From positions 1-64,000 of the forward strand of contig JAUIKF010000029.1 of the NCBI GenBank assembly GCA_030430575.1: a stretch of 64,000 bases of DNA. The letters run 5' to 3'. The translations under genes and the position numbers were made by a program. This stretch comes from Bacteroidia bacterium (GTDB lineage: Bacteria; Bacteroidota; Bacteroidia; J057). Numbering within the stretch: position 1 is the first letter of the stretch; every line of letters begins with the position of its first letter. A model generated the notes under the pieces. That model was not told the origin of the DNA and did not search any database. It saw only the letters and a program-made list of their open reading frames with translations. Below are positions 1 through 64,000 of this stretch, piece by piece.

Positions 1-1182
1 GGACGATTGTACGATTTTGATTATCTTTAAGTGCCATTGGAGATGATTAGGTTTTTGTTCGCACTTAAATTTAAGCATTACCAATGGCTTCTTTTTTACA
101 TCACCGCAAAACGTGACAATCAGCAAAAACTGATGAAGTTTCTGTTTCAATAAGTCAGGGGGTAAATAGGTAGTAATGTATTCGCCAACTTTGATATTAG
201 TTTTGTCCAATTGGAGTAATTCGATTTGCTCCTGATTACCCTCTGCGCATAAGATCAAACCGATGGGTTGTCCTTCTTCAGGCTCTGTCTCATTTTTTTC
301 TAACCACCTGAGATAAAGCTCCATTTGTCCCTTATATCGAGCTTCAAATGGCCCAATCTTGAGGTCAATGGCAATTAATCTTTTCAGCCTTCTGTGGTAG
401 AACAATAAATCTAGCTTATAGTCTTTCCCATCGATGACCATTCGTTTTTGCCGTTCCAAGAATGCAAACCCTTTCCCGATCTCTAGAAGAAATTGTTCCA
501 ATTTTTCCAAGATTGCCTGTTCCAGATCTATTTCACGGTAAGTATCCTTTAATCCTAAAAAATCTAGGACATAAGGATTACGAAAAACCAAATCAGGACT
601 TAATGTTCCTTCTTCACGAAGGGCTTTCAATTCCTGCTTGGCCAGTTCTTCTGGCTTTTGAGAAATCACGGTCCGTTCAAAAAGCATGGATCGAATTTTC
701 TGGCGCAGAGTGCGAACGCTCCATCTTTCTAAACGGCACATTTCGATGTAGAAGTCTCGTTTTAAATCTTTTTTGAAGGGAATTAATAAAATAAAGTGCG
801 ACCAACTCAATTGTCGTGACAGTGTCACGACAATCTCCTTTTCTGGAAAAACACGAGCGAATTGAATCATTCGTCTTAATTTTTTCTCATGATATTGACT
901 GCCATAGCGAACAACTAATTGATGAGAAATACTTCCAATAATTTGTTCTCCATAAGCAGCTCGCTCTTCATTTAGGACTTCTTGTAGTATTCGTTTCCCA
1001 ATATTCCAATAAAGCATCGTCAATGCTACATTTACAACTTGGCTTACTTGCTTTCGACTAGCTTCGATCATCTCTTGGATTTCAGCTAATAGGGATTCTT
1101 CTAATGAGGGTACATTTTTAGGCATCAGGGCATTGCTATTTAAATGCCCCAATATACTATTATTTTTAGTAAAAGCTAACAT
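1..1182 (-). CDS. DUF1016 (YhcG-type) PD-(D/E)XK nuclease family protein, partial at left edge
   Basis: An open frame of 394 codons runs from an ATG at 1182 to the first base of the window without a stop, so the C-terminus is missing. The N-terminal half has the DUF1016 signature (ALTMLYWNIGKRI, then AAYGEQIIGSISHQL and WSHFILLI). The C-terminal half has the nuclease core: DYKLDLLFYHRRLKRLIAIDLKIG supplies the D...D-x-K pattern, followed by RYKGQMELYLRWLEKNE and GLILCAEGNQEQIE. Family members are stand-alone DNA or RNA nucleases often found in defence or mobile neighbourhoods; the substrate is unknown. After the usual QQKLH-like ending (KQKLHQF) the frame continues with about 50 residues of unfamiliar sequence, so the true C-terminus may be altered or fused. 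Confidence 0.85.
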   Translation of the reverse strand, partial: MLAFTKNNSILGHLNSNALMPKNVPSLEESLLAEIQEMIEASRKQVSQVVNVALTMLYWNIGKRILQEVLNEERAAYGEQIIGSISHQLVVRYGSQYHEKKLRRMIQFARVFPEKEIVVTLSRQLSWSHFILLIPFKKDLKRDFYIEMCRLERWSVRTLRQKIRSMLFERTVISQKPEELAKQELKALREEGTLSPDLVFRNPYVLDFLGLKDTYREIDLEQAILEKLEQFLLEIGKGFAFLERQKRMVIDGKDYKLDLLFYHRRLKRLIAIDLKIGPFEARYKGQMELYLRWLEKNETEPEEGQPIGLILCAEGNQEQIELLQLDKTNIKVGEYITTYLPPDLLKQKLHQFLLIVTFCGDVKKKPLVMLKFKCEQKPNHLQWHLKIIKIVQSS

Positions 1183-1205
1183 AAAAAGCATTCCGGGAAA
1201 ACAAG

Positions 1206-1242
1206 AAAGGGTTAATGCCTCTCAAGACATTAACCCTTTTTT
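1206..1242 (-). terminator. Rho-independent terminator of the aconitase gene
   Basis: A 12-bp perfect stem (AAAGGGTTAATG with its complement) encloses a 10-base loop. Read on the minus strand it follows the aconitase stop at 1262 by about 20 bases and is followed by a T-rich tail. Confidence 0.75.
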
Positions 1243-1261
1243 GTGTAAAATCAACTAAGAA

Positions 1262-3520
1262 CTACCCTTCTTGCTGACGAATCAAATTCAGCGCACTGCC
1301 TGCCTTCAGCCAGTCAATCTGAGCAGCGTTAAAGGTATGGTTGCACATGATCGCATCAGACGATCCGTCTTCATGATGGAAAACCACTTCTACCTGGGAA
1401 CCAGGAGCGATAGAAGAAGCCAAAATGTCGATGGTATCATTTTCCTGAATCTTGTCATAATCTGCAGGATTGGCGAATGTGAGGGCCAGAACACCCTGCT
1501 TTTTGAGATTGGTCTCATGGATACGCGCAAATGATTTTACGATCACGGCACGCACACCTCGGTGACGGGGTTCCATGGCAGCGTGCTCACGAGAAGAGCC
1601 TTCGCCGTAGTTTTCGTCCCCTACGATAATGCTTTGAATACCTGCTTCTGCATACGCCTTTGCGACTTTAGGATTCTCAGTGTACTCTCCAGTCAATTTA
1701 TTTTTGCTATTGGCCTTTTTGGTAAAGGCGTTGATAGCGCCTAGCATGAGGTTGCCACAGATATTTTCCAAGTGCCCACGATAACGTAACCATGGTCCTG
1801 CCATAGAGATGTGGTCTGTCGTACATTTGCCAAAAGCCTTGATAAACAAAGATAAACCTTTGATGTCCGCACCATCCCATGGCTGAAAAGGGGTCAAAAG
1901 CTGGAGTCGCTGGGAGTCCTCAGCCACTTCAATGGTGATCCCACTGCCATCTTCGACTGGGGCAATGAAGCCGGCATCTTCGACTTCAAACCCTTTTTCA
2001 GGCAACTCATCGCCTACAGGTGGGTCAAGCATGACCTGCTGGCCATTTTCGTTGGTGAGTGTATCTGTAAGGGGATTAAAGGTGAGGTCCCCTGCGATGG
2101 CCATCGCTGTTACCACTTCTGGCGACGCCACAAAAGAGTGCGTATTGGGGTTGCCATCATTACGTTTGGCAAAGTTCCTATTGAAGGAAGTGATGATAGA
2201 GTTTTTGCGGTTAGGGTCATCAGTATGACGTGCCCATTGGCCGATGCACGGGCCACATGCGTTGGCAAGCACTACACCGCCTAGGTCTTCAAAGGCTTTT
2301 AAGAAGCCATCTCTTTCTACCGTAAAGCGAACGAGTTCAGAACCTGGTGTTACCGTAAATTCTGCTTTTACTTTCAAATTCTTATTGACTGCCTGGCGTG
2401 CTACAGAAGCGGCTCGGTCGAGGTCTTCATAGGACGAATTGGTACATGAACCAATCAACCCAACTTCCAGCTCCTGAGGATAGCCATTGTCTTTAACGGC
2501 ATCAGCAAACTTTGAAAGCGGCCAAGCTGCGTCTGGCGTGTAAGGGCCATTGATGTGAGGTTCAAGGGTGCTCAGATCAATTTCAATGACTTGGTCAAAA
2601 TACTCGCCAGGATTCGCATATGCTTCAGCATCACCCGTAAGGTGTTCTGCGACTCCGTCTGCAAGGTCAGCCACTTCAGCGCGGCCTGTTGCACGTAGGT
2701 AACGGCTCATCGAGTCGTCATATCCAAAAGTAGAAGTGGTAGCGCCTATTTCTGCGCCCATATTGCAAATAGTGCCTTTCCCTGTACAAGACATGGACTT
2801 AGCGCCTTCGCCAAAATACTCTACAATCGCATCAGTTCCGCCTTTTACCGTCAATATGCCCGCCACTTTGAGGATGACATCTTTAGGAGAAGCCCAGCCG
2901 TTAAGTTTACCTTTGAGGTGAACACCGATAAGCTTCGGCATCTTGAGTTCCCAAGGCATGCCTGCCATTACATCCACTGCGTCAGCTCCACCTACGCCGA
3001 TAGCTACCATGCCGAGGCCACCGGCATTGGGGGTGTGGGAGTCAGTTCCGATCATCATCGCACCTGGAAAAGCATAGTTTTCCAAAACTACTTGGTGGAT
3101 GATACCTGCACCAGGTTTCCAGAATCCGATTCCATATTTATTGGAAACAGCGGCCAGGAAGTCATATACTTCTTTATTGGTATCTATAGCAGTAGCTAAG
3201 TCTTTGTCAGCATTTATTTTTGCCTGGATAAGGTGATCACAATGTACGGTTGAAGGAACTGCTACCTTTTTCTTACCCGCCATCATAAATTGAAGCAAGG
3301 CCATTTGAGCAGTCGCGTCTTGCATTGCCACACGGTCTGGCGCGAAGTCAACGTAGTCTCTTCCTCGGTTATAAGGCTTAAGCTCAGTTTCTGGATGTAA
3401 ATGTGAGTAAAGGATTTTTTCCGCCAAGGTCATAGGGCGACCAAGCATCTCGCGGGCCGCCGCTACTTTGCCAGGAAGTGCAGCGTACATTTGTTGGATC
3501 ATCTCCAGGTCAAATACCAT
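1262..3520 (-). CDS. acn: Aconitate hydratase
   Basis: Interconverts citrate and isocitrate in the TCA cycle in the cytoplasm. The 752 residues fit the mitochondrial-type aconitase common in Bacteroidota. The three [4Fe-4S] ligands are visible: Cys359 in GSCTNSS, and Cys422 and Cys425 in ACGPCIGQW. Substrate-binding stretches include [10 protein letters not shown] near 159-168. The C-terminal swivel domain carries [11 protein letters not shown] and [10 protein letters not shown]-like sequence ([10 protein letters not shown]). The start is the first ATG, about 33 bases downstream of the expected transcription start of a good Bacteroidota promoter. Monocistronic, with its own terminator. Confidence 0.97.
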
Positions 3521-3559
3521 AGAATTCTGGGATTAAATAGTTGATTTTATTTGAAGCCG

Positions 3560-3590
3560 CAAAAATACGCTTAATTGAAGACTGATTCAA
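3560..3590 (-). promoter_or_regulatory. Bacteroidota-type promoter for aconitase
   Basis: On the minus strand TTG (3588-3590) is separated by exactly 20 bases from TATTTTTG (3560-3567), matching the TTTG/TAnnTTTG -33/-7 consensus. The aconitase ATG at 3520 lies about 40 bases downstream of the -7 box. Confidence 0.6.
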
Positions 3591-3752
3591 GCAGAAGTTT
3601 TTTTCACAAAATCCATTCATTAGCGCTAACTTCGTCCTCAGGATCTCTATTTTTTTGAATTTGGGTAGCATATAATTAATTTGCCCCATCAACGTTAGTA
3701 AAAGGTCCCGACGCGAGAATTACACTTAACACAACAGATAAACAGTACTTTG

Positions 3753-4613
3753 ATGAAGACGATCAAATTTGTCTTAATTCTTTCCCTTGCGCTCCTCAGC
3801 ACTGGGGACCTCCTGGCTCAGTATCGTTATGATTATTTTAGAGTAGGCGTATCAGTAGGTGCGACCAACTATTTAGGTGATCTGGATGACGACCTGACCT
3901 TTAAGTTTACCAAACCTGGAGTAGGCATTCAGGGAAGCTATCGGTTCAACCCCTTGATGAACGTCCGTCTGGGCTATTATCAAGGATGGATGGGAGCTTC
4001 TGATGCAGATAATACCAGTGCAGATCGCCGCAGAAGGAATCTGAGTTTTCGTTCTCCTATCAATGAATTCAGCGCACAGTTGGTCATTGACTTCCTCCCT
4101 AGTGAGCGGCGTTATTTATTCCGCCCCGCTGTTGTTCCTTACATTTTTGGGGGACTGGCTATTTTTTCATTCAATCCACAGACCCAATTGAATGGCCAAT
4201 GGATTGACCTTCAGCCTATTGGAACAGAAGGTCAGTGGCTACCTAGTCAGACGGAGCGTGGCTATCCAGAACCTTATGAATTGACTCAAGTGTCTATTCC
4301 TATGGGGGTAGGACTTCGCTTCAAAATTGGTCGTAGATGGGACCTGGAAGTAGAAGCAGGATGGCGCAAAACTTTCACTGACTACTTAGACGATGTCAGC
4401 GGCTACTATATCGCAGAATCTGATATTGCGAGTAGTTCCAATCCTAATTTGCTTCGGAGCTTATACGACCGGGTAGACCTTGACCAGTTTCCTGGTGGAG
4501 GCCTTACATGGAATGGAATTCGAGGGGACAATACCCAGAGAGACTGGTATATATACTCAAATTTCTCGTTTAATTATATTTTGGACTGGGTTCAATGCCC
4601 TACCTTCCGATAG
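3753..4613 (+). CDS. DUF6089 family outer-membrane beta-barrel protein
   Basis: A 286-residue exported protein: signal peptide MKTIKFVLILSLALLSTGDLLAQ, then amphipathic beta strands typical of a small outer-membrane barrel (FRVGVSVGATNYLGDLDDD near the start, VPMGVGLRFKIGRRWDLEVEAGWRKTFTDYLDDVSG-like sequence near the end). It matches the DUF6089 family, which is widespread in Bacteroidota and has no proven role. The longest frame begins at a TTG three bases upstream; the ATG at 3753 is preferred because it starts a normal signal peptide. Nearby genes include type IX secretion parts, but no functional link is shown. Confidence 0.88.
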   Translation: MKTIKFVLILSLALLSTGDLLAQYRYDYFRVGVSVGATNYLGDLDDDLTFKFTKPGVGIQGSYRFNPLMNVRLGYYQGWMGASDADNTSADRRRRNLSFRSPINEFSAQLVIDFLPSERRYLFRPAVVPYIFGGLAIFSFNPQTQLNGQWIDLQPIGTEGQWLPSQTERGYPEPYELTQVSIPMGVGLRFKIGRRWDLEVEAGWRKTFTDYLDDVSGYYIAESDIASSSNPNLLRSLYDRVDLDQFPGGGLTWNGIRGDNTQRDWYIYSNFSFNYILDWVQCPTFR

Positions 4614-4643
4614 CTTAATTTCTCACATCTTGATATTTTGTCA

Positions 4644-4687
4644 AAAGTATAAGCCATCTTAACCACTTAGGGTGGCTTATACTTTTT
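4644..4687. terminator. Bidirectional terminator between convergent genes
   Basis: A 13-bp stem (AAAGTATAAGCCA at 4644-4656 with its complement at 4673-4685) has A-rich and T-rich flanks, so it can stop transcription from both the DUF6089 gene and the convergent sdaAB. The sdaAB stop codon overlaps its right foot. Confidence 0.75.
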
Positions 4688-5360
4688 AGCTCACTTCTGG
4701 TAAGTATAAAATTTCTTTTACCCACCGAAGGCTTTCAAGATAAGTAAGTGTCAGTGGCGTCAATTCGGAATCAATTTCTAAGACTAATTTTGCAATATCA
4801 TTTTTTCCTGTTCTATTGACAGTCATCGACGCAATATTGCAATCATCATTAGAAATGACATTACTAATAAAGGCTATGCTTCCTTTGACATCTTGTGCTG
4901 TGATAATCAAGGTTTTGGACTGAGCAGAAAAAGAAGTTGAAAATTTGTCTATTTCTGTAATCGCAATCAGCCCGCCTCCCCTTGATATTCCTAATATATT
5001 GATTCGACGTTCGCCACTGGATAGCTCAACACGCACAGAATTAGGATGAAGCGTAGAGGCATTGTGAACAGCCTTGAAGGTATATGCAAGTCCTTGTTCT
5101 TGAGCGTATTTAAAGGACTCTTTGATGCGCTCATCATCTGTAGCCATTCCCAATAAGCCTGCAATAATTGCACGATCGCTCCCATGTCCTTCATAGGTTT
5201 TTGCAAACGAATTATAAAAAGTAATGATGGCGTTTTCGGGTTTTTGGTTCATTATCGCTCGCACTACAAGCCCTATACGGACCACACCAGCGGTGTGTGA
5301 ACTCGACGGGCCGATCATAATAGGGCCTATCATGTCAAATATACTACTTCTATCACTCAT
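4686..5360 (-). CDS. sdaAB: L-serine ammonia-lyase, iron-sulfur-dependent, beta subunit
   Basis: Beta subunit of the two-subunit [4Fe-4S] L-serine dehydratase that deaminates serine to pyruvate. The 224 residues start with the family signature SIFDMIGPIMIGPSSSHTAG and continue with NSFAKTYEGHGSDRAIIAGLLG. The C-terminal ~75 residues (KTLIITAQDVKGSIAFISNVIS...) form an ACT domain, the usual regulatory module of this subunit. The catalytic cluster-binding alpha subunit (sdaAA) is not adjacent; the upstream gene lies on the other strand. A short hairpin (TTTCCC-loop-GGGAAA, 5377-5394) lies in the leader. Confidence 0.95.
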   Translation of the reverse strand: MSDRSSIFDMIGPIMIGPSSSHTAGVVRIGLVVRAIMNQKPENAIITFYNSFAKTYEGHGSDRAIIAGLLGMATDDERIKESFKYAQEQGLAYTFKAVHNASTLHPNSVRVELSSGERRINILGISRGGGLIAITEIDKFSTSFSAQSKTLIITAQDVKGSIAFISNVISNDDCNIASMTVNRTGKNDIAKLVLEIDSELTPLTLTYLESLRWVKEILYLPEVS

Positions 5361-5499
5361 GCGTTTAAAATAAGAGTTTCCCGTTTAAGGGAAAAGTGTT
5401 ATACTTGGTGATTCTTAATTTATTACTCTTTTTTTAGATAAATTGCCTTTTGTATCGTTTTTTTTTGTTTATGATAAAATATTTTAACGTGTTCTTACG

Positions 5500-6513
5500 A
5501 TGAAAAAAAGATTCGCTCATTCTTTGTTAATGTTCATCGCAAGCCTGATCTTCATCCAAGATGCGACTGCCCAGGATCCTCAGTATTCTCAGTCATACTC
5601 TAATCTGTTGATGTTGAATCCTGCATTTGCCGGCTCTGGTCGTGGGCCAAGATTAGCAATGAACTACCGCTCCCAATGGGTCAAAATTCCAGGTGCCTAC
5701 CAACAAGGTGCTTTTTCTTATGACCAACCCCTCTTTATCGGTGAGACCAACCAAGGTTATGGAATTCATTTTTCCTATGACAGGGCTGGAGAAGGCAACC
5801 TTACGAAAATTGAGGCCATTGCCAATTACTCTTACCAATTAGACCTCGATGATGACCATCATTTGCGATTTGGCATCTCTGGTGGTTTCCAGCAAGCTAG
5901 CATTCAGTTTTTCAAATTACGCTTCCCTGATCAAATAGATCCGAGAGCGGGTGTCGTACGCCCTTCTTTGGAACCAGGACCAGGTGGGGGGCTCAATGAA
6001 GTCCAGTTCCGTCCTGATTTCAGTGCTGGTGTTTCCTACTTCAATGAAGTGGCTTGGCTTGGATTCACAGTGGATCACCTGGCAGAACCTGAGCAAAGGT
6101 TTTACAATGACCTGCCATTAAATCCAGGCATCAATGCTGCTTTGCCAAGAAAGTACACATTTACCGGTGGTTTACGCCTCCCTATAGGTCCATACAATGA
6201 CCCAGAAGAGGCATCGATCACCCCTGTAGCCTTGGTAAAAGTCCAAGGACAATTCACCCAAGTAGACTTAGGGCTTTATATCAATTATGCCCCAATGGTA
6301 TTTGGTGTATGGTATAGAAATCAAGATGCACTGATTGCACTGATAGGGGTGAGACAAGGCAATTTTAGCTTTGGTTACTCGTTTGATTATACCGTGTCAG
6401 AGCTTACACAAAGCATTTCTGGTGGCTCTCATGAGATTTCGGTTGTCCTGGAATTTGATCAATATAGAAGTATCCGTCGCAAACATAAGCCACCGCCATG
6501 TCCTCGTTTCTAG
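5500..6513 (+). CDS. Type IX secretion system membrane protein, PorP/SprF family
   Basis: A 337-residue outer-membrane barrel. A signal peptide (cleavage after DATAQ) is followed by the family hallmark DPQYSQSYSNLLMLNPAFAGS and NYRSQWVKIPGAYQQGAFSYD. PorP/SprF proteins work with the type IX secretion machinery or anchor its cargo at the cell surface, often next to large adhesins with CHU_C-type sorting domains. The gldJ-like gene follows by about 100 bases on the same strand, in line with a secretion or gliding role. It has a C-terminal basic tail (RRKHKPPPCPRF). Confidence 0.93.
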   Translation: MKKRFAHSLLMFIASLIFIQDATAQDPQYSQSYSNLLMLNPAFAGSGRGPRLAMNYRSQWVKIPGAYQQGAFSYDQPLFIGETNQGYGIHFSYDRAGEGNLTKIEAIANYSYQLDLDDDHHLRFGISGGFQQASIQFFKLRFPDQIDPRAGVVRPSLEPGPGGGLNEVQFRPDFSAGVSYFNEVAWLGFTVDHLAEPEQRFYNDLPLNPGINAALPRKYTFTGGLRLPIGPYNDPEEASITPVALVKVQGQFTQVDLGLYINYAPMVFGVWYRNQDALIALIGVRQGNFSFGYSFDYTVSELTQSISGGSHEISVVLEFDQYRSIRRKHKPPPCPRF

Positions 6514-6541
6514 CATAAACTTTCATTTACGAAAAAAAACG

Positions 6542-6549
6542 TAATTTTG
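6542..6549 (+). promoter_or_regulatory. Candidate -7 box for gldJ-like gene
   Basis: TAATTTTG fits the Bacteroidota -7 consensus TAnnTTTG and lies about 70 bases before the ATG at 6620. An imperfect -33 element (TTTC at 6521) is 18 bases upstream, so gldJ may be transcribed separately from porP. Confidence 0.4.
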
Positions 6550-6619
6550 TTGGCGAGATCGCCTTCTTATAGCAATATTCCTTTGTCAAAATCGTACTAA
6601 AAGAAAAAGGTTCATTTCG

Positions 6620-7801
6620 ATGAAAAACAGAAATCTAGTTATCGTCCTAGCGGTTATATTTTTGGCAGGTATGATGAGCAGTTGTACCAGTCATAAAGAA
6701 AAAATCAATCGTGTAGGCAAATCCAGCTCAAAAACTGGCATGAAGTATGGAAAAGCAGAGCATTTCCAGCCAGTGAAATACAAAGAGCGCGATCCCGCGC
6801 CAGGCCTGGTCCTTATCCCTGGAGGAACATTCCTCATGGGAGGTGGTGAAAAGGATATCGAATTTAAAATGGATAACCGCCAGCGCCAAGTAACCGTCCA
6901 AAGCTTTTATTTGGATGTAACAGAAACTTCCAATGTCGACTGGAAAGAATTTCTCCACTCTATCTTGACCGATCAGGAAAATGGTGGAAAAACGAAGCAT
7001 GACGATCTTTATCCAGATACCAATGTATGGAGGAGAGACCTAGCCTTCAACGACCCCATCGCAGAGGAATACTTCCGTCATCCTGCCTTCAACATGTACC
7101 CTGTAGTCGGTGTCAACTGGCACCAAGCCAATGAGTACTGTGAATGGCGTACAAGAACTGTCAATAACCAGTTACTTGAAAAAGATGAGGAAGCCGTACT
7201 CTATCCTGCTTACCGTCTTCCAACGGAAGCGGAATGGGAATACGCAGCACGTGGCTTGCTGGAAAGCGAAATCTATGCTTGGGAAGGGAAATCTCTTCGC
7301 AATGCTAAAGGTCGATTCAATGCAAACTTCAAGCGTGGACGTGGAGACTATGCTGGATGGCGTGGTGGTGACGGCAAACACATGACTGATGGCTATATGA
7401 TTACAGCCCCTGTTATGGAGTTTTATCCAAATGATTTTGGATTGTACAACATGTCTGGAAACGTTGCTGAGTGGACACAGGATACATACCGTATTCTCGC
7501 TCTCGAAGACGTCGAAGATTTCAACCCTTTCCGTCGCAAAGGAAAAACTGACATCCGTCCGGATGACTGGTTGGATGACATCTCTTATAAGCGTAAAGAG
7601 TCACTCCTCTTTAACCCTGATCCTACGCCTATCGCCGCCAATAATGATGCATTTGATAACATCAAGGTTTACCGCGGTGGATCATGGTCTGATATTGCTT
7701 ATTACCTTTCTCCAGGAACTCGCCGTTATTTTAATGCGGATTCTTCTGCTGCAAACCTTGGCTTCCGCTGTGCGATGATCCGTGTAGGAAGCCCAGAATA
7801 A
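6620..7801 (+). CDS. gldJ: GldJ-like gliding motility/type IX secretion lipoprotein (SUMF1/FGE fold)
   Basis: A 393-residue lipoprotein: signal MKNRNLVIVLAVIFLAGMMSSC with the lipid-carrying Cys at 22. The rest is a formylglycine-generating-enzyme fold (GLVLIPGGTFLMGGG, LPTEAEWEYAARG, NMSGNVAEWTQDTY, YRGGSWSD, GFRCAMIR). Sequences such as DTNVWRRDLAFNDPIAEEYFRHPAFNMYPVVGVNWHQA are distinctive of GldJ rather than GldK. In Flavobacterium GldJ stabilises GldK and supports secretion and gliding. This copy is much shorter than the ~560-residue Flavobacterium protein, so some C-terminal or insert regions are absent. The FGE catalytic cysteines are not expected to act here. Confidence 0.85.
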   Translation: MKNRNLVIVLAVIFLAGMMSSCTSHKEKINRVGKSSSKTGMKYGKAEHFQPVKYKERDPAPGLVLIPGGTFLMGGGEKDIEFKMDNRQRQVTVQSFYLDVTETSNVDWKEFLHSILTDQENGGKTKHDDLYPDTNVWRRDLAFNDPIAEEYFRHPAFNMYPVVGVNWHQANEYCEWRTRTVNNQLLEKDEEAVLYPAYRLPTEAEWEYAARGLLESEIYAWEGKSLRNAKGRFNANFKRGRGDYAGWRGGDGKHMTDGYMITAPVMEFYPNDFGLYNMSGNVAEWTQDTYRILALEDVEDFNPFRRKGKTDIRPDDWLDDISYKRKESLLFNPDPTPIAANNDAFDNIKVYRGGSWSDIAYYLSPGTRRYFNADSSAANLGFRCAMIRVGSPE

Positions 7802-7821
7802 ATATTAATTTTTTGTAAAAG

Positions 7822-7859
7822 ATCGGCCGGAATTTCAAATGAAGTTCCGGCCGATTTTG
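7822..7859 (+). terminator. Rho-independent terminator after gldJ-like gene
   Basis: An 11-bp G+C-rich stem (ATCGGCCGGAA and complement) with a 12-base loop is followed by TTTT, 20 bases after the stop at 7801. The region between it and mogA is short, so it may serve both convergent genes. Confidence 0.8.
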
Positions 7860-7893
7860 TATACAAGAATATTCTGTCCAGGAACTGATGAAG

Positions 7894-8424
7894 TTATTTT
7901 CCTTTTGGACGGAAAACCTTTATTACTTCAGGATTACATTCCAGGAAAGGCCCCTCAATCAAATCAATACAGTAGGGAACAGCGGGAAAAACCGCGTCTA
8001 AACATTCGCGAATAGCTTTGGGTTTTCCAGGCAAATTGATAATGAGGCTATTTCCCCGTATACCGGCAGTCTGTCGAGATAGAATGGCAGTGGGAACATA
8101 TTTGAGGCTTTCTTGACGCATGAGCTCTCCAAAGCCAGGCATCATTTTTTGACACACAGCTGTTGTCGCTTCTGGCGTTACGTCTCTAGGAGATGGGCCT
8201 GTGCCTCCACAAGTAACGATGAGGCAACACCCCTCTTCATCAGCCATACGGATAAGGGTTTTTTCAATCAAATCCTGCTCGTCAGGAATGACAGCATAAG
8301 ATTTTTCCCAAGGAGAGATCAGGTAATCCCCTAGGGTAGCGACAATAGCCTTGCCTGGCAAGTCTTCATAAATGCCAGCACTGGCTCTGTCGGAGATGTT
8401 GATAATGCCGATAGTTATTTTCAC
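7894..8424 (-). CDS. mogA: Molybdopterin adenylyltransferase (MogA/MoaB family)
   Basis: Adenylylates molybdopterin before molybdate insertion in molybdenum cofactor synthesis, in the cytoplasm. The 176 residues show GIINISDRASAGIYEDLPG at the N-terminus, the MPT-binding VTCGGTGPSPRDVTPEAT near 90-107 and the C-terminal NLPGKPKAIRECLDAVFPAVPYCIDLIEG. No other moa/moe genes are in the window. It lies 39 bases downstream of a lipoprotein gene on the same strand, so the two are probably co-transcribed without an evident functional link. Confidence 0.93.
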   Translation of the reverse strand: MKITIGIINISDRASAGIYEDLPGKAIVATLGDYLISPWEKSYAVIPDEQDLIEKTLIRMADEEGCCLIVTCGGTGPSPRDVTPEATTAVCQKMMPGFGELMRQESLKYVPTAILSRQTAGIRGNSLIINLPGKPKAIRECLDAVFPAVPYCIDLIEGPFLECNPEVIKVFRPKGK

Positions 8425-8463
8425 ATGCCCAAATTCCTATTATTTGGGGGGAAATTCAACCAT

Positions 8464-9030
8464 TTATGGAATCAATGCAGCAAAAGTATTAATTCCGACC
8501 AATCCTCCATACACATCACAGGTAGCCCTGCAAGCCATTTTATGGGTATTTAAGGATTCCCCCCACGCAGCAATATTTTCTCGGATTGATCCCAATAGTT
8601 TCCTAGAACTCACTAACTCTTGCTTGGCAGTTTCACCAGACACCATATCAGCATTCAGCTGGTCGAGGGTAAATGACAGCGTGAGCAATTGCTCTGAGCC
8701 TTGAAGTTGAGCCAAATGCACTTTGTCAATAAGTCGTAAGTAAGCGACTTCATGACCAGCCCAGACTGAGTGGAGCGAATCGATCAGTCGATTTACCTCC
8801 AAATTTTCATTGCCATGTTTGGTGAGCGATTCTCCTATTTCTATTTCTGCCTCATGTAGGTTGAGGATTTCACCTTCTATTCGATTGATCCAATCCGTAA
8901 GCTCAGAAGTAGTCTTGCCCCACTCTTGGGCAAGAGATTCAGTTTGAGCAACAACTTCTATCGATTGAGAACCACAAGCAGAAAGGATAAGGGCAAGAAG
9001 GGGGAAAAAGAGGAGAGAAAATTTATTCAT
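8464..9030 (-). CDS. Hypothetical helical lipoprotein
   Basis: 188 residues with a lipoprotein signal (MNKFSLLFFPLLALILSAC, lipobox LSAC) and a body that is almost wholly helical, with heptad-like stretches of Glu, Leu and Gln. No family recognised. Two cysteines near the C-terminus (MACRATCDVYGG) could form a disulfide. It probably sits in the periplasm or on a membrane surface. It is followed closely by mogA. Confidence 0.7.
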   Translation of the reverse strand: MNKFSLLFFPLLALILSACGSQSIEVVAQTESLAQEWGKTTSELTDWINRIEGEILNLHEAEIEIGESLTKHGNENLEVNRLIDSLHSVWAGHEVAYLRLIDKVHLAQLQGSEQLLTLSFTLDQLNADMVSGETAKQELVSSRKLLGSIRENIAAWGESLNTHKMACRATCDVYGGLVGINTFAALIP

Positions 9031-9046
9031 GAATTTGAAATAATAA

Positions 9047-9107
9047 AAGCTACCCTATACCTACTAAATATAATGCCAAATTTTACCTAGTGGCATTTCG
9101 GTAGCTT
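9047..9107. promoter_or_regulatory. Nested stem-loop upstream of the lipoprotein gene
   Basis: Two nested perfect arms: AAGCTACC (9047-9054) with GGTAGCTT (9100-9107), and inside them ATGCCA (9073-9078) with TGGCAT (9091-9096). It lies 17 bases upstream of the lipoprotein ATG at 9030, so it would be in or just before its leader. Function unknown; could be an operator or leader hairpin. Confidence 0.35.
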
Positions 9108-9138
9108 GCCTTCTTCAAAGAGATTGACGAATATTGAG

Positions 9139-9235
9139 AGATGAAGAAGGAATGAGAAAATGATAAAATGAATAGATGAATAAATAAATCATGCTTTTTC
9201 ATTTTATCATTTTACCATTTTCTCATCTAATCATT
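9139..9235. repeat. Intergenic word-type inverted repeat, AATGAGAAAATG family
   Basis: The left arm (9139-9187) repeats short words of the form GAATGAGAAAATGATAAAAT; the right arm (9191-9235) holds their complement (CATTTTATCATTTTACC and TTCTCATCTAATC). The element lies directly before the M28 peptidase gene and creates a false 25-residue N-terminal extension if the upstream ATG at 9191 is used. A second copy of this family is at 58911-59055. Confidence 0.6.
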
Positions 9236-9265
9236 TCCTCTCCTAACCCTCTCAATCCAGCTAAC

Positions 9266-10657
9266 ATGAGATTTCCACTTTTCTTTTCCCTTATTTTAGT
9301 CTTTTTCGCTTGTCAAACGCCTCAATCCCCAGAAACTAAATCGGAGCCGAACCCAGAAGACGTACGGATGATTCGCAGTTTATTTGAAGATTGTCTGGAA
9401 TCTGGTGACACCTATGCGCTCTTGGAACATTTGTGTCTACAAATTGGACCAAGACTAAGTGGTTCAGAGAATGCTGCGAAGGCCATTGATTGGACCCATA
9501 ACATCATGGAAAAAGAATTGGGATTTGACCGTGTTTTCCGCCAGGATGTCATGGTCCCCAATTGGAAGCGCGGCGAAGCGGAGTTCTGTCAGATAGTAGG
9601 AGACCCTAAACCGCTAAGTGTATTGGCAATCGGTGGGTCAGTAGCCACCCCTGCTGATGGAATCACCGCTGAAGTAGTAGAGGTACAATCATTGGATGAG
9701 GTAGATGAATTGGGAGAAGCTGTTAGAGGGAAAATTGTGTTTTACAACAGGCCATTTAACCAAAAATCGCTCTCTTCAGGTGGTGGCTATGGAGGGGCCG
9801 TAGACCAACGGTCTCAAGGGGCGATCCGCGCTGCTAAAAACGGTGCTATTGCTAGTATCATCCGCTCTGCAGGATCTGGTTTTGATGATGTACCACATAC
9901 AGGCACGCATAACTATGAAGACGGCGTTCCTCGTATCCCTGCTGCCGCTTTGGGTATCATATCAGCGGACCGGCTGACAGCCGCTTTAGCTCAAAACCCC
10001 CAGACCAAAGTTCACCTTAAGATGAGCTGCGAATGGCAGGACGATGCGCCTTCTCATAATGTCATTGGAGAAATAAAAGGGAGTGAACACCCCGATAAGA
10101 TCATCCTCGTAGGTGGGCATATTGACTCATGGGATGTAGGTCACGGTGCACATGACGATGGCGCAGGGTGCATGCACAGTATTATGGCCCTCCAGACCCT
10201 CCGCAAGCTCGGCTACCAGCCCCGCCACACCCTCCGGGCTGTGATGTTTATCAACGAAGAAAATGGTTCTCGTGGAGGGAAGAAATATGCGGAACTCGCC
10301 AAGGCAAATAATGAACAACATATCGTCGCTATTGAGAGCGATGGAGGTGGATTTACCCCTAGGGGTTTTGGCCTCAAAGGCACGCCTGAGTCTCTCGCCA
10401 AATGGCGTTCCTGGCTCCCCCTCTTCAACCCCATCACGATATCTTACATCAATGATGGCGGTGGCGGCGTAGACATTCGCCCGCTTCACAATGAGACAGG
10501 TACCCCCATGGCCAACCTCTCTGTAGATGGCCAACGCATGTTTGACCTCCACCATTCGCCGAATGATGTCTTCGAGTCTGTGAGCCGTCGTGAATTAGAG
10601 ATGGGTACGGCTTCTTTGGCGGCGTTGATTTATCTAGTAGATAAATATGGGATGTAG
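9266..10657 (+). CDS. M28 family zinc metallopeptidase (carboxypeptidase Q-like), lipoprotein
   Basis: 463 residues. A lipoprotein signal ends in the lipobox before MRFPLFFSLILVFFAC, which also fixes the start at 9266; the longer frame from 9191 lies in repeat DNA. A PA-type insert (AEVVEVQSLDEVDELGEAVRGKIVFYNRPF) precedes the catalytic domain. Metal and catalytic residues are visible: HIDSWDVG (His, Asp), GAHDDGAGC (Asp), INEENGSRGG (Glu-Glu), ESDGGGF (Asp) and DLHHSPNDVFE (His). It likely trims peptides in the periplasm or at the surface. Specificity cannot be told from sequence. Confidence 0.92.
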   Translation: MRFPLFFSLILVFFACQTPQSPETKSEPNPEDVRMIRSLFEDCLESGDTYALLEHLCLQIGPRLSGSENAAKAIDWTHNIMEKELGFDRVFRQDVMVPNWKRGEAEFCQIVGDPKPLSVLAIGGSVATPADGITAEVVEVQSLDEVDELGEAVRGKIVFYNRPFNQKSLSSGGGYGGAVDQRSQGAIRAAKNGAIASIIRSAGSGFDDVPHTGTHNYEDGVPRIPAAALGIISADRLTAALAQNPQTKVHLKMSCEWQDDAPSHNVIGEIKGSEHPDKIILVGGHIDSWDVGHGAHDDGAGCMHSIMALQTLRKLGYQPRHTLRAVMFINEENGSRGGKKYAELAKANNEQHIVAIESDGGGFTPRGFGLKGTPESLAKWRSWLPLFNPITISYINDGGGGVDIRPLHNETGTPMANLSVDGQRMFDLHHSPNDVFESVSRRELEMGTASLAALIYLVDKYGM

Positions 10658-10920
10658 GGGAGGGAGGAGAATAAGGTCAAACGTAAGTTCATAAATCTAT
10701 GTCATTTACACTTATCGGGGATAAGGAGCTAAAATTGAAATGATTCTGCATATCAGGAACTGTTTATATTACAGAATTCGTTATCTTAGGATAAGATTAC
10801 TGGAGGGGCCTCAAAAGGATAACAATTGACAAAATCAAAACGGATTTCCCCGTTGAAGATCAATTAAAAGGCCATTTGGCAGACGTATCTGATATGAACA
10901 CAAATAATCATTTAAAAAGC

Positions 10921-11310
10921 ATGAATATTCCTAAAATGGGCGTCATCATATTTACCCTAGTAGCACTTCTTGGGTGTAGTAATTCCAACAATATGGAATC
11001 TAATATTGTGGAAGAAAAAGCCTTCAATATTTCAAGTATACAAGGTGTTTGGATTTTGAGGAAAGGAGGAGGAAACAATACAGAATATTCTATCAAAAAT
11101 GAGGCGGGCAAGCTAATATTAATTACTAAGGCTAGTTCTCCTGCAATGGACTCTCCTGTCACTTTAAAAAGTGAACTAATCCAAGTTGATGATAAGTTTG
11201 TTCGCAAAGAAGAGAGTGAAAAACCACAATATTATTTCCAAGTAAAAAATGAAACCTTAACAATCTACGATTCATTTGGTATCTATGCAGACTTAAAAAA
11301 AGAAAATTAG
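10921..11310 (+). CDS. Small hypothetical lipoprotein
   Basis: About 129 residues from the ATG at 10921 (alternative ATG 10894; the longest frame begins at a TTG at 10876). The chosen start gives a compact lipoprotein signal MNIPKMGVIIFTLVALLGC. The mature part (SIQGVWILRKGGGNNTEYSIKNEAGKLILI) reads like a lipocalin-type domain with an initial G-x-W motif, but no family is certain. The gene and its two followers are clearly A+T-richer than the surroundings, a sign of recent acquisition. Confidence 0.6.
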   Translation: MNIPKMGVIIFTLVALLGCSNSNNMESNIVEEKAFNISSIQGVWILRKGGGNNTEYSIKNEAGKLILITKASSPAMDSPVTLKSELIQVDDKFVRKEESEKPQYYFQVKNETLTIYDSFGIYADLKKEN

Positions 11311-11353
11311 TAAGCCATTATATTTTGTACAATATCCGCGAAAAGCACATCAA

Positions 11354-11839
11354 ATGGAATTCAGTTTTGATATAAGAGGATATCTTAAACCATACGGTAA
11401 AAATAAAATTGACCATAAAAAATTCCATGCTGAATTTGTGGATCCGTTTGAAGAAGATTCAACAAGACACGAACTCTATAATGGGTTTGTTAAGTACAAC
11501 AATAACCTAAAACGCTTACTAAATCACCATAAGTATACTCAGTGGATAGACGGCAGTTTTATCAGTACAAAAATTAACCCGAAAGATATTGATGTCGTCA
11601 GCCTGATTGATAATAATTTAATTGAGAAGTACGAGAAAGAACTCGTAGAATTTATTACTAAAAAGGGCAAAACAAATTACGGGATAGATGGATATATTTT
11701 GAGAATTTATCCAAAAGATCATCCGAAGTATGTTAGGACAAAAACCGACTTGATATATTGGGAAAACTGGTTTAGTACTAGTAGGAAAAATAGGAGAAAA
11801 CAAAGATTCCCGAAAGGGTTTGTTGAACTGGAATTCTAA
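11354..11839 (+). CDS. DUF6932 family, nucleotidyltransferase-like protein
   Basis: 161 residues. FDIRGYLKPYG at the N-terminus and the core QWIDGSFISTKINPKDIDVV match DUF6932. G-S-F followed by D-x-D (DID) is the nucleotide/metal motif of minimal nucleotidyltransferases. YVRTKTDLIYWENWFSTSRKNRRKQRFPKGFVEL forms the end. Minimal nucleotidyltransferases are often toxins or antitoxins, but no function is established here. The stop is immediately followed by the ATG of the next gene (TAAATG), so the two are translationally coupled. A+T-rich codon use. Confidence 0.75.
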   Translation: MEFSFDIRGYLKPYGKNKIDHKKFHAEFVDPFEEDSTRHELYNGFVKYNNNLKRLLNHHKYTQWIDGSFISTKINPKDIDVVSLIDNNLIEKYEKELVEFITKKGKTNYGIDGYILRIYPKDHPKYVRTKTDLIYWENWFSTSRKNRRKQRFPKGFVELEF

Positions 11840-12052
11840 ATGGTAAAAATCATGGAAAACTTAATCTCTCAAAAAGCAGCAAATGTCCTTGACCTATTAG
11901 AGAAAATAGATTCTGTCAATGAGATGATTGCTATTCACGAAGATGATCCTTTCATGAAGAATCAATATGTTTACAGAAAAGAACTTTTTGTCAAGGAGTT
12001 AGCACATCAGCTATCTGAATATCAAATAGCACCCAAGGATTTAGCAGCCTAA
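11840..12052 (+). CDS. Small helical protein coupled to the nucleotidyltransferase-like gene
   Basis: 70 residues (or 66 from the in-frame ATG at 11852). Predicted all-helical and acidic (NVLDLLEKIDSVNEMIAIHEDD...ELAHQLSEYQIAPKDLAA). No domain recognised. It directly abuts the upstream stop codon, which suggests obligate co-expression and a possible partner of the nucleotidyltransferase-like protein (inference). Confidence 0.6.
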   Translation: MVKIMENLISQKAANVLDLLEKIDSVNEMIAIHEDDPFMKNQYVYRKELFVKELAHQLSEYQIAPKDLAA

Positions 12053-12063
12053 TAACTCCCCTA

Positions 12064-13617
12064 TCACTTCAAAAAATACTTCCGATAATACCGGTTATAG
12101 CTCTTTTTCCATTCCATCGCAGCGCGCGCATATAGCTTTGCAAGTTGGGGTTTCTTGTCGGTGAGGAGTAAGGCGTCATCTGTGGGGAGTTGCCAAGCAT
12201 CTAGGAAAAAGGTGTAGAGGTCATCAATCTTGTCGTAATTCGGTTCCGAATAGTCAGCAAGGGAAAAGTCCTTCTCGGCTCGTGAAGCGAGGAAGATGAG
12301 GTTTCTCGAGGATTCATCCCCTGGCGTAGCCAGTACTTCCGTGACAAGCTCAGAAGCAAGCAATGTTTTGTACACACTTCTGGCAGCCTTGCCTCTTTTT
12401 CCCTCTACAAACCCATAAAAATTGATCATGATCATCCCTTCGGGATTAAGAATGGCTTGGGCATCGGCAAAGCCTTCTTGGGTGAGCAGATGCTCAGGGA
12501 CGGACTCGCTCAGAAAAGTGTCAAAGATGATAATATCATACTTTTTGTCTGTCGTTCGGATATAGTGCCGCGCATCATCAATGACAATATGGGTCTGAGG
12601 ATTTAGGTTAAAATATTCTACCGATACCTCCCAGACCCTTTTATCTATTTCCACCACATCTGTCTCAAACCCTAGCCGATCGAGTTGCTTGACAATGGTT
12701 CCCCCACCAAGACCCAACAAAAGCACTTTGGTGCCTTTGGGAAAGATGGAAGCGGCGGTAGGGAAATAATGAGACCATGACCAGATACTATACTGAAAGT
12801 CATGATCCACTCCCATATAAGTCTGCAGGGTATTGTTGACAATCAATCCTCTTCCCATGCGATTGTCAGGCGTGATGTCATAGGAAGGATGATCTACCAC
12901 TTTGATTTGCCCCAAAATCCCCTCAGATTGGTACAGTACTTTGTATTCGTCAGAATAATGTTCTTGGGAAGAAAAGCTCAAGAAGGCAAAGCCTATCAAT
13001 AAAACAGCTGCGAGTACGGCTTTTTTCTTATCTGTCAAGATCAATGACGCCAATGGCAGCAATGCCAATAAGGCCCCTATAGTCACTGCAGGACCTGTCA
13101 GACCAAAGGTAGGAATAATGTAAAATCCCATCAAAAAGGTGAACAAGATGCCTCCTAGAGTAGAAATCGCATATACATTGCCAGCACTGTTTCCAGCGGA
13201 TTTCGCCTCTTCGGTCAGCAGATTGATAATGACGGGAGAAGTCATGCCCATAAATACTAGCGGAGGAAACATATATACCATCAAGGAGAGGATAGACCCC
13301 ATTTCTAATGAAAGCCCCAAAGTGATTCCCATGATAAATCTGCTACTAAACGGCATAAGGATTAACAATAGCCCTGCGGCAATGAGCACTTTGTACAATA
13401 AGGCTTCTTGCCCTGCATATTTTTTAGAAAGCCTACCACCGATAAAATAACCGCTGGTAAGTCCGCCCAAGGTCAAGGCCAGAGCGGCTGCCCAGATATA
13501 AAGAGATGTCCCAAAATAAGGGGCTAATAATTTTGCCCCGATTAGTTCACAGGCCATCACAGATCCTCCTTCAAGAAAGGATAACAAGTATAAATAAGGA
13601 GTTGTCGCCTTTTTCAT
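12064..13617 (-). CDS. Membrane-anchored spermidine synthase-like protein
   Basis: 517 residues from the ATG at 13617 (MKKATTPYLYLL); the longer frame would begin within the upstream terminator hairpin. The N-terminal ~215 residues form several membrane helices resembling a transporter-like bundle (GGSVMACELIGAKLLAPYFGTS, LALTLGGLTSGYFIGGRL). The C-terminal half is a Rossmann aminopropyltransferase fold: LLLGLGGGTIVKQL, VVEIDKRVWEV, DDARHYIRTTDKKYDIIIFDTF. Such fused membrane/spermidine-synthase-like proteins are common in Bacteroidota; the true substrate is unknown and polyamine synthesis should not be assumed. Confidence 0.85.
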   Translation of the reverse strand: MKKATTPYLYLLSFLEGGSVMACELIGAKLLAPYFGTSLYIWAAALALTLGGLTSGYFIGGRLSKKYAGQEALLYKVLIAAGLLLILMPFSSRFIMGITLGLSLEMGSILSLMVYMFPPLVFMGMTSPVIINLLTEEAKSAGNSAGNVYAISTLGGILFTFLMGFYIIPTFGLTGPAVTIGALLALLPLASLILTDKKKAVLAAVLLIGFAFLSFSSQEHYSDEYKVLYQSEGILGQIKVVDHPSYDITPDNRMGRGLIVNNTLQTYMGVDHDFQYSIWSWSHYFPTAASIFPKGTKVLLLGLGGGTIVKQLDRLGFETDVVEIDKRVWEVSVEYFNLNPQTHIVIDDARHYIRTTDKKYDIIIFDTFLSESVPEHLLTQEGFADAQAILNPEGMIMINFYGFVEGKRGKAARSVYKTLLASELVTEVLATPGDESSRNLIFLASRAEKDFSLADYSEPNYDKIDDLYTFFLDAWQLPTDDALLLTDKKPQLAKLYARAAMEWKKSYNRYYRKYFLK

Positions 13618-13642
13618 GATAATCGTTTTTACAAAAAAAGAA

Positions 13643-13673
13643 AAAGGCGGACACAATGGACCGCCTTTAAAAA
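13643..13673 (-). terminator. Terminator downstream of the subtilase gene
   Basis: AAAGGCGG (13643-13650) pairs with CCGCCTTT (13661-13668). On the minus strand the stem is followed by a run of T broken by one C. It lies about 60 bases after the protease stop at 13733 and just before the start of the spermidine-synthase-like gene. Confidence 0.65.
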
Positions 13674-13674
13674 T

Positions 13675-13710
13675 TACTGATTATTCATTGACTGATTATT
13701 GATTGAATTC
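13675..13710. repeat. Intergenic TGATTATTGATTGACTGATTA-family element
   Basis: Contains GATTATTCATTGACTGATTA followed by TTGATTGAATTC, the same word set seen at 16789, 20763, 39105, 54415 and 61913. It lies between the subtilase stop and its terminator. Confidence 0.6.
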
Positions 13711-13732
13711 ATCCAACAAATAATCGATCGTA

Positions 13733-14962
13733 TTATCTGTGGGCAATATCATCAGCATTTCCATCAGGATCGCCACTTACAGTGCCATCTGTAGTGATAT
13801 TTCCCAAAAGAAGGATCCCAGCTACGTGAGGAGCTGCCATAGAAGTACCGCTCATCGTTGCATAGCCATCCCCTTTGTAGCAAGACAAGATGCTAGATCC
13901 AGGCGCGCAATAATCTACAGGAGGGTTGCCATAGTTGGAGAAAGAAGACCAACTGTCTGAGCTTGTCATAGAAGAGATGGTATAGACATTGTTGCCATTG
14001 GCTCTAGCAGGAGAGTGGTTATTGGCATGGTCAGACTCATTGCCCGCGGCAAGTACAAATGGGCAGGCGCTAGAAGCGTTGACTACGGCATTGTCAAGGG
14101 CAGTAGATACACCACCACCAAGGCTCATATTCGCAACATCTCCTGAAGAAGCATTTGCTCCAACATAATCTACCCCTGCAATCACACCTGAATTACTTCC
14201 ACTTCCTCTTCTATCCAAGACACGAACGGAGACAACAGTAGCGCCAGCAGCAACACCAACAACTCCTATAGAATTGTTAATAGCGGCAATCGTACCAGCT
14301 ACATGTGTACCATGACCATGCTGGTCATCAGGGTTTGATCCTTGCTTTCCAGACAGGAATGATTGAGAGTTTGCTACATCCACATTCAAGTCTGAGTGGT
14401 CAAGGTCAATTCCTGAATCTATCACCCAGGCAGTACCTGCATTAGTCCCATCACCAGCGCCACCGACTCTTGTGATGCCCCAAGGGGTACTTTGAGAAGG
14501 GCTTCCACCACCACCTCCTCCAGGAGGACCTCCCATCGATACATGGATCGTCTGATCCTGCTCTATATAAGAGACGCGATCATCCGTTCTGAGGCGCGCT
14601 ACTTCCTCCTCATTGAGCTCAAGTGCTATGCCTTGTATCGTTTTGACATAAGCTTGTTCAAATTCTTTGGCAGGAATTCTGTTTTCTTCCAAAATAGAAT
14701 TAGCCGCTGTTTTTACGAACTTAAGCTGTTCTTCATAATTGTCTGGAGTAATCGCTCTAGAAGAAGGCACAACGGTATTTTCCTTAAATACAACAATGTA
14801 TTTTCCTGGAATTACATCACCTGCTGGATAGGTAATTAGGCGTGCTACTTGCGACTGATCAATGGTGCTAGTCGGCTGAAAGGGGGTATCTTCTGTACAA
14901 CTATAAATCATAGCAGTAAGTACAGAAAGAACCGCCAAAACGGTCAAAGTACTTTTTCTCAT
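13733..14962 (-). CDS. S8 family serine peptidase (subtilase) with inhibitor I9 prodomain, lipoprotein-like
   Basis: 409 residues. The signal MRKSTLTVLAVLSVLTAMIYSC ends in a lipoprotein-like Cys. Residues ~50-140 form an I9 propeptide (GKYIVVFKENTV ... VARLRTDDRVSYIEQDQ), then a Gly/Pro linker. The catalytic triad is intact: Asp in AWVIDSGIDLDH, His in QHGHGTHVAGTIAA, Ser in SGTSMAAPHVAG. The protein stops soon after the catalytic domain (DPDGNADDIAHR) and carries no type IX sorting domain, so if exported it is probably anchored by lipid or released. Confidence 0.93.
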   Translation of the reverse strand: MRKSTLTVLAVLSVLTAMIYSCTEDTPFQPTSTIDQSQVARLITYPAGDVIPGKYIVVFKENTVVPSSRAITPDNYEEQLKFVKTAANSILEENRIPAKEFEQAYVKTIQGIALELNEEEVARLRTDDRVSYIEQDQTIHVSMGGPPGGGGGGSPSQSTPWGITRVGGAGDGTNAGTAWVIDSGIDLDHSDLNVDVANSQSFLSGKQGSNPDDQHGHGTHVAGTIAAINNSIGVVGVAAGATVVSVRVLDRRGSGSNSGVIAGVDYVGANASSGDVANMSLGGGVSTALDNAVVNASSACPFVLAAGNESDHANNHSPARANGNNVYTISSMTSSDSWSSFSNYGNPPVDYCAPGSSILSCYKGDGYATMSGTSMAAPHVAGILLLGNITTDGTVSGDPDGNADDIAHR

Positions 14963-15139
14963 AGTGAAAAGTTAGTTAAGTATGTAAAAAATAAACTCGG
15001 GTTGACACAAGGTATTAATTTTTTTTCAAATTTCTACCTTAGTCCAAACTATTTACCCTTACGAATCAATTAGATTTATTACATGTATTTTCTTTCCGCC
15101 AATAAACCCCCCAAAATTGACCTGCAGCTTTTACCTTTC

Positions 15140-15637
15140 ATGATGAGAATCTTATTTTTTCTAATCATCTTATCTACTTTCTCTGCTACGCTCCCCCACC
15201 CCATCTACGTCACCCTCCTCGAAGTCAAGCACTTTCCCGACAATCGCAAGCTGCGGATCTGTATAAAAGTCTCCACCGAGGACCTCGAAGATGCCCTCAT
15301 CGCAGATGGAGCTCCCAAAGGCATGAGTCTCAAGACTGATTCTGTTCATCCACATGCCGACCAGTATTTGGAAACGTATTATCGAAAAAAAGTAGCCTTT
15401 AAGGTAAATGAAAAAGCCTTAAGCCTTTATTATGCAGGCAGCAAAAATGTGCTAGATGCTACATGGACATATTTTGAGGCAGAAGACATCTGTGATATCA
15501 AGACTATCTGGGCTAGGTGTGATGTATTACTTGAGATATTCGAACAACAAACCACCCATCTGCGCATCAAGGTCACGCCCAAGTGGAAAAATTATATCCT
15601 GGACTTTCAGGTGAGGGATGAGGAAATAAGGTTCTAA
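15140..15637 (+). CDS. DUF6702 family exported protein
   Basis: 165 residues from the ATG at 15140 (a second ATG follows at once); the longer frame from 15083 adds a non-signal extension. A signal peptide (MMRILFFLIILSTFSATLPHP) is followed by HPIYVTLLEVKHFPDNRKLRICIKVSTEDLEDAL, the DUF6702 hallmark. C-terminal WKNYILDFQ also fits. The family is common in Bacteroidota, often near metallopeptidase genes; its function is not known. Confidence 0.8.
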   Translation: MMRILFFLIILSTFSATLPHPIYVTLLEVKHFPDNRKLRICIKVSTEDLEDALIADGAPKGMSLKTDSVHPHADQYLETYYRKKVAFKVNEKALSLYYAGSKNVLDATWTYFEAEDICDIKTIWARCDVLLEIFEQQTTHLRIKVTPKWKNYILDFQVRDEEIRF

Positions 15638-15694
15638 GTTCTATGTTTTAGGTATTAGGTTTGGGTTGAAAATCGACTAGGCTTTTATTTACCT

Positions 15695-16804
15695 TTGCCT
15701 ATTCTATTCATCAATTACCCCAACTATTTGATTTTATCTGCTGTCATTCGCCTGCTACTGATGCCTTTTTCCTGGGTATATGGCTGGGTGATGTGGTTGC
15801 GGAATGGGTTGTATTCAACAGGGGTAAAATCTATTTACAAGGCACCAATACCTATCATTTCGGTAGGGAATATCAGTGCAGGGGGAACAGGCAAAACACC
15901 ATTTGCAATATATCTGATGCGCTGGTATGCGGATCGCGGGGTAAGGGTCGCTTACCTCAGTCGCGGCTATGGCCGCAAGACCAAGGGCTACGTGCTTGTA
16001 AAGCCAACCGAAGGGGATGCCACCCAGTTTGGAGACGAGGCTCTATCAGTCGCGGTAAGGTTTCCAGCGCTGCCTGTCGCGGTATGTGAAGATCGTAGGG
16101 AAGGCATCCGACGACTAGTCGATGAGGAAGGGGCAATGCTCATTGTGCTCGACGATGCATTTCAGCATCGTAAAGTCGCTCGTGACCTGGAACTGGTTCT
16201 GATCGATGCCAATCGTCCGCCATCCAGAGATCATCTACTACCTGCGGGTCGCTTGCGGGAACCCATTCAGGGACTGAAACGCGCTGATTTTCTGATCGTG
16301 AATAAAGCTCGAACCCATGCCATGAGAGAACAAGTAGAGAAGCGCCTCCAGCGATGGGGAAAACCATTGGTAGCTTGTCAACCAGCATTTGAAGGAATCT
16401 ATGATTTTGATGGGAGGGGGCTCGTAGAGGGCCTTCACTTATCGAACGCACACAAGGTCGGCGTCATCGCCTTTGCTGGGCTTGGCAATAATGCCTACTT
16501 CTTCCAACAACTAGGAAATGCTGGATTTGAGGTTTTGGAAACCATTGGGTTTGCGGACCATCATACGTACTCGGTAGCGGAATTACAGAAAATCGTTACC
16601 TTATATCATCAACATTCTGAAAATTCTGCTAACTTTGATTCCCTTCTTATTTTGACGACAGAAAAAGATTATTGCAGAATCAGGCATGTTGTTTGGAAGG
16701 AATATGGTAATAAATACCCTTTTTCTTTTGTGCGGATTCACCTCGATTTTTTGAAAGGAGCAGCACGCCTAGAAAAAGCTCTCAAGGAATTACTGATTGA
16801 CTGA
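15695..16804 (+). CDS. lpxK: Tetraacyldisaccharide 4'-kinase
   Basis: Phosphorylates the 4' position of the lipid A disaccharide precursor at the inner membrane, using ATP. It shows the membrane-proximal N-terminal helix (RLLLMPFSWVYGWVMWLRN), the Walker A stretch ISVGNISAGGTGKTP, then LSRGYGRKTKGY, GDEALSVAVRFPALPVAVCEDR and the LDDAFQHRKVARDLELVLID motif. The start is uncertain: no ATG precedes the conserved N-terminus, so a TTG at 15695 or better 15728 is likely; the ATG at 15761 would cut into it. The last codons (LLID-stop) lie inside an intergenic repeat element. Gene order lpxK-punA-porin is familiar in Bacteroidota. Confidence 0.93.
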   Translation: MPILFINYPNYLILSAVIRLLLMPFSWVYGWVMWLRNGLYSTGVKSIYKAPIPIISVGNISAGGTGKTPFAIYLMRWYADRGVRVAYLSRGYGRKTKGYVLVKPTEGDATQFGDEALSVAVRFPALPVAVCEDRREGIRRLVDEEGAMLIVLDDAFQHRKVARDLELVLIDANRPPSRDHLLPAGRLREPIQGLKRADFLIVNKARTHAMREQVEKRLQRWGKPLVACQPAFEGIYDFDGRGLVEGLHLSNAHKVGVIAFAGLGNNAYFFQQLGNAGFEVLETIGFADHHTYSVAELQKIVTLYHQHSENSANFDSLLILTTEKDYCRIRHVVWKEYGNKYPFSFVRIHLDFLKGAARLEKALKELLID

Positions 16805-16883
16805 TTATTAATTATAAATACATGACTTAATAGTTATCAATGGATTGCATCAAAATAATCAATCATCAATCACTTAATAATTT
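16789..16883. repeat. TGATTATTGATTGACTGATTA-family inverted repeat overlapping lpxK end
   Basis: The left arm (16789-16814, ATTACTGATTGACTGATTA) encodes the last residues and stop of LpxK. The right arm (16852-16883, ATAATCAATCATCAATCAC) is its degenerate complement. The stem-loop would form in the lpxK mRNA end. Confidence 0.6.
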
Positions 16884-16930
16884 CTGTATTCTTTTGCCCA
16901 CAACATCATAAGCCAATTAACCCTCTCACT

Positions 16931-17755
16931 ATGAGCCTTCAGTACAAAGAAGCCCTTCGCGAAGCCCGCACATATATTCAGAAACAATATCCTGATAAGC
17001 CTGAAATTGGTATTATCCTCGGTACCGGCCTCGGTGGACTAGCCAAGGAGATTGTGGAGGAAAAGGTTATCCCTTATAATTTTATCCCTCATTTCCCCAT
17101 ATCGACCGTAGAAAGTCATTTTGGGAAATTGATTTTTGGAACGTTAGGGGGAAAGAAAGTCGTGGCCATGCAAGGTCGCTTTCACTTCTATGAAGGCTAT
17201 AGTCCACGAGAAATCACTTTTCCGGTGCGTGTCCTGCGTATGTTGGGGGTGGAGACTCTTTTGATTTCTAATGCAGGCGGAGGCCTCGATTTGACCTATC
17301 AGAATGGGGACCTCGTAATTATTGAAGATCATATCAACTTACAACCAGAGAATCCGCTTCGCGGAATCAGCGACCCGGAGTTTGGGCCACGGTTTCCAGA
17401 CATGAGTGAACCTTATGACCTGGAGTTGAATCGCCGTGCACAGGAAATCGCCGACCAAAAAGGCTACCGCGTCCACCAAGGCGTTTATGTATCCGTTCCT
17501 GGCCCGAGCCTAGAAACACGTGCGGAATACCGCTACCTGAAGATGATCGGTGCAGATGTCGTAGGGATGTCTACGGTGCCTGAGGTGATTGTCGCCAACC
17601 AAATGGGCATGCGTGTCTGCACCGTATCTGTGATCACAGATATGTGTGACCCCGACAATTTACAAAAGATCTCTATTGAGCATATCCTCGCCACCGCAGC
17701 TGAGGCTGAGCCTAGACTCACAGATATTATGGTTGAGCTGATCAAAGGACTTTAG
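16931..17755 (+). CDS. punA: Purine-nucleoside phosphorylase (trimeric type)
   Basis: Cleaves purine nucleosides with phosphate to the base and ribose 1-phosphate in purine salvage (cytoplasm). 274 residues of the PNP-I/MTAP family: GIILGTGLGGLA (phosphate-binding start), GRFHFYEGYSP, ISNAGGGLD, DHINLQPENPLRG, GVYVSVPGPSLETRAEYR, GADVVGMSTVPEVIVANQMGMRV. Family-specific Glu (ETRAEYR) and Met (GMST) residues are intact. Same strand as lpxK and the porin; no functional tie to lipid A is implied. Confidence 0.95.
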   Translation: MSLQYKEALREARTYIQKQYPDKPEIGIILGTGLGGLAKEIVEEKVIPYNFIPHFPISTVESHFGKLIFGTLGGKKVVAMQGRFHFYEGYSPREITFPVRVLRMLGVETLLISNAGGGLDLTYQNGDLVIIEDHINLQPENPLRGISDPEFGPRFPDMSEPYDLELNRRAQEIADQKGYRVHQGVYVSVPGPSLETRAEYRYLKMIGADVVGMSTVPEVIVANQMGMRVCTVSVITDMCDPDNLQKISIEHILATAAEAEPRLTDIMVELIKGL

Positions 17756-17890
17756 GGAAAACAAAAAATATGTGGAACCATTTGAATTTATACCTGTCTG
17801 ATTTACAAACATTTACTCATTATTAGTCCCTTGGGCTAAATTCCGGGCAAGCATTCATTCAAAATTATTTCCTAATCCCTTTTTGCATAC

Positions 17891-20095
17891 ATGCCATTAC
17901 CTAATAAGCGACCTTTATTTTTCATTGCAGGGTTACTTGCTTTATTGTTTGGGACAAATGTATCTGTATTTGCGCAGATCATAGACGGCCCCGACCTGCA
18001 AGTAGACAGCACATTTCAAGACAGTACACGTCCGATTTTTACCAAGGAAGTAGCGCCTGATACGCGGCGGATCTCTCCTGATGAATTATTTGCACACAAG
18101 CCTTATGAAACGCCTGTTTCTGTGAATATGGTGCGGTTGCCGCATTATGACAAGTTGGATTCTCTGAAAGGATTTGTGCAGACCTTAGGCCAAATGGGCA
18201 AGCCCTATCAGGCGGCTCGCTTTGGGTTCAACGACCGTCATTTTCAACAAAAATCCTGGCGGAATCCCGTTTTCAACCGATACAATGTCTACGTTCTCAA
18301 TCCAGAGACTGAAGTGCCACATTACGATACCAAGACCCAGTACCTTGCTATGGACTATGCGCAGGGCAGTCGTTCCCTCGCTACGATCGATGGTATCTTA
18401 TCCAGAAACATCAATCCTCAATGGAATGTCACGGGCTATTATCAAAATCGGCGCGTAAATGGCGTTTACGGTAGTCATGAGACGAGCCATCGCTCAGTCG
18501 GATTGGGCGTATATTATCGAACGCCATCACGCCGCTATCACTTGTTTAGTACGGGGACATTTGGAGAATTGACCGACAATATCAATGGGGGGGCCGTAAA
18601 TATTACGGGTTCTGCTCAAGAAAATACTTTTCAGAAAAGCCTTCAAAATACCGTATTGACAGACGCTCAGCAGAAGCGCATTGTCAAAAATATCCGAGTG
18701 GATCAAATCTTCCACCTCCTGGGTCACCCCAAAGCCCCTAAAAAAGATACTATTTCTGCTGATAGTTCTATTGGGGTTCACAAAAAAGCACCTGCTCATC
18801 ACCTCAGTCTGCGATGGACCAATCGAATCGAGGGGACTTATCAGCGGTTGCGGGACAACACCGTGGACACTGGAAGGGTTTTTCACAATTTTGTTTCCCC
18901 TTACCCTTATCTTGATCCAGACACCTCGACTATCAGTTATGGGCTGACAACAACAGCCTACCAGACGGAAGGGGCTATGAGTTATAGTTTTTCACCTTCA
19001 GAAGGCCTCGACTGGAACCTGCAAGCGGCATTAGGCTATGAAGCGGTCACCTTTCGCAATGAAGGAGAGATCCTGACGGACAATCGCGCCACCCAACGCG
19101 TCCAGAGCGACCTGACCATCTCAGGCATCAATATGCACTTGCATGGGGAAGCCCGACGAACGAGTTCGTCTTTGTTTGATGCTGAGACATACGCCATGGC
19201 TGAGATGCGCTTAGCGCCTCGCTTGAGAAAAGACAGCCTGCGGCGTATTGGAGATATTTCTTCCGCACCTACCGGCGAAGCTGCTCTGATGGATGCTTCG
19301 GAGGGTGTCAATAGGATGCGTTTACTTACACCAGACCCTTTGCAGTTATGGGTAAGATTGAGCTTTTTTGATCAAAACCCTTCTTTTTTTCAGCAATATT
19401 TTCGCCCAAGGGTTGGCAGTCTTTTTTCCCTAAATGATTCACTCAAAAACAGCCAGCTTCTACATGCACGAGGCGGCATCAGTTGGACGGGCAATCGCCG
19501 TGTGTTAGGTCCAGATACTACTTTGGCGAACTTTGTATCCCTACAAGGCTTTTTCTCTCGGGCAGGGAGGTTTATTTATTATAGTCCTTCTTTTGAGGTG
19601 TTACAGGCAAATACAGGCGAATCCCTTTCTTGGGTAGGCGTTGAACTTAACGGGCGGTATCGGTTTTGGAAAAAATTCTATCTTGAAGCAGATGTCACTC
19701 TTCAGCAAGGCAGCACCAGCGCTACCTCTACAGACCTTGTGCGGTATACTAATCACCTTCCCCAAGCCCATGGACGCGTTTCGCTCTACTATGACAGCCA
19801 AAGCCTGGATTTTGTGGGGCAACTGCGAATAGGTGCAGACCTGCACTTTTTCTCCGAATATCAGGCGTTAGCGCCTGATGTGTTGAGTGGAGACTTTTAT
19901 CCCACAAACTATGTCATCCCAGCCTATCCTCGCCTAGACGGCTATGTTGCCTTTCAAGTCAAGCGTACCTATATCTGGCTACGCCTGATTCACCTCAATG
20001 AATTATTGTTAGAACGCGGCTATTATACCACCCCTTTTTATCCAGAATTGGAACGCACCTTCACCTTTGGCGTCAACTGGACATTCTTTGATTGA
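17891..20095 (+). CDS. Putative outer-membrane porin (Bacteroidota porin_10-like)
   Basis: 734 residues with a signal peptide (cleavage after VSVFAQ) and repeated amphipathic beta strands ending in the C-terminal FTFGVNWTFFD, typical of an outer-membrane barrel. The N-terminal ~140 residues (LDSLKGFVQTLGQMGKPYQAARFG, NRYNVYVLNPETEVPHYDTKTQY) match the 'putative porin' family found downstream of lpxK and purine nucleoside phosphorylase in many Bacteroidota. Solute specificity is unknown. Confidence 0.85.
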   Translation: MPLPNKRPLFFIAGLLALLFGTNVSVFAQIIDGPDLQVDSTFQDSTRPIFTKEVAPDTRRISPDELFAHKPYETPVSVNMVRLPHYDKLDSLKGFVQTLGQMGKPYQAARFGFNDRHFQQKSWRNPVFNRYNVYVLNPETEVPHYDTKTQYLAMDYAQGSRSLATIDGILSRNINPQWNVTGYYQNRRVNGVYGSHETSHRSVGLGVYYRTPSRRYHLFSTGTFGELTDNINGGAVNITGSAQENTFQKSLQNTVLTDAQQKRIVKNIRVDQIFHLLGHPKAPKKDTISADSSIGVHKKAPAHHLSLRWTNRIEGTYQRLRDNTVDTGRVFHNFVSPYPYLDPDTSTISYGLTTTAYQTEGAMSYSFSPSEGLDWNLQAALGYEAVTFRNEGEILTDNRATQRVQSDLTISGINMHLHGEARRTSSSLFDAETYAMAEMRLAPRLRKDSLRRIGDISSAPTGEAALMDASEGVNRMRLLTPDPLQLWVRLSFFDQNPSFFQQYFRPRVGSLFSLNDSLKNSQLLHARGGISWTGNRRVLGPDTTLANFVSLQGFFSRAGRFIYYSPSFEVLQANTGESLSWVGVELNGRYRFWKKFYLEADVTLQQGSTSATSTDLVRYTNHLPQAHGRVSLYYDSQSLDFVGQLRIGADLHFFSEYQALAPDVLSGDFYPTNYVIPAYPRLDGYVAFQVKRTYIWLRLIHLNELLLERGYYTTPFYPELERTFTFGVNWTFFD

Positions 20096-20126
20096 GGATT
20101 TCGAGATAATTGTGGTAATTCGCGCT

Positions 20127-20765
20127 ATGGATCACAAAACCCCTCTGATCATCGTAGGCGCAGGTGCAGAAGCACGCGCCATCCTAGACCTCACCCACCA
20201 CCTGGACGTGTTGGTATATGGCTTTATTTCTGAAGAAGCCGTCGAAGGGCTCCGCGAGCTCAATGATATTTCTGTCATATCACAACTGGAAAGTGAGGAA
20301 TCGCAGCAGCTGCTTGCAGACGCTGATATTCAGGTCGTTATGGCTATTCCCGACATCGAAAGTCGGAGAGACATCACAGACTTCGTCTTGGGACTACGTC
20401 CCCAACTCACGACCCTTATTCATCCTCAGGCTATCATATCAGAGCACTCTGCGCTAGGACAAGGCAATGTTATCGATGCGGGCTGCCTGGTAGGCCCTAA
20501 TACGATTATCGGCGAACACAACTTTTTTTACCCTCACAGCTCCATCGGACCTGACGTTCGGATTGGAGATTTCTGCACCATCCAGTCGGGTGTCAGAATG
20601 GGCAAAGAAGTTGAAATCGACGATGGTGTCTATATCGGCATGGGAGCCATCATCCATCCTGGCGTCGGAATAGGTGCGAAAGCCATGATCGGCCCTGGGG
20701 CTGTCGTGCTACAGGACGTTCCTGAAGGCAAGACTGCAATGGGCAATCCCGCGGTGATAAAATGA
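20127..20765 (+). CDS. NeuD/PglB/VioB-type sugar O- or N-acyltransferase
   Basis: 212 residues from the ATG at 20127; the longer frame starts with a TTG inside the porin gene. An N-terminal Rossmann-like PglD_N domain (PLIIVGAGAEARAILDLTHHL) is followed by a left-handed beta-helix of hexapeptide repeats (ALGQGNVIDAGCLVGPNTIIGEH, IGDFCTIQSGVRMGKEVEI, IGAKAMIGPGAVVLQDVPEG) and the terminal MGNPAVIK. Such enzymes use acyl-CoA to acylate nucleotide sugars for surface glycans. No sugar locus is adjacent, so the substrate is unknown. Its stop overlaps a repeat element. Confidence 0.85.
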   Translation: MDHKTPLIIVGAGAEARAILDLTHHLDVLVYGFISEEAVEGLRELNDISVISQLESEESQQLLADADIQVVMAIPDIESRRDITDFVLGLRPQLTTLIHPQAIISEHSALGQGNVIDAGCLVGPNTIIGEHNFFYPHSSIGPDVRIGDFCTIQSGVRMGKEVEIDDGVYIGMGAIIHPGVGIGAKAMIGPGAVVLQDVPEGKTAMGNPAVIK

Positions 20766-20873
20766 TTATTGATTGACTGATTAATGATTTACAATGGAGA
20801 AATAACTTACTGATTATCAGCATATTAATACTTTTTTAAATCAATAATTAGTCCATTTATCAATCAATAATTC
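20763..20873. repeat. TGATTATTGATTGACTGATTA-family inverted repeat between convergent genes
   Basis: The left arm (20763-20790) contains TGATTATTGATTGACTGATT; the right arm (20838-20873) contains AAATCAATAATTAG and TCAATCAATAATTC. It fills the space between the acyltransferase stop and the coiled-coil gene stop and could act as a bidirectional terminator. Confidence 0.6.
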
Positions 20874-22008
20874 AACTCCCCGCATCTTCCAGCACAGCCT
20901 GTCGAAGCTTTTGCTCAATCATCTTGAGGCGCTTTTCCTTCTCCTCCAATCCTTGGTATTTGAGCTCTTGGGCTTCTATATCTGCGATGCGCATTTTTAG
21001 GTCATTTTCCCGATCGCGCATGAGTTGTTTCTGGATTTCGATCTTGAAGTGCGCATCTCGTACTTCCGCTTCGCGCTCTTCGAGGTCGCGGATTCGGAGT
21101 TGATTGACTCCTTCGGACTGGTTGAGGATACTCAACTGACGCTTCATATCCGCATTCTCATATTCCAAAGAATCCATCCTGCGATATTGGCTACGAGTGA
21201 AGGGAGCGAGGCTCAAAGCTTCATTAAGGCCGTGATTGACGCGGTTGAGGCTGTCCACTTTTCGCTGCATCTTGGCTTGGTGACGCTTCAATAGTCGGTA
21301 TTCTTCATTTTCATGACGCGCCACCATCATTTGGGTGTTGAATTGCTGCTGGATATCTCTATATTTCAAGGTAATATCCCGATGTTGCTTTTTTAACGTT
21401 GCCAACTCTGCAGCCTGATCTTGGTTTTTCTTATAAGCTGTATGCAGATCTGTCTCCACCCGCTTCCAAAGCTCTCCGTTTTCTACTTCAAGCTTCACCA
21501 TCTTAGATTCCATCTCTTTGAACTTGTATTGCATAGGACCCGCACTCAACTCTGTCTGACGCTTGAGTTCGATTAGCTCATTGGCAGCTTTGGTCTTTTC
21601 GGCTTCCAAGCGCCGAATGCGATCCATAAAGTGCTGGGTCGTCTTACGTGTTTCTGCCTGGTGGGCCAGGTATTTTGCTTGCAAGCCATTATTTTGCTTT
21701 GTCAATTGAGCGATTCGCGCCCGGTTGGCCTGAAGTTCTCCCACCATCTGGTTGGTGTTTCCTCGGCTCTTGGCTTGCTCTTTCAGTTGAAAATTGGCTT
21801 TTTCTAGCGCCTGAATGCGCTTTTGGGCTTCCAGCAAGGCATCATCGGCCTCGACAAGGCTTTGATTGTTTTGTAGAATAATTTGGGTAATCTGCTGGCG
21901 AAGGTTGTCTACTTCATATTTGAGAGACTCAATCGATTCCTTCCTACTCTGGGCAGAGATAGTGCCAATGGCAAGTAATAACGTAACCGTTAAGATGACC
22001 TTTTTCAT
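20872..22008 (-). CDS. Exported coiled-coil protein
   Basis: 378 residues. The signal peptide (MKKVILTVTLLLAIGTISAQ) is followed by almost continuous coiled coil from about residue 25 to the end (LKYEVDNLRQQITQIILQNN, ERLAEEREAEV-like heptads, LKMIEQKLRQAV). Strongly charged, with many Gln, Glu, Lys and Arg. No named family. It is likely a periplasmic structural or tethering protein (inference). Confidence 0.75.
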   Translation of the reverse strand: MKKVILTVTLLLAIGTISAQSRKESIESLKYEVDNLRQQITQIILQNNQSLVEADDALLEAQKRIQALEKANFQLKEQAKSRGNTNQMVGELQANRARIAQLTKQNNGLQAKYLAHQAETRKTTQHFMDRIRRLEAEKTKAANELIELKRQTELSAGPMQYKFKEMESKMVKLEVENGELWKRVETDLHTAYKKNQDQAAELATLKKQHRDITLKYRDIQQQFNTQMMVARHENEEYRLLKRHQAKMQRKVDSLNRVNHGLNEALSLAPFTRSQYRRMDSLEYENADMKRQLSILNQSEGVNQLRIRDLEEREAEVRDAHFKIEIQKQLMRDRENDLKMRIADIEAQELKYQGLEEKEKRLKMIEQKLRQAVLEDAGS

Positions 22009-22120
22009 GTTTGAGGGGCTAAATGGAGTACATTTACTTCAAGGCAAATATCGCTCCAAATAGCACACTCTCCAAAATGGTCCATATGTATGAAATATAG
22101 GAGAGGGGAAAAGAAGATAT

Positions 22121-22175
22121 CAGAATGATGATTTATGAACAAGGCATGCCCTGAGCGCAGCCGAAGGGATTGAAG
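22121..22175. repeat. GAACAAGGCATGCCCTGAGCG repeat, copy 1
   Basis: CAGAATGATGATTTATGAAC is followed by AAGGCATGCCCTGAGCGCAG and CCGAAGGGATTGA. The reverse complement of the second part (ATCCCTTCGACTTCGCTCAG, then GGCATGCCTTGTTC) is at 28788-28826, so this is a dispersed repeat. It lies upstream of the coiled-coil gene and contains its own short palindrome GGCATGCC. Confidence 0.6.
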
Positions 22176-22235
22176 AAGGAATGAGGCTGCTTTCACCTCT
22201 TAAATCTGCAATCCTAGTTCATTATTCTGCAATCT

Positions 22236-23501
22236 CTAGGCCTCTGCTTTCACTAGCTCAAGCACTGTCACTTCTGGCAAGATGCCCGAGCGGCCCATAT
22301 ATCCTAAGTGGCCAAAGCCACGATTGACATAGATACTTTGCTTTTTGTCCTCATCCTGATATAAGCCTGCCCATTGTTTATAGCGCCAACTGGCGGGACT
22401 CCACTTAATTTTCAGAGCTGGGATCTCTAGCCCAAACTGCATTCCATGGGTATGGCCAGACATCGTCAGGTCAAAATTGAGGGCATGCGGTCGTACTTTT
22501 TCGTCCCAATGAGAGGGATCATGGGACAGCAATATTCTAACGTCAGCTGCTTCTGTCCCCTTTGCCGCTTTGTCAAGATCTCCATTTTCACCAAACCCTT
22601 TTCCCCAATTCTCTACTCCTACAATAGCCATCCGATCTTCTCCTTTCACAAGGAAATCATGCTCATTTCGCAGCAAGCGCCAGCCAAGTCCTTCATGTGC
22701 CTTGACCATGCGCTCCATATGGTGACGACGGCCTTCTCTAGAGAGCGTATTATCATAGCGACCATAGTCGTGATTCCCTAGGACGGAATAGACCCCCGCA
22801 GGTGCAGTGATTTGGCTAAAAATATCTTCAAAGCCCTGCAATTCACTGATGTTATTATTCACCAAGTCCCCCGAAAAGCAGACCATATCAGACTGCTGAT
22901 CCATGATCAAATCTATCCCTCGCTGGACTGCCTCTTTATCATCAAAACTGCCCACATGAATATCCGAGATCTGAGTGATTGTAAAGCCCTCAAAACTTTT
23001 GGGAAGGCCTACAATAGGCACTTTATGTTTATGTAAGGTAAATTGATAGCGGCCCCTGAAGATGCCATTCATCATGAAGGCAAAGGGAATCCCTGCCAAG
23101 ACAATCGCAGACTGGCTAATAAATTTGGAGCGAGATATTGTCTTTTTTGCAATGGTTTCGGGAGGGGTAAAGGTATTTTGAGTAGGGGGGTTTTGGAAAA
23201 AACGGTAGAGCCATTTGCCGCCACGTACGATATCTTCCAAGAGCATAACAGTTGCTATGATGATTTTTGGAACCCACCAGGTGATAAAGAAGGTGAAAAA
23301 CCAGGATGTAGTGGCACTACGAACTCTCATCCCTCCCATGATCGCGATGATCATCGAAATCAAGCCGACAATAAATAAGATATTGATTCCCCAATAGGTC
23401 CACTTGACCCACGTCTTTTTACCCAACACCTTCTTAATCGCTGGAAAGGCATAAAAGTCCGTTAGCAGGTATAATCCTAGGATAATGAATGGGAAAGCCA
23501 T
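22236..23501 (-). CDS. Membrane-bound calcineurin-like metallophosphoesterase
   Basis: 421 residues. The first ~150 hold several membrane helices (FPFIILGLYLLTDF, VKWTYWGINILFIVGLISMIIAIMGG, WFFTFFITWWVPKIIIATVMLL). The catalytic domain has all five metallophosphoesterase blocks: DIHVGSFDD, FSGDLVNN, LGNHDYG, LLSHDPSHWD and MSGHTHGMQ. Similar to YkuE/YaeI-type enzymes; relatives act on phospholipid intermediates such as UDP-diacylglucosamine, but the substrate here is not determined. Confidence 0.9.
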   Translation of the reverse strand: MAFPFIILGLYLLTDFYAFPAIKKVLGKKTWVKWTYWGINILFIVGLISMIIAIMGGMRVRSATTSWFFTFFITWWVPKIIIATVMLLEDIVRGGKWLYRFFQNPPTQNTFTPPETIAKKTISRSKFISQSAIVLAGIPFAFMMNGIFRGRYQFTLHKHKVPIVGLPKSFEGFTITQISDIHVGSFDDKEAVQRGIDLIMDQQSDMVCFSGDLVNNNISELQGFEDIFSQITAPAGVYSVLGNHDYGRYDNTLSREGRRHHMERMVKAHEGLGWRLLRNEHDFLVKGEDRMAIVGVENWGKGFGENGDLDKAAKGTEAADVRILLSHDPSHWDEKVRPHALNFDLTMSGHTHGMQFGLEIPALKIKWSPASWRYKQWAGLYQDEDKKQSIYVNRGFGHLGYMGRSGILPEVTVLELVKAEA

Positions 23502-23596
23502 AAATAGGGATAATAGATAGCGTAAAAATAGGAGAAATTTATTGCCAATGGATACTTATAACAGGGATGAAATGTTTAAAGATAAAGGATAAGAGG

Positions 23597-24412
23597 CTAT
23601 GAATTGCCGGCTACCTCATTGATGCCTATCATATACCAACCTGCTGTTGTCACAAAATCCCTGAAAAAGGGAATCGCTGCGATAAGCCCAAATTGCTTAC
23701 GGGGTTTCAGGCCAAATTTGAAGCGGTAAATGGGATTAAATAAAAATAATCTCCGATCGTCAACCACCAGGTCACTGCGCTTGACAATGCGCTCAAACCT
23801 TCCTATCGATATTCTAGTAGCCTTGATATCGGACAATTCTTGGATGACCCAGTCAGGCTCTTTTCCTGCTTTCAATATTGCCTTATACAGTCCCAAAGGC
23901 AGCAAATGGTACCAGGGCAATTTTCCCAGCCACTTGGACTTGCAGATCTGCTGGTGGCCCCCAAATGGCATGCGCCATGGTGGGAAGCCAAAAAATATTT
24001 TCCCTCCTGGCACTAAGAACCGCTTGATATATGGGATAAAGCGCTCCTGATCAGGGATATGTTCAATGGTATCTTTGAGGAGAATAATGTCAAACTGCCC
24101 AGACCATTTTTCATCAAACGCTTCATCATAGACATTCTGCGCCACAAAATCAGCTTGACCGGCTGCTACCTGATCTGCCATCATCCGTTTGGCAGTCTCG
24201 ATACGTGCTGGATGCAGATCGACCCCGAGACACCAGCATCCTCGCTCGACAAAGGGTTTCAGTACCCCTCCTTCAGCTGCTCCAATCTCCAGGACTTTCA
24301 TGCCTGGTTGGATCGCTATGCTTTTTTCAATAAAGGGCAGCAAGTAGTCTTGGGCATTGAGGTACTGCTGGCGGAAGCGCTCCTCAAGGGATGTGTGTTG
24401 TTTTAAAGCCAT
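23597..24412 (-). CDS. Class I SAM-dependent methyltransferase
   Basis: 271 residues from the ATG at 24412; the seven-residue longer form begins at a TTG. Motif I (VLEIGAAEGGVLKPFVERG), the acidic loop (GVDLHPARIETAKRMM), and motif II/III (FDIILLKDTIEHIPDQERFIPYIKRFLVPGGKIFFGFPPW) are clear. The C-terminal ~100 residues (ICKSKWLGKLPWYHLLPLGLYKAILKAG) are basic and aromatic, as in Methyltransf_11 proteins acting on lipids or glycans. Substrate unknown. Confidence 0.85.
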   Translation of the reverse strand: MALKQHTSLEERFRQQYLNAQDYLLPFIEKSIAIQPGMKVLEIGAAEGGVLKPFVERGCWCLGVDLHPARIETAKRMMADQVAAGQADFVAQNVYDEAFDEKWSGQFDIILLKDTIEHIPDQERFIPYIKRFLVPGGKIFFGFPPWRMPFGGHQQICKSKWLGKLPWYHLLPLGLYKAILKAGKEPDWVIQELSDIKATRISIGRFERIVKRSDLVVDDRRLFLFNPIYRFKFGLKPRKQFGLIAAIPFFRDFVTTAGWYMIGINEVAGNS

Positions 24413-24453
24413 AGTGTCTAAAATGCGGCCCAAAGATAAGGATAAAAAGCAAA

Positions 24454-24490
24454 TCAGGATGCACCAGTATTATTGACTGATGCATCCTGA
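24454..24490 (-). terminator. Stem-loop downstream of the EF-hand gene
   Basis: TCAGGATGCA (24454-24463) pairs perfectly with TGCATCCTGA (24481-24490) around a 17-base loop, 24 bases after the EF-hand protein stop on the minus strand. The tail is only moderately T-rich. Confidence 0.55.
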
Positions 24491-24513
24491 ATGAATATCT
24501 ATTTCAGAGGGTA

Positions 24514-25224
24514 CTATCGACGACCTAGCTGAATATTCGTAGGCCAGAAGGACATTTCATAAAACTGATCCAGTTTGGGGTGACGACGGAAAAAATCCTT
24601 GTGAGAAGCTCGCCATCCGAGCATTTCAGGGAGGCGGCTATTGGTGTCGTTGTTTTTGTATAAAATGCGCGCAGCGAGGGGGTTAGAAGCCATCCAGCAT
24701 AGATTTTTCTGAAGGCTTACCAGCGCTTCTGGATGCTGTGAAGTCCATAGTTTGTCCTCATATAGTGATTCTGCTAACTCGCTGTGGCTATACATCCAAC
24801 TCAGGTTGGCAAACAGGCGCACAACCAATTGGGGGTGTTGTTTTAAATAGCTGAGTTCTAAATCTGCCAGTTGAGGATAGCTCTCTTCTAGGGCACGTAA
24901 GTCCTTGCGATCCATATTTTGACGGTAAATAAATTCCGTCCGTACACGATGATATAATTCATTGAAACTGAGAAGCCCATCACGATTTTTATCACTTAAT
25001 TGAAAGTGTCTTTCTACTAGGTAGTAGGTGAATTCTCTCGGAAACCGCAGCATCTCATCACGATCTAGTAAGGCATCGTCATTTTGGTCTGCAATGATAA
25101 AACGCTCCTCCAGATACCATTCGGTAATTTTCTGGCTCATCGGATCGATTTGGGCAGTGGCTAGCTTGGCAAAGCAGCAAAGGGAAATTGTAACTAGGAA
25201 GAATTTGGTAAGGGGAAGTCTCAT
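24514..25224 (-). CDS. Exported EF-hand domain protein
   Basis: 236 residues with a signal peptide (MRLPLTKFFLVTISLCCFAKLATAQ). Two canonical EF-hand loops lie at about residues 48-60 (DQNDDALLDRDEM) and 78-90 (DKNRDGLLSFNEL), both with acidic residues at positions 1, 3, 5 and 12. The remaining ~140 residues are helical with repeated HP-x-(L/A) motifs (QHPQLVVRLFANL, SQHPEALVSLQKNL, SNPLAARILYKN, RHPKLDQFYEM). A calcium-binding periplasmic protein of unknown partner. Confidence 0.8.
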   Translation of the reverse strand: MRLPLTKFFLVTISLCCFAKLATAQIDPMSQKITEWYLEERFIIADQNDDALLDRDEMLRFPREFTYYLVERHFQLSDKNRDGLLSFNELYHRVRTEFIYRQNMDRKDLRALEESYPQLADLELSYLKQHPQLVVRLFANLSWMYSHSELAESLYEDKLWTSQHPEALVSLQKNLCWMASNPLAARILYKNNDTNSRLPEMLGWRASHKDFFRRHPKLDQFYEMSFWPTNIQLGRR

Positions 25225-25654
25225 GTTAATATATGTGTTTGGAAAGGGTCTGGTAACCTCTTTTCAAAAAGAATGCCCACTTATACCATAATTGGGTAAC
25301 AGTGGGGAGTCGGGGTTAAATAAAGGTGTGTGGAGGGAACTAGTTTTCAAGAAAACAACCATAAAACGTTCAAATACCTGAATTATTGGCATATTCGAGG
25401 CGCAAATTTAGGTTTTTCGATGGTTTTTCCTAACATCCTACCTGGAAAGATGTGTACTTTTTTAGCTACGATAGGCCATGTGCCTTTTGTATACATTATT
25501 ATACACTTGTAATACAAAAAGAAACGGTCCCTATTTGGGACCGTTCTAATTCTCAAGACAGCTAATTTTGAGATTTACACTTAACTAACAGATAGTCTAA
25601 TTACGAGAAGCCTATCGATTAGTTTCAATATTCCGCCAAGGATAAAGTCATTAT
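25225..25654. other. 430-base intergenic region
   Basis: Lies between two minus-strand genes. It holds the terminator of the 25655 gene at 25523-25545 and otherwise A+T-rich DNA that should contain the EF-hand promoter. A 60-codon frame on the plus strand has no start context or recognisable sequence. No RNA gene was seen. Confidence 0.5.
25523..25545 (-). terminator. Terminator of the sigma/anti-sigma operon
   Basis: AACGGTCCC and GGGACCGTT form a 9-bp perfect stem around TATTT. On the minus strand it is followed by TTTCTTTTTG. It is about 110 bases past the stop at 25655. Confidence 0.75.
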
Positions 25655-27328
25655 TTATTTTACCCCAAAAGTATACATCAAGGACATCGCTCCACCAGCT
25701 GCATGCAGTTTCTGGTTTTTTGCGCCTATTCGCTGAAGCCCTAATTGTAGATAAGGCTCTATCTGCAAATGAAGCTTTTCTCCCAACTTCCACTCTATTC
25801 CAGGTGCAATTTGCAAGGTACCCACATAGGTCTTGGCACTTGCATGCTGATATTCTGGTTCTATTCTTTCGTACAAATGCGTTCCCAAACGAGGATCCCT
25901 CGGATCTGTGACGGGTATGGCTAATCTCAGTGTCTCACTGACATTCGAAGCTGACATGGGATTAAATTCGAAATGATCTTCTTCTAAGGTGATAAAAGGG
26001 GTCAAGCCTGCTTGAAAGTAGAATGACAATGGGCTATTTGACTGAAAGTGATATTTGGCAAGAATGGGTAGTTCTAACAATCTAAAATTCGCCTTGAAGC
26101 GAGCAATATTGAAAGGCGTTGTACCTACACTTCCTTGATCTTTGTTGGGCACAAAATCCATCCGGTCATATTTCTTATTAGCATATAACAAGCCCGTAAC
26201 TAAACTCCATTGTCCCGTGATCGGCAATTCAACCCTAACTCCGGAAGCAAAGCCCATTTCTCCCAATTCATTCAGTTCCGAAACGCTAGAGAAACCAGCA
26301 CCATAGAGTCCCAGTCGGAAGTTCCCAACCCCTTCAGACTTACCTGATGATGTTTCAGGCAACAAATGCCTTCCAGCCAGTCTGACTTGATTGGCGATTC
26401 TTTGTTCAGCAATGCTATTGGATTTGGACACACCACGAGGATCAATGAGGTGACAGATTCTTTGAGGCTGCTTATCTCTTGGATAAGTACCATAAATGAC
26501 TTGCGTTTCTATCCCTGTACTTTCCCCTCGTGTACTTCCCAATTCCGCTAAATCAACTACCTCTGCCTCTACTACATGAGAAGGTGCAGTTGACCTTAGG
26601 GTTTCCCCACCGCGTAGTTTCTGGGTATTTCCCGAACTAGGAACTGCAAGAGATGAAGTAATAGAAACTTCATCGTTTGCCCCTTCTGGGGAAACAACTT
26701 GAGGAGCTATGTCCTTATTCTGCTTGTCATCTACAGAAGACATTTCATCAGCTTGAGCAGCCTCTGGCGTTTCGGTTAGGGGTTGGCCTTTTGTTTCTGT
26801 GGAAATAATTGCCTCCAAATTGCCAGCAGCAAATTGTTCACCAACGGGGTTCTTTTTCCAACTAAAAAGGACTACAAGTAAGATGGCAAAGAACCAGAGG
26901 AGATTTCTATTGGCAGTAGGGGTATGAGGAAATGCCTGGTCGAGCTGCCCTGCCATTACGCCCCAATCATCAGGTACATAGGGGACTGCGTGATTTCCTA
27001 GTTTATCAGCCATCTCCGCATCAAATGACGCATCTAGCGCTTCTTCTAACATCATCCAGTCACCAGCAGCAGGCACCATAGCTTCTAGCTCGGGTGCCGT
27101 TAGTTTTTCGCTTATCGCTCGGTCAAAGGGATTCATTAGCTCTAGTTCCATTGCGTCCCAATCTGCTGGGACATAGGGCACCTCGGCGTCTTGCAATTTG
27201 GCGCGTACCGCCTCATCAAAAGGCGCGTCCAATTGCTCAGCAAAAGCGTCCCAGTCTGAAGCCACAAAAGGCAGCTCCAGATTCAGCAGCTTAGTACGTA
27301 CAATTTCATCAAAGTAATTATCCTGCAT
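25655..27328 (-). CDS. Anti-sigma-like protein with inner-membrane helix and outer-membrane beta-barrel
   Basis: 557 residues from the ATG at 27328, which overlaps the sigma gene end by 11 bases (the longer frame uses a TTG). The N-terminal 130 residues carry four tandem copies of a ~31-residue unit beginning at residues 6, 37, 68 and 102 with the pattern F-D-x(3)-R/x-x-K-L ... V-x-x-D-W-x-x-M/L. A single membrane helix follows (LLWFFAILLVVLFSW, ~143-157). A low-complexity periplasmic linker of ~170 residues leads to a C-terminal barrel (LGLYGAGFSSVSELN, SLVTGLLYANKKYDR, LPILAKYHFQSNSPLSFYFQAGLTPFITL). This layout matches the dual-membrane-spanning anti-sigma factors described in Bacteroides. 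It likely sequesters the adjacent sigma factor; that is inference from order and overlap. Confidence 0.75.
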   Translation of the reverse strand: MQDNYFDEIVRTKLLNLELPFVASDWDAFAEQLDAPFDEAVRAKLQDAEVPYVPADWDAMELELMNPFDRAISEKLTAPELEAMVPAAGDWMMLEEALDASFDAEMADKLGNHAVPYVPDDWGVMAGQLDQAFPHTPTANRNLLWFFAILLVVLFSWKKNPVGEQFAAGNLEAIISTETKGQPLTETPEAAQADEMSSVDDKQNKDIAPQVVSPEGANDEVSITSSLAVPSSGNTQKLRGGETLRSTAPSHVVEAEVVDLAELGSTRGESTGIETQVIYGTYPRDKQPQRICHLIDPRGVSKSNSIAEQRIANQVRLAGRHLLPETSSGKSEGVGNFRLGLYGAGFSSVSELNELGEMGFASGVRVELPITGQWSLVTGLLYANKKYDRMDFVPNKDQGSVGTTPFNIARFKANFRLLELPILAKYHFQSNSPLSFYFQAGLTPFITLEEDHFEFNPMSASNVSETLRLAIPVTDPRDPRLGTHLYERIEPEYQHASAKTYVGTLQIAPGIEWKLGEKLHLQIEPYLQLGLQRIGAKNQKLHAAGGAMSLMYTFGVK

Positions 27329-27905
27329 ATTTTTCTTCTTCAACTTTCGGAACCACCTTCTTCTTTCTTCTAGAAGTTCCGATCATTTTTTGGAGCTTCG
27401 AACGGGCTTTCGCCAAATTTGATTTCGAAGTCCCTTCACTAATTCCGAGTTCTTTTCCCACTTCTTTATGGGAATAGCCCTCCACTACATATAAGTTGAA
27501 TACCGCCCGGTAAGCAGGAGACAACTTTTGAACCAATTTCATGATTTCACTGGCGCTCATTTCAGCCACGACATCATGCCCATCCGCTTCATGGACGGCA
27601 TGATTGATCTCAACTAGGCTCGGCTTCTTGGCATTTTTCCGATAATGATCAATGGAGGTATTGATCATAATCCGGCGAATCCAAGCACCGAGATTCGTGC
27701 CTTGCTTGAAGCGCTCCAAATTTTTAAAGACCTTCATGAATCCCTCATGGAGTACATCCCGTGCTTCTTCTCTATCAGAAGCATAACGCATACATACCGC
27801 CATCATGCTGCCATAGTATCTCTCATATAGCAGTTTCTGACAGTGTCTATCCTTTAGGATACACCCTTGTACAACTTCATCTTCGTTGTAATTGGTACTC
27901 TTCAT
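27318..27905 (-). CDS. RNA polymerase ECF-type sigma factor
   Basis: 195 residues. Region 2 (LLYERYYGSMMAVCMRYASDREEARDVLHEGFMKVFKNLERF, with the DVLHEGF helix) and region 4 (LSPAYRAVFNLYVVEGYSHKEVGKELGISEGTSKSNLAKARSKLQ) are complete, with no C-terminal SnoaL-like domain. It ends in a basic tail (TSRRKKKVVPKVEEEKYAG). It is the first gene of a two-gene operon with the overlapping anti-sigma-like gene. Autoregulation is typical of such pairs but no matching operator is evident. Confidence 0.93.
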   Translation of the reverse strand: MKSTNYNEDEVVQGCILKDRHCQKLLYERYYGSMMAVCMRYASDREEARDVLHEGFMKVFKNLERFKQGTNLGAWIRRIMINTSIDHYRKNAKKPSLVEINHAVHEADGHDVVAEMSASEIMKLVQKLSPAYRAVFNLYVVEGYSHKEVGKELGISEGTSKSNLAKARSKLQKMIGTSRRKKKVVPKVEEEKYAG

Positions 27906-28146
27906 GTTATGTCGTTGACCTATGAACGCCTGGGATAAATAGACGGTTGCTTGTGTATAATTAACAATTTCCTATCACATTTACTAATCAGCATTTAGGG
28001 CCAATAGGCTACATTTTGGGCTGATTTACCTCCAAAAAAAGACAAAAAAAGGTTTATTCTTTCTTCCACCACTTAACCTCCAGTTGTGGCCTGTTATTTG
28101 AATGGAAATTACAGACGTTGAATTTCATCAAATTTAGGATTAACAA

Positions 28147-28635
28147 ATGTCAAAGTTCGCATATTCCCTTGTTATCGGGTCAAGTTACCTCCTCCTGGGG
28201 GTGCTTCTCACACTAGCCGCGTTGTCGTGGGGGTGTGACCGAAAAGCAACACAGGGAGATGACGAATCTTCGTCCACTGGAAAGATCGTTCTTGCTCATG
28301 CTCAGACAGGCAATGTTTATCATATTGGGGGCGAACAGCTCAATTATGAGAACTTCCTTCCCATAGATGCTGAAGGCCTGATTTCTATCCGCGCAGGAAG
28401 AGACCAGAATCAACTCTATATCCAATATAACCTCCCCCAACCCAACCAGATCACTCTGCGTCTCTACGACGGCAAAGGCATGCTCCGCTACATCGAGAAA
28501 CTCGAGAACATCGGACTAGGCATGGAACGTGAATTGGAGCTCTCCAATTTTCGCGATGGCGATTACATCCTCCAGCTCAGCATGGAAGGACGGATCATGA
28601 GCCAAAAGATCGCCTTACACTCCCGTGGACAATAG
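28147..28635 (+). CDS. Small exported protein consisting mainly of a type IX-type C-terminal sorting domain
   Basis: 162 residues. The N-terminal hydrophobic segment (SSYLLLGVLLTLAALSWGC) ends in a Cys and may be a lipoprotein signal, though the lipobox (SWGC) is poor. After ~35 low-complexity residues the rest (YIQYNLPQPNQITLRLYDGKG, MERELELSNFRDGDYILQLSMEG, SQKIAL) fits a type A sorting domain fold. There is no cargo domain between them. It could be a sorting-domain decoy, a degraded exoprotein or a misread small lipoprotein. Upstream DNA gives no clear promoter. Confidence 0.6.
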   Translation: MSKFAYSLVIGSSYLLLGVLLTLAALSWGCDRKATQGDDESSSTGKIVLAHAQTGNVYHIGGEQLNYENFLPIDAEGLISIRAGRDQNQLYIQYNLPQPNQITLRLYDGKGMLRYIEKLENIGLGMERELELSNFRDGDYILQLSMEGRIMSQKIALHSRGQ

Positions 28636-28650
28636 GCCTATTCTAGATTT

Positions 28651-28848
28651 CAGAATAATGATTGATGAACAAGGATTTTTGATGGAAACTCTCGGAGAAT
28701 GATCAAGTACAAACTCAAGTTCAAGCTCAAAAGGAAAAAAGATTGTACTTGTATGTGAGATTGAACTCTTTTACTTCTTCAATCATCAATCCCTTCGACT
28801 TCGCTCAGGGCATGCCTTGTTCGATATTCTGCAATCATTCCCTATTCC
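28651..28848. repeat. Composite of two dispersed inverted-repeat families between convergent genes
   Basis: Outer arms: AATGATTGATGAACAAGG (28657-28674) and CCTTGTTCGATATTCTGCAA (28819-28838), with the CATGCCCTGAGCG repeat on the right at 28788-28826 (second copy at 22121). Inner arms: CAAGTACAAACTCAAGTTCA (from 28704) and GATTGTACTTGTATGTGAG (from 28741), the CAAACTCAAGTTC family. The whole fills the space between the mini sorting-domain gene and kynureninase. Confidence 0.6.
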
Positions 28849-30108
28849 TCAATCCCTCAGAATCTGGTAGAACCGCCAGACATCTTCAAAACTATTGTAC
28901 ATCGGCACAGGTGCCATTCGGATCACATTGGGTTCTCTCCAATCAGTGATCACCCCTGCTTTCATCAGCTTGTCAAAGAGGGCTTTCCCATCTCGTAACG
29001 TGAGCAATGACAATTGTCCGCCACGCAGTGCGGGATCTTCAGGCGTGATCAGTTGGATAGGGACTCGCTCAGGGTCTAGTTTGAGGAGGTAAGCTAAATA
29101 GCCGGTTAGCAATTCACTCTTCTTCCGCAAGGCGTCCATGCCTGCCTCTTCAAATAAAGTCAGCGACGCTCGAAGCGATGCCATGGATAGGATGGGGGCA
29201 TTGCTAAGCTGCCAGCTTTCAGCCGTAGGAATCGGATCGAAGGTCGATTCCATCAAGAATCGGCGATCCTTATTATGGCCCCACCAGCCTGCAAATTTGG
29301 GGAGGCTTTTATCTGCTATATGACGCTCATGGACATACAGTCCTGCTACGGCCCCTGGGCCAGCATTCAAGTATTTGTAATGACACCATGCCGCAAAATC
29401 AACGCCCCAGTCATGCAAATTGAGTTTTAGATTACCCGCCGCATGTGCCAGGTCAAACCCCACCACACAGCCTTGAGCATGTCCCGCTTCCACAATCCGC
29501 TGCATCTCAAAGGCTTGACCGGTGTAATAGTTGACTCCACCAAACATGATCGTAGCGATGGAAGATCCTTCTTCTTCGATGACCTTCAGAATATCTTCTG
29601 TCCGAAGGCAGTATTCTCCTTCACGAGGCTTCATTTTGATCACTGCATCTGCGGGATCGTAGCCGTGAAAGCGGGCTTGAGAATCCATCGCGTAGTGGTC
29701 GGAGGGGAAGGCATCATCCTCCATGAGGATTTTGTATCGGTCGCTCGTAGGGCGATAAAAGGAAACAAAGAGTAGATGAAGATTAGCGGTCAGGGAACCC
29801 ATGACCACAACCTCTGAAGGCTTTGCCCCTACTACGCCTGCCGCAGCTTCCGTCAAGAATTCGTGGTAGGGCATCCAAGGATACTTGGCATGAAAGTGCC
29901 CTTCTACCCCTAGTTTGGCCCAGTCATCTAGCTCAGTTAGGAGATTCTCTCTCACCCCTTTGGGTTGACAACCAAGGGAGTTTCCTGTGAAGTAGAGATA
30001 AGGTTCGCCAGATGGCTGGACAGGTAAGTGAAAGCGGTCGCGAAAGTGCCTCAATGGATCTTTTTTATCCATTTCGCGGGCAAAGTCAAGGGTATTGTTA
30101 AACTCCAT
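28849..30108 (-). CDS. kynU: Kynureninase
   Basis: PLP enzyme that cleaves kynurenine (or 3-hydroxykynurenine) to anthranilate (or 3-hydroxyanthranilate) and alanine in tryptophan catabolism or NAD synthesis. 419 residues of fold-type I: YFTGNSLGCQPKG at the N-terminus, VVMGSLTANLHLLFVSFYRPT, FGGVNYYTGQ, GFDLAHAAGNLKLNLHDWGVDFAAWCHYKYLNAGPG, where the Lys of HYKYLN is the PLP site. C-terminal RMAPVPMYNSFEDVWRF fits. It lies 12 bases downstream of the SWIM gene and is probably co-transcribed. Other kyn genes are not in the window. Confidence 0.96.
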   Translation of the reverse strand: MEFNNTLDFAREMDKKDPLRHFRDRFHLPVQPSGEPYLYFTGNSLGCQPKGVRENLLTELDDWAKLGVEGHFHAKYPWMPYHEFLTEAAAGVVGAKPSEVVVMGSLTANLHLLFVSFYRPTSDRYKILMEDDAFPSDHYAMDSQARFHGYDPADAVIKMKPREGEYCLRTEDILKVIEEEGSSIATIMFGGVNYYTGQAFEMQRIVEAGHAQGCVVGFDLAHAAGNLKLNLHDWGVDFAAWCHYKYLNAGPGAVAGLYVHERHIADKSLPKFAGWWGHNKDRRFLMESTFDPIPTAESWQLSNAPILSMASLRASLTLFEEAGMDALRKKSELLTGYLAYLLKLDPERVPIQLITPEDPALRGGQLSLLTLRDGKALFDKLMKAGVITDWREPNVIRMAPVPMYNSFEDVWRFYQILRD

Positions 30109-30120
30109 GTATGCTAATTT

Positions 30121-31023
30121 CTATTCAAATTCTGCTATTCGTTTGTGAAGGACCGTGAAAGGCTCACCATACAGGGCATATCCGCCGAGTCTCGTCTTCA
30201 GGAAGTGAGCTATCACCCCATCTGTCAGCAAGGCAAGCAGTATTTCAACATATTCCTCCAAATCATACCTAATCTCCTCTTCCCGATTCTGGTATTTCCC
30301 CTCATACCGCCGCCAGCGCTCAAAGAGCAATTCAATCATTTGCCGCTTGACAGGAAAAGAAAGAGAGCTTTCATTAACAGCTGATAGAAAGGCCTCCACA
30401 TAGGGATCGCAAACGTCCTCTTTTACTTGATAAAAGTCAAACAAAATATGGTAGCCCACATAGGCAGGCCCATCCAGATTGACTTGCCCCTCATACATGC
30501 CCAGCAACAGCTTAAACGCATCAAATACCTGCCCTTTTTGCAGGCGCGCTTTCATCCGCTCTCCATAAGGAGCGATGGCCTGTTGGAGTTCCCGTTCACA
30601 CTTCTCCCGCATCGCATCGGCATATGCCGCATCCAATCCAAATCCCGCATCAGATGTGTTGGGATCTAAGGTAATGGCTTGAATCCTTGGGCGAATCCCT
30701 TCTCGAATCTCCTTTATCGATTCAAAACTAGCAGTTTCACTCGCTTCTTCCAATTCTTCCATTTCTGTGAAAGCCTCCTTGATAATGGCTAGTCCCACAG
30801 CGACAATGTGTTTGCAGATGCCGGTGCCTTCGTAGGGGCAGCTACAAGTAGCAACCAATTTTTCGCTTCGCAAGTCTACCGTTTGTCTATATCGATAAGT
30901 TCCCAATAATTCGCCTTCGTAGACTTCGCCTCGTTTCACCAGTTTTTCTACGGGGATGGCTTCACCCCTTTCATAGGATTGAGGCGTAGCGAGGGACTTT
31001 AGGTGTTGTGGGGTGAGTTGCAC
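30121..31023 (-). CDS. SWIM zinc-finger domain protein
   Basis: 300 residues. SWIM zinc site CSCPYEGTGICKH (C-x-C ... C-x-H) at about residues 60-72, preceded by the usual beta strands (YEGELLGTYRYRQTVDLRSEKLVATC). The remaining ~220 residues are helical and unassigned. SWIM proteins bind DNA or protein; the role here is unknown. Twelve bases separate it from kynureninase. Confidence 0.85.
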   Translation of the reverse strand: MQLTPQHLKSLATPQSYERGEAIPVEKLVKRGEVYEGELLGTYRYRQTVDLRSEKLVATCSCPYEGTGICKHIVAVGLAIIKEAFTEMEELEEASETASFESIKEIREGIRPRIQAITLDPNTSDAGFGLDAAYADAMREKCERELQQAIAPYGERMKARLQKGQVFDAFKLLLGMYEGQVNLDGPAYVGYHILFDFYQVKEDVCDPYVEAFLSAVNESSLSFPVKRQMIELLFERWRRYEGKYQNREEEIRYDLEEYVEILLALLTDGVIAHFLKTRLGGYALYGEPFTVLHKRIAEFE

Positions 31024-31099
31024 GGAGTGGGATGGATAGACGACCTTAAACGCCTCAATAGGGCTAATTCTAGAGAAATATTTTTTGCAGTTTCAGCAT

Positions 31100-31534
31100 C
31101 TATTGGCTACCGCTCTCATCTCGCATTTTCAAATAATTCAACGGAGTCATGACAGCTATTTCTGAGTTTCTATAATCCTTGACATTTCGGGTAATAATAG
31201 CCTCTATTCCAGAGATTGTTAATGCCGAGGAATATTGAACAGAATCTTCATAATCCTTAAAGTTATTTTTCAGGGCTTGAATAATTTCTTTTTTTGTAGT
31301 CCCGATTATTTCTGTCATATCTGCCAATTCTTCCACTACCTCAAGGGTCTTTTTATGCCCTAAATATTTTCTGACAATATAGTAGATATTATTGATGCTA
31401 ACGGCTGACAAGTATAATGCTACTTCGCCTTGCTCATTTAAGTCAAATAATTCACTCGCGGGATTAGCATGAGGTTCTCTATCAGTGAAAAAGTCAATAA
31501 CTACATCGGAATCAATAAATAATTTAGATGCCAT
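31100..31534 (-). CDS. PIN domain ribonuclease toxin (VapC-like)
   Basis: 144 residues. PIN-type acidic residues: Asp in LFIDSDVVIDFFTDREPH (N-terminus), Glu/Asp in KDYEDSVQYSSAL, and Asp in ITRNVKDYRNS. Typical of PIN toxins that cleave RNA. Its start overlaps the antitoxin stop by 11 bases, giving coupled translation. A+T-rich relative to neighbours. Confidence 0.85.
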   Translation of the reverse strand: MASKLFIDSDVVIDFFTDREPHANPASELFDLNEQGEVALYLSAVSINNIYYIVRKYLGHKKTLEVVEELADMTEIIGTTKKEIIQALKNNFKDYEDSVQYSSALTISGIEAIITRNVKDYRNSEIAVMTPLNYLKMRDESGSQ

Positions 31535-31778
31535 ATTTCTTTGTTAATTCTTCCGTTAAGACTTGCTTATGGTTGATATCTCCACTGGTTTTAATGATTC
31601 CTCTTAATCTTTGTATTCTTGGAGATAATTGTTCTGGTTTGATTTGCCTTCTATTTACAGTGACTAGTTTGAAATAATTTTCAACCATTTCAGATAAGCT
31701 TTGCCCTTTTTCTTTAGCATAGGCTTTGGCAATCTCAATTACCTCCTTTTCAATCGTCAAAGTTAGTTTTGTGTTCAT
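31524..31778 (-). CDS. DUF6364 family antitoxin
   Basis: 84 residues, upstream partner of the PIN toxin. The N-terminus (KLTLTIEKEVIEIAKAYAKEKGQSLSEMVENYF) is a ribbon-helix-helix-like DNA-binding segment characteristic of DUF6364. The C-terminal part (RQIKPEQLSPRIQRLRGII) probably wraps the toxin. Antitoxins of this kind normally repress their own promoter. Confidence 0.82.
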   Translation of the reverse strand: MNTKLTLTIEKEVIEIAKAYAKEKGQSLSEMVENYFKLVTVNRRQIKPEQLSPRIQRLRGIIKTSGDINHKQVLTEELTKKYGI

Positions 31779-31911
31779 TTTTTTATCATAAATATACGTA
31801 TTGATTATTTAACCTTCAACACGTGTAGTATATTTTCCTTTACTCATACAAAAAAACTTCTCTTTCTTCCCGCTGACTGATTGATCTAATCCATCGTGTG
31901 ATGGAGCATGC

Positions 31912-32325
31912 CTATTCCTCCAATTTCCCAAAATCCCCCTTAGCCCATTTCTCCGTCAATTCCAGATATTTCTCTTCAGGCTGGCACGTCCAAAAGTCAA
32001 TGTCGTGTTTTTTGCAAATCATATAGTGCCCAACTCCGCCCGAGGCTTGGTGACCGATGATAAAGATCAACGCAAAGTGTCCAACCAATATCAGCAAAAT
32101 AAAGGATGCGGTCATATATCCAATGAATTTGCCCACTTTCTTCCATTGGGGGCGGATGAAGCGCCCCCCAAACAGGCGATAACTTACGCCCCAGATGACA
32201 GCCGCCAGTCCTAGGTAGTAAAAGTGAAACACTTCTATGTTTTCGCCATTCGCTCCCCAAGGCGCCCAGATGACGAGGACTGCTATGATAAGGGTATAGA
32301 TAAATAAAGTAGGCAAAAATTTCAT
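31912..32325 (-). CDS. Small membrane protein of unknown function
   Basis: 137 residues with three predicted membrane helices (PTLFIYTLIIAVLVIWAPWG, VFHFYYLGLAAVIWGVSYRLFGG, GYMTASFILLILVGHFALIFII). A soluble C-terminal tail has two cysteines and ends in acidic residues (EEKYLELTEKWAKGDFGKLEE). No family recognised. It starts 2 bases after the stop of a 42-codon frame. Confidence 0.65.
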   Translation of the reverse strand: MKFLPTLFIYTLIIAVLVIWAPWGANGENIEVFHFYYLGLAAVIWGVSYRLFGGRFIRPQWKKVGKFIGYMTASFILLILVGHFALIFIIGHQASGGVGHYMICKKHDIDFWTCQPEEKYLELTEKWAKGDFGKLEE

Positions 32326-32327
32326 AG

Positions 32328-32456
32328 CTATTGATCTAGCTTCTCTTCAGGAGAGTTGGCATATAAGTGAAAGGGTGAGTCCATTTGCTCCTCCTCGACA
32401 GGCGTGTTGACCATCTCAATATTTTGCTTTTTAAAGGTACTGAGATACATTTTCAT
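32328..32456 (-). CDS. Small ORF, 42 residues, upstream of a membrane-protein gene
   Basis: ATG at 32456, TAG at 32328-32330, only 2 bases before the ATG of the membrane-protein gene, suggesting one operon. The product is hydrophilic (MKMYLSTFKKQNIEMVNTP ... HLYANSPEEKLDQ) with no signal or membrane segment. Alternative: a leader peptide or chance frame. Confidence 0.45.
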   Translation of the reverse strand: MKMYLSTFKKQNIEMVNTPVEEEQMDSPFHLYANSPEEKLDQ

Positions 32457-32520
32457 AGGAGATTTTCTTTGCTCTACTCAAAAACCATTCATCTATTGTC
32501 GGAGCTGACAAATTGTCTTT

Positions 32521-33075
32521 TTAGGCCCTTTTTACCTCATAACACAATTCGACCATGCCATCCTTATAAGCCGTCACGTCCTTTAGGTGTAGTTTTTCTT
32601 CCTTTTCAATGTAGTCGAAAAACAAGGTCCCATCGCCCAACAAGACAGGTATAATGGACATGATGATCTCATCAACAAGTTCCAAACGGATGAATTCTTT
32701 GGCGAGCATCGCTCCACCAACCATCCAAATATTCTTGTAGGCAGGTTTTAACTGGCTGTTTACTAAGTCCTCAAGGTCGCCTGCATAGAATGTGACAGAT
32801 TCTCTATCATCCTGCAAGTCTCTATGTGTCAGTACCATAACGGGCGTTTCCCTATAGGGCCAGCCTAGTTCCAAGGCATGTTCATAAGTCCGCGAGCCCA
32901 TCACATAGCAGTCTATTGATTGGATAAAGGCTTCTACCGCTTCTTCAGTGAGGGTGATGCCTTTTTCATATTGGTCAGATGATTGCATCCAAGAGACGCT
33001 TCCGTCTTTTTTGGCGATAAAGCCATCCAGACTGGCGACCATGTGGAGGGTGACTTTGGAGGGAGGAGTTGTCAT
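32521..33075 (-). CDS. Dihydrofolate reductase/RibD C-terminal family protein
   Basis: 184 residues from the ATG at 33075; the longer frame begins at a GTG. Fold hallmarks: VTLHMVASLDGFIAKKDGSVSWM, CYVMGSRTYEHALELGWPY, VMVLTHRD, NIWMVGGAMLAKEFIRLELVDEIIMSIIPVLLGDGTLFF. Such YyaP/YwjB-like proteins are NADPH-binding reductases of unknown substrate, distinct from housekeeping FolA or RibD. Confidence 0.88.
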   Translation of the reverse strand: MTTPPSKVTLHMVASLDGFIAKKDGSVSWMQSSDQYEKGITLTEEAVEAFIQSIDCYVMGSRTYEHALELGWPYRETPVMVLTHRDLQDDRESVTFYAGDLEDLVNSQLKPAYKNIWMVGGAMLAKEFIRLELVDEIIMSIIPVLLGDGTLFFDYIEKEEKLHLKDVTAYKDGMVELCYEVKRA

Positions 33076-33201
33076 TTTTGGGGTAAATAGCTGTTCTGGA
33101 CCTGAGTTCACTCCAGAAAGTCAAAATTGGTATGTTGATCTTTTGGAAGGCAATTGCCTTCTTTAGGTTCGAAAAAAGGCATCTTTTTCGGTTTTAACCC
33201 A

Positions 33202-33320
33202 CCCTTTCGTTTCGACGCCCTCCCTCAAAAGGGAAGGCTAACGATTGGCAGAAAATACCTCCGATTTTTTTCCTCATACCGTTAGCCCCTTTCTCTGAGA
33301 GGGGCGGCAAACGGAAGGGG
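33202..33320. repeat. MITE-like inverted repeat with CGTTAG-containing arms
   Basis: The left arm (33202-33243, CCCTTTCGTTT ... AAGGGAAGGCTAACG) and the right arm (33280-33320, CGTTAGCCCCTTTCTCTGAG ... AAACGGAAGGGG) are degenerate complements of about 42 bases around an A+T-rich core. No coding capacity. It could be a decayed non-autonomous mobile element. Confidence 0.5.
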
Positions 33321-33413
33321 AGTCTCTAACGAATGATCGCAAAGCGATCCTAGAAGTCACAACCCAACACTTATGGGTAATCAATAGGGGCTTCAGCCCG
33401 TCGCAAGAAGGAA

Positions 33414-33432
33414 AAGTCCTTAAAAAGGACTT
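33414..33432 (-). terminator. Possible terminator of the DUF4256 gene
   Basis: AAGTCCTT and AAGGACTT pair around AAA about 20 bases after the stop at 33452. The minus-strand tail is TTTTCC, so it is a weak terminator at best. Confidence 0.4.
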
Positions 33433-33451
33433 CCCAGCGTAGAGTCAGAAC

Positions 33452-34009
33452 TCAAACTTTGAGCATACCGCGAAATCCCCTGGCAGCATAGTAGGATTGG
33501 GCACCGTTGTGATATACAAAGACATGTCCGTAGCGAAAATCGGCAAAGAGCGCACCACCAAGCTTCCGAATATTATCGGGCGTCTTGATCCAGCTAGACG
33601 TTTTGGTATCAAAAGATCCCCATTCCTGCAGCGCTCGATATTGCTCCTCGGTCATCAGTTCTATGCCCATGGCTGCGGCCATATCCAATGCGTTATCCGC
33701 TGGTTGAAATTTCTTTCGCGAAAGCTGGCCCTCGCGGTCGTAACAGACGCTTCTGCGGCCCTTGGGGCTCTCCGCCGAACAATCATAAAAAATGAATTCC
33801 TCCGTCTGCGGATCATATCCGACCACATCTGGTTCGCCACCTGTTCTTTCCATTTCACTTAGTGACCACAATTTTTCAGGACGTACTTCCAATTTTACTT
33901 GAACGCTAGCCCATTCGATGCCCTGATGGCGGTTCGGGTTTTCCTCAAAGCGGTTTTTTAATAGGCTGAGGAGTTCTTCGTGCTGAGCTGGTGAAATTTC
34001 CTTGGTCAT
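33452..34009 (-). CDS. DUF4256 domain protein
   Basis: 185 residues matching DUF4256 nearly end to end: LLSLLKNRFEENPNRH, LWSLSEMERTGGEPDVVGYD, EEFIFYDCSAESPKGRRSVCYD, MTEEQYRALQEWGSFDTKTSSWIKTP, GHVFVYHNGAQSYYAARGFRG. Biochemical function unknown. It is the last gene of a closely packed minus-strand group (gaps of 7-9 bases) with a DUF2911 gene and a broken VOC gene. Confidence 0.85.
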   Translation of the reverse strand: MTKEISPAQHEELLSLLKNRFEENPNRHQGIEWASVQVKLEVRPEKLWSLSEMERTGGEPDVVGYDPQTEEFIFYDCSAESPKGRRSVCYDREGQLSRKKFQPADNALDMAAAMGIELMTEEQYRALQEWGSFDTKTSSWIKTPDNIRKLGGALFADFRYGHVFVYHNGAQSYYAARGFRGMLKV

Positions 34010-34018
34010 AAGAAGATA

Positions 34019-34897
34019 TTATTTCATCAGATTACTAATCCGTTCCCGATCAGCCTTCAATTGTCTCAAGGTATTTTCTCGATCTTGCTCATGTTCGTAC
34101 TGCCGAGCTTCAGCATGCTCAATGAATTCATTTACCGCAGAAAGCGCATCCTCATACAACTTCAGTTTTTCGTAGACCTTGATTTTTAAATCCCTTGCCC
34201 AGCCATTATTTTCATCCAATTCTATGGCAAAATCCGCGAGCTTTATGGCGTCGGATAAATTCGTCCCTTGGTAGAGTAAATATTCGGCGGCGCCAGCGTA
34301 AAGTTGAGATTCTTTACGCTTCCTCGTCAATAGCTCGGTGCTGATCAGCTTTTCAATTTCGCTATCCGTCGTGGTGTTAACCTCAAAACTCACTTGAACA
34401 TTCGCCCAGGAAAGGAAGATATTGGCATCATTGGGCAAAATCTCTATGTCAAAATTCAGGGTTTCATAAAACCGATTCGACGCTGTTGGAATTACAACAA
34501 ATCGAACTACATCTTTTTTCGCATCATAACCATAACTTCCATACAGCGATGTATCACTATTTAAGATAATGATCCATTCTGTTTCGTTTGGTATCGTGAA
34601 AAAGGAGTACTTGCCAGCATCAACTTTTTGTCCACCCACGATCACGCTTTTGTCAAAACTGATCTTGGTACAATAGCCTGCGCCCGTTCGCCACACTTTA
34701 TTCCAAGGGACTAAACCCCCAAAAATCTGCCGCTTACGGACAGAAGGCCGTTCGTAGGTAATGGCTATCGTCGTGTTGCCTACCACCTGAGAGATTGTGC
34801 CTTTGGGACTCAAAGAAGGATAGGGGTATTCACTATCCTGGGCGGTGACATGAAGCGCCGTGAAAACGGCTAATAGGAAGAAGATCGTTTTTGTCAT
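34019..34897 (-). CDS. DUF2911 domain protein, exported
   Basis: 292 residues: signal peptide (MTKTIFFLLAVFTALHVTAQ), the DUF2911 domain from about 25 to 170 (SLSPKGTISQVVGNTTIAITYERPSVRKRQIFGGLVPWNKVWRTGAG, KYSFFTIPNETEWIIILN), then a helical TPR-like C-terminus (LADFAIELDENNGWARDLKIKVYEKLKLYEDALSAVNEFIEHA). Function unknown. Nine bases upstream of the DUF4256 gene. Confidence 0.85.
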   Translation of the reverse strand: MTKTIFFLLAVFTALHVTAQDSEYPYPSLSPKGTISQVVGNTTIAITYERPSVRKRQIFGGLVPWNKVWRTGAGYCTKISFDKSVIVGGQKVDAGKYSFFTIPNETEWIIILNSDTSLYGSYGYDAKKDVVRFVVIPTASNRFYETLNFDIEILPNDANIFLSWANVQVSFEVNTTTDSEIEKLISTELLTRKRKESQLYAGAAEYLLYQGTNLSDAIKLADFAIELDENNGWARDLKIKVYEKLKLYEDALSAVNEFIEHAEARQYEHEQDRENTLRQLKADRERISNLMK

Positions 34898-34904
34898 TTC
34901 TTTA

Positions 34905-35290
34905 TTATGCAGTTATTTCAATCAAATTGCCTTCAGGGTCAGCAATGACACTTTCATAATAGCCATCTCCTGTTGTCCTCGGTTCTCCTATTACCTTATA
35001 TCCGTTTTCTCTTATTCTCTCAGTGAGTGAATCCACCTTTTCTTTTGACCCCACAGATATGGCAAAATGGGTCAACCCAAATGTTGCGTCAGCGTTCTCC
35101 ATAAATTCTGAGATGTCAGGTCTGTGCATCAATTCAATGCGGGCACCGCTTTCAAAGGCTAGAAAGTAGGACGTGAATCTTTTCGTAGGATTATGGTATT
35201 TTCATTTGAGCGTAAGTCGAAAAATTTCAGGTAAAATGCCCTCATTTTCTCCAAATCCTTGGTCCAGATAGCGAGGTGGTCGATTGTCAT
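34905..35290 (-). pseudogene. VOC/glyoxalase family protein, frameshifted
   Basis: ATG at 35290 opens MTIDHLAIWTKDLEKMRAFYLKFFDL, a typical VOC start, but the frame ends at a stop after 43 residues. The next frame carries the expected continuation (KYHNPTKRFTSYFLAFESG, then ARIELMHRPD) into the C-terminal half (FGLTHFAISVGSKEKVDSL ... GDGYYESVIADPEGNLIEI). One extra base in the four-T run at 35199-35202 would restore a full ~128-residue gene. Either a recent inactivation or a sequencing error. Seven bases separate it from the DUF2911 gene. Confidence 0.8.
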
Positions 35291-35298
35291 GATGAGGT

Positions 35299-35823
35299 TT
35301 AAATAAGGTTTATTAGGTTTTTATAAAGTAGCCATGATTCTGGTATTTTTTCTTCATTTCCTGAGAACTCTGAGGCTGGCTTATACATTCGTTCAACGGC
35401 AAATCTCAAATGTTTTTTTAATGAATAATGTACCTCTCCATACTTCACAAAACTTCCAAACCCAATCGAAGCGATATATTGATCCAATTCATAAATGTCG
35501 AAAATAATATTTGACCCAATGTGGTTCTTGCTTTCAATAAGGTACTGTTCATAGGGCAAAAAACAGAATTCCATTAATTCGGAGGCCCTTTTTTCAGGGT
35601 AAATGCATCTTAGATAACTGAGAAGGCAATTTTCTAGGGGAGAGTTTTTATTTACCTCGTCCCATTCCCAGTAATGCACAAGTCCATGGTAACCTTCATC
35701 GCTTCCAAAAGGAGCATTTTCATCACATACATCCCAGAAAAATGGAAAAGCTGCAAGTTCCAATGCTTTGGGGTGTATTGGGCAACCATATAGCTCTGAA
35801 TCATAGTATCTATATTCTGGCAT
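35299..35823 (-). CDS. Hypothetical protein
   Basis: 174 residues, cytoplasmic, rich in aromatic residues (PEYRYYDSELYGCPIHPKALELAAFPFFWD, LVHYWEWDEVNKN). No family recognised. It looks like the small immunity-type or contact-dependent effector-associated proteins found in accessory regions, but this is only an impression. Visibly A+T-rich. Eight bases upstream of the frameshifted VOC gene. Confidence 0.6.
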   Translation of the reverse strand: MPEYRYYDSELYGCPIHPKALELAAFPFFWDVCDENAPFGSDEGYHGLVHYWEWDEVNKNSPLENCLLSYLRCIYPEKRASELMEFCFLPYEQYLIESKNHIGSNIIFDIYELDQYIASIGFGSFVKYGEVHYSLKKHLRFAVERMYKPASEFSGNEEKIPESWLLYKNLINLI

Positions 35824-35858
35824 GTTGCAATTTTACTAAAGGGCCATTTAGACAGCAC

Positions 35859-36278
35859 TTATTTTTTGTCAGGATTAGCCATTATGGCGATTTTCGCCAA
35901 GTACGCCGCTGGAAATCCCACCTGCTTAGCCAAATCATACAGGGATTGTGCATATAATTCATTCGTTCCGGTTAGGGATTCGGCAGGCAAATTGTAGCAT
36001 ATTGCTGGTATTGCGTCATTCGCCTCCGTAATGACCGAGACCTCTTCGGGGATATAGTCGGCCACGCTGGCTTCTGCATATAGCTGATGAATGGCCTCAT
36101 CATCAACCGTCATGACAACCCCATATGCGATTTCATCCTTGCACGGAATCAGTGACGCCCGATTCCCGATTTTTAGCGTGTAATCACTCAGGTAGCCCTT
36201 TCTTGGATTGGAGGGCTTGATCCCATTTTTTGACAAAATGGCGACGTCCATAAATAAGCCGTAAAAAAATACTTCCAT
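35859..36278 (-). CDS. Gamma-glutamylcyclotransferase-like family protein
   Basis: 139 residues from the ATG at 36278 (MEVFFYGLFMDVAIL), the usual start of this fold; an upstream in-frame ATG at 36365 would add 29 residues without family resemblance. Other marks: NPRKGYLSDYTLKIGNRASLIP and AYGVVMTVDDEAIHQLYAE. GGCT-like proteins act on gamma-glutamyl amines or peptides; the substrate and even catalysis are uncertain here. Confidence 0.7.
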   Translation of the reverse strand: MEVFFYGLFMDVAILSKNGIKPSNPRKGYLSDYTLKIGNRASLIPCKDEIAYGVVMTVDDEAIHQLYAEASVADYIPEEVSVITEANDAIPAICYNLPAESLTGTNELYAQSLYDLAKQVGFPAAYLAKIAIMANPDKK

Positions 36279-36486
36279 TATTTTTCCTGTAATTTCAAAA
36301 AAAGTATCTTTTCTATTAAGCTTTTTCGCTGAAAAATCTTTAGGAAGATCATGAGCTTTGCTCATTTACAGGGCCAATAAATGAGGGGGATTAGCCAAAT
36401 CCTTTGTTAGGGTTAAAGATAAAAAATGCGAGGGGGCTTGGGAGGTGTTTCATTTTAAAATGATAATTTTCTCTATTTTCCTCTTC

Positions 36487-36666
36487 CTAATTACTTCTTT
36501 TCTCTTTGATTTTCTTCATGTTAGCCACCACTAACCAAATCCCAACAATTGAACCTGGAATTCCTATTAAGAATTGGTCCTGAATCGCTAATAGGACGCC
36601 GCTAGCAATGGTTACGATCCCAAATCCGATGAAGGCTTTATCCCAGAATGTGTTGGTAGTTTTCAT
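36487..36666 (-). CDS. Small two-helix membrane protein
   Basis: 59 residues from the ATG at 36666; the longer frame adds an unlikely 30 residues. Two hydrophobic helices (AFIGFGIVTIASGVLLAIQ and FLIGIPGSIVGIWLVVANM) and a basic C-terminus (KKIKEKRSN). No family recognised. Confidence 0.5.
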   Translation of the reverse strand: MKTTNTFWDKAFIGFGIVTIASGVLLAIQDQFLIGIPGSIVGIWLVVANMKKIKEKRSN

Positions 36667-36883
36667 GTTGCGTAGGTTAAAATTAAAAAATCGATCTGCA
36701 TCATTAAAGTCCAAATATTTGAGGGGGCTTAACACCAATCTTGGGCAAGACATCATGAAAAGCGAGGTTCACAGCTCTTTCTCCCTGAAACTCATAGCCA
36801 GGATTAATCCCAATCCTTTTGACTTCCACACAAAGGTGAATCCCCTCTTTTGCATATGAGTGAATCCATTCGAGGCTTTTTCT

Positions 36884-37564
36884 TCAAATTCTTTTTGCAA
36901 TTTCTATCTTGGAATCAATACTATCATATCCTTCAGTAAATGCTTTAGCCTCTGGGCTAATCCAAGTCAACAAGTCGTAAATGTCCGATTTGAATCCTTC
37001 CGCATCACTCAAGTCAATGATATTCGAGTTAAAACAAATGGGTTCATTATGATAAATCCTATTCCTAAATTCCCTTACCACTTGCATTTTTGAAGAAATG
37101 ATTCTTCTGTTTACATGGGGTAATTTATTCGGAAAACAATGGATTATCGATCCTCCCACTAATCTGTAATGGTGAGGATCAAAGAGGCTTGTCCAAAAAC
37201 CAAAGGATTGTTCAGCAATTACCTTTCCTGCAGTAATAGTGCTTCTCCTTCTTCTTAACTTTCTTTCTGCTTTTTGAACTTGTTCTTTTAAATAAAATCT
37301 AGATGAACGTAAGGATGGATCACTCATGAATCCATTCTTTTCACGAACAATCCAATTCGGATTTGTGAAATGGGCACTCAGATTGTAATGTATTGAATTC
37401 CTGAGAATTACTTCAAACAAATTTAGGACAGGATATATCGCTTGTGAAAGTCTTAGATTTGCCTTATAAAGCTTTTGAGCCTTGGTTTTAGAGTTTTGAC
37501 AGGCAACCAAGTACCTGTCAAGTCGCGGTTGTGAAACAAGAAATTCTACATCAGTATACTTCAC
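36884..37564 (-). CDS. Abi family protein (abortive infection, HEPN-type)
   Basis: 226 residues resembling Abi_2/AbiD-type proteins: start with FLVSQPRLDRYLVACQNSK, LYKANLRLSQAIYPVLNLFEVILRNSI, FGFWTSLFDPHHYRLVGG and the HEPN catalytic motif VVREFRNRIYHNEPI (R-x4-H). HEPN proteins of this group are predicted ribonucleases that stop growth on phage infection. It is alone, A+T-rich and next to small accessory genes, so it may be a horizontally acquired defence gene. Confidence 0.8.
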   Translation of the reverse strand: MKYTDVEFLVSQPRLDRYLVACQNSKTKAQKLYKANLRLSQAIYPVLNLFEVILRNSIHYNLSAHFTNPNWIVREKNGFMSDPSLRSSRFYLKEQVQKAERKLRRRRSTITAGKVIAEQSFGFWTSLFDPHHYRLVGGSIIHCFPNKLPHVNRRIISSKMQVVREFRNRIYHNEPICFNSNIIDLSDAEGFKSDIYDLLTWISPEAKAFTEGYDSIDSKIEIAKRI

Positions 37565-37667
37565 TTTTGCTTGATTTTAGGGGTGTTTTTGAGTACATTG
37601 CGTGCGTTATGCTTAGTAAAGCCTCTTTCCATGCATTGCAGGGGAACGTAACTAAGTCAAAGATACC

Positions 37668-37701
37668 AAGGTTCTATGAAGTTTCAATTTCATAGAACCT
37701 T
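37668..37701. terminator. 13-bp perfect stem-loop after the prenyl synthetase gene
   Basis: AAGGTTCTATGAA (37668-37680) pairs with TTCATAGAACCTT (37689-37701) around an 8-base loop, 9 bases past the ispB stop. The T-rich tail is on the plus strand, so its use as a terminator for the minus-strand gene is uncertain. Confidence 0.5.
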
Positions 37702-37709
37702 TTCTCTTT

Positions 37710-38684
37710 CTACTTCTCCCTTTCAATCGCATAGCGCATCAGCTCACACAGCGAGGTCCTCGCAGGAGACTCGGGGAAAGTCTCCAAAATACCCGCAGCC
37801 TCATCGATATACTGCTGCATCACCGTTTTGGCGTATTCCAAGCCGTCGTTATCCGTGATATACTGGATCAGGTATTCGACCTTTTTGGGGTCGGTATTGT
37901 GGTTTTTGACGATGTTGACGAGCTTTCTCCGCTCGCGCCAGCTCGATTTGTTGAGGACGTGGATGAGGGGTAAAGTCATCTTCTTTTCCTTGATGTCGAT
38001 CGCCCGTGGCTTGCCGATGTCTGTCACTCCATAGTCGAGCAGGTCGTCTTTGATCTGAAATGCGATGCCCATTTTCTCCCCAAACAGCCGCATACGCGCA
38101 CGTTCCTCTTCGTCTTCTGTCGCGCTGGCCGCGCCACATTCGCAGCAGGAAGCAAAGAGGGACGCTGTCTTTTGGCGGATGATGTCGAGGTAGACGGCCT
38201 CGTCGATGTTGAGGAGGCGCGCTTTTTCCATCTGAAGGAGCTCTCCTTCAGCCATGAGTTTCACCGCTGTAGAAACGATTTTGAGATGAAGAAAGTCATC
38301 GTGTTCCAGGGAAAGGAGCAGGCCACGTGAGAGGAGAAAATCCCCTACCAGGACTGAGATTTTATTTTTCCAAAGGGCATTGATAGAGAAAAATCCCCGA
38401 CGCTCGTCTGAGTCGTCTACGACATCGTCGTGGACGAGGGTAGCGGTGTGAAGCAGTTCCACTAGCGCTGCGCCTCTGTAGGTGGAAGGCGTGATGCCAC
38501 CACACAGTCGTGCGCTCAGCAAGACGAGCATGGGACGGAGTTGCTTGCCCTTCCGCTTGAGGAGGTAGCGGGTGATTTTGTCCAGGAGGACCGCATCGCT
38601 GCGCATGGCCGAGCGGAAATACTTCTCGAAGTAGCTCAACTCATCTGCGATGGGTGCTTGTATAGTCTGAAGCGCATTGCTCAT
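37710..38684 (-). CDS. ispB: Polyprenyl (octaprenyl-type) diphosphate synthase
   Basis: Condenses isopentenyl diphosphate onto allylic diphosphates to make the long prenyl chain of quinones. 324 residues from the ATG at 38684 (or 326 from 38690). The first Asp-rich motif (LVHDDVVDDSDERRG) and second (IKDDLLDYGVTDIGKPRAIDIKEKKMTLPLI) are intact. The longest frame begins at 38774 but its first 28 residues (runs of Asn-Leu and Arg-Leu) are translated from a CAAGTT-type tandem repeat and are not real. Confidence 0.94.
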   Translation of the reverse strand: MSNALQTIQAPIADELSYFEKYFRSAMRSDAVLLDKITRYLLKRKGKQLRPMLVLLSARLCGGITPSTYRGAALVELLHTATLVHDDVVDDSDERRGFFSINALWKNKISVLVGDFLLSRGLLLSLEHDDFLHLKIVSTAVKLMAEGELLQMEKARLLNIDEAVYLDIIRQKTASLFASCCECGAASATEDEEERARMRLFGEKMGIAFQIKDDLLDYGVTDIGKPRAIDIKEKKMTLPLIHVLNKSSWRERRKLVNIVKNHNTDPKKVEYLIQYITDNDGLEYAKTVMQQYIDEAAGILETFPESPARTSLCELMRYAIEREK

Positions 38685-38698
38685 GATCATGCAAAGAT

Positions 38699-38777
38699 AC
38701 AAATTCAAGTTCAACCTCAAGTTCAAATTCAATTGCAAACTCAAGTTCAACCTCAACCTCAAACTCAAGTTCAAACA
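38699..38777. repeat. CAAACTCAAGTTC tandem word repeat, single arm
   Basis: About 80 bases of degenerate 6-base units (CAAGTT, CAACCT, CAAATT, CAAACT). Unlike the other three copies no complementary arm follows. It starts 9 bases upstream of the ATG at 38690 and is read through by the longest frame of that gene. Confidence 0.65.
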
Positions 38778-38872
38778 AGATTACATGAACCTTTTCTTTA
38801 AAAGTGTCTAATAGGGTAATTAGTTGGGATTCTAAAACAATTTAGCCTGTCCAAAGTAAGTGCGGCTGGGAT

Positions 38873-38958
38873 GAAACGGGCGTGGGCGGATGGATTGTAG
38901 CGTTGGTCTTGGTTGGCCCGTTTCGATTTTTTGGTTACTTTTTTCTAAAAAAAGTAAC
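38873..38958. repeat. GAAACGGGC stem followed by GTTAC-poly-T hairpin
   Basis: GAAACGGGC (38873-38881) pairs with GCCCGTTTC (38916-38924); next to it GTTACTTTTTT (38934-38944) pairs with AAAAAAAGTAAC (38947-38958). The second hairpin resembles the 'TTGGTTACTTTTT' intergenic repeat I have seen in many Bacteroidota genomes (recollection, not checked). Confidence 0.5.
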
Positions 38959-39104
38959 AATACAATGGCTATAAACAACTCCAAAAAAGAAATACTCCTT
39001 CATAGATCATCTATCCCCATCCCAATGACTAGCCAGAATTGACTGATCATGAACAAAGCAGAATGTCCAAACGCAATTTTTTAGCAACTTGGAGCGAGAA
39101 CGAG

Positions 39105-39140
39105 AAATCATTAATTACTCAATCTATCAATTAATAATTC
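39105..39140. repeat. TGATTATTGATTGACTGATTA-family arm, degenerate
   Basis: AAATCATTAATTACTCAATC and TATCAATTAATAATTC: word content of the family in reverse orientation, more degenerate than other copies. Confidence 0.45.
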
Positions 39141-39216
39141 TCTTCAAGGCAACAGGCATGGCGAATCTTTTCGTCATTAAGTAAAACTGCAACATAAATG
39201 TAAACAGCAGTTCCTA

Positions 39217-39295
39217 TTTGAACCATATAAGAAATATAAGGGCATATAAGAGAAGCGTAACCTTAAATGAACTTATATGCCTTATATGGTTTAAA
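39217..39295. repeat. ACCATATAAG-type inverted repeat upstream of the giant protein gene
   Basis: The left arm (39217-39250: TTTGAACCATATAAG, AAATATAAGGGCATATAAG) and right arm (39262-39295: CTTATATGCCTTATATGGTTT) are near-complements. A second copy is at 61797-61880, upstream of the NtrC-type regulator. The right arm would encode a false N-terminal extension of the giant protein. Confidence 0.65.
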
Positions 39296-39380
39296 AATAC
39301 AGGCCAGGTTAGGAAAAATCATATATGAATTTGCAGTTGAATTTTCCCAAAGACATACCTGTACGCTGATCTCTACGCTG

Positions 39381-42300
39381 ATGAATACCTCCTTTGCTCG
39401 AACCTACCTTCATTTTTTGCTGCTGCTCGGAATCAGTTTCTTAGCTGTTCCAAAGGCACAGGCGACCCATATCGTGGGGGCTGAATTGTACTATTCGTGT
39501 CTTGATTCCACGACCTCTACCTATCGCCTGACCCTCAAGATGTACCGAGATTGCTTTTTGGGGCAAGCTCCCTTTGACAATCCGATTTACCTCTTTGTCT
39601 TTGATGGAAATACAGGTGCCCGGTTGCAAATCATTAGCATTCCGATACCCGCTAATACGCCACAGATTGTTCCCGCCAATTGGGACTCCTGTGTGGCGAC
39701 GCCTTATACCATTTGTGTTCAGGAAGGGGTGTATGAAACCACCGCAGTCTTACCCCCGAGGTTTGGAGGATACGATCTCGCCTGGGCGAGGTGCTGTAGG
39801 AATTCGGCTATTACCAACCTTAGCAACCCGTTAGGAGAAGGGGCTACTTTTTTGGCACATATCCCTGATTCTGCCCTGGCACGCTGCAATTCCATGCCCG
39901 TCTTTAAGCAGGTACCGCCCATCTTTTTGTGTGCCAATCAACAGTTTAATTTCGATCATTCGGCACTAGACCTTGATGGAGACTCCCTCGTCTATGCTTT
40001 GGTAGATCCTTATACAGGCGTAGATTTATTGAATAATGGCGCTGCCAATAACCTGCAAAACCCCGCCAATCCACCGCCAGTCGTCAATGTGACCAATCCC
40101 ATGGGGCCACCTCCCTATCGGACTGTCGGTTTTCAAACGGGTTATTCCTTCCCTGATCCCTTTGGTTCGGGCAATTTTGTCATCAACTCCCAAACGGGCT
40201 TTTTGAGTGTGACGCCTAACCAGACGGGAATTTTTGTATTGGCGATTTCTGTGTTTGAATATCGAAATGGGGTATTGTTGAGTGAAAATAGGCGGGACTT
40301 CCAGATTCATGTGTTAAACTGTTTACCACAAGGCAAACCACCTGTCATCACCCACGACCTTTCCGCCTTGCCACACAGTAACGACACGGTATTTGTCAAG
40401 GCTGATGAGCCGTTCTGCTTTCCTGTGACTGTCACAGATGTCAACCCCATGGACGTCTTGACGGCTTACACCGTGAGCGCAGCCTTTGGCAATGGGACAT
40501 TTACCCCCCCTTATGCGACCTTCAACTGGTCTGGGACCAATCCCATCACAGGCACTATCTGCTGGAAGCCTGCTTGCCAATATGTCAATCAGACAATTCC
40601 GCTGATCATCGGCGCCCGAGACACGGGCGACTGTCCCAATATTGGCGATGTCTTTGATACGGTCTATGTGAATATTAGCCTAGATCCCAACCAAGGCCCA
40701 ACCATTATTCCAGATCTCAGTGGACTTACGACATCAGGCGATACGATTATTATTCAGGCGAAAAATAGCTTTTGCTTTGATTTTGAGGTCACCGATCCCA
40801 ATTTGAAAGATAGCCTTATCACCTTCCCATCAAGCCCCATTTTTAATGACCCCAACGGGCCTTCTTTTACCTGGAGTGGAAAGAATCCGCTTCAAGGAAA
40901 GATCTGCTGGCAGCCGAGCTGCGTCTATGCGGGGCAGGTAATTCCCCTTACAATTGGTGCTGCTGACTATGCAACCTGCAATCGATCGCTTTCAGCTTCT
41001 CGCACCCTGTTTGTAAAGATCAACATTCCGCCGAATGCGCCCCCTCGCATCGTTCCCAATCTCAGTGGATTGCAAGTGCAAGGGGACACCATTTGTGTGA
41101 CAGCTACAGATAGCTTTTGCTTCACCTTTGCGGTGTTAGATGCAAATGGGGGAGATACCCTGACGGCTTCTGGGGTAAGCCCTATTTTCAGTGATCCGAA
41201 TGGCCCTACCATCACGACCAATGGGATCAATCCCATCACGGGTACGGTATGTTGGCGGCCTGGCTGCCAGTATGGAGGGCAGGTGATTCCACTCATTTTA
41301 GCGGCGCAAGACCAAGGGCAATGCACCAATGTAGGCCACGCTCGAGATACCCTTTTTGTCAAAATCATTATTCCCCCTAATGCGCCGCCTACCGCCAATC
41401 ACGATTTCACCGGCATACCACGGACAATTGGTGATACTATCTTTGTTGATGCCAATGAGGCCTTTTGCTACCGTATCAATTTTGATGACATCAATGTCAA
41501 TGACTCGCTGACGGTGACAGCACTAAGTACCGTTTTTTCCACCGCTAGTCCCCCAGCAACGATTTCCTTGATTGGCACCAATCCCGTCATCGCAACGGTT
41601 TGCTGGCAACCTGATTGTAGTTTTGAAGGGCAAACCATCATGTTTGTGGTAGAAGCAAAAGACAATGGAATTTGTAATACACAACTTTCCACAGCTGATA
41701 CGGTCTGGGTAAAAATCAGCGACCCCGTAACCTTGCCGCCCATTGTGATCACAGACCTGAGTGGGACTACACACCAAGGCGATACTATTTTTGTCGAGTT
41801 AGGAGACAGCGTGTGTTATGACTTCATGGTGGTGGACCGCACCTTTGGCAATGGCCTCAATGCGACCTATCGCTTTGAGGATTTGGCTGGCAATAACCTG
41901 GGGTTGGGATATTATCAACTCACCCATAGAAAAGACACCATCTTTGGGCGCGTATGTTTCCGTCCTGGATGTACCAATGGAGGTGGATTGTACCGGACTG
42001 TGATCACGGGCATTGACGGAGCGACGTGTCCCCCATTCGATATTGCAGAGGCATTTGTTTTCATTAAAGTAAATACCAAATTCTTGTCCTTTGCCGGAGT
42101 GGATGTGAGTTATTGTGAAGGGACGGGAGGGATTACGTTAAATGGTGGACCTATTGGTGGCAAAGGGCCTTATGCCTATGTATGGACCTGCGACGATCCT
42201 GGCAATTGTGGTTTAGGCAATAGAAATGCGCCCAATCCGCTGGTCAATCCCAATAAGTCTTCGACTTATTACGTCCAGATCACCGACGCCAACGGCTGTA

Positions 42301-44363
42301 CCAGTGAACTCGACTCCGTTGTCGTCACCATCAATGCCAAGCCCATCGTAGATGCGGGGCGAGACGTATTTCTCTGTCAAGGACAACCTGGCGTTTTACT
42401 CAATCCCACCATCCTCAATAGCAACAAAGCCCCAGGGCCTTATACCTATCAGTGGTCGCCTGCCGACGGCCTCAGCGACGCCAAAGCACAGCGACCTTAC
42501 GCCAACCCAACTCATACAACCATCTATACCCTGATTGTCACCTCCGCCAACGGATGTAACAGCTTTACCACCACGCTGGACTCTCTGAGTACGGTAGTGG
42601 TCAATCGCGTCTCTACACCGATTGTGGATGCAGGGCCAGATGTAGACATCTGTTTTGGGGACTCGGTGCCGATGTTGGGATTTGCAACGGGGTCTCATCC
42701 ACCATTTCAATACCAATGGTCTCCCGCTCAAGGCATGACACAACCTCAGTCTCCTTTCACAAAGGCTGCGCCTGAGTTCACGACCACCTATTCGCTTGTG
42801 GTATGGTCACATGGCTGTCCCAGCAAGGCGGATTCTATCACCGTTCGTGTGCACGCACTGCCAACCGCCGAACCAGGCCCTGCCTGGGAAATCTGCCAAG
42901 GGGATTCCATCCAATTGCCAGGCATTGCGGGCGGAGACTTGCTCGTAGATTATACCTACGACTGGATGCCCAGGCATGGGCTGAGTGACCCTTTTGCCCC
43001 GCAACCCTATGCTTTTCCCGATACCACAACTACCTATACCCTTGTCGCCACCTCTATCCACGGCTGTGGGAGTGTGCCATATGAGACGAAAGTGATCGTT
43101 GCCCCTACGCCCGTCGCGGATGCAGGGCCTGACGGTTATGTCTGTATGGGAGACTCCATTCAGTTAGATGGGAGTTACTCTTTTAAGGGTGCCCAGCCAA
43201 CTGGCGGGACAGTTTTTTTCACTTGGGCGCCTGCTGAAGGGCTGAAAAAGCGATTTATCCCAGATCCAATGGTCACGCCTTCCCAAACGACACGCTACCT
43301 GCTTCGCACCAATTATCGCGCATGTGCGACGGAGGATGAGGTAGAAATAGCCGTCTTTAATTCGCCCAACAATACCCTGATCACTGCAGATACCAATGTA
43401 ATCTGTCAAGGCGATTCCGTTCAATTACATGCTTTTGCAGGGCTAGGCAGTGCAACTTATAAATGGAGTCCTGCTCAAAGCTTGAGTGATCCACATGCAG
43501 CTGCCCCTTGGGCTTTCCCTATGCAAAACCAAGTCTATACTGTATTCATAGATGAAGGGAAATGTAGCGCGATGGATAGCATCAAAATACGCGTAAAACC
43601 GACGCCCTCAGCAGAATTCTTCCACAGCCAAGCGACTGGCTGTGCGCCCTTGGAAGTTGCTTTCCATTCCATTGCCACGCAAGCCTTGGCTTATGCGTGG
43701 GACTTTGGTGACGGGACAGGCACGAGCAATATTCCCGATCCTGTGCATATCTACACAGCGCCTGGAGACTACCAGATTCGCTTCATGACGACAGGTGAAG
43801 GGGGGTGTGAAGCCCACAACGACAGCACTTGGGTCACAATCCTGCCAGCGGTTGAAGCACTGTTTAGCTCGGATCCGCCTCGAAGCGAACGATTTGTCCT
43901 ACCAGATGTGCCCATCCAGTTCACAGATCTATCTTCGCATGCTGTAAGTTGGCAATGGGACTTTGGCGATGGCGGAAGTGCCATCGAGCAACACCCAGCC
44001 CACATCTTCAGGAAACCTGGAAGCTTTCAAGTGACGCTTACCGTCACTGGCGAGGGAGGCTGTCGCGATACCTTTTCGTTAGGCCCTTACCAAATCCTTT
44101 TGCCCAATCTCTACCTCCCCAATGTCTTCACCCCCAATGAAGACGGCATTAATGATGTATTCGGGATTGAGTACTCGGGCAAAGAACCGTTTACTCTCCA
44201 GATCTTTGATCGCTGGGGGAAATTGGCTCATACTTCAACAGATCCATCTACCCCATGGGACGGCATTCGCATTAATGGATTAGCCGCGGCAGAGGGCGTG
44301 TATTATTATGTGCTTCAGGTAGGGGAAAACAGCTTTACAGGGAATGTGACGCTGATGCGGTGA
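39381..44363 (+). CDS. Giant surface protein with gliding-motility-associated (T9SS type B) C-terminal domain
   Basis: 1660 residues from the ATG at 39381, which begins a good signal peptide (TYLHFLLLLGISFLAVPKAQA); the longer frame starts in a repeat. Layout: N-terminal region with THIVGAELYYSC common to large Bacteroidota adhesins; five ~115-residue repeats at about 320-898, each with SFCF, ICW-x-P-x-C and a later Cys; six shorter DAG-x-D-x-x-x-C-x-G repeats (~908-1415); two PKD domains (AWDFGDGTG and WQWDFGDGGS) and the sorting domain LPNVFTPNEDGINDVFGI ... FDRWGKLAHTS ... GVYYYVL. Probably exported by the type IX system and attached at the surface; role in adhesion or gliding is inferred. 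Confidence 0.9.
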   Translation: MNTSFARTYLHFLLLLGISFLAVPKAQATHIVGAELYYSCLDSTTSTYRLTLKMYRDCFLGQAPFDNPIYLFVFDGNTGARLQIISIPIPANTPQIVPANWDSCVATPYTICVQEGVYETTAVLPPRFGGYDLAWARCCRNSAITNLSNPLGEGATFLAHIPDSALARCNSMPVFKQVPPIFLCANQQFNFDHSALDLDGDSLVYALVDPYTGVDLLNNGAANNLQNPANPPPVVNVTNPMGPPPYRTVGFQTGYSFPDPFGSGNFVINSQTGFLSVTPNQTGIFVLAISVFEYRNGVLLSENRRDFQIHVLNCLPQGKPPVITHDLSALPHSNDTVFVKADEPFCFPVTVTDVNPMDVLTAYTVSAAFGNGTFTPPYATFNWSGTNPITGTICWKPACQYVNQTIPLIIGARDTGDCPNIGDVFDTVYVNISLDPNQGPTIIPDLSGLTTSGDTIIIQAKNSFCFDFEVTDPNLKDSLITFPSSPIFNDPNGPSFTWSGKNPLQGKICWQPSCVYAGQVIPLTIGAADYATCNRSLSASRTLFVKINIPPNAPPRIVPNLSGLQVQGDTICVTATDSFCFTFAVLDANGGDTLTASGVSPIFSDPNGPTITTNGINPITGTVCWRPGCQYGGQVIPLILAAQDQGQCTNVGHARDTLFVKIIIPPNAPPTANHDFTGIPRTIGDTIFVDANEAFCYRINFDDINVNDSLTVTALSTVFSTASPPATISLIGTNPVIATVCWQPDCSFEGQTIMFVVEAKDNGICNTQLSTADTVWVKISDPVTLPPIVITDLSGTTHQGDTIFVELGDSVCYDFMVVDRTFGNGLNATYRFEDLAGNNLGLGYYQLTHRKDTIFGRVCFRPGCTNGGGLYRTVITGIDGATCPPFDIAEAFVFIKVNTKFLSFAGVDVSYCEGTGGITLNGGPIGGKGPYAYVWTCDDPGNCGLGNRNAPNPLVNPNKSSTYYVQITDANGCTSELDSVVVTINAKPIVDAGRDVFLCQGQPGVLLNPTILNSNKAPGPYTYQWSPADGLSDAKAQRPYANPTHTTIYTLIVTSANGCNSFTTTLDSLSTVVVNRVSTPIVDAGPDVDICFGDSVPMLGFATGSHPPFQYQWSPAQGMTQPQSPFTKAAPEFTTTYSLVVWSHGCPSKADSITVRVHALPTAEPGPAWEICQGDSIQLPGIAGGDLLVDYTYDWMPRHGLSDPFAPQPYAFPDTTTTYTLVATSIHGCGSVPYETKVIVAPTPVADAGPDGYVCMGDSIQLDGSYSFKGAQPTGGTVFFTWAPAEGLKKRFIPDPMVTPSQTTRYLLRTNYRACATEDEVEIAVFNSPNNTLITADTNVICQGDSVQLHAFAGLGSATYKWSPAQSLSDPHAAAPWAFPMQNQVYTVFIDEGKCSAMDSIKIRVKPTPSAEFFHSQATGCAPLEVAFHSIATQALAYAWDFGDGTGTSNIPDPVHIYTAPGDYQIRFMTTGEGGCEAHNDSTWVTILPAVEALFSSDPPRSERFVLPDVPIQFTDLSSHAVSWQWDFGDGGSAIEQHPAHIFRKPGSFQVTLTVTGEGGCRDTFSLGPYQILLPNLYLPNVFTPNEDGINDVFGIEYSGKEPFTLQIFDRWGKLAHTSTDPSTPWDGIRINGLAAAEGVYYYVLQVGENSFTGNVTLMR

Positions 44364-44364
44364 T

Positions 44365-44396
44365 TTGTAGAGTCGCGATTAATCGCGACTCTACAA
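44365..44396. repeat. Perfect 32-base palindrome TAGAGTCGCGATT/AATCGCGACTCTA
   Basis: Starts two bases after the giant gene stop. Arms of 16 bases with no loop. A second, slightly diverged copy (AGAGACGCAATT/AATCGCGTCTCT) is inside the coding sequence of a permease at 46211-46234. A small GCCTTGT/ACAAGGC hairpin follows at 44397-44412. Confidence 0.75.
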
Positions 44397-44450
44397 GCCT
44401 TGTTCACAAGGCAAAAAATGGTTATACTTGTTATATCATATTAATTTTAC

Positions 44451-45464
44451 ATGAAGTTCAATAAGCTTTACTTTCCCCCCCTACTTCTGATCTTCATATT
44501 TTCCGCTTCACTTTTCGCCCAAACCAATCCTGGTGAAATTGCCTTCGTGGCTTATAACGCAGATGGAACAGATGGCTTTGCCATTGTGACATTCGTGGAT
44601 ATCCCCAATGGAGCAGAAATCATTTTTAACGAGAATGAATGGGATGGAACTGTGTTTAATACAGGGGAAGGGGTCATTACCTGGACAAATACAGGAGGAA
44701 TAATTGCTGAAGGCACAGTGATCGTATTTGAAAATTTGTCTGGTGGTTCATCCTCGGTTAGTCATGGTTCCATATCCACAAGTGGGTCCTTTAATTTAAA
44801 TGTAAGCGGTGAAGCGCTTTATGCGCATGTAGGAAGCCCTCCAACCTCCTTTTTAGCCGCCATTGCCAATAATGATTTTACTGCTGCAGGCGCTTCTTTG
44901 ACAGGTACGGGCTTGACCGTTGGTTCTACCGCTATTGAGCTTGATGCCGTAGACGCAGATGCAGATGTAGCTGTTTATATTGGAGCGAATTCGGGGCTAT
45001 CCGCCGCTGGATACCTGGCTTTAATTGGTACCCCAAGCGCTGCTACTTGGGATACGCAAGATGCTTCAGGCGACCAAAGTCAGGACGCTACTTTCCCCGA
45101 CTTTCCCGATGATGTGCCTGGGAATTTTACCATTTCAAGCGCAGCCGTTCCCACCCTTTCCGAGTGGGGAATGATCATTATGGCATTGCTGATGGGACTC
45201 ATGGCAATGATGGCAATGCAAGCCCAAACTGCTGTCCAGCACACGGGAAATGCATTGAGCCTTGTGCCTGCTATGATTTCTATTTCTAGAAAAACCTTCC
45301 TCCCCAAATTAGGCATCACCTATGCTGTTCTGATTGTGATTTTCCTTATGGCGATGCTATTATTCGGCTATGAATTGACCGCAGCTGATCCTTGGGGTGT
45401 ACTGATTTCAGGCGGAATCATCGCTTTTGGATGGACATTGGGGACCAATCAAGATATGTCTTGA
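44451..45464 (+). CDS. IPTL-CTERM-like sorting-motif protein with C-terminal membrane extension
   Basis: 337 residues. A signal peptide (FPPLLLIFIFSASLFAQ) is followed by a ~200-residue extracellular domain (PGEIAFVAYNADGTDGFAIVTFVDIPNGAEIIFNENEWDG). Near 236 the motif VPTLSEWGMIIMALLMGLMAMM is the IPTL-CTERM signature (V/I-P-T-L-S-E-W plus a membrane helix). Normally this ends the protein; here ~80 more residues with two further hydrophobic helices follow (GITYAVLIVIFLMAMLLFGYEL, WGVLISGGIIAFGWTLG). No exosortase gene is in the window. Confidence 0.75.
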   Translation: MKFNKLYFPPLLLIFIFSASLFAQTNPGEIAFVAYNADGTDGFAIVTFVDIPNGAEIIFNENEWDGTVFNTGEGVITWTNTGGIIAEGTVIVFENLSGGSSSVSHGSISTSGSFNLNVSGEALYAHVGSPPTSFLAAIANNDFTAAGASLTGTGLTVGSTAIELDAVDADADVAVYIGANSGLSAAGYLALIGTPSAATWDTQDASGDQSQDATFPDFPDDVPGNFTISSAAVPTLSEWGMIIMALLMGLMAMMAMQAQTAVQHTGNALSLVPAMISISRKTFLPKLGITYAVLIVIFLMAMLLFGYELTAADPWGVLISGGIIAFGWTLGTNQDMS

Positions 45465-45466
45465 GA

Positions 45467-45729
45467 AAAGTACAAACTCAAGTTCAAGTTCAAAAAGAAA
45501 ACGGTTCTCTGACAATTTTAGTGGAGTGTCCACTTTGGCATTCACATCTCCTGAACCCTGCAGGCCCCGTCCTCTTCAAAGAGGACTTCCCACAAGCCCT
45601 GGTTGGCGCGAAAACCCCTTTGAAGGGGTGGGGCCTTGTGCGATCGGGGATGTGTTTGTCAGAAGCGACAAGCTTACCACGGAATTTGTCAGAGAACCAA
45701 GAAAACTTGAGTTTGACACTTGTACTTTC
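45467..45729. repeat. Element with ~50-base terminal inverted repeats, CAAACTCAAGTTC family
   Basis: The left arm (45467-45519: AAAAGTACAAACTCAAGTTC ... GGTTCTCTGACAATTTT) and right arm (45681-45729: GGAATTTGTCAGAGAACC ... CTTGAGTTTGACACTTGTAC) are long imperfect complements. The core holds GTCCTCTTCAAAGAGGAC and CCCCTTTGAAGGGG hairpins. It occupies the whole space between two convergent genes (3 bases from each stop). Confidence 0.65.
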
Positions 45730-45732
45730 TAT

Positions 45733-48099
45733 TTATTCATCCCTCAACGCCTCCACGGGATTGGTACGAGCGGCCTTCCAAGACTGGAAGCTGACCGTCA
45801 ACCAGGCGATTACTAGAGTGCCTATACCTGGCAAGAGGAAATACAACGGGTGAAACGTCACCCGATAAGCAAAGCCATCCAGCCAATCATTGAGCATCAG
45901 GTAGGCAACTGGAATCGCCAATAGGAAGGCGAGAAAGACCAGCCAGGTAATGCTTTTATTTAACATCAAAATCATCTCCCATGAGGAAGCACCCAGTACC
46001 TTGCGGATGCTAATTTCCTTGCGGCGCTTCTCTGCAGCATAAGCTGCGAGGCCCAACATCCCCATACAGGCAATGATGATGGCCAGCATGGAAAAGGCAA
46101 AGATAATGCTGCTCAGGCGCTCTTCAGCTTCGTATTGGCGGGCAAAATTGTCGTCGACAAAGAAGTAGTCAAATTCGCGGTTGGGCGCGAGGGTCTTCCA
46201 GGAATCTTGCAGAGACGCAATTAATCGCGTCTCTAAATTGGTGCATTTGATGGAGACAAAATTGTGGACGCCATTGTCTGGAGCGCGGTACATGTGGAGG
46301 ATCGGCGCCACTTCGTTTTCCAGCGATTGGAAATTATAATCATCTACCAAGCCTACGACTTGGTAGGTTCTTTCCCCGCGCTGAATGGTATGTCCAGCAA
46401 TGCTTTCCCAACCAAAGGCTTCCATCGCAGCCCGATTGATAATCATGCTTGTCTGTCTTTCTTCTTCTGATCCTGAGATGAAATTCCGCCCTTCGAGCAC
46501 TTTGATGCCATAGGTTTCGAAGAAATGTTCATCCATGTAGGAAGTCCGTACGCGCATGGGCTGCTCCGCATCCCAGCCATCTGGCGTGGCAAAGGTAAAC
46601 CATCCATCCCAGCTGCCTGGGATGTGGGAAGAAGAAGCGACGCTGCTCACATTGGCGAGAGATTTCGCCTCTTCTTTGAAGCGCTCGATCGAGCGGATGG
46701 CGGCTTCCCGATCTGGGAAGTCCCTTGCTTCCACAGGCACAACCACCAGGTTGTTTTGATCAAAATTCAACTCTGCTGACTGCATGAATTCCACTTGACG
46801 CCAGATGACAAGGGTTCCTACAATCAAGGCCATTGACAATCCAAACTGGAGCGTCACCAATACGTGTCGAGAAAATACGCTTCCTCTAGAGGCCCGAATC
46901 TTGGTTTTAAAGGTGTCTATGGGGCGGTAGTTGGAAAAAAGGAATGCAGGATATAGCCCCGCCAATACGCCTATGGAAAGGCCCATCCCTATCCAGAACA
47001 GCAACAATTGCTGATCGGCAAAGAGATTGAGGTCAAATTGAATGTCAAATGCTTCTACAAATAGCGGGCGGCTCACTTCCACCAAAATCACACTCAACAA
47101 TAGCGCAATCGCACCGATCAGCACTGATTCGCCCAGAAACTGGCCAATGATCTGACCACGCCTTGCCCCCAAGACTTTGCGCATGCCTACTTCGCGCGCA
47201 CGGTCAAGCGTACGTGCCGTAGAGAGATTCACAAAATTGATGATAGCAATGAGCAAAATGCCTATGGCGATCATGAGCAGCATGATAGCGTACTGACGAC
47301 TATCAGTGAGGGCATTGTAGCGTTCCAATAAAGGCCGTAGGCCGAGGTTGGTGCGCTGCGCTATTTCTTCATTCCATGTTTTTTGAATGAATGCTGGGAA
47401 CTGTGCTGTTACCGCTGATGGATCGCTCCCTGGTTGCAGCATGATATACGTGTCGAGAAAGGCACTGCCCCAATTGTTGATATTGTCTTCATACCCACTG
47501 AGTGTACTCATCAGGACCATGAAATCAGGTCGTATGGTAGCGTTGAGGGGAATTTTGTCTAATACCCCACTTACGGTAAATTCTTGTTCAAAATCGAGGT
47601 GGATAATTTTCCCCAATGGATCTTTGCCCGCAAAATACTTCTCAGCCATTTCCTCAGACAGAATGACACTGTGCTTATTCAAGAATGCTTTCTCGGCATT
47701 TCCCTTTTTGAAAGAAAAACTAAATAACTCAAAGAACTCAGGGTCAATGTGACTCACGACTTCCTGAAATTGCTCCCCATCTTTCTCAATCCACGATTGC
47801 CGGTCAAACACGCGACTGCCCGCTACTACAGAATGGAAATCTTCTTCAAGTGCTTCTTTCAAGGGAATCCAGGTATCAGAGCCTATCTGCGTGCCTGTAG
47901 GCGTAATACGCTCTTTATATACTTGGTAGATATCATCTGCCTTTTCATGGAAATGATCATAGGTCAATTCTTGAAGCGCATACGTGCTGATCAGCATCGC
48001 AGCGGCCAGACTGATGCCCAATCCCACAATATTCAAAGCTGCATAGAAGCGATGCCTACTGAGGGAGCGGAAAGCGACTTTTAGATAGTTTTTGAGCAT
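45733..48099 (-). CDS. MacB/FtsX-type ABC transporter permease
   Basis: 788 residues from the ATG at 48099 (MLKNYLKVAFRSLSRHRFYAALNIVGLGIS); the longer frame starts in a GTCTGA repeat. Layout: first helix, a large periplasmic MacB_PCD domain, three helices with the FtsX signature (VGMRKVLGARRGQIIGQFLGES), a second periplasmic domain, and a last FtsX block (KEISIRKVLGASSWEMILM). No ATPase gene is adjacent. Such permeases use ATP hydrolysis by a separate partner to move envelope substrates mechanically. Residues encoded at 46211-46234 come from an intergenic-type palindrome. Second of two tandem permease genes. Confidence 0.9.
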   Translation of the reverse strand: MLKNYLKVAFRSLSRHRFYAALNIVGLGISLAAAMLISTYALQELTYDHFHEKADDIYQVYKERITPTGTQIGSDTWIPLKEALEEDFHSVVAGSRVFDRQSWIEKDGEQFQEVVSHIDPEFFELFSFSFKKGNAEKAFLNKHSVILSEEMAEKYFAGKDPLGKIIHLDFEQEFTVSGVLDKIPLNATIRPDFMVLMSTLSGYEDNINNWGSAFLDTYIMLQPGSDPSAVTAQFPAFIQKTWNEEIAQRTNLGLRPLLERYNALTDSRQYAIMLLMIAIGILLIAIINFVNLSTARTLDRAREVGMRKVLGARRGQIIGQFLGESVLIGAIALLLSVILVEVSRPLFVEAFDIQFDLNLFADQQLLLFWIGMGLSIGVLAGLYPAFLFSNYRPIDTFKTKIRASRGSVFSRHVLVTLQFGLSMALIVGTLVIWRQVEFMQSAELNFDQNNLVVVPVEARDFPDREAAIRSIERFKEEAKSLANVSSVASSSHIPGSWDGWFTFATPDGWDAEQPMRVRTSYMDEHFFETYGIKVLEGRNFISGSEEERQTSMIINRAAMEAFGWESIAGHTIQRGERTYQVVGLVDDYNFQSLENEVAPILHMYRAPDNGVHNFVSIKCTNLETRLIASLQDSWKTLAPNREFDYFFVDDNFARQYEAEERLSSIIFAFSMLAIIIACMGMLGLAAYAAEKRRKEISIRKVLGASSWEMILMLNKSITWLVFLAFLLAIPVAYLMLNDWLDGFAYRVTFHPLYFLLPGIGTLVIAWLTVSFQSWKAARTNPVEALRDE
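46211..46234. repeat. Palindrome copy inside a permease coding sequence
   Basis: AGAGACGCAATT/AATCGCGTCTCT, 11 of 12 bases paired. On the minus strand it encodes LETRLIAS within the second periplasmic domain. It is related to the perfect intergenic palindrome at 44365-44396. The frame is kept. Confidence 0.7.
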
Positions 48100-48114
48100 A
48101 ACGGAAGAAAGTTT

Positions 48115-48236
48115 AAACGTCTGATTGTCTGAGCGTCTGAACGGAAAACTGTCTGAATGGCCGCAAGTCTGAGCGGGAAGATGGCTAAGCGCATTCAACG
48201 TTCAGACATTCAGACCTAAGACGATCAGACGTCTTT
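48115..48236. repeat. GTCTGA-word inverted repeat between tandem permease genes
   Basis: The left arm (AAACGTCTGATTGTCTGAGCG, TCTGAACGG; from 48115) and right arm (CGTTCAGACATTCAGACC, GACGATCAGACGTC; to 48236) are degenerate complements built from CGTCTGA-like words. It fills the space from the upstream permease stop at 48240 to the start region of the downstream one. Confidence 0.65.
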
Positions 48237-48239
48237 TAT

Positions 48240-50678
48240 TTATTCGTCTTTGAGCGCCTTTACAGGATTCGCCACGGCTGCTTTGATGGACTGAAAACTC
48301 ACGGTGAGCCAGGCGATCACGAGGGCGATCACACCAGAAAGAACATAGGGCAATGGCTGTTTCCAGGGCAAAATATCGATGCGATAGGCAAACGCTTCCA
48401 GCCAGTTGTTTCCCAGGACATAAATGATGGGAATCGCGACAACGACCGAGATGATCACCAATAGCGTGAAATGCTTGGACAGCAATACCACAATGTTGCC
48501 AACAGATGCGCCCAACACTTTGCGAATGCCAATTTCCTTGGTTCTGGCCTGAGTCATGAAGGCCGACAGGCCAAATAGACCGATACAGGCAATCAGGACT
48601 GCCAAGCCCGAAAATACCGTTGAGATGCGGCGTACGCGCATTTCGCTTACATAAAGCGCATCGAGCTTTTCGTCAAAAAAGCGGTAGTTGAATGGCTGTT
48701 CGGGATTAAAAGTGCGCCATTGATCGGCGATGAAATCGACGGCTTCTGATGTGTTTCCAGCCTTCAGGCGGATAGCGAGGAATGGCATATTGCCGTTTTG
48801 GCCTTCGTGGCTGAGCATGACGACGGGGCTGATTTTCTGGTGCAATGACTGAAAGTGATAGTCTTTGACGACGCCCACAATGGTGTAGCGCACCAGTTCA
48901 TTATTGGCGCCGCCATTTCCTTGGCTATATATCGGCTTGCCGATAGGGTCGTCGATGCCCAATTCGCGCACAGCCGTTTCATTCATCAGGATAGAAAGGC
49001 TATCGTTAAAGGCGCGGTCAAAGGGACGACCGTCCACAATTTCCATCCCCAAGGTCTCGATATAGTCTTCATCCATGACCATGGCACTGGTCGTGACAGG
49101 CTCCGTGCCTGGGCTCGTTTGTACAAAAAATCCGAAGTAATAATCTCCCGGTAATGCATTGGTCCCTGAAGCCTGAGTGATCTGCGGATTTTGAAGCAAT
49201 GCCTCTTTGAAGGCTTCAGTCTTCTCTTGAAGGGTGCCAAAGCGCTCTACAATGAGCGTCTGGTCCTTATTAAATCCAAGGTTCTTATTTTGCATAAACT
49301 CCATCTGCCGATAGATCACCAGGGTAGCAGCGATGAGGACGATAGAGATAAAAAATTGGAATACAACCAGTCCATTTCGGAGGAATGTACCTTGGCGACT
49401 TGATTTAAAATTGCCCTTTAACACCACTACGGGCCTGAAAGAAGACAAGACAAATGCAGGATACAGCCCCGCCAGCAACCCTACCACAATGGCAAAGCTC
49501 AACAACGCAGGAATCAGCCAGCCCGGTTGAGCGATATTTAGCTCAAGGCTTTTCTCTGCCAATTCATTAAAATAGGGTAACGCCAACCTCACCAACCCTA
49601 TACCTACAAACAAGCTGATCAGGCTGACGGTAACTGACTCCACCAAAAATTGTCCTACCAATTGCTTTCTGAGGGACCCAAGCACTTTTCGCACGCCTAC
49701 TTCACGTGCCCGCTCAGCAGACCGCGCCGTGGCGAGGTTCATGAAGTTAATACAGGCCAACAATAGGATAAAGAAGGCAATGCCGATAAACATGTACACA
49801 TAAGTGATATTGCCATTGGCGCGGGCTTCGCTTTCGAGTTGGGATTCGAGGTGAATACGCTTAAGCGGCTGAAGGAAATAGCGGTAGCCATTGCCCGCTG
49901 CGGTGTAGGACTTATAGTCCATATTGAGTTGTGCCTGAATCTGGCCAGCGGCATATTGCTCCACGAGCTTGGGGAATTTTGATTCCACATGATCTGGGTC
50001 AGCCGAGGGATCCAATAGCAGATAGGTCAGGGCAGAAAAAGAGATATAATTAGGGCGACGGAGGAAACCAAGGCTGCCAGAGGAGAGGAGCAGGTCAAAG
50101 GTGAAATGGCTGTTCTCAGGCACGTCTTCGGCGATGGCCGTTACGATCAGGTCGCCAAAGTCTGACTCCAACTGCTGGCCCATGGCCTTTTCCTTTCCAA
50201 AGAAGCGCTCCGCAGTAGAGGCTGTCAAGATGACGCTATTGGGCTTATTGAGGGCGGTATTGGGATCGCCTTCGACAAGGGGCAAGGTGAAAATGTCAAA
50301 AACATTGGAGTCCGCAAACATCACTTCCTTTTCCTCGTAGATGTCATCCTCTTTTTGGAATACGACCCCATTGCCAAAGGCTGTAAACAGGCGTGTCGCC
50401 TTTTCCACTTCGGGAAAGTCTTTGGCGACAACCTCGGAGAAGCCGCCTGGAATGATGGCGTAGAGCCGTGTATGTTCGGGATAAATGCGCTCTAGCGCCA
50501 TGCGGTAGATGCGGTCGCCCTGCGCATGCTGTGCATCATAAGAGAACTCATCTGCGACGTGCAGCAGGATCAAGGTACAACAGGCGATGCCAATGCCAAG
50601 CCCCATGATATTGATCAGAGAGTAGCCTTTGTGGCGCCAGAGGTTGCGAAAGCCGATTTTTAAGTAATTCTTAAGCAT
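48240..50678 (-). CDS. MacB/FtsX-type ABC transporter permease
   Basis: 812 residues from the ATG at 50678 (MLKNYLKIGFRNLWRHKGYSLINIMGLGIGIACC). Same two-block layout as its downstream neighbour: MacB_PCD domain (EFSYDAQHAQGDRIYRMALERIYP...), FtsX helices with VGVRKVLGSLRKQLVGQFLVES, second domain and KEIGIRKVLGASVGNIVVLLSKHF, ending FQSIKAAVANPVKALKDE. A paralogue of the genes at 45733, 56278 and 59056. A 530-base region with a Bacteroidota repeat and a long palindrome lies upstream. Confidence 0.9.
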   Translation of the reverse strand: MLKNYLKIGFRNLWRHKGYSLINIMGLGIGIACCTLILLHVADEFSYDAQHAQGDRIYRMALERIYPEHTRLYAIIPGGFSEVVAKDFPEVEKATRLFTAFGNGVVFQKEDDIYEEKEVMFADSNVFDIFTLPLVEGDPNTALNKPNSVILTASTAERFFGKEKAMGQQLESDFGDLIVTAIAEDVPENSHFTFDLLLSSGSLGFLRRPNYISFSALTYLLLDPSADPDHVESKFPKLVEQYAAGQIQAQLNMDYKSYTAAGNGYRYFLQPLKRIHLESQLESEARANGNITYVYMFIGIAFFILLLACINFMNLATARSAERAREVGVRKVLGSLRKQLVGQFLVESVTVSLISLFVGIGLVRLALPYFNELAEKSLELNIAQPGWLIPALLSFAIVVGLLAGLYPAFVLSSFRPVVVLKGNFKSSRQGTFLRNGLVVFQFFISIVLIAATLVIYRQMEFMQNKNLGFNKDQTLIVERFGTLQEKTEAFKEALLQNPQITQASGTNALPGDYYFGFFVQTSPGTEPVTTSAMVMDEDYIETLGMEIVDGRPFDRAFNDSLSILMNETAVRELGIDDPIGKPIYSQGNGGANNELVRYTIVGVVKDYHFQSLHQKISPVVMLSHEGQNGNMPFLAIRLKAGNTSEAVDFIADQWRTFNPEQPFNYRFFDEKLDALYVSEMRVRRISTVFSGLAVLIACIGLFGLSAFMTQARTKEIGIRKVLGASVGNIVVLLSKHFTLLVIISVVVAIPIIYVLGNNWLEAFAYRIDILPWKQPLPYVLSGVIALVIAWLTVSFQSIKAAVANPVKALKDE

Positions 50679-50840
50679 AAAAATAAATTGTTCCCAAAGC
50701 GTCACAATTTATTTTTATATGATGCTTTGTGGTTATCATGTAAAACTTTGTTGCTAGGGCTGTTTATTCATTTTTTGGGGGAAATTCGGTATCCTTCATA
50801 AGTTGTTGACACTTAGCTAGGGTCAATTTTTCCTACAGCA

Positions 50841-50987
50841 TAGCTGTCATTTCGACCATCGGGAGAAATCTAACACTGCGGTCTAGTAGCCTATTCTAAA
50901 CCCGTGGAAAAGGGACGTGTAGCCAGAATAAAAGAGCGTGTTGGATTTCTCCTCGAAGACTCGTCGAAATGACACTTCTATCAGCTA
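50841..50987. repeat. GTCATTTCGAC...GAGAAATC inverted repeat element
   Basis: The left arm (TAGCTGTCATTTCGACC, GGGAGAAATCTAACAC) and right arm (GTGTTGGATTTCTCC, CGTCGAAATGACAC ... CAGCTA) are near-complements about 36-50 bases long. Sequences of this type recur in many Bacteroidota genomes (recollection). Non-coding. Confidence 0.65.
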
Positions 50988-51071
50988 ATATTCCAAGAAA
51001 TATTCCACTCATCACAATACACTGATAACCAGAAACTTACACTGATTTTTTCTTTGAAAAAATCATTTAGC

Positions 51072-51111
51072 TGTTCCGCATTGAAACATTTTCTTGTTTC
51101 AGTTTGGAACA
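51072..51111. promoter_or_regulatory. Interrupted palindrome TGTTCC-TGAAACA / TGTTTCA-GGAACA
   Basis: TGTTCC (51072) pairs with GGAACA (51106), and TGAAACA (51082) with TGTTTCA (51095), at matching 4-base spacings around a 6-base centre. It lies about 24 bases upstream of the htpG -33 element and 390 bases from the permease start, so it could be an operator or an activator site for either gene. Confidence 0.45.
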
Positions 51112-51134
51112 AAAAAACAGCTCACGGGTAATCC

Positions 51135-51165
51135 TTGCCTAATCATTTGATAATCCTTAATTTTG
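51135..51165 (+). promoter_or_regulatory. Bacteroidota-type promoter of htpG
   Basis: TTG (51135-51137), 20 bases, then TAATTTTG (51158-51165), matching the TTG/TAnnTTTG consensus. The transcript would start about 35 bases before the ATG at 51209. Confidence 0.6.
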
Positions 51166-51208
51166 CACCGCATTTTCGCCTACCAAACATTTAATTCATA
51201 ATCGAAAT

Positions 51209-53125
51209 ATGGCAGAAGTAAAAGATCAAGCACAAAACATGGAAACGGGGAGTATCTCGGTCAGCACAGAAGACATATTTCCCATTATCAAGCGCTCCTT
51301 GTATTCGGAGCAGGAAATCTTCCTTCGCGAGTTGGTTTCCAATGCAGTGGATGCTACGCAGAAGTTGAAGTTTCTCTCTACGCGTGGAGAGTTTGAAGGG
51401 GAATTGGGAGCGCTAGACATTCATGTCAAGATCGACAAAGAGGCCAAGACCCTTACGATCAGTGATGCGGGGATCGGCATGAATGCCGACGAAGTCAAGA
51501 AATACATCAATCAAGTAGCTTTTTCAGGTGCAGAAGAGTTTGTCAAAAAATTCAAAGACGCCGATAAAAGTGAAGATATCATCGGTAAATTTGGGTTGGG
51601 TTTTTACTCGGCCTTTATGGTTTCAAAAGAGGTAGAAGTCGTCTCTCGCTCCTACCGAGACGACGAAAAGGCCGTCCGCTGGACCTGTGATGGCACCACG
51701 ACCTATACGATCTCAGAAGCAGAAAAAGAAAACCGCGGAACGGATATTATCCTTCATCTCGATGAGGATTCTCTCAACTACCTGGAGGACGAGCGCATCA
51801 AGACAATCTTGAACAAGTATTGCAAGTTCTTGCCCGTCCCCATTCAGTTCAATGAGGAACAAGTCAACAACCCTGAGCCGCTCTGGCGCAAGACGCCAGC
51901 TGACCTCAAGGACGAGGACTATACCGCCTTCTTCAAGGAATTGTATCCTTTTGCCGAAGAACCCCTATTCTGGATCCACCTCAACGTGGACTACCCCTTC
52001 AACCTAACGGGTGTCCTCTTTTTCCCAAAAATCAAAAAGGACATTGATCCCCGCAAAAACCAGATCCAGCTCTACTCTCGCCAAGTCTTCATCACCGATG
52101 AAGTCACCGACATCGTGCCTGACTACCTCATGCTCTTGCAAGGGGTGATCGACTCACCAGATATTCCATTGAATGTCTCTCGTTCTTACCTGCAAGGCGA
52201 TCCCAACGTCAAGAAAATCAGCAACTACATCACCAAGAAAGTGGCGGATAAGTTGAAGGAACTGTACAAAGAAGATGCGACGAAGTATGAGGAAAAATGG
52301 GATGACATCTCTGTGTTTGTGAAGTATGGGATGCTCACCGATGAGAAGTTTTATGAGCGCGCAGAAGATATTTGCTTATTGCAAAATGTGGAAGGTGCTT
52401 ATTTTACCTTAGACACTTATAAAGAAAAGGTCACAACCCTTCAAACAGACAAAGACGGCAAAGTTGTTTTCCTATATACTTCTGACAAGGACGGCCAAGA
52501 TATCTATGTCAAAGCAGCTACCACAAAAGGTTATGATGTCCTCAACATGGACGGCGCCATTGATTCTCATTTTATTGGCTTACTAGAGCGCAAGCAAGAT
52601 ACGACCCGCTGGGCACGTGTAGATGCGGAGACCATCGACAAACTGATCCCAAAAGAGGACGAAGCCCCTAAAGAGGAAGAACTCCTCCTCACCGAGGACC
52701 AGCGCAATAAGATCAAAGAAGCCTTTGAGAAAGCGGCAGCCAATGACCACATGACGATCGACTTGCAGGACCTCGGTGCTGAGCAATTGCCGGTCATGCT
52801 GACGCGCAATGAGTTCATGCGCAGGATGCGCGAGCAGGCGGCGATGGGCGGTGGCGGAATGGCCATGTTTGGCGATATGCCTGACTCCATGAATGCCGTG
52901 GTGAATACCAGCCACACCCTCGTCCAAGGCATGCTCGACCGCGAGGATAATGAACCCCTTGCGAAGCAATTGCTTGACCTCGCACTGCTCTCCCAAAATA
53001 TGCTGACGGGCGAGAAGCTCACTTCCTTCATCAATCGCAGCGTAGAGATGATTGGCAAGGAGTTTAAGCCTAAAGCGAAGCGCAAGGCTAAGAAGAAGGC
53101 GGAGCCGAAAAAGACGGAAGAGTAG
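51209..53125 (+). CDS. htpG: Molecular chaperone HtpG (Hsp90)
   Basis: ATP-driven cytoplasmic chaperone, 638 residues. GHKL ATPase motifs: FLRELVSNAVDATQKL, ISDAGIGMNADEV, GKFGLGFYSAFMV, RGTDIILHL. Middle domain: LFFPKIKKDIDPRKNQIQLYSRQVFITDEVTDIVPDYL and GVIDSPDIPLNVSRSYLQGDPNVKKIS (catalytic Arg region). C-terminal dimerisation domain with a Met/Gly-rich segment (AMGGGGMAMFGDMPDSMNAV) and a basic tail (KPKAKRKAKKKAEPKKTEE). Own promoter and terminator. Confidence 0.97.
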   Translation: MAEVKDQAQNMETGSISVSTEDIFPIIKRSLYSEQEIFLRELVSNAVDATQKLKFLSTRGEFEGELGALDIHVKIDKEAKTLTISDAGIGMNADEVKKYINQVAFSGAEEFVKKFKDADKSEDIIGKFGLGFYSAFMVSKEVEVVSRSYRDDEKAVRWTCDGTTTYTISEAEKENRGTDIILHLDEDSLNYLEDERIKTILNKYCKFLPVPIQFNEEQVNNPEPLWRKTPADLKDEDYTAFFKELYPFAEEPLFWIHLNVDYPFNLTGVLFFPKIKKDIDPRKNQIQLYSRQVFITDEVTDIVPDYLMLLQGVIDSPDIPLNVSRSYLQGDPNVKKISNYITKKVADKLKELYKEDATKYEEKWDDISVFVKYGMLTDEKFYERAEDICLLQNVEGAYFTLDTYKEKVTTLQTDKDGKVVFLYTSDKDGQDIYVKAATTKGYDVLNMDGAIDSHFIGLLERKQDTTRWARVDAETIDKLIPKEDEAPKEEELLLTEDQRNKIKEAFEKAAANDHMTIDLQDLGAEQLPVMLTRNEFMRRMREQAAMGGGGMAMFGDMPDSMNAVVNTSHTLVQGMLDREDNEPLAKQLLDLALLSQNMLTGEKLTSFINRSVEMIGKEFKPKAKRKAKKKAEPKKTEE

Positions 53126-53150
53126 GGAACCCTTCCTCTTAAAATAATTA

Positions 53151-53187
53151 GACCCCGTAGGTTTTTGAAACCTACGGGGTCTTTTTT
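53151..53187 (+). terminator. Rho-independent terminator of htpG
   Basis: A 14-bp perfect stem (GACCCCGTAGGTTT and complement) with a 3-base loop followed by six T, 26 bases after the stop. Confidence 0.9.
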
Positions 53188-53206
53188 CATCCCAATTGAT
53201 TGATAA

Positions 53207-54409
53207 TCAATTCAGCTTCGCTCGAATCTGCTCTAGCAGCGTCTCGGTGCCTTCATAGCTCTCTTCGTTGAGCTGGGCGATGCTGATGGCCTTATTGGCG
53301 ATGCGCATGGCTTCCTGGTAATTTCCTACTTTGTAGAGCAGGGAGGCGTAGGTGTCATTATTGTAATAATGATTTTCAAGGGCGACCGACTGACGGGCCC
53401 AAGCAAGGGCGCGCTTGAGGTATTCGCGGTTGTCGACATGTAGGAAGAAATTATGCGCAATATTGTTGAGCGCATAAGCATCTGTCAGATTGTATTGGTC
53501 AAAAAAATCGATGGTCGAACGTGCGTACAAGTCCCAATTCTTTTTAGTCTCCGCATAGGTCATCTTGATGCGAGCGGCCATTTTCCCCTTGTCCTTGACC
53601 TTCTCTTGTGCCATTGTGACTAGCTCACTATAAGCAGCATCGTTGCCGGAAACCGCCGCTTTTACCACATTTTTCTTAAAGACATCAGCAATTTTTGCCT
53701 CTACAGCCGCAGGTCCAGCATATTTTTTCATGAACTTCTTGCGCTTCTTTAGCAGCAACTGAAATTCACGTGCTTTCACATCAGAGCTGAGGGTGTTGAT
53801 GGCTTCCCATCCCGCTTTGGAACAAAGCTCTTTGTCCGTACGTGAGGCAAAATACTTATTGGCGGCTTCCCGATAATCTTTTCCTTCGGTTTTCATCTTG
53901 ACGGCATAGGTGTACAGCTCATCTCCATCAAGGGCATTGTCTTTATAGGAAAGGTCCAAATTTGCTTCATTGTTTTCGGGGCGCATAGCTACCTGACCCG
54001 CGCTGAGGAATTTGTCGGGTGGCAAGTAGCCGACGTGCTTATGCACGATTTCGCCTTTATAGTTGATATAATAAAGGGAGGGATAGGCACGGACCTGATA
54101 CTTGGCTGCCCATTGGGGACCTTCGCCCTTCTCCATGTCAAACTTATAGTTGACAAAATTCTTATTGTAGTATTTGCCGACGGCTTCATCGGTGAAGGTA
54201 TTGCGTGACATCATCTTACAAGGTCCACACCACACGGTGTAAGCATCGACAAAGATGAGCTTACGCTCTTTTTTGGCCTCTACGAGGACTTCCTCCCAGG
54301 TACCATGGAAGAATTCCATGCCGCTGTCTTGTGCCCATGCCGGCTGGGCCATAAGGCTCAGCCAGAGGACGAGCACAAAGATTCCTGTTGTTTTTTTAAT
54401 CGTATTCAT
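53207..54409 (-). CDS. Exported thioredoxin-fold protein with TPR-like C-terminus
   Basis: 400 residues. Signal peptide (ending QPAWAQ), then a thioredoxin fold with the redox motif in VWCGPCKMMSRNTF at about 60-64 and the cis-Pro in VRAYPSLYYINYKG. The C-terminal ~270 residues are helical, resembling TPRs (NLTDAYALNNIAHNFFLHVDNREYLKRALAWARQSVALENHYYNNDTYASLLYKVGNYQEAMRIANKAI). Probably a periplasmic thiol-disulfide oxidoreductase with a partner-binding tail. A weak T-rich stop region is shared with the htpG terminator. Confidence 0.88.
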   Translation of the reverse strand: MNTIKKTTGIFVLVLWLSLMAQPAWAQDSGMEFFHGTWEEVLVEAKKERKLIFVDAYTVWCGPCKMMSRNTFTDEAVGKYYNKNFVNYKFDMEKGEGPQWAAKYQVRAYPSLYYINYKGEIVHKHVGYLPPDKFLSAGQVAMRPENNEANLDLSYKDNALDGDELYTYAVKMKTEGKDYREAANKYFASRTDKELCSKAGWEAINTLSSDVKAREFQLLLKKRKKFMKKYAGPAAVEAKIADVFKKNVVKAAVSGNDAAYSELVTMAQEKVKDKGKMAARIKMTYAETKKNWDLYARSTIDFFDQYNLTDAYALNNIAHNFFLHVDNREYLKRALAWARQSVALENHYYNNDTYASLLYKVGNYQEAMRIANKAISIAQLNEESYEGTETLLEQIRAKLN

Positions 54410-54414
54410 GATCG

Positions 54415-54449
54415 AGAATTATTGATTATTGATTGACTGATTATTAAAA
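54415..54449. repeat. TGATTATTGATTGACTGATTA element, single arm
   Basis: GAATTATTGATTATTGATTG then ACTGATTATTAAAAG, immediately upstream of the thioredoxin gene start and within the divergent promoter region of the glycosyltransferase. No complementary arm found nearby. Confidence 0.6.
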
Positions 54450-54471
54450 GAGCCTAAGAAAAACACCGATA

Positions 54472-54505
54472 TTGCATCTTTCCCCTAAAATTAATGATAA
54501 TTTTG
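54472..54505 (+). promoter_or_regulatory. Promoter of the glycosyltransferase, possibly leaderless
   Basis: TTG (54472-54474) and TAATTTTG (54498-54505) are 23 bases apart. The -7 box ends only 5 bases before the ATG at 54511, so the transcript would begin at or within a few bases of the start codon. Confidence 0.5.
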
Positions 54506-54510
54506 GTCCC

Positions 54511-55659
54511 ATGAAGCTCATGGTGTTCACATCGCGATTTCCCTACCCCATCGAACGGGGGGATAAATTGCGAATTTATCACCAGATCCGGGAACTCTCC
54601 CAGCATCATGAAGTAGTCCTTGTGACTTTGCATGACCATGCCATTCCAGAAAAAGACATGACGGAGATGAAGCAATACTGCCAACGTATCTACCCGTTTC
54701 GCCTCACAAAGTTTAGCATTATTTGGCACCTCGCTTTATCCCTACTCAATCAACGGCCCGCCCAGCTTGCCTATTTCTTTCGCCCCAAATGGAAACGAAA
54801 AATCCGCGAGATCATCGAAAAAGAGCAGCCTGACCATCTCTACTGCCAACTCCTGCGCATAGCTGCCTACGTTCGTGACGTGCCGATGCCCAAAACCTTG
54901 GACTTCATGGATGCGCTTTCTGTGGGCATGCAACGACGGGCCGACCAGTCTCCCTGGTGGTTGCGCCCTATCTTCCGACGTGAAGCCAAGCTACTTGCAC
55001 GGTATGAACGGGCCTTACTGGCTGATTTTGACCATTTTACGATTATCTCAACGCAGGATCGGGACCATATTCATCCGGGGAAATCTTCTGACATTCAAGT
55101 CATTTCCAATGGGGTAGACACCTCTTTTTTTGCCCCACAAACGAAGCTCCCCATTGTGGACCTGGTCTTTGTGGGAAATTTGGGGTATTTCCCCAATGTA
55201 GAGGCGGCAAAGTACCTTGCACAAAAAGTAATGCCTTTGCTGGGCAAGGATATACGCTTGAGCCTTGCAGGGGCCAGGCCTACGTCTGAGGTATTGGCAC
55301 TCACCTCTGACCGTGTAAGTGTTTCTGGATGGGTAGAAGACATACGAGACGCCTATGCCAGTGCCAAAGTGATGGTCGCTCCCCTATTTGCTGGCAGCGG
55401 CCAGCAAAACAAGATCCTGGAAGCCATGGCGATGGGATTGCCCTGCGTCACGACGCCTTTGGTGAATCGCGCCATCGGCGCATTGGAAGGCGACGCCATC
55501 TTATTGGCAGAAAGTCCGGAGGACTTTGCGAGGCATATCAATCGCCTGTTGACGGACGATGCAGAAGCCACACGAATCGGTCAAGCGGGGCTGCAATTTG
55601 TACAAAAAATGTATAGCTGGGAGGGGACAGTCAAAGAATTGATGGGAGTGTGGAAATAA
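54511..55659 (+). CDS. GT4-type glycosyltransferase
   Basis: 382 residues from the ATG at 54511; the longer frame from 54472 lies inside the promoter. N-terminal domain starts MVFTSRFPYPIERGDKLRIYHQIRELS; the C-terminal domain has VISNGVDTSFFAP, LVFVGNLGYFPNVEAAKYLAQKVMPLL, GARPTSEVLAL, VSGWVEDIRDAYASAKVMVAPLFAGSGQQNKILEAMAMGLPCVTT with the nucleotide-sugar Glu. The fold resembles the sugar transferases linked to PEP-CTERM/exopolysaccharide systems. Acceptor and donor unknown; no neighbouring glycan cluster. Confidence 0.88.
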   Translation: MKLMVFTSRFPYPIERGDKLRIYHQIRELSQHHEVVLVTLHDHAIPEKDMTEMKQYCQRIYPFRLTKFSIIWHLALSLLNQRPAQLAYFFRPKWKRKIREIIEKEQPDHLYCQLLRIAAYVRDVPMPKTLDFMDALSVGMQRRADQSPWWLRPIFRREAKLLARYERALLADFDHFTIISTQDRDHIHPGKSSDIQVISNGVDTSFFAPQTKLPIVDLVFVGNLGYFPNVEAAKYLAQKVMPLLGKDIRLSLAGARPTSEVLALTSDRVSVSGWVEDIRDAYASAKVMVAPLFAGSGQQNKILEAMAMGLPCVTTPLVNRAIGALEGDAILLAESPEDFARHINRLLTDDAEATRIGQAGLQFVQKMYSWEGTVKELMGVWK

Positions 55660-55791
55660 AAAACGAGACAACTCTAAGTTGCCCCGTTTGAACATCTAAA
55701 AACACACAAATTCTTTAATTAATATCTTTTTATTTTCTAACGCACTTCCTTCTAAAAGGTAGCCTAGGGGAAAAATTTAATCCAATTTCTA

Positions 55792-55835
55792 TTTTTTCAG
55801 TAGGGTCAGGACATGCCCTGACCCTACTGAAAAAA
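55792..55835. terminator. Strong bidirectional terminator hairpin
   Basis: A 19-bp perfect stem (TTTTTTCAGTAGGGTCAGG and complement) with a 6-base loop carries U runs on both strands. It lies about 130 bases after the glycosyltransferase stop and insulates the PadR promoter. Confidence 0.85.
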
Positions 55836-55859
55836 TGTGTAAGGTTTGCAGCGGACCAA

Positions 55860-55924
55860 TTTTTCCTACAAAAAGGAATAATATATTTTTCTGTTTCTTT
55901 ATTTTTCCTACATTTAGGAAAAAT
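55860..55924 (+). promoter_or_regulatory. Operator-like palindromes in the PadR promoter region
   Basis: A perfect palindrome ATTTTTCCTA-CATT-TAGGAAAAAT at 55901-55924 sits 8 bases before the PadR ATG, and a second, looser one (TTTTTCCTAC ... GGAATAA) lies at 55860-55881. Both carry TTTCCTA/TAGGAAA half-sites. Likely sites for autoregulation by the PadR protein (inference). Confidence 0.55.
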
Positions 55925-55932
55925 ATAAATCA

Positions 55933-56259
55933 ATGAGTCAACAATACCTGGGGTCATTTGAAGAAATCGTCTTGCTCACGGTAGGCATCCTCCACGATAA
56001 AGCTTATGGCGTAGCGATCAAAGAGGAGATTGAAAAACGCCTCAGCCGCACCGTACGATTGGGAGCCTTGCATGCGACCTTGGTACGTCTGGAGAATAAA
56101 GGCTACCTCAGCTCAGCATACGGAGAACCCACCAAAAAGCGTGGGGGGAAGCGCAAACGGTATTTTACAGTGACCACCTATGGCCAAAAAGCCCTTAAAA
56201 GTACTATGCAAACACGCCAGCAATTGTGGGAATCCATTCCTGGTTTTGCTTTTGAGTAA
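55933..56259 (+). CDS. PadR family transcriptional regulator
   Basis: 108 residues, winged helix only: LGSFEEIVLLTVGILHDKAYGVAIKEEIEKRL, then LGALHATLVRLENKGYLSSAYGEPTKKRGGKRKRYFTVTTYGQKAL with the conserved basic wing. It has the short C-terminus typical of PadR-s1 proteins, so it probably dimerises through the final helix. It is 18 bases upstream of a permease gene carrying a permease-prefix domain, a frequent pairing in which PadR represses the permease operon. Confidence 0.92.
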   Translation: MSQQYLGSFEEIVLLTVGILHDKAYGVAIKEEIEKRLSRTVRLGALHATLVRLENKGYLSSAYGEPTKKRGGKRKRYFTVTTYGQKALKSTMQTRQQLWESIPGFAFE

Positions 56260-56277
56260 TGCCCTTAATCGACCATT

Positions 56278-58908
56278 ATGCCAAAATCCCTTCCGCCTCC
56301 TCCCCGCGTGGCTCAACGCCTGCTCAAGTGGTTTTGCCACCCAGATCTATACGAACAGGTCGATGGCGATCTGAATGAATTGTATGCCAAATGGCAAGAA
56401 GATGACAAGATGAAATACCCGCGCTGGGCGTATGCCCGCGAAGTATTGGGGCTGATGCGTCCCCGCTTGATACGCACTATCCCTCGCTTTTCCATTCACC
56501 TTCACCCCCGAGACATGTACAAAAATTATCTCAAACTCGCTTTTCGGAATATCTGGCGAAATAAGGCTTTTTCATCCATCAACCTCTTTGGACTGGCTAT
56601 CAGTATGTCGGTGTGCCTCTTGCTCATTCTTATCATCAATGACCAATATGGCTATGACAGTGAGTTTGAGAAAAAAGATCGCATCTGTCGCATTGTGTCT
56701 GAGCGCACATCCAAGGAAGAAGGAAAGGTCACCAAACTGGCAACGGCTCCTATGCCATTGGCGCAGGTATTGAAAGAGAATTGCCCTTTTGTGGAGGAGG
56801 TCGTGCGCATCAAGCGGCGATTTGGGGGAGAAGCCGTTTTTCAGGGAAAAACTGTTCCGCTAAAAGGCATATATGCCGATCAGTCCTTCCTCGACGTCTT
56901 TGACGTCATCTGGGTAGCTGGCGATGCGACGGATGCCCTCACTACGCCCAACACCGTAGTACTGACCGAGACGGGCGCCCGTCGGTTATTTGGGGAGCAA
57001 GAGGCCGTAGGACAAGTAATTGAGGTAACAGGGACAGGGACCTTTTTGGTGAAAGGCGTTGTGAAGGATCACCCCACCAGGACGCATATCAAATATGAGG
57101 CGTTAGCTTCAGTCAGCACATTGGCTGCCTTAGAAAAAGAAGAACGCATCTATGCTTCCCTAGACAATTGGCATAACCTCAATGATAATTATCTCTATTT
57201 ACTTTTGAAACCAGGCAGCAAGCATAAAGCCCTCAATCCCATACTAGAGCAGATCGTCGATCAGCAATATGATGAGGAAGACCAATCTACTTACGCCTAC
57301 CATTCCCAGGCCTTGCTTGACATCACCCCAGGTCCCAGTTTCAGCAATCAGTTGGGCACTGTCATCCCAGAAATCATGCTGTATTTCCTCATGCTCTTGG
57401 GATTTATCGTCATTTTATCAGCGGGTTTCAATTATGCCAACCTTTCCATCGCACGCTCCCTAGATCGCGCCAAAGAAGTAGGCATACGCAAGGTCTCTGG
57501 TGCATTCAAATCTCATTTGACAACTCAGTTTCTGATAGAATCTACGGTTTTTGCCATAATCGCCTTGGGAATAGCATGCCTCTTTCTGGAATTTCTGATT
57601 CCTGCTTTCCTGCAATTGGACCCCAATATCTCAAGGGTATTTGCCCTCCAGCGGACACCAGGTGTCTATTTGAGTTTCTTAGGCTTTAGTCTATTGGTTG
57701 GCGGAATTTCGGGCTTACTGCCGGCCTTGCACCTTGCAGCTTTTAACCCTGTAAAGGTGCTCAAAGGTGTGGGTAACATTCGTGTTTTCTCAAGACTCAC
57801 GGCGCGGAAGGCGCTGATTGTCGCTCAGTTTGTCTTCTCCATGGTCTTTGTGATATCCGTTTTTTTAGCCCAACAACAATTGACCCTTTCTCTCAATACT
57901 GACTTGGGATTCACGACCGAGGGTATCGTCAATGTAGATTTACAAGGTAATGACTATGAGGTTGTGGCCCAGGCGCTGGCGGCGAACAGTGACATCTTAG
58001 CGATATCGGGTTCATCGAATCTTCCCGCTACGGGTTCTGAAGATCGAAACCCTTTCAAGAACCTCGAAACAGGTGAGTCCATTAGCATAACTAATTTTGC
58101 CGTGAACCGCGCTTTTATTCCAAATCTCGAAATCGACCTCATTGCTGGTGAGAACTTCCCTGAAAATGCCAGCAAAGAACAAGAGCAGTATGTGATTCTC
58201 AACGAACAGGCCGTAGACCTGCTGCAACTGACGTCGCCTGAAGCTGCCATTGGGCAACTTCTTCAGTATAATGATGGCCCTACCCTCAAAGTCATTGGCA
58301 TACTTGGCAAGTTCCACTATCGCGAAGCCTCCGAGACGCTTGGGCCATTTGCCTTGCGATATGCCCCTAGTCGATTGACCTATGCAAATGTCAAACTCTC
58401 TAGTCAAAATGTGCACCGCGCATTGACAGGCTTGGAGGCTAGCTGGAAAGAAGTTGACGCTATCCATGACCTCAGCTATCGCTTTTTTGATGAAGACATC
58501 AAAGAGCAATACACGGGTCTATTGATCACCATGAAGATCATTGGTTTCCTGTCTTTACTCGTCTGTTCCATCGCATGCTTGGGCTTGCTCGGCATGGCGA
58601 TTTACCATACCAAATCGAAAGAAAAGGAAGTTGGGATTCGCAAAGTGATGGGGGCTACAAGCTCACAGTTGATGGTTTTGCTGTCCAAAGGATTTGTAAA
58701 ACTGATCCTTCTGGCTGCGGTCATTGCCCTGCCTATCGCCTTCTTTGTCAACCAATTGTGGCTTGAAACCTTTGCTATAAAGGTCTCCTTGGTAGGAGGA
58801 TTGATCAGTGGATTTGGGTTAATGCTTTTTTTAGGCCTACTGACCATCATTTCCCAAACCTTCAAGGCAGCGATCGCGAATCCGATTGATGCGTTGAGAG
58901 ATGAATAG
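56278..58908 (+). CDS. MacB/FtsX-type permease with N-terminal permease-prefix domain
   Basis: 876 residues, the only permease of the four with an extra N-terminus: residues 1-75 (PPPPRVAQRLLKWFCHPDLYEQVDGDLNELYAKW) form the permease-prefix domain seen in PadR-linked permeases. The core follows from MYKNYLKLAFRNIWRNKAFSSINLFGLAISMSVC, with MacB_PCD domain, FtsX block VGIRKVSGAFKSHLTTQFLIES, second domain and KEVGIRKVMGATSSQLMVLLSKGF. Co-transcribed with padR. No ATPase is adjacent, so one is expected elsewhere. Confidence 0.92.
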   Translation: MPKSLPPPPRVAQRLLKWFCHPDLYEQVDGDLNELYAKWQEDDKMKYPRWAYAREVLGLMRPRLIRTIPRFSIHLHPRDMYKNYLKLAFRNIWRNKAFSSINLFGLAISMSVCLLLILIINDQYGYDSEFEKKDRICRIVSERTSKEEGKVTKLATAPMPLAQVLKENCPFVEEVVRIKRRFGGEAVFQGKTVPLKGIYADQSFLDVFDVIWVAGDATDALTTPNTVVLTETGARRLFGEQEAVGQVIEVTGTGTFLVKGVVKDHPTRTHIKYEALASVSTLAALEKEERIYASLDNWHNLNDNYLYLLLKPGSKHKALNPILEQIVDQQYDEEDQSTYAYHSQALLDITPGPSFSNQLGTVIPEIMLYFLMLLGFIVILSAGFNYANLSIARSLDRAKEVGIRKVSGAFKSHLTTQFLIESTVFAIIALGIACLFLEFLIPAFLQLDPNISRVFALQRTPGVYLSFLGFSLLVGGISGLLPALHLAAFNPVKVLKGVGNIRVFSRLTARKALIVAQFVFSMVFVISVFLAQQQLTLSLNTDLGFTTEGIVNVDLQGNDYEVVAQALAANSDILAISGSSNLPATGSEDRNPFKNLETGESISITNFAVNRAFIPNLEIDLIAGENFPENASKEQEQYVILNEQAVDLLQLTSPEAAIGQLLQYNDGPTLKVIGILGKFHYREASETLGPFALRYAPSRLTYANVKLSSQNVHRALTGLEASWKEVDAIHDLSYRFFDEDIKEQYTGLLITMKIIGFLSLLVCSIACLGLLGMAIYHTKSKEKEVGIRKVMGATSSQLMVLLSKGFVKLILLAAVIALPIAFFVNQLWLETFAIKVSLVGGLISGFGLMLFLGLLTIISQTFKAAIANPIDALRDE

Positions 58909-58910
58909 GG

Positions 58911-59055
58911 GAAATGAGTAAATGAATAAATGAGAAGATGATTAAATGATCGAAGGTTTGATCTTCCGACATTTTATCATTCTATCATCTACTCATATAA
59001 CCATTCTCTTCCCCTTCTCTCATTCTATCATCCACTCATTCTATCATTCTCTTCC
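58911..59055. repeat. AATGAGAAAATG-family inverted repeat between convergent permeases
   Basis: The left arm (58911-58950) repeats GAAATGAGTAAATGAATAAA and GAGAAGATGATTAAATGAT. The right side (58971-59055) holds the complements (ATTTTATCATTCTATCATC, CTCATTCTATCATCCACTC) in several copies. The element fills the whole gap between two convergent permease genes. Family copy at 9139. Confidence 0.65.
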
Positions 59056-61449
59056 CTACTCCACCCTTAAGATCTCCACGGGATTGGTTTGGGCCGCCTT
59101 ATAGGAGCGATAACTGACCGTCAGCAAGGCCACAGCCAGAGCGAGGAGGCCTGCTGCTACAAAGGGCCCAGGGTGAAGTGTCGTCTGATACGCAAAATTC
59201 TCCAGCCATTTTTTCATCAAAAAATAGGCTATCGGACTTGCCAGGACAAAGGCGACTAGCACCTGAATAGCAAAGTGACGAGACAGCAGTAGCAGCAAAT
59301 TTTGGGTCGTAGCGCCCAGAATCTTGCGAATGCCGATCTCGCGCGTCCGTCGCTCCACCGTATAAGACGCCAACCCAAATAGCCCCATACAGGCAATAAT
59401 GATCGTCAGTAAGGCCCCGATCCCAAAGACATTTCCCATTTTTTCTTCTTGTTCATAGAAGAGGGCGATTTTGTCGTCGAGGAAATTGTATTCGATGGGG
59501 GTGTTTTTATCAAATTGTTCGTGGACAGATTTGATGTGGTTAATGGTTTGGGGAATGTTATTGGGACTAATTTGTAAGGTGAAATAATCGATCGCCCGGA
59601 CAGGATTGCGCCAATAGCCCATGATCAGGGGACCGATGGGTTCATGAAGCGATTTGAAGTGAAAGTCTTTCACCACGCCTACGACTTTCGGCTGGAAGTC
59701 TCTCCTCGGAATGCGAATTCGCTTGCCGATGGGGTCATCCCAGCCCAGTAACCGCGCCGCCGTTTCATTGATCAAAACCCCCAGGCTATCTGAAACCTGC
59801 CCTCGAAAATTTTCCCCTTTCACCATCTCCATTTCAAATACATCGATGGCATCTTTGTCAAAACAAAAGAAATGCGAGGTCATCGAATCTATCGCGCCGC
59901 CTTCCATTGGCAGGACATTGATCTGGGTGATGCCTTTCCATTCGCCTGGTACGCGTGAAGTTGCCGAAACACGCTGAACGTCAGGTGATTGGAGGAATGC
60001 TTCTTTCATCGCCTGAAAGTTGCTACGCACACTTCCATCATTGATGTCGACCACGACCATGAGCGACTTGCGAAATCCCAACTCCTTGGACTGGATGTAA
60101 TCCATTTGCTGGAAGACGATGAGCGTCGCGCTGATCATGATGATGGAAAGGACAAATTGGGTGATGACCAATCCTTGGCGGAGGCGATTGCCTTTCAAGC
60201 CAGTAAGCAATTGACGCTTTAGTACATCGACGGGCTGGAAGCCCGAGATCACCCAAGCAGGAATGCTTCCTGCCAACATCCCAATCAGGACGGCAGCGCC
60301 CAGCAAAGCAGGCAATATCTGCCCCACAATGGCAAAATTGGAACTAAAATTCCTTCCACTAATCTCATTAAATGCAGGCAAAGCGAGGTCAAAGAGAATA
60401 ATCGAAACGATAAATGCCACCAAAGCGATCGCAACAGATTCGCCTAGCAATTGCGTCACCAACTGCAGACGACTAGCGCCTACTACTTTGCGCAAACCGA
60501 TTTCTTTGGCGCGCTGTAAGGCGCGGGCCGTGGCTAAGTTCATGTAGTTGATCGCTGCGATCAACAGAAGAAATAGGCCAATAGCTATGAAAATATACAG
60601 CGTACTTAAAGAGCCTTGTTGCTCGTCCAGGCCATTCGAGATTCCCTTGGAATGCAAACGCACATCGTGCATGGGTTGGAAGAAGAAATTCACATCGTCC
60701 TGGTTTTCACCACGATGTTTGGCTATCAATGCCGGTATTTGAGCGGAAATGCCCGCAATATCAGTTCCTTCTTTCAGCACCATATATCCAAAAGCCGCCC
60801 AGACATCCCACCGACTAAGATGTGCTTGCCAGTTGTCGGGAAGTGATGCATAGGCAATCAGCATACTAAACTGGATGTGGCTATGAGGGGGTGGATCGGC
60901 TATGATGCCTGTCACCAAGACCTCTTCAAAACGATTGATCCATATGGTCTTGCCCAATCCCTCTTCCTCTCCAAACAATCGCTTGGCGGTTGTCTCTGTC
61001 AAGACCACGGTCTTGGGTGATTTGAGGGCGGTAGCGGTGTCACCCGCTATCATGTGAAAGTCGAAGACCTGGAAGAAGCCAGGTGTCACGATCAACCAAT
61101 CACGATCGTTGAAGCGCTTGTCATCATAGCGCACCACCGACTGTCCAAACCTGAACATGGAAACCTGTTCTTCCACTTCTGGGAAGTCCTCTCCCAAGGT
61201 GCGACAAAGCGACATGGGCACACTGCCAAACCGTGTGAGGCCATCCATCGGGTCGTTAGACTCAGCGCCGAGGCGATACATGCGTTCGCTTTTTTCATGG
61301 AAGCGGTCGAAGCGCATTTCGTGCTGGAAGTAGAGGTAGAATAAAGAAAAGCACGCCAGTGCGATGGCTAGGCCTAATACATTGATTAGGGTGTAGGTGG
61401 TGTGGCGGGTGAGGTTTCGCCAGGTGGTTTTTAGGTAGTTTCGAAGCAT
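59056..61449 (-). CDS. MacB/FtsX-type ABC transporter permease
   Basis: 797 residues (MLRNYLKTTWRNLTRHTTYTLINVLGLAIALACFSLFYLYF). MacB_PCD domain with RFDRFHEKSERMYRLGAE, FtsX block IGLRKVVGASRLQLVTQLLGES, second domain with PAAVRAI-type region (RNPVRAIDYFTLQISPNNI) and REIGIRKILGATTQNLLLLLSRHF, ending TNPVEILRVE. It is divergent from the NtrC-type regulator at 61945; a palindrome and a sigma-54-like element lie between them, suggesting direct activation (inference). Confidence 0.92.
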   Translation of the reverse strand: MLRNYLKTTWRNLTRHTTYTLINVLGLAIALACFSLFYLYFQHEMRFDRFHEKSERMYRLGAESNDPMDGLTRFGSVPMSLCRTLGEDFPEVEEQVSMFRFGQSVVRYDDKRFNDRDWLIVTPGFFQVFDFHMIAGDTATALKSPKTVVLTETTAKRLFGEEEGLGKTIWINRFEEVLVTGIIADPPPHSHIQFSMLIAYASLPDNWQAHLSRWDVWAAFGYMVLKEGTDIAGISAQIPALIAKHRGENQDDVNFFFQPMHDVRLHSKGISNGLDEQQGSLSTLYIFIAIGLFLLLIAAINYMNLATARALQRAKEIGLRKVVGASRLQLVTQLLGESVAIALVAFIVSIILFDLALPAFNEISGRNFSSNFAIVGQILPALLGAAVLIGMLAGSIPAWVISGFQPVDVLKRQLLTGLKGNRLRQGLVITQFVLSIIMISATLIVFQQMDYIQSKELGFRKSLMVVVDINDGSVRSNFQAMKEAFLQSPDVQRVSATSRVPGEWKGITQINVLPMEGGAIDSMTSHFFCFDKDAIDVFEMEMVKGENFRGQVSDSLGVLINETAARLLGWDDPIGKRIRIPRRDFQPKVVGVVKDFHFKSLHEPIGPLIMGYWRNPVRAIDYFTLQISPNNIPQTINHIKSVHEQFDKNTPIEYNFLDDKIALFYEQEEKMGNVFGIGALLTIIIACMGLFGLASYTVERRTREIGIRKILGATTQNLLLLLSRHFAIQVLVAFVLASPIAYFLMKKWLENFAYQTTLHPGPFVAAGLLALAVALLTVSYRSYKAAQTNPVEILRVE

Positions 61450-61586
61450 GGGAAGGAAGTTCTAGGGTTCAGGGTTCGATAGTTCGAGCGTTGGGTTTCA
61501 CTATACTCATAACAACAAAGTTGTCATAAGTAACGGAGTGAAGGATCTTGCTATCATTCAAGATAACACATTACACCCAAACCCTT

Positions 61587-61602
61587 TCAATCCAAATGCC
61601 AC
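61587..61602 (-). promoter_or_regulatory. Sigma-54-like -24/-12 element upstream of a permease gene
   Basis: On the minus strand GTGGCATTTGGATTGA resembles TGGCAC-N5-TTGC: the -24 GG is present but the -12 dinucleotide is GA instead of GC. It is about 140 bases upstream of the permease ATG. One mismatch makes it tentative. Confidence 0.3.
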
Positions 61603-61685
61603 AAACATAATACCCTGATAATGAACCTGTTACACGCTATTTTCTCAAAAACCATCTTCCTATTGTCCGCCCCTCGACATCTGAC

Positions 61686-61701
61686 TGTCCAGATCTGGAC
61701 A
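61686..61701. promoter_or_regulatory. Perfect 16-base palindrome TGTCCAGATCTGGACA, candidate activator site
   Basis: A perfect dyad about 85 bases upstream of the sigma-54-like element and 244 bases before the NtrC-type regulator start. Position and symmetry suit an upstream activator site for a sigma-54 dependent regulator. Confidence 0.45.
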
Positions 61702-61796
61702 TTTATGAAATCATTTTCGATTTCTCTAACTTCAACTCCAGTCCTAATTCTGACTCTAAACCTGATGGATTGTCTGTTTAGGTCCACGATCATGTT

Positions 61797-61880
61797 TTGA
61801 ACCATATAAGACATTTAAGGGCATTTAAGGTTAAAAAAGGCAATTTTCTTATATGATCTTATATTCCTTATATGGTTCAA
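61797..61880. repeat. ACCATATAAG-type inverted repeat, copy 2
   Basis: The left arm TTGAACCATATAAGACATTT plus AAGGGCATTTAAGG (61797-61830) and the right arm CTTATATGATCTTATATTCC plus TTATATGGTTCAA (61848-61880) are near-complements. The first copy is at 39217-39295. Confidence 0.65.
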
Positions 61881-61912
61881 TTGACACGGTTTTTCGCACA
61901 GTCTAAAATATC

Positions 61913-61944
61913 ATAATCAGTCAATCAATAATCAATAATTCTTC
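61913..61944. repeat. TGATTATTGATTGACTGATTA-family arm at regulator start
   Basis: ATAATCAGTCAATCAATAAT then CAATAATTCTTC, reverse orientation of the family, ending at the base before the ATG at 61945, so it forms the regulator leader. Confidence 0.6.
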
Positions 61945-63315
61945 ATGATCCTGCCTCATCATATCTTGCTGATTGACGACGACGAATACGTGCGGCTGAG
62001 TGGGGAGGTATTGCTCTCCCAACATTTTTCTAAGGTCGAGTGCCTGGACGATCCAGCAAAGGTAGCGGAAGCCTTGAAACGTGAGATCTACGACGTTGTC
62101 CTTCTTGACATGAATTTCCAGCCGGGCCATACCGACGGGACGCAGGGGCAAGAAGTATTGCAGCAAATACGGACCCTTGATCCCGCGATAAGCGTCGTGC
62201 TGATCACCGCTTTTGGGGATATCTCTTTGGCAGTCGAGACCGTCAAAAATGGCGCTTTTGACTTTATCCTGAAACCCTGGCAAAATGAAAAGCTCCTCAG
62301 CACCATCCGCGCCGCTGCTCAATATAGCCGTTCCCAACGCAAAATCCTCCAACTCCAGTCCCAGCAGAACTTGCTACAAGCAGACCTAGACCAGCCCCAC
62401 CTGGAATTGATTGGGCATTCTTCAGCGATGAAAGCCGTTTTTTCAAGCATTCAGAAAGTAGGGAAGACTGATGCAGATGTGTTGATTTTAGGGGAAAATG
62501 GAACGGGCAAAGAGCTGGTTGCCAGGGCTTTACACCGCGCCTCCAATAGAGCGAAACAGCTCTTTATCAATGTCGACTTAGGATCTATTTCCGAATCGCT
62601 TTTTGAAAGTGAAATGTTTGGGCACGTCAAAGGCGCCTTCACCGATGCCCGAGAAGACCGTGCTGGGCGTTTTGAGGCGGCGTCTGGCGGGACCATTTTG
62701 TTAGACGAAATTGGCAACCTCTCCCTTCCCCTTCAGGCCAAACTCCTGACCGTCTTGCAACGCCGTGAGGTCCTGCGCGTGGGCAGTCACCGCCCCATTT
62801 CCATTGATATCCGCCTGATCTCTGCTACCAATAAACCCATTAAGCAAATGGTGCAGGAAGGTACATTTCGCCAAGATCTCCTTTACCGCATCAATACGGT
62901 TGAAATTGTGCTACCGCCCCTTCGAGAACGGTTGGAAGACATCCCCTTATTGGCCCATTTTTTCCTCCGAAAATACGCCCACAAATACCAGAAGACGAGC
63001 CTTTCCCTCCCCGACTACGTCACCCGAAAGCTGCAAAAGCACCATTGGCCGGGCAATGTGCGTGAGCTCCAGCACGCCGTAGAGCGGGCCGTCATCATGA
63101 GCGAAGCGAATGTGCTGCATTCAAGAGACTTTGCCTTCCTCGCCGAGGGAGGCCCCGAGCCTGACATCGCCCCCACTTTCAATATCGCCGACCTTGAAAA
63201 ATGGGCCATCCAACAAGCCCTGCGCAAGCATCAGGGCAATGTGAGCAAGGTGGCAGAGGAGGTGGGGCTGACCAGGGGGACGCTGTATCGGCGGATGGCG
63301 AAGTATGGGTTGTGA
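61945..63315 (+). CDS. Sigma-54-dependent response regulator (NtrC family)
   Basis: 456 residues. Receiver domain: acidic D11-D13 (LLIDDDEYVR), phosphorylation site D55 in VVLLDMNF, and Lys in FILKPWQ. AAA+ domain: Walker A GENGTGKELVARALH, Walker B GGTILLDEIGN, sigma-54 loop GAFTDA instead of the usual GAFTGA, arginine region FRQDLLYRINTVEI. C-terminal Fis-type helix-turn-helix (GNVSKVAEEVGLTRGTLYRRMAKYGL). The kinase partner is not in the window. It is divergent from a permease gene, and such regulators often control permease operons in Bacteroidota. Confidence 0.94.
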   Translation: MILPHHILLIDDDEYVRLSGEVLLSQHFSKVECLDDPAKVAEALKREIYDVVLLDMNFQPGHTDGTQGQEVLQQIRTLDPAISVVLITAFGDISLAVETVKNGAFDFILKPWQNEKLLSTIRAAAQYSRSQRKILQLQSQQNLLQADLDQPHLELIGHSSAMKAVFSSIQKVGKTDADVLILGENGTGKELVARALHRASNRAKQLFINVDLGSISESLFESEMFGHVKGAFTDAREDRAGRFEAASGGTILLDEIGNLSLPLQAKLLTVLQRREVLRVGSHRPISIDIRLISATNKPIKQMVQEGTFRQDLLYRINTVEIVLPPLRERLEDIPLLAHFFLRKYAHKYQKTSLSLPDYVTRKLQKHHWPGNVRELQHAVERAVIMSEANVLHSRDFAFLAEGGPEPDIAPTFNIADLEKWAIQQALRKHQGNVSKVAEEVGLTRGTLYRRMAKYGL

Positions 63316-63325
63316 GAAGAGGAAG

Positions 63326-63416
63326 AAAAGTTCAAACTCAAGTACAAGCTCAAACTCAAAAAGAATGTCAACGTTTCTCCTTGAACTTGAATTTGCGCTT
63401 GAGTTTGATCTTTTTC
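63326..63416. repeat. CAAACTCAAGTTC-family inverted repeat between convergent genes
   Basis: The left arm (63326-63369: AAAAGTTCAAACTCAAGTAC, AAGCTCAAACTC) and right arm (63375-63416: TCCTTGAACTTGAATTTGCG, CTTGAGTTTGATC) are degenerate complements, lying between the response regulator stop and the next minus-strand gene. It may work as a bidirectional terminator. Confidence 0.65.
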
Positions 63417-63429
63417 TGCGATTTTTTTT

Positions 63430-64000
63430 TCAAAATCCCCCCACCAACAGCCCTCGCGCTCCGCGCATCCCACACTTCTGATACTTGTGATAAGCTGCTG
63501 CGGCAGCTTCTCGAATCGCTCCGCGATCCGCGCCGAGCACCCATTGGTGAAGCGCTGCTTCTAGCGTATACGCCTCTGGCGCCATGAGACCCGTCGTCCA
63601 GACGAGGGGAAAGGCACCCGCCTGGCGGATGGCTGGCGTGAAATAATCACGTGTGATGCATCCAAGCATGATAACTTCGCGACAGGTGCTGTCGGTCGCT
63701 TGGGGATAGGTGGTCATGGAGAAGTCCATGAGGCCGTTGTGGCCGACGTAAACGGCGAGGGAGGCATCCGTAACCACCTGACTGTCAATGACAATGGTGT
63801 CTTGGATGCCAGCGGCTGCGCCTAGGAAATCCTCTGTCGTGGCACGGATGTGCACGCCGTCATAGGCGTCTGCGACCAAGTAGACATCTTGGTCGCGGTG
63901 CTTAAAGATGCAGCGTTCCAAGACCTTGGGTTTGGGGTTGCTGATCGTTTCGATCAGGGTCCAATGGCTATTTTTTTTGAAATGGGTTTTCACCCCATAT
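63430..64000 (-). CDS. Hypothetical protein, partial at right edge; possible caspase-like fold
   Basis: The frame is open to the window edge (TAT GGG GTG AAA...), so the N-terminus is probably missing; a GTG at 63993 is the only internal start near the edge. About 190 residues are visible. Strand-like ADAYDGVHIRATTEDFLGAAAG is followed by SLAVYVGHNGLMDFSM and EVIMLGCITRDYFTPAIRQAG. The spacing of His in VGHNGLMD and Cys in MLGC recalls clan CD (caspase-like) peptidases, but no family is certain. C-terminal part helical, Ala-rich (REAAAAAYHKYQKCGMRGARG). Confidence 0.6.
   Translation of the reverse strand, partial: YGVKTHFKKNSHWTLIETISNPKPKVLERCIFKHRDQDVYLVADAYDGVHIRATTEDFLGAAAGIQDTIVIDSQVVTDASLAVYVGHNGLMDFSMTTYPQATDSTCREVIMLGCITRDYFTPAIRQAGAFPLVWTTGLMAPEAYTLEAALHQWVLGADRGAIREAAAAAYHKYQKCGMRGARGLLVGGF

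Follow-up and report, generated by a model that had tools for sequence, protein, structure and literature searches.

A putative one-chain anti-sigma factor of Bacteroidia with a tandem array of hairpin units that varies in copy number among its orthologs

Why should a putative anti-sigma factor begin with four copies of the same short unit? The question is raised by a gene in the 64,000-nucleotide stretch of Bacteroidia DNA analysed here (the window; contig JAUIKF010000029.1). A sequence-only reading had divided its product into four tandem N-terminal units, one inner-membrane helix, a linker and an outer-membrane barrel, all in one frame beside an ECF sigma factor gene, a division now borne out by profile searches, AlphaFold and Pfam (Table 1). 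With the membrane topology predicted from these parts, a single chain appears to span from the outer membrane to the cytoplasm. We think it probable that the two genes encode an autoregulated pair, an ECF sigma factor and an anti-sigma factor of the dual membrane-spanning (Dma) type, in which array, helix, tether and barrel are serially joined.

Table 1. Coordinates of the operon and of the domains of the anti-sigma protein in the window
Feature	Position	Strand	Details
Dma-like anti-sigma gene	25655..27328	-	557 aa, single frame, ATG start
ECF sigma factor gene	27318..27905	-	195 aa
Sigma end/anti-sigma start overlap	27318..27328	-	11 bp; most orthologs also overlap
ECF-type promoter GCAACC-N16-CGTT	27925..27950	-	19 bp before sigma ATG; 13/13 orthologs, spacer exactly 16
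Intrinsic terminator-like hairpin	25522..25546	-	10-bp stem and T run; ends two-gene operon
Unit 1	27227..27313	-	residues 6-34; first units best conserved among orthologs
Unit 2	27137..27220	-	residues 37-64
Unit 3	27032..27127	-	residues 68-99; weakest, 3-residue insertion
Unit 4	26939..27025	-	residues 102-130; adjoins membrane helix
Inner-membrane helix, single	26855..26914	-	residues 139-158; hydrophobic, AlphaFold helix
Disordered periplasmic tether	26321..26854	-	residues 159-336; AlphaFold pLDDT about 30
C-terminal eight-strand OmpA-like barrel	25667..26320	-	residues 337-554; Pfam, AlphaFold, Foldseek

The four-fold repeat, read as starting at residues 6, 37, 68 and 102, is real. A unit profile built solely from orthologs outside this genus matches residues 7-34, 38-64, 69-99 and 103-130 at 37.7, 34.0, 14.6 and 26.5 bits, respectively, while shuffling these residues 1000 times yields no score above 12.0 bits, so all four units exceed the shuffles and the third, the weakest, is still above chance. 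The units follow in tandem as had been described, with lengths of 31-34 residues rather than the uniform 31 or so proposed. Nearly all of them, internal ones included, keep the consensus D..I..KL ... DW ... L, which is also that of single-unit relatives, and first units taken from different orthologs are more alike than are other pairs of units, with scores averaging 30.1 against 20.8. A DNA-level repeat was looked for in this array and none was found, indicating that the array is old. AlphaFold, supplied with the ortholog alignment, builds helix pairs where the units sit, at modest confidence (pLDDT about 50-68). The unit matches no model in Pfam or NCBIfam, and the whole protein matches none of their known anti-sigma family models up to E 10; a search of solved structures gave nothing for the array and, for a single-unit profile, no more than designed proteins matched in part, which we judge to be chance. 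In units so short and weakly modelled a known anti-sigma fold is not recognisable, nor is there a convincing match to a solved structure.

The remainder of the chain is better defined. AlphaFold predicts the membrane helix at residues 139-158, disorder over residues 156-334 (pLDDT below 50) and a confident barrel at 337-554, in which most blocks reach pLDDT 90-95. The region read as an outer-membrane barrel does align with such barrels, as Pfam OMP_b-brl_2 matches residues 356-522 above cutoff (E 4e-10) and Foldseek returns OmpA as the best solved-structure matches (E 1e-8). The linker between helix and barrel is present as expected, at about 178 residues instead of the estimated 170. Among orthologs the tether measures 126-190 residues and the array side 118-297, the periplasm-spanning part thus being less variable in length than the array.

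The overlap of 11 bases with the ECF sigma gene is as had been noted; an in-frame TTG at 27343 is a possible alternative start for the anti-sigma protein, and orthologs retain the ATG within the overlap. Against NCBIfam the sigma factor scores above cutoff with the sigma70-ECF model and below cutoff with TIGR02985 (Sig70_bacteroi1). ECF promoters typically combine an AAC-type -35 with a CGT-type -10 element, and the pattern [GA]CAACN-N16-CGTT lies upstream of the sigma gene in 13/13 orthologs, 15-26 bp before the start codon, where about 0.02 sequences with the pattern would be expected by chance from mononucleotide shuffles; spacers of 13-20 other than 16 are absent from the 13. This conservation makes autoregulation of the pair very likely. 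In this genome the operon's own site is the sole match to GCAACC-N16-CGTT in its exact form, and a regulon search of eight genomes yielded looser sites at a frequency not above that of a reversed-pattern control and no further target.

Several neighbouring genes deserve mention. Divergent from the sigma gene and adjoining it, 28147-28635 (+) encodes a small exported-looking protein with a weak, below-cutoff match to Por_Secre_tail (T9SS sorting); the sister genome has a homolog of 39% identity in the corresponding position (L033:3894-4364). Downstream, past the terminator, lies a gene for an EF-hand-like protein (24514-25224, -), of which a similar one occupies the same place in L033 (512-1210). 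Further off, the two adjoining 821-aa ORFs at 45733-50705 (-) are 34% identical and, given the MacB_PCD and FtsX domains of the first, are read as a tandem pair of ABC-type permeases. A PIN-domain protein gene (PIN_3; 31100-31778, -) overlaps a DUF6364 gene, likely forming a toxin-antitoxin pair, and 36884-37564 (-), whose Abi_2 match falls just below cutoff, encodes a possible abortive-infection protein.

The anti-sigma gene is present in all 13 genomes examined of its taxonomic family, this one included, and nine genomes sampled from seven other families of the order gave no match at E<=1e-10. Relatives in genome contigs were found by searching with the sigma alignment, the whole-protein query giving none. 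Array and membrane helix share one open frame in the 12 other family genomes, and in 11 of these so does the barrel, the contig of the remaining one (G012) stopping short of it. That the frame is an assembly artefact or an accidental fusion of two genes, a doubt expressed in the sequence-only reading, is therefore rejected, the 11 full-length orthologs leaving it a negligible chance.

Copy number is a variable trait of this family, ranging from three to eight. There are four units here and 4, 5, 5, 8, 5, 3, 8, 5, 5, 5, 5 and 8 in L033 to L044, in that order, the counts for L034, L037, L040 and L042 being uncertain by about one owing to degenerate units; some of the internal units in L034 and L042 are degenerate, and both members of the genus of this genome have four. 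In the sigma tree the largest clade (support 88/91 for 8 rows) is poorly resolved in its inner branching and mixes counts of 3, 5, 5, 5, 5, 8, 8 and 8, which indicates that the unit number changed more than once. Compared unit by unit, the orthologs are weakly collinear overall (4357 vs 4082 on average in permutations, sd 73), the majority of individual pairs falling short of significance.

A search with a hidden Markov model of the repeat unit, which the sequence-only reading had proposed, found the four units here and the same unit widely across class Bacteroidia. Most matches in the class carry one unit only, with a membrane helix after it, near residue 48, and in many relatives a single unit of about 35 residues is all that precedes the helix. 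A profile derived exclusively from single-unit proteins picks up individual units of the present arrays, which supports common descent, and we propose that the array arose by tandem amplification of a single hairpin that would be the whole sigma-binding part in most relatives. The domains following the units are diverse and include OMP_b-brl_2 barrels, a PorP/SprF barrel preceded by up to five units (L083) and PKD/CHU_C domains preceded by two (L091). Of the unit-bearing loci retrieved through the anti-sigma protein itself, 32/32 have an ECF gene immediately upstream, with spacing from an 83-bp overlap to a 167-bp gap. In this genome the single-unit paralogs L109, L114 and L115 each adjoin an ECF gene, and the barrels of paralogs L109, L112 and L115 score above the Pfam cutoff.

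Arrays appear to have arisen elsewhere too, as before PorP/SprF-type barrels and in PKD proteins. In L055, of a different lineage, the units form a 105-bp DNA repeat with 82% matches, and L056 and L061, its closest sampled neighbours by sigma phylogeny, are single-unit loci (support 93/87), so the L055 array is probably separate in origin. The [GA]CAACN-N16-CGTT pattern also precedes all three of these loci. The L055 unit array (2407-2729), still a tandem repeat at DNA level, is a possible site of copy-number change between strains, and a second repeat of 7/42/99 bp lies between its membrane helix and barrel (3181-3605). In the loci L083-L088, forming one family (f18), up to five of the units are arrayed next to an ECF sigma gene; those of L083 precede a PorP/SprF barrel, so an outer-membrane protein of the type IX secretion kind may also act directly as an anti-sigma factor.

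From the constant linkage to ECF genes and the existence of single-unit relatives we infer that the unit binds sigma. When the sigma factor and unit 1 were folded in AlphaFold as one artificial chain, obtained by translating through the 11-bp overlap and taking GCAG there as a single four-letter word for A, the model stayed at pTM 0.47 with the unit at pLDDT 66-78. In the resting state the cytoplasmic array would hold the cognate sigma factor at the inner membrane. A trigger at the barrel or in the envelope, whether unfolding, mis-insertion, a ligand or cleavage of the tether, would weaken this hold, and the freed sigma would transcribe its own operon from GCAACC-N16-CGTT, the overlapping genes allowing sigma and inhibitor to be remade together. 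Since one hairpin seems to suffice in the single-unit relatives, the simplest role for extra hairpins is to supply further sigma sites, and each chain with its tandem array would most likely offer several places for sigma to bind, which need not be equal.

How those sites would be used can be read in more than one way. The array could be a multivalent reservoir in which each hairpin holds one sigma factor, so that one sensor stores and releases several and the count of three to eight sets threshold and steepness, and the hairpin, at about 30 residues, would then be a minimal anti-sigma domain, absent from catalogues and used across Bacteroidia with interchangeable sensors (OmpA-like, PorP/SprF, PKD); we advance this reading tentatively, the sequence-only reading having already suggested binding of several sigma molecules or graded control. 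A comparable degree of plausibility attaches to one main site, in which sigma is bound mostly by unit 1, alone or together with a neighbouring unit, and the rest are duplicated hairpins serving as a spacer that sets the distance to the membrane or stabilises the chain. The closer mutual resemblance of ortholog first units fits such an unequal role, as unit 1 could do most of the work, and the weak unit 3, the degenerate internal units of L034 and L042 and the drift of copy number next to well-conserved sigma factors point the same way; however, the D..I..KL ... DW ... L consensus persists in nearly all units, beyond the needs of a plain spacer.

Several hairpins might instead wrap a single sigma factor, contacting regions 2 and 4, and bind it 1:1 with greater affinity, in the manner of class I domains. 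Such domains have a dual binding interface with sigma (PMC7406223), and a lone two-helix unit is small for that purpose. Yet in many relatives one unit of about 35 residues is enough, and a family whose members carry 3, 4, 5 or 8 units suits no fixed geometry, making this wrapping rather unlikely. It is improbable that the array belongs to an envelope protein that does not bind sigma at all, its linkage to the ECF gene reflecting co-regulation only: sigma binding by the array is a prediction, and the unit lacks a counterpart among catalogued anti-sigma families, but the sensor is exchanged (OmpA-like, PorP/SprF, PKD) while unit and ECF gene always stay together. That copy number varies (3-8) hints at a means of tuning sigma switches of this kind that has so far gone unrecognised, and natural arrays of one to eight copies offer a ready-made series relating site number to the threshold and steepness of a sigma switch, with the conserved promoter as reporter.

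Comparison with known systems places the array in context. FecR-type anti-sigma factors and TonB-dependent receptors, two proteins touching in the periplasm, convey an outer-membrane signal to a cytoplasmic ECF sigma factor; the present protein would convey a signal over the same route, but one chain would do both jobs. Class I anti-sigma domains are likewise short, cytoplasmic and adjoin an ECF sigma gene, but none gives a Pfam or NCBIfam match here. They are reported to neighbour only 6% of Bacteroidetes ECFs (PMC7406223), and a 30-residue hairpin accompanying ECF genes with several sensor types could fill part of this gap. The single-unit Dma-like proteins of Bacteroidia (including L109, L112 and L115) have the same hairpin, membrane helix and adjacent ECF gene, often with an OMP_b-brl_2 barrel, but they carry one unit and have other sigma partners. 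A literature search of partial coverage found no paper joining an anti-sigma factor with a tandem repeat of the anti-sigma domain. The closest counterpart is the Dma of Bacteroides, described as starting with a sigma-binding domain, continuing through a membrane helix and a disordered tether and ending in a barrel, with its gene next to that of an ECF21 sigma (PMC13088901). Likened to Dma1 and Dma2 by layout and gene order alone, the present protein is Dma-like, as the sequence-only reading had proposed: in both, an N-terminal part, here putatively sigma-binding, is followed by a single membrane helix, a tether that is long and disordered and a barrel at the C-terminus, with an ECF gene alongside. 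The difference is the four tandem hairpin units, three to eight in the family, an array not mentioned for Dma in the passages of PMC13088901 consulted. The overall layout is thus already that of Dma, and the array is the new part.
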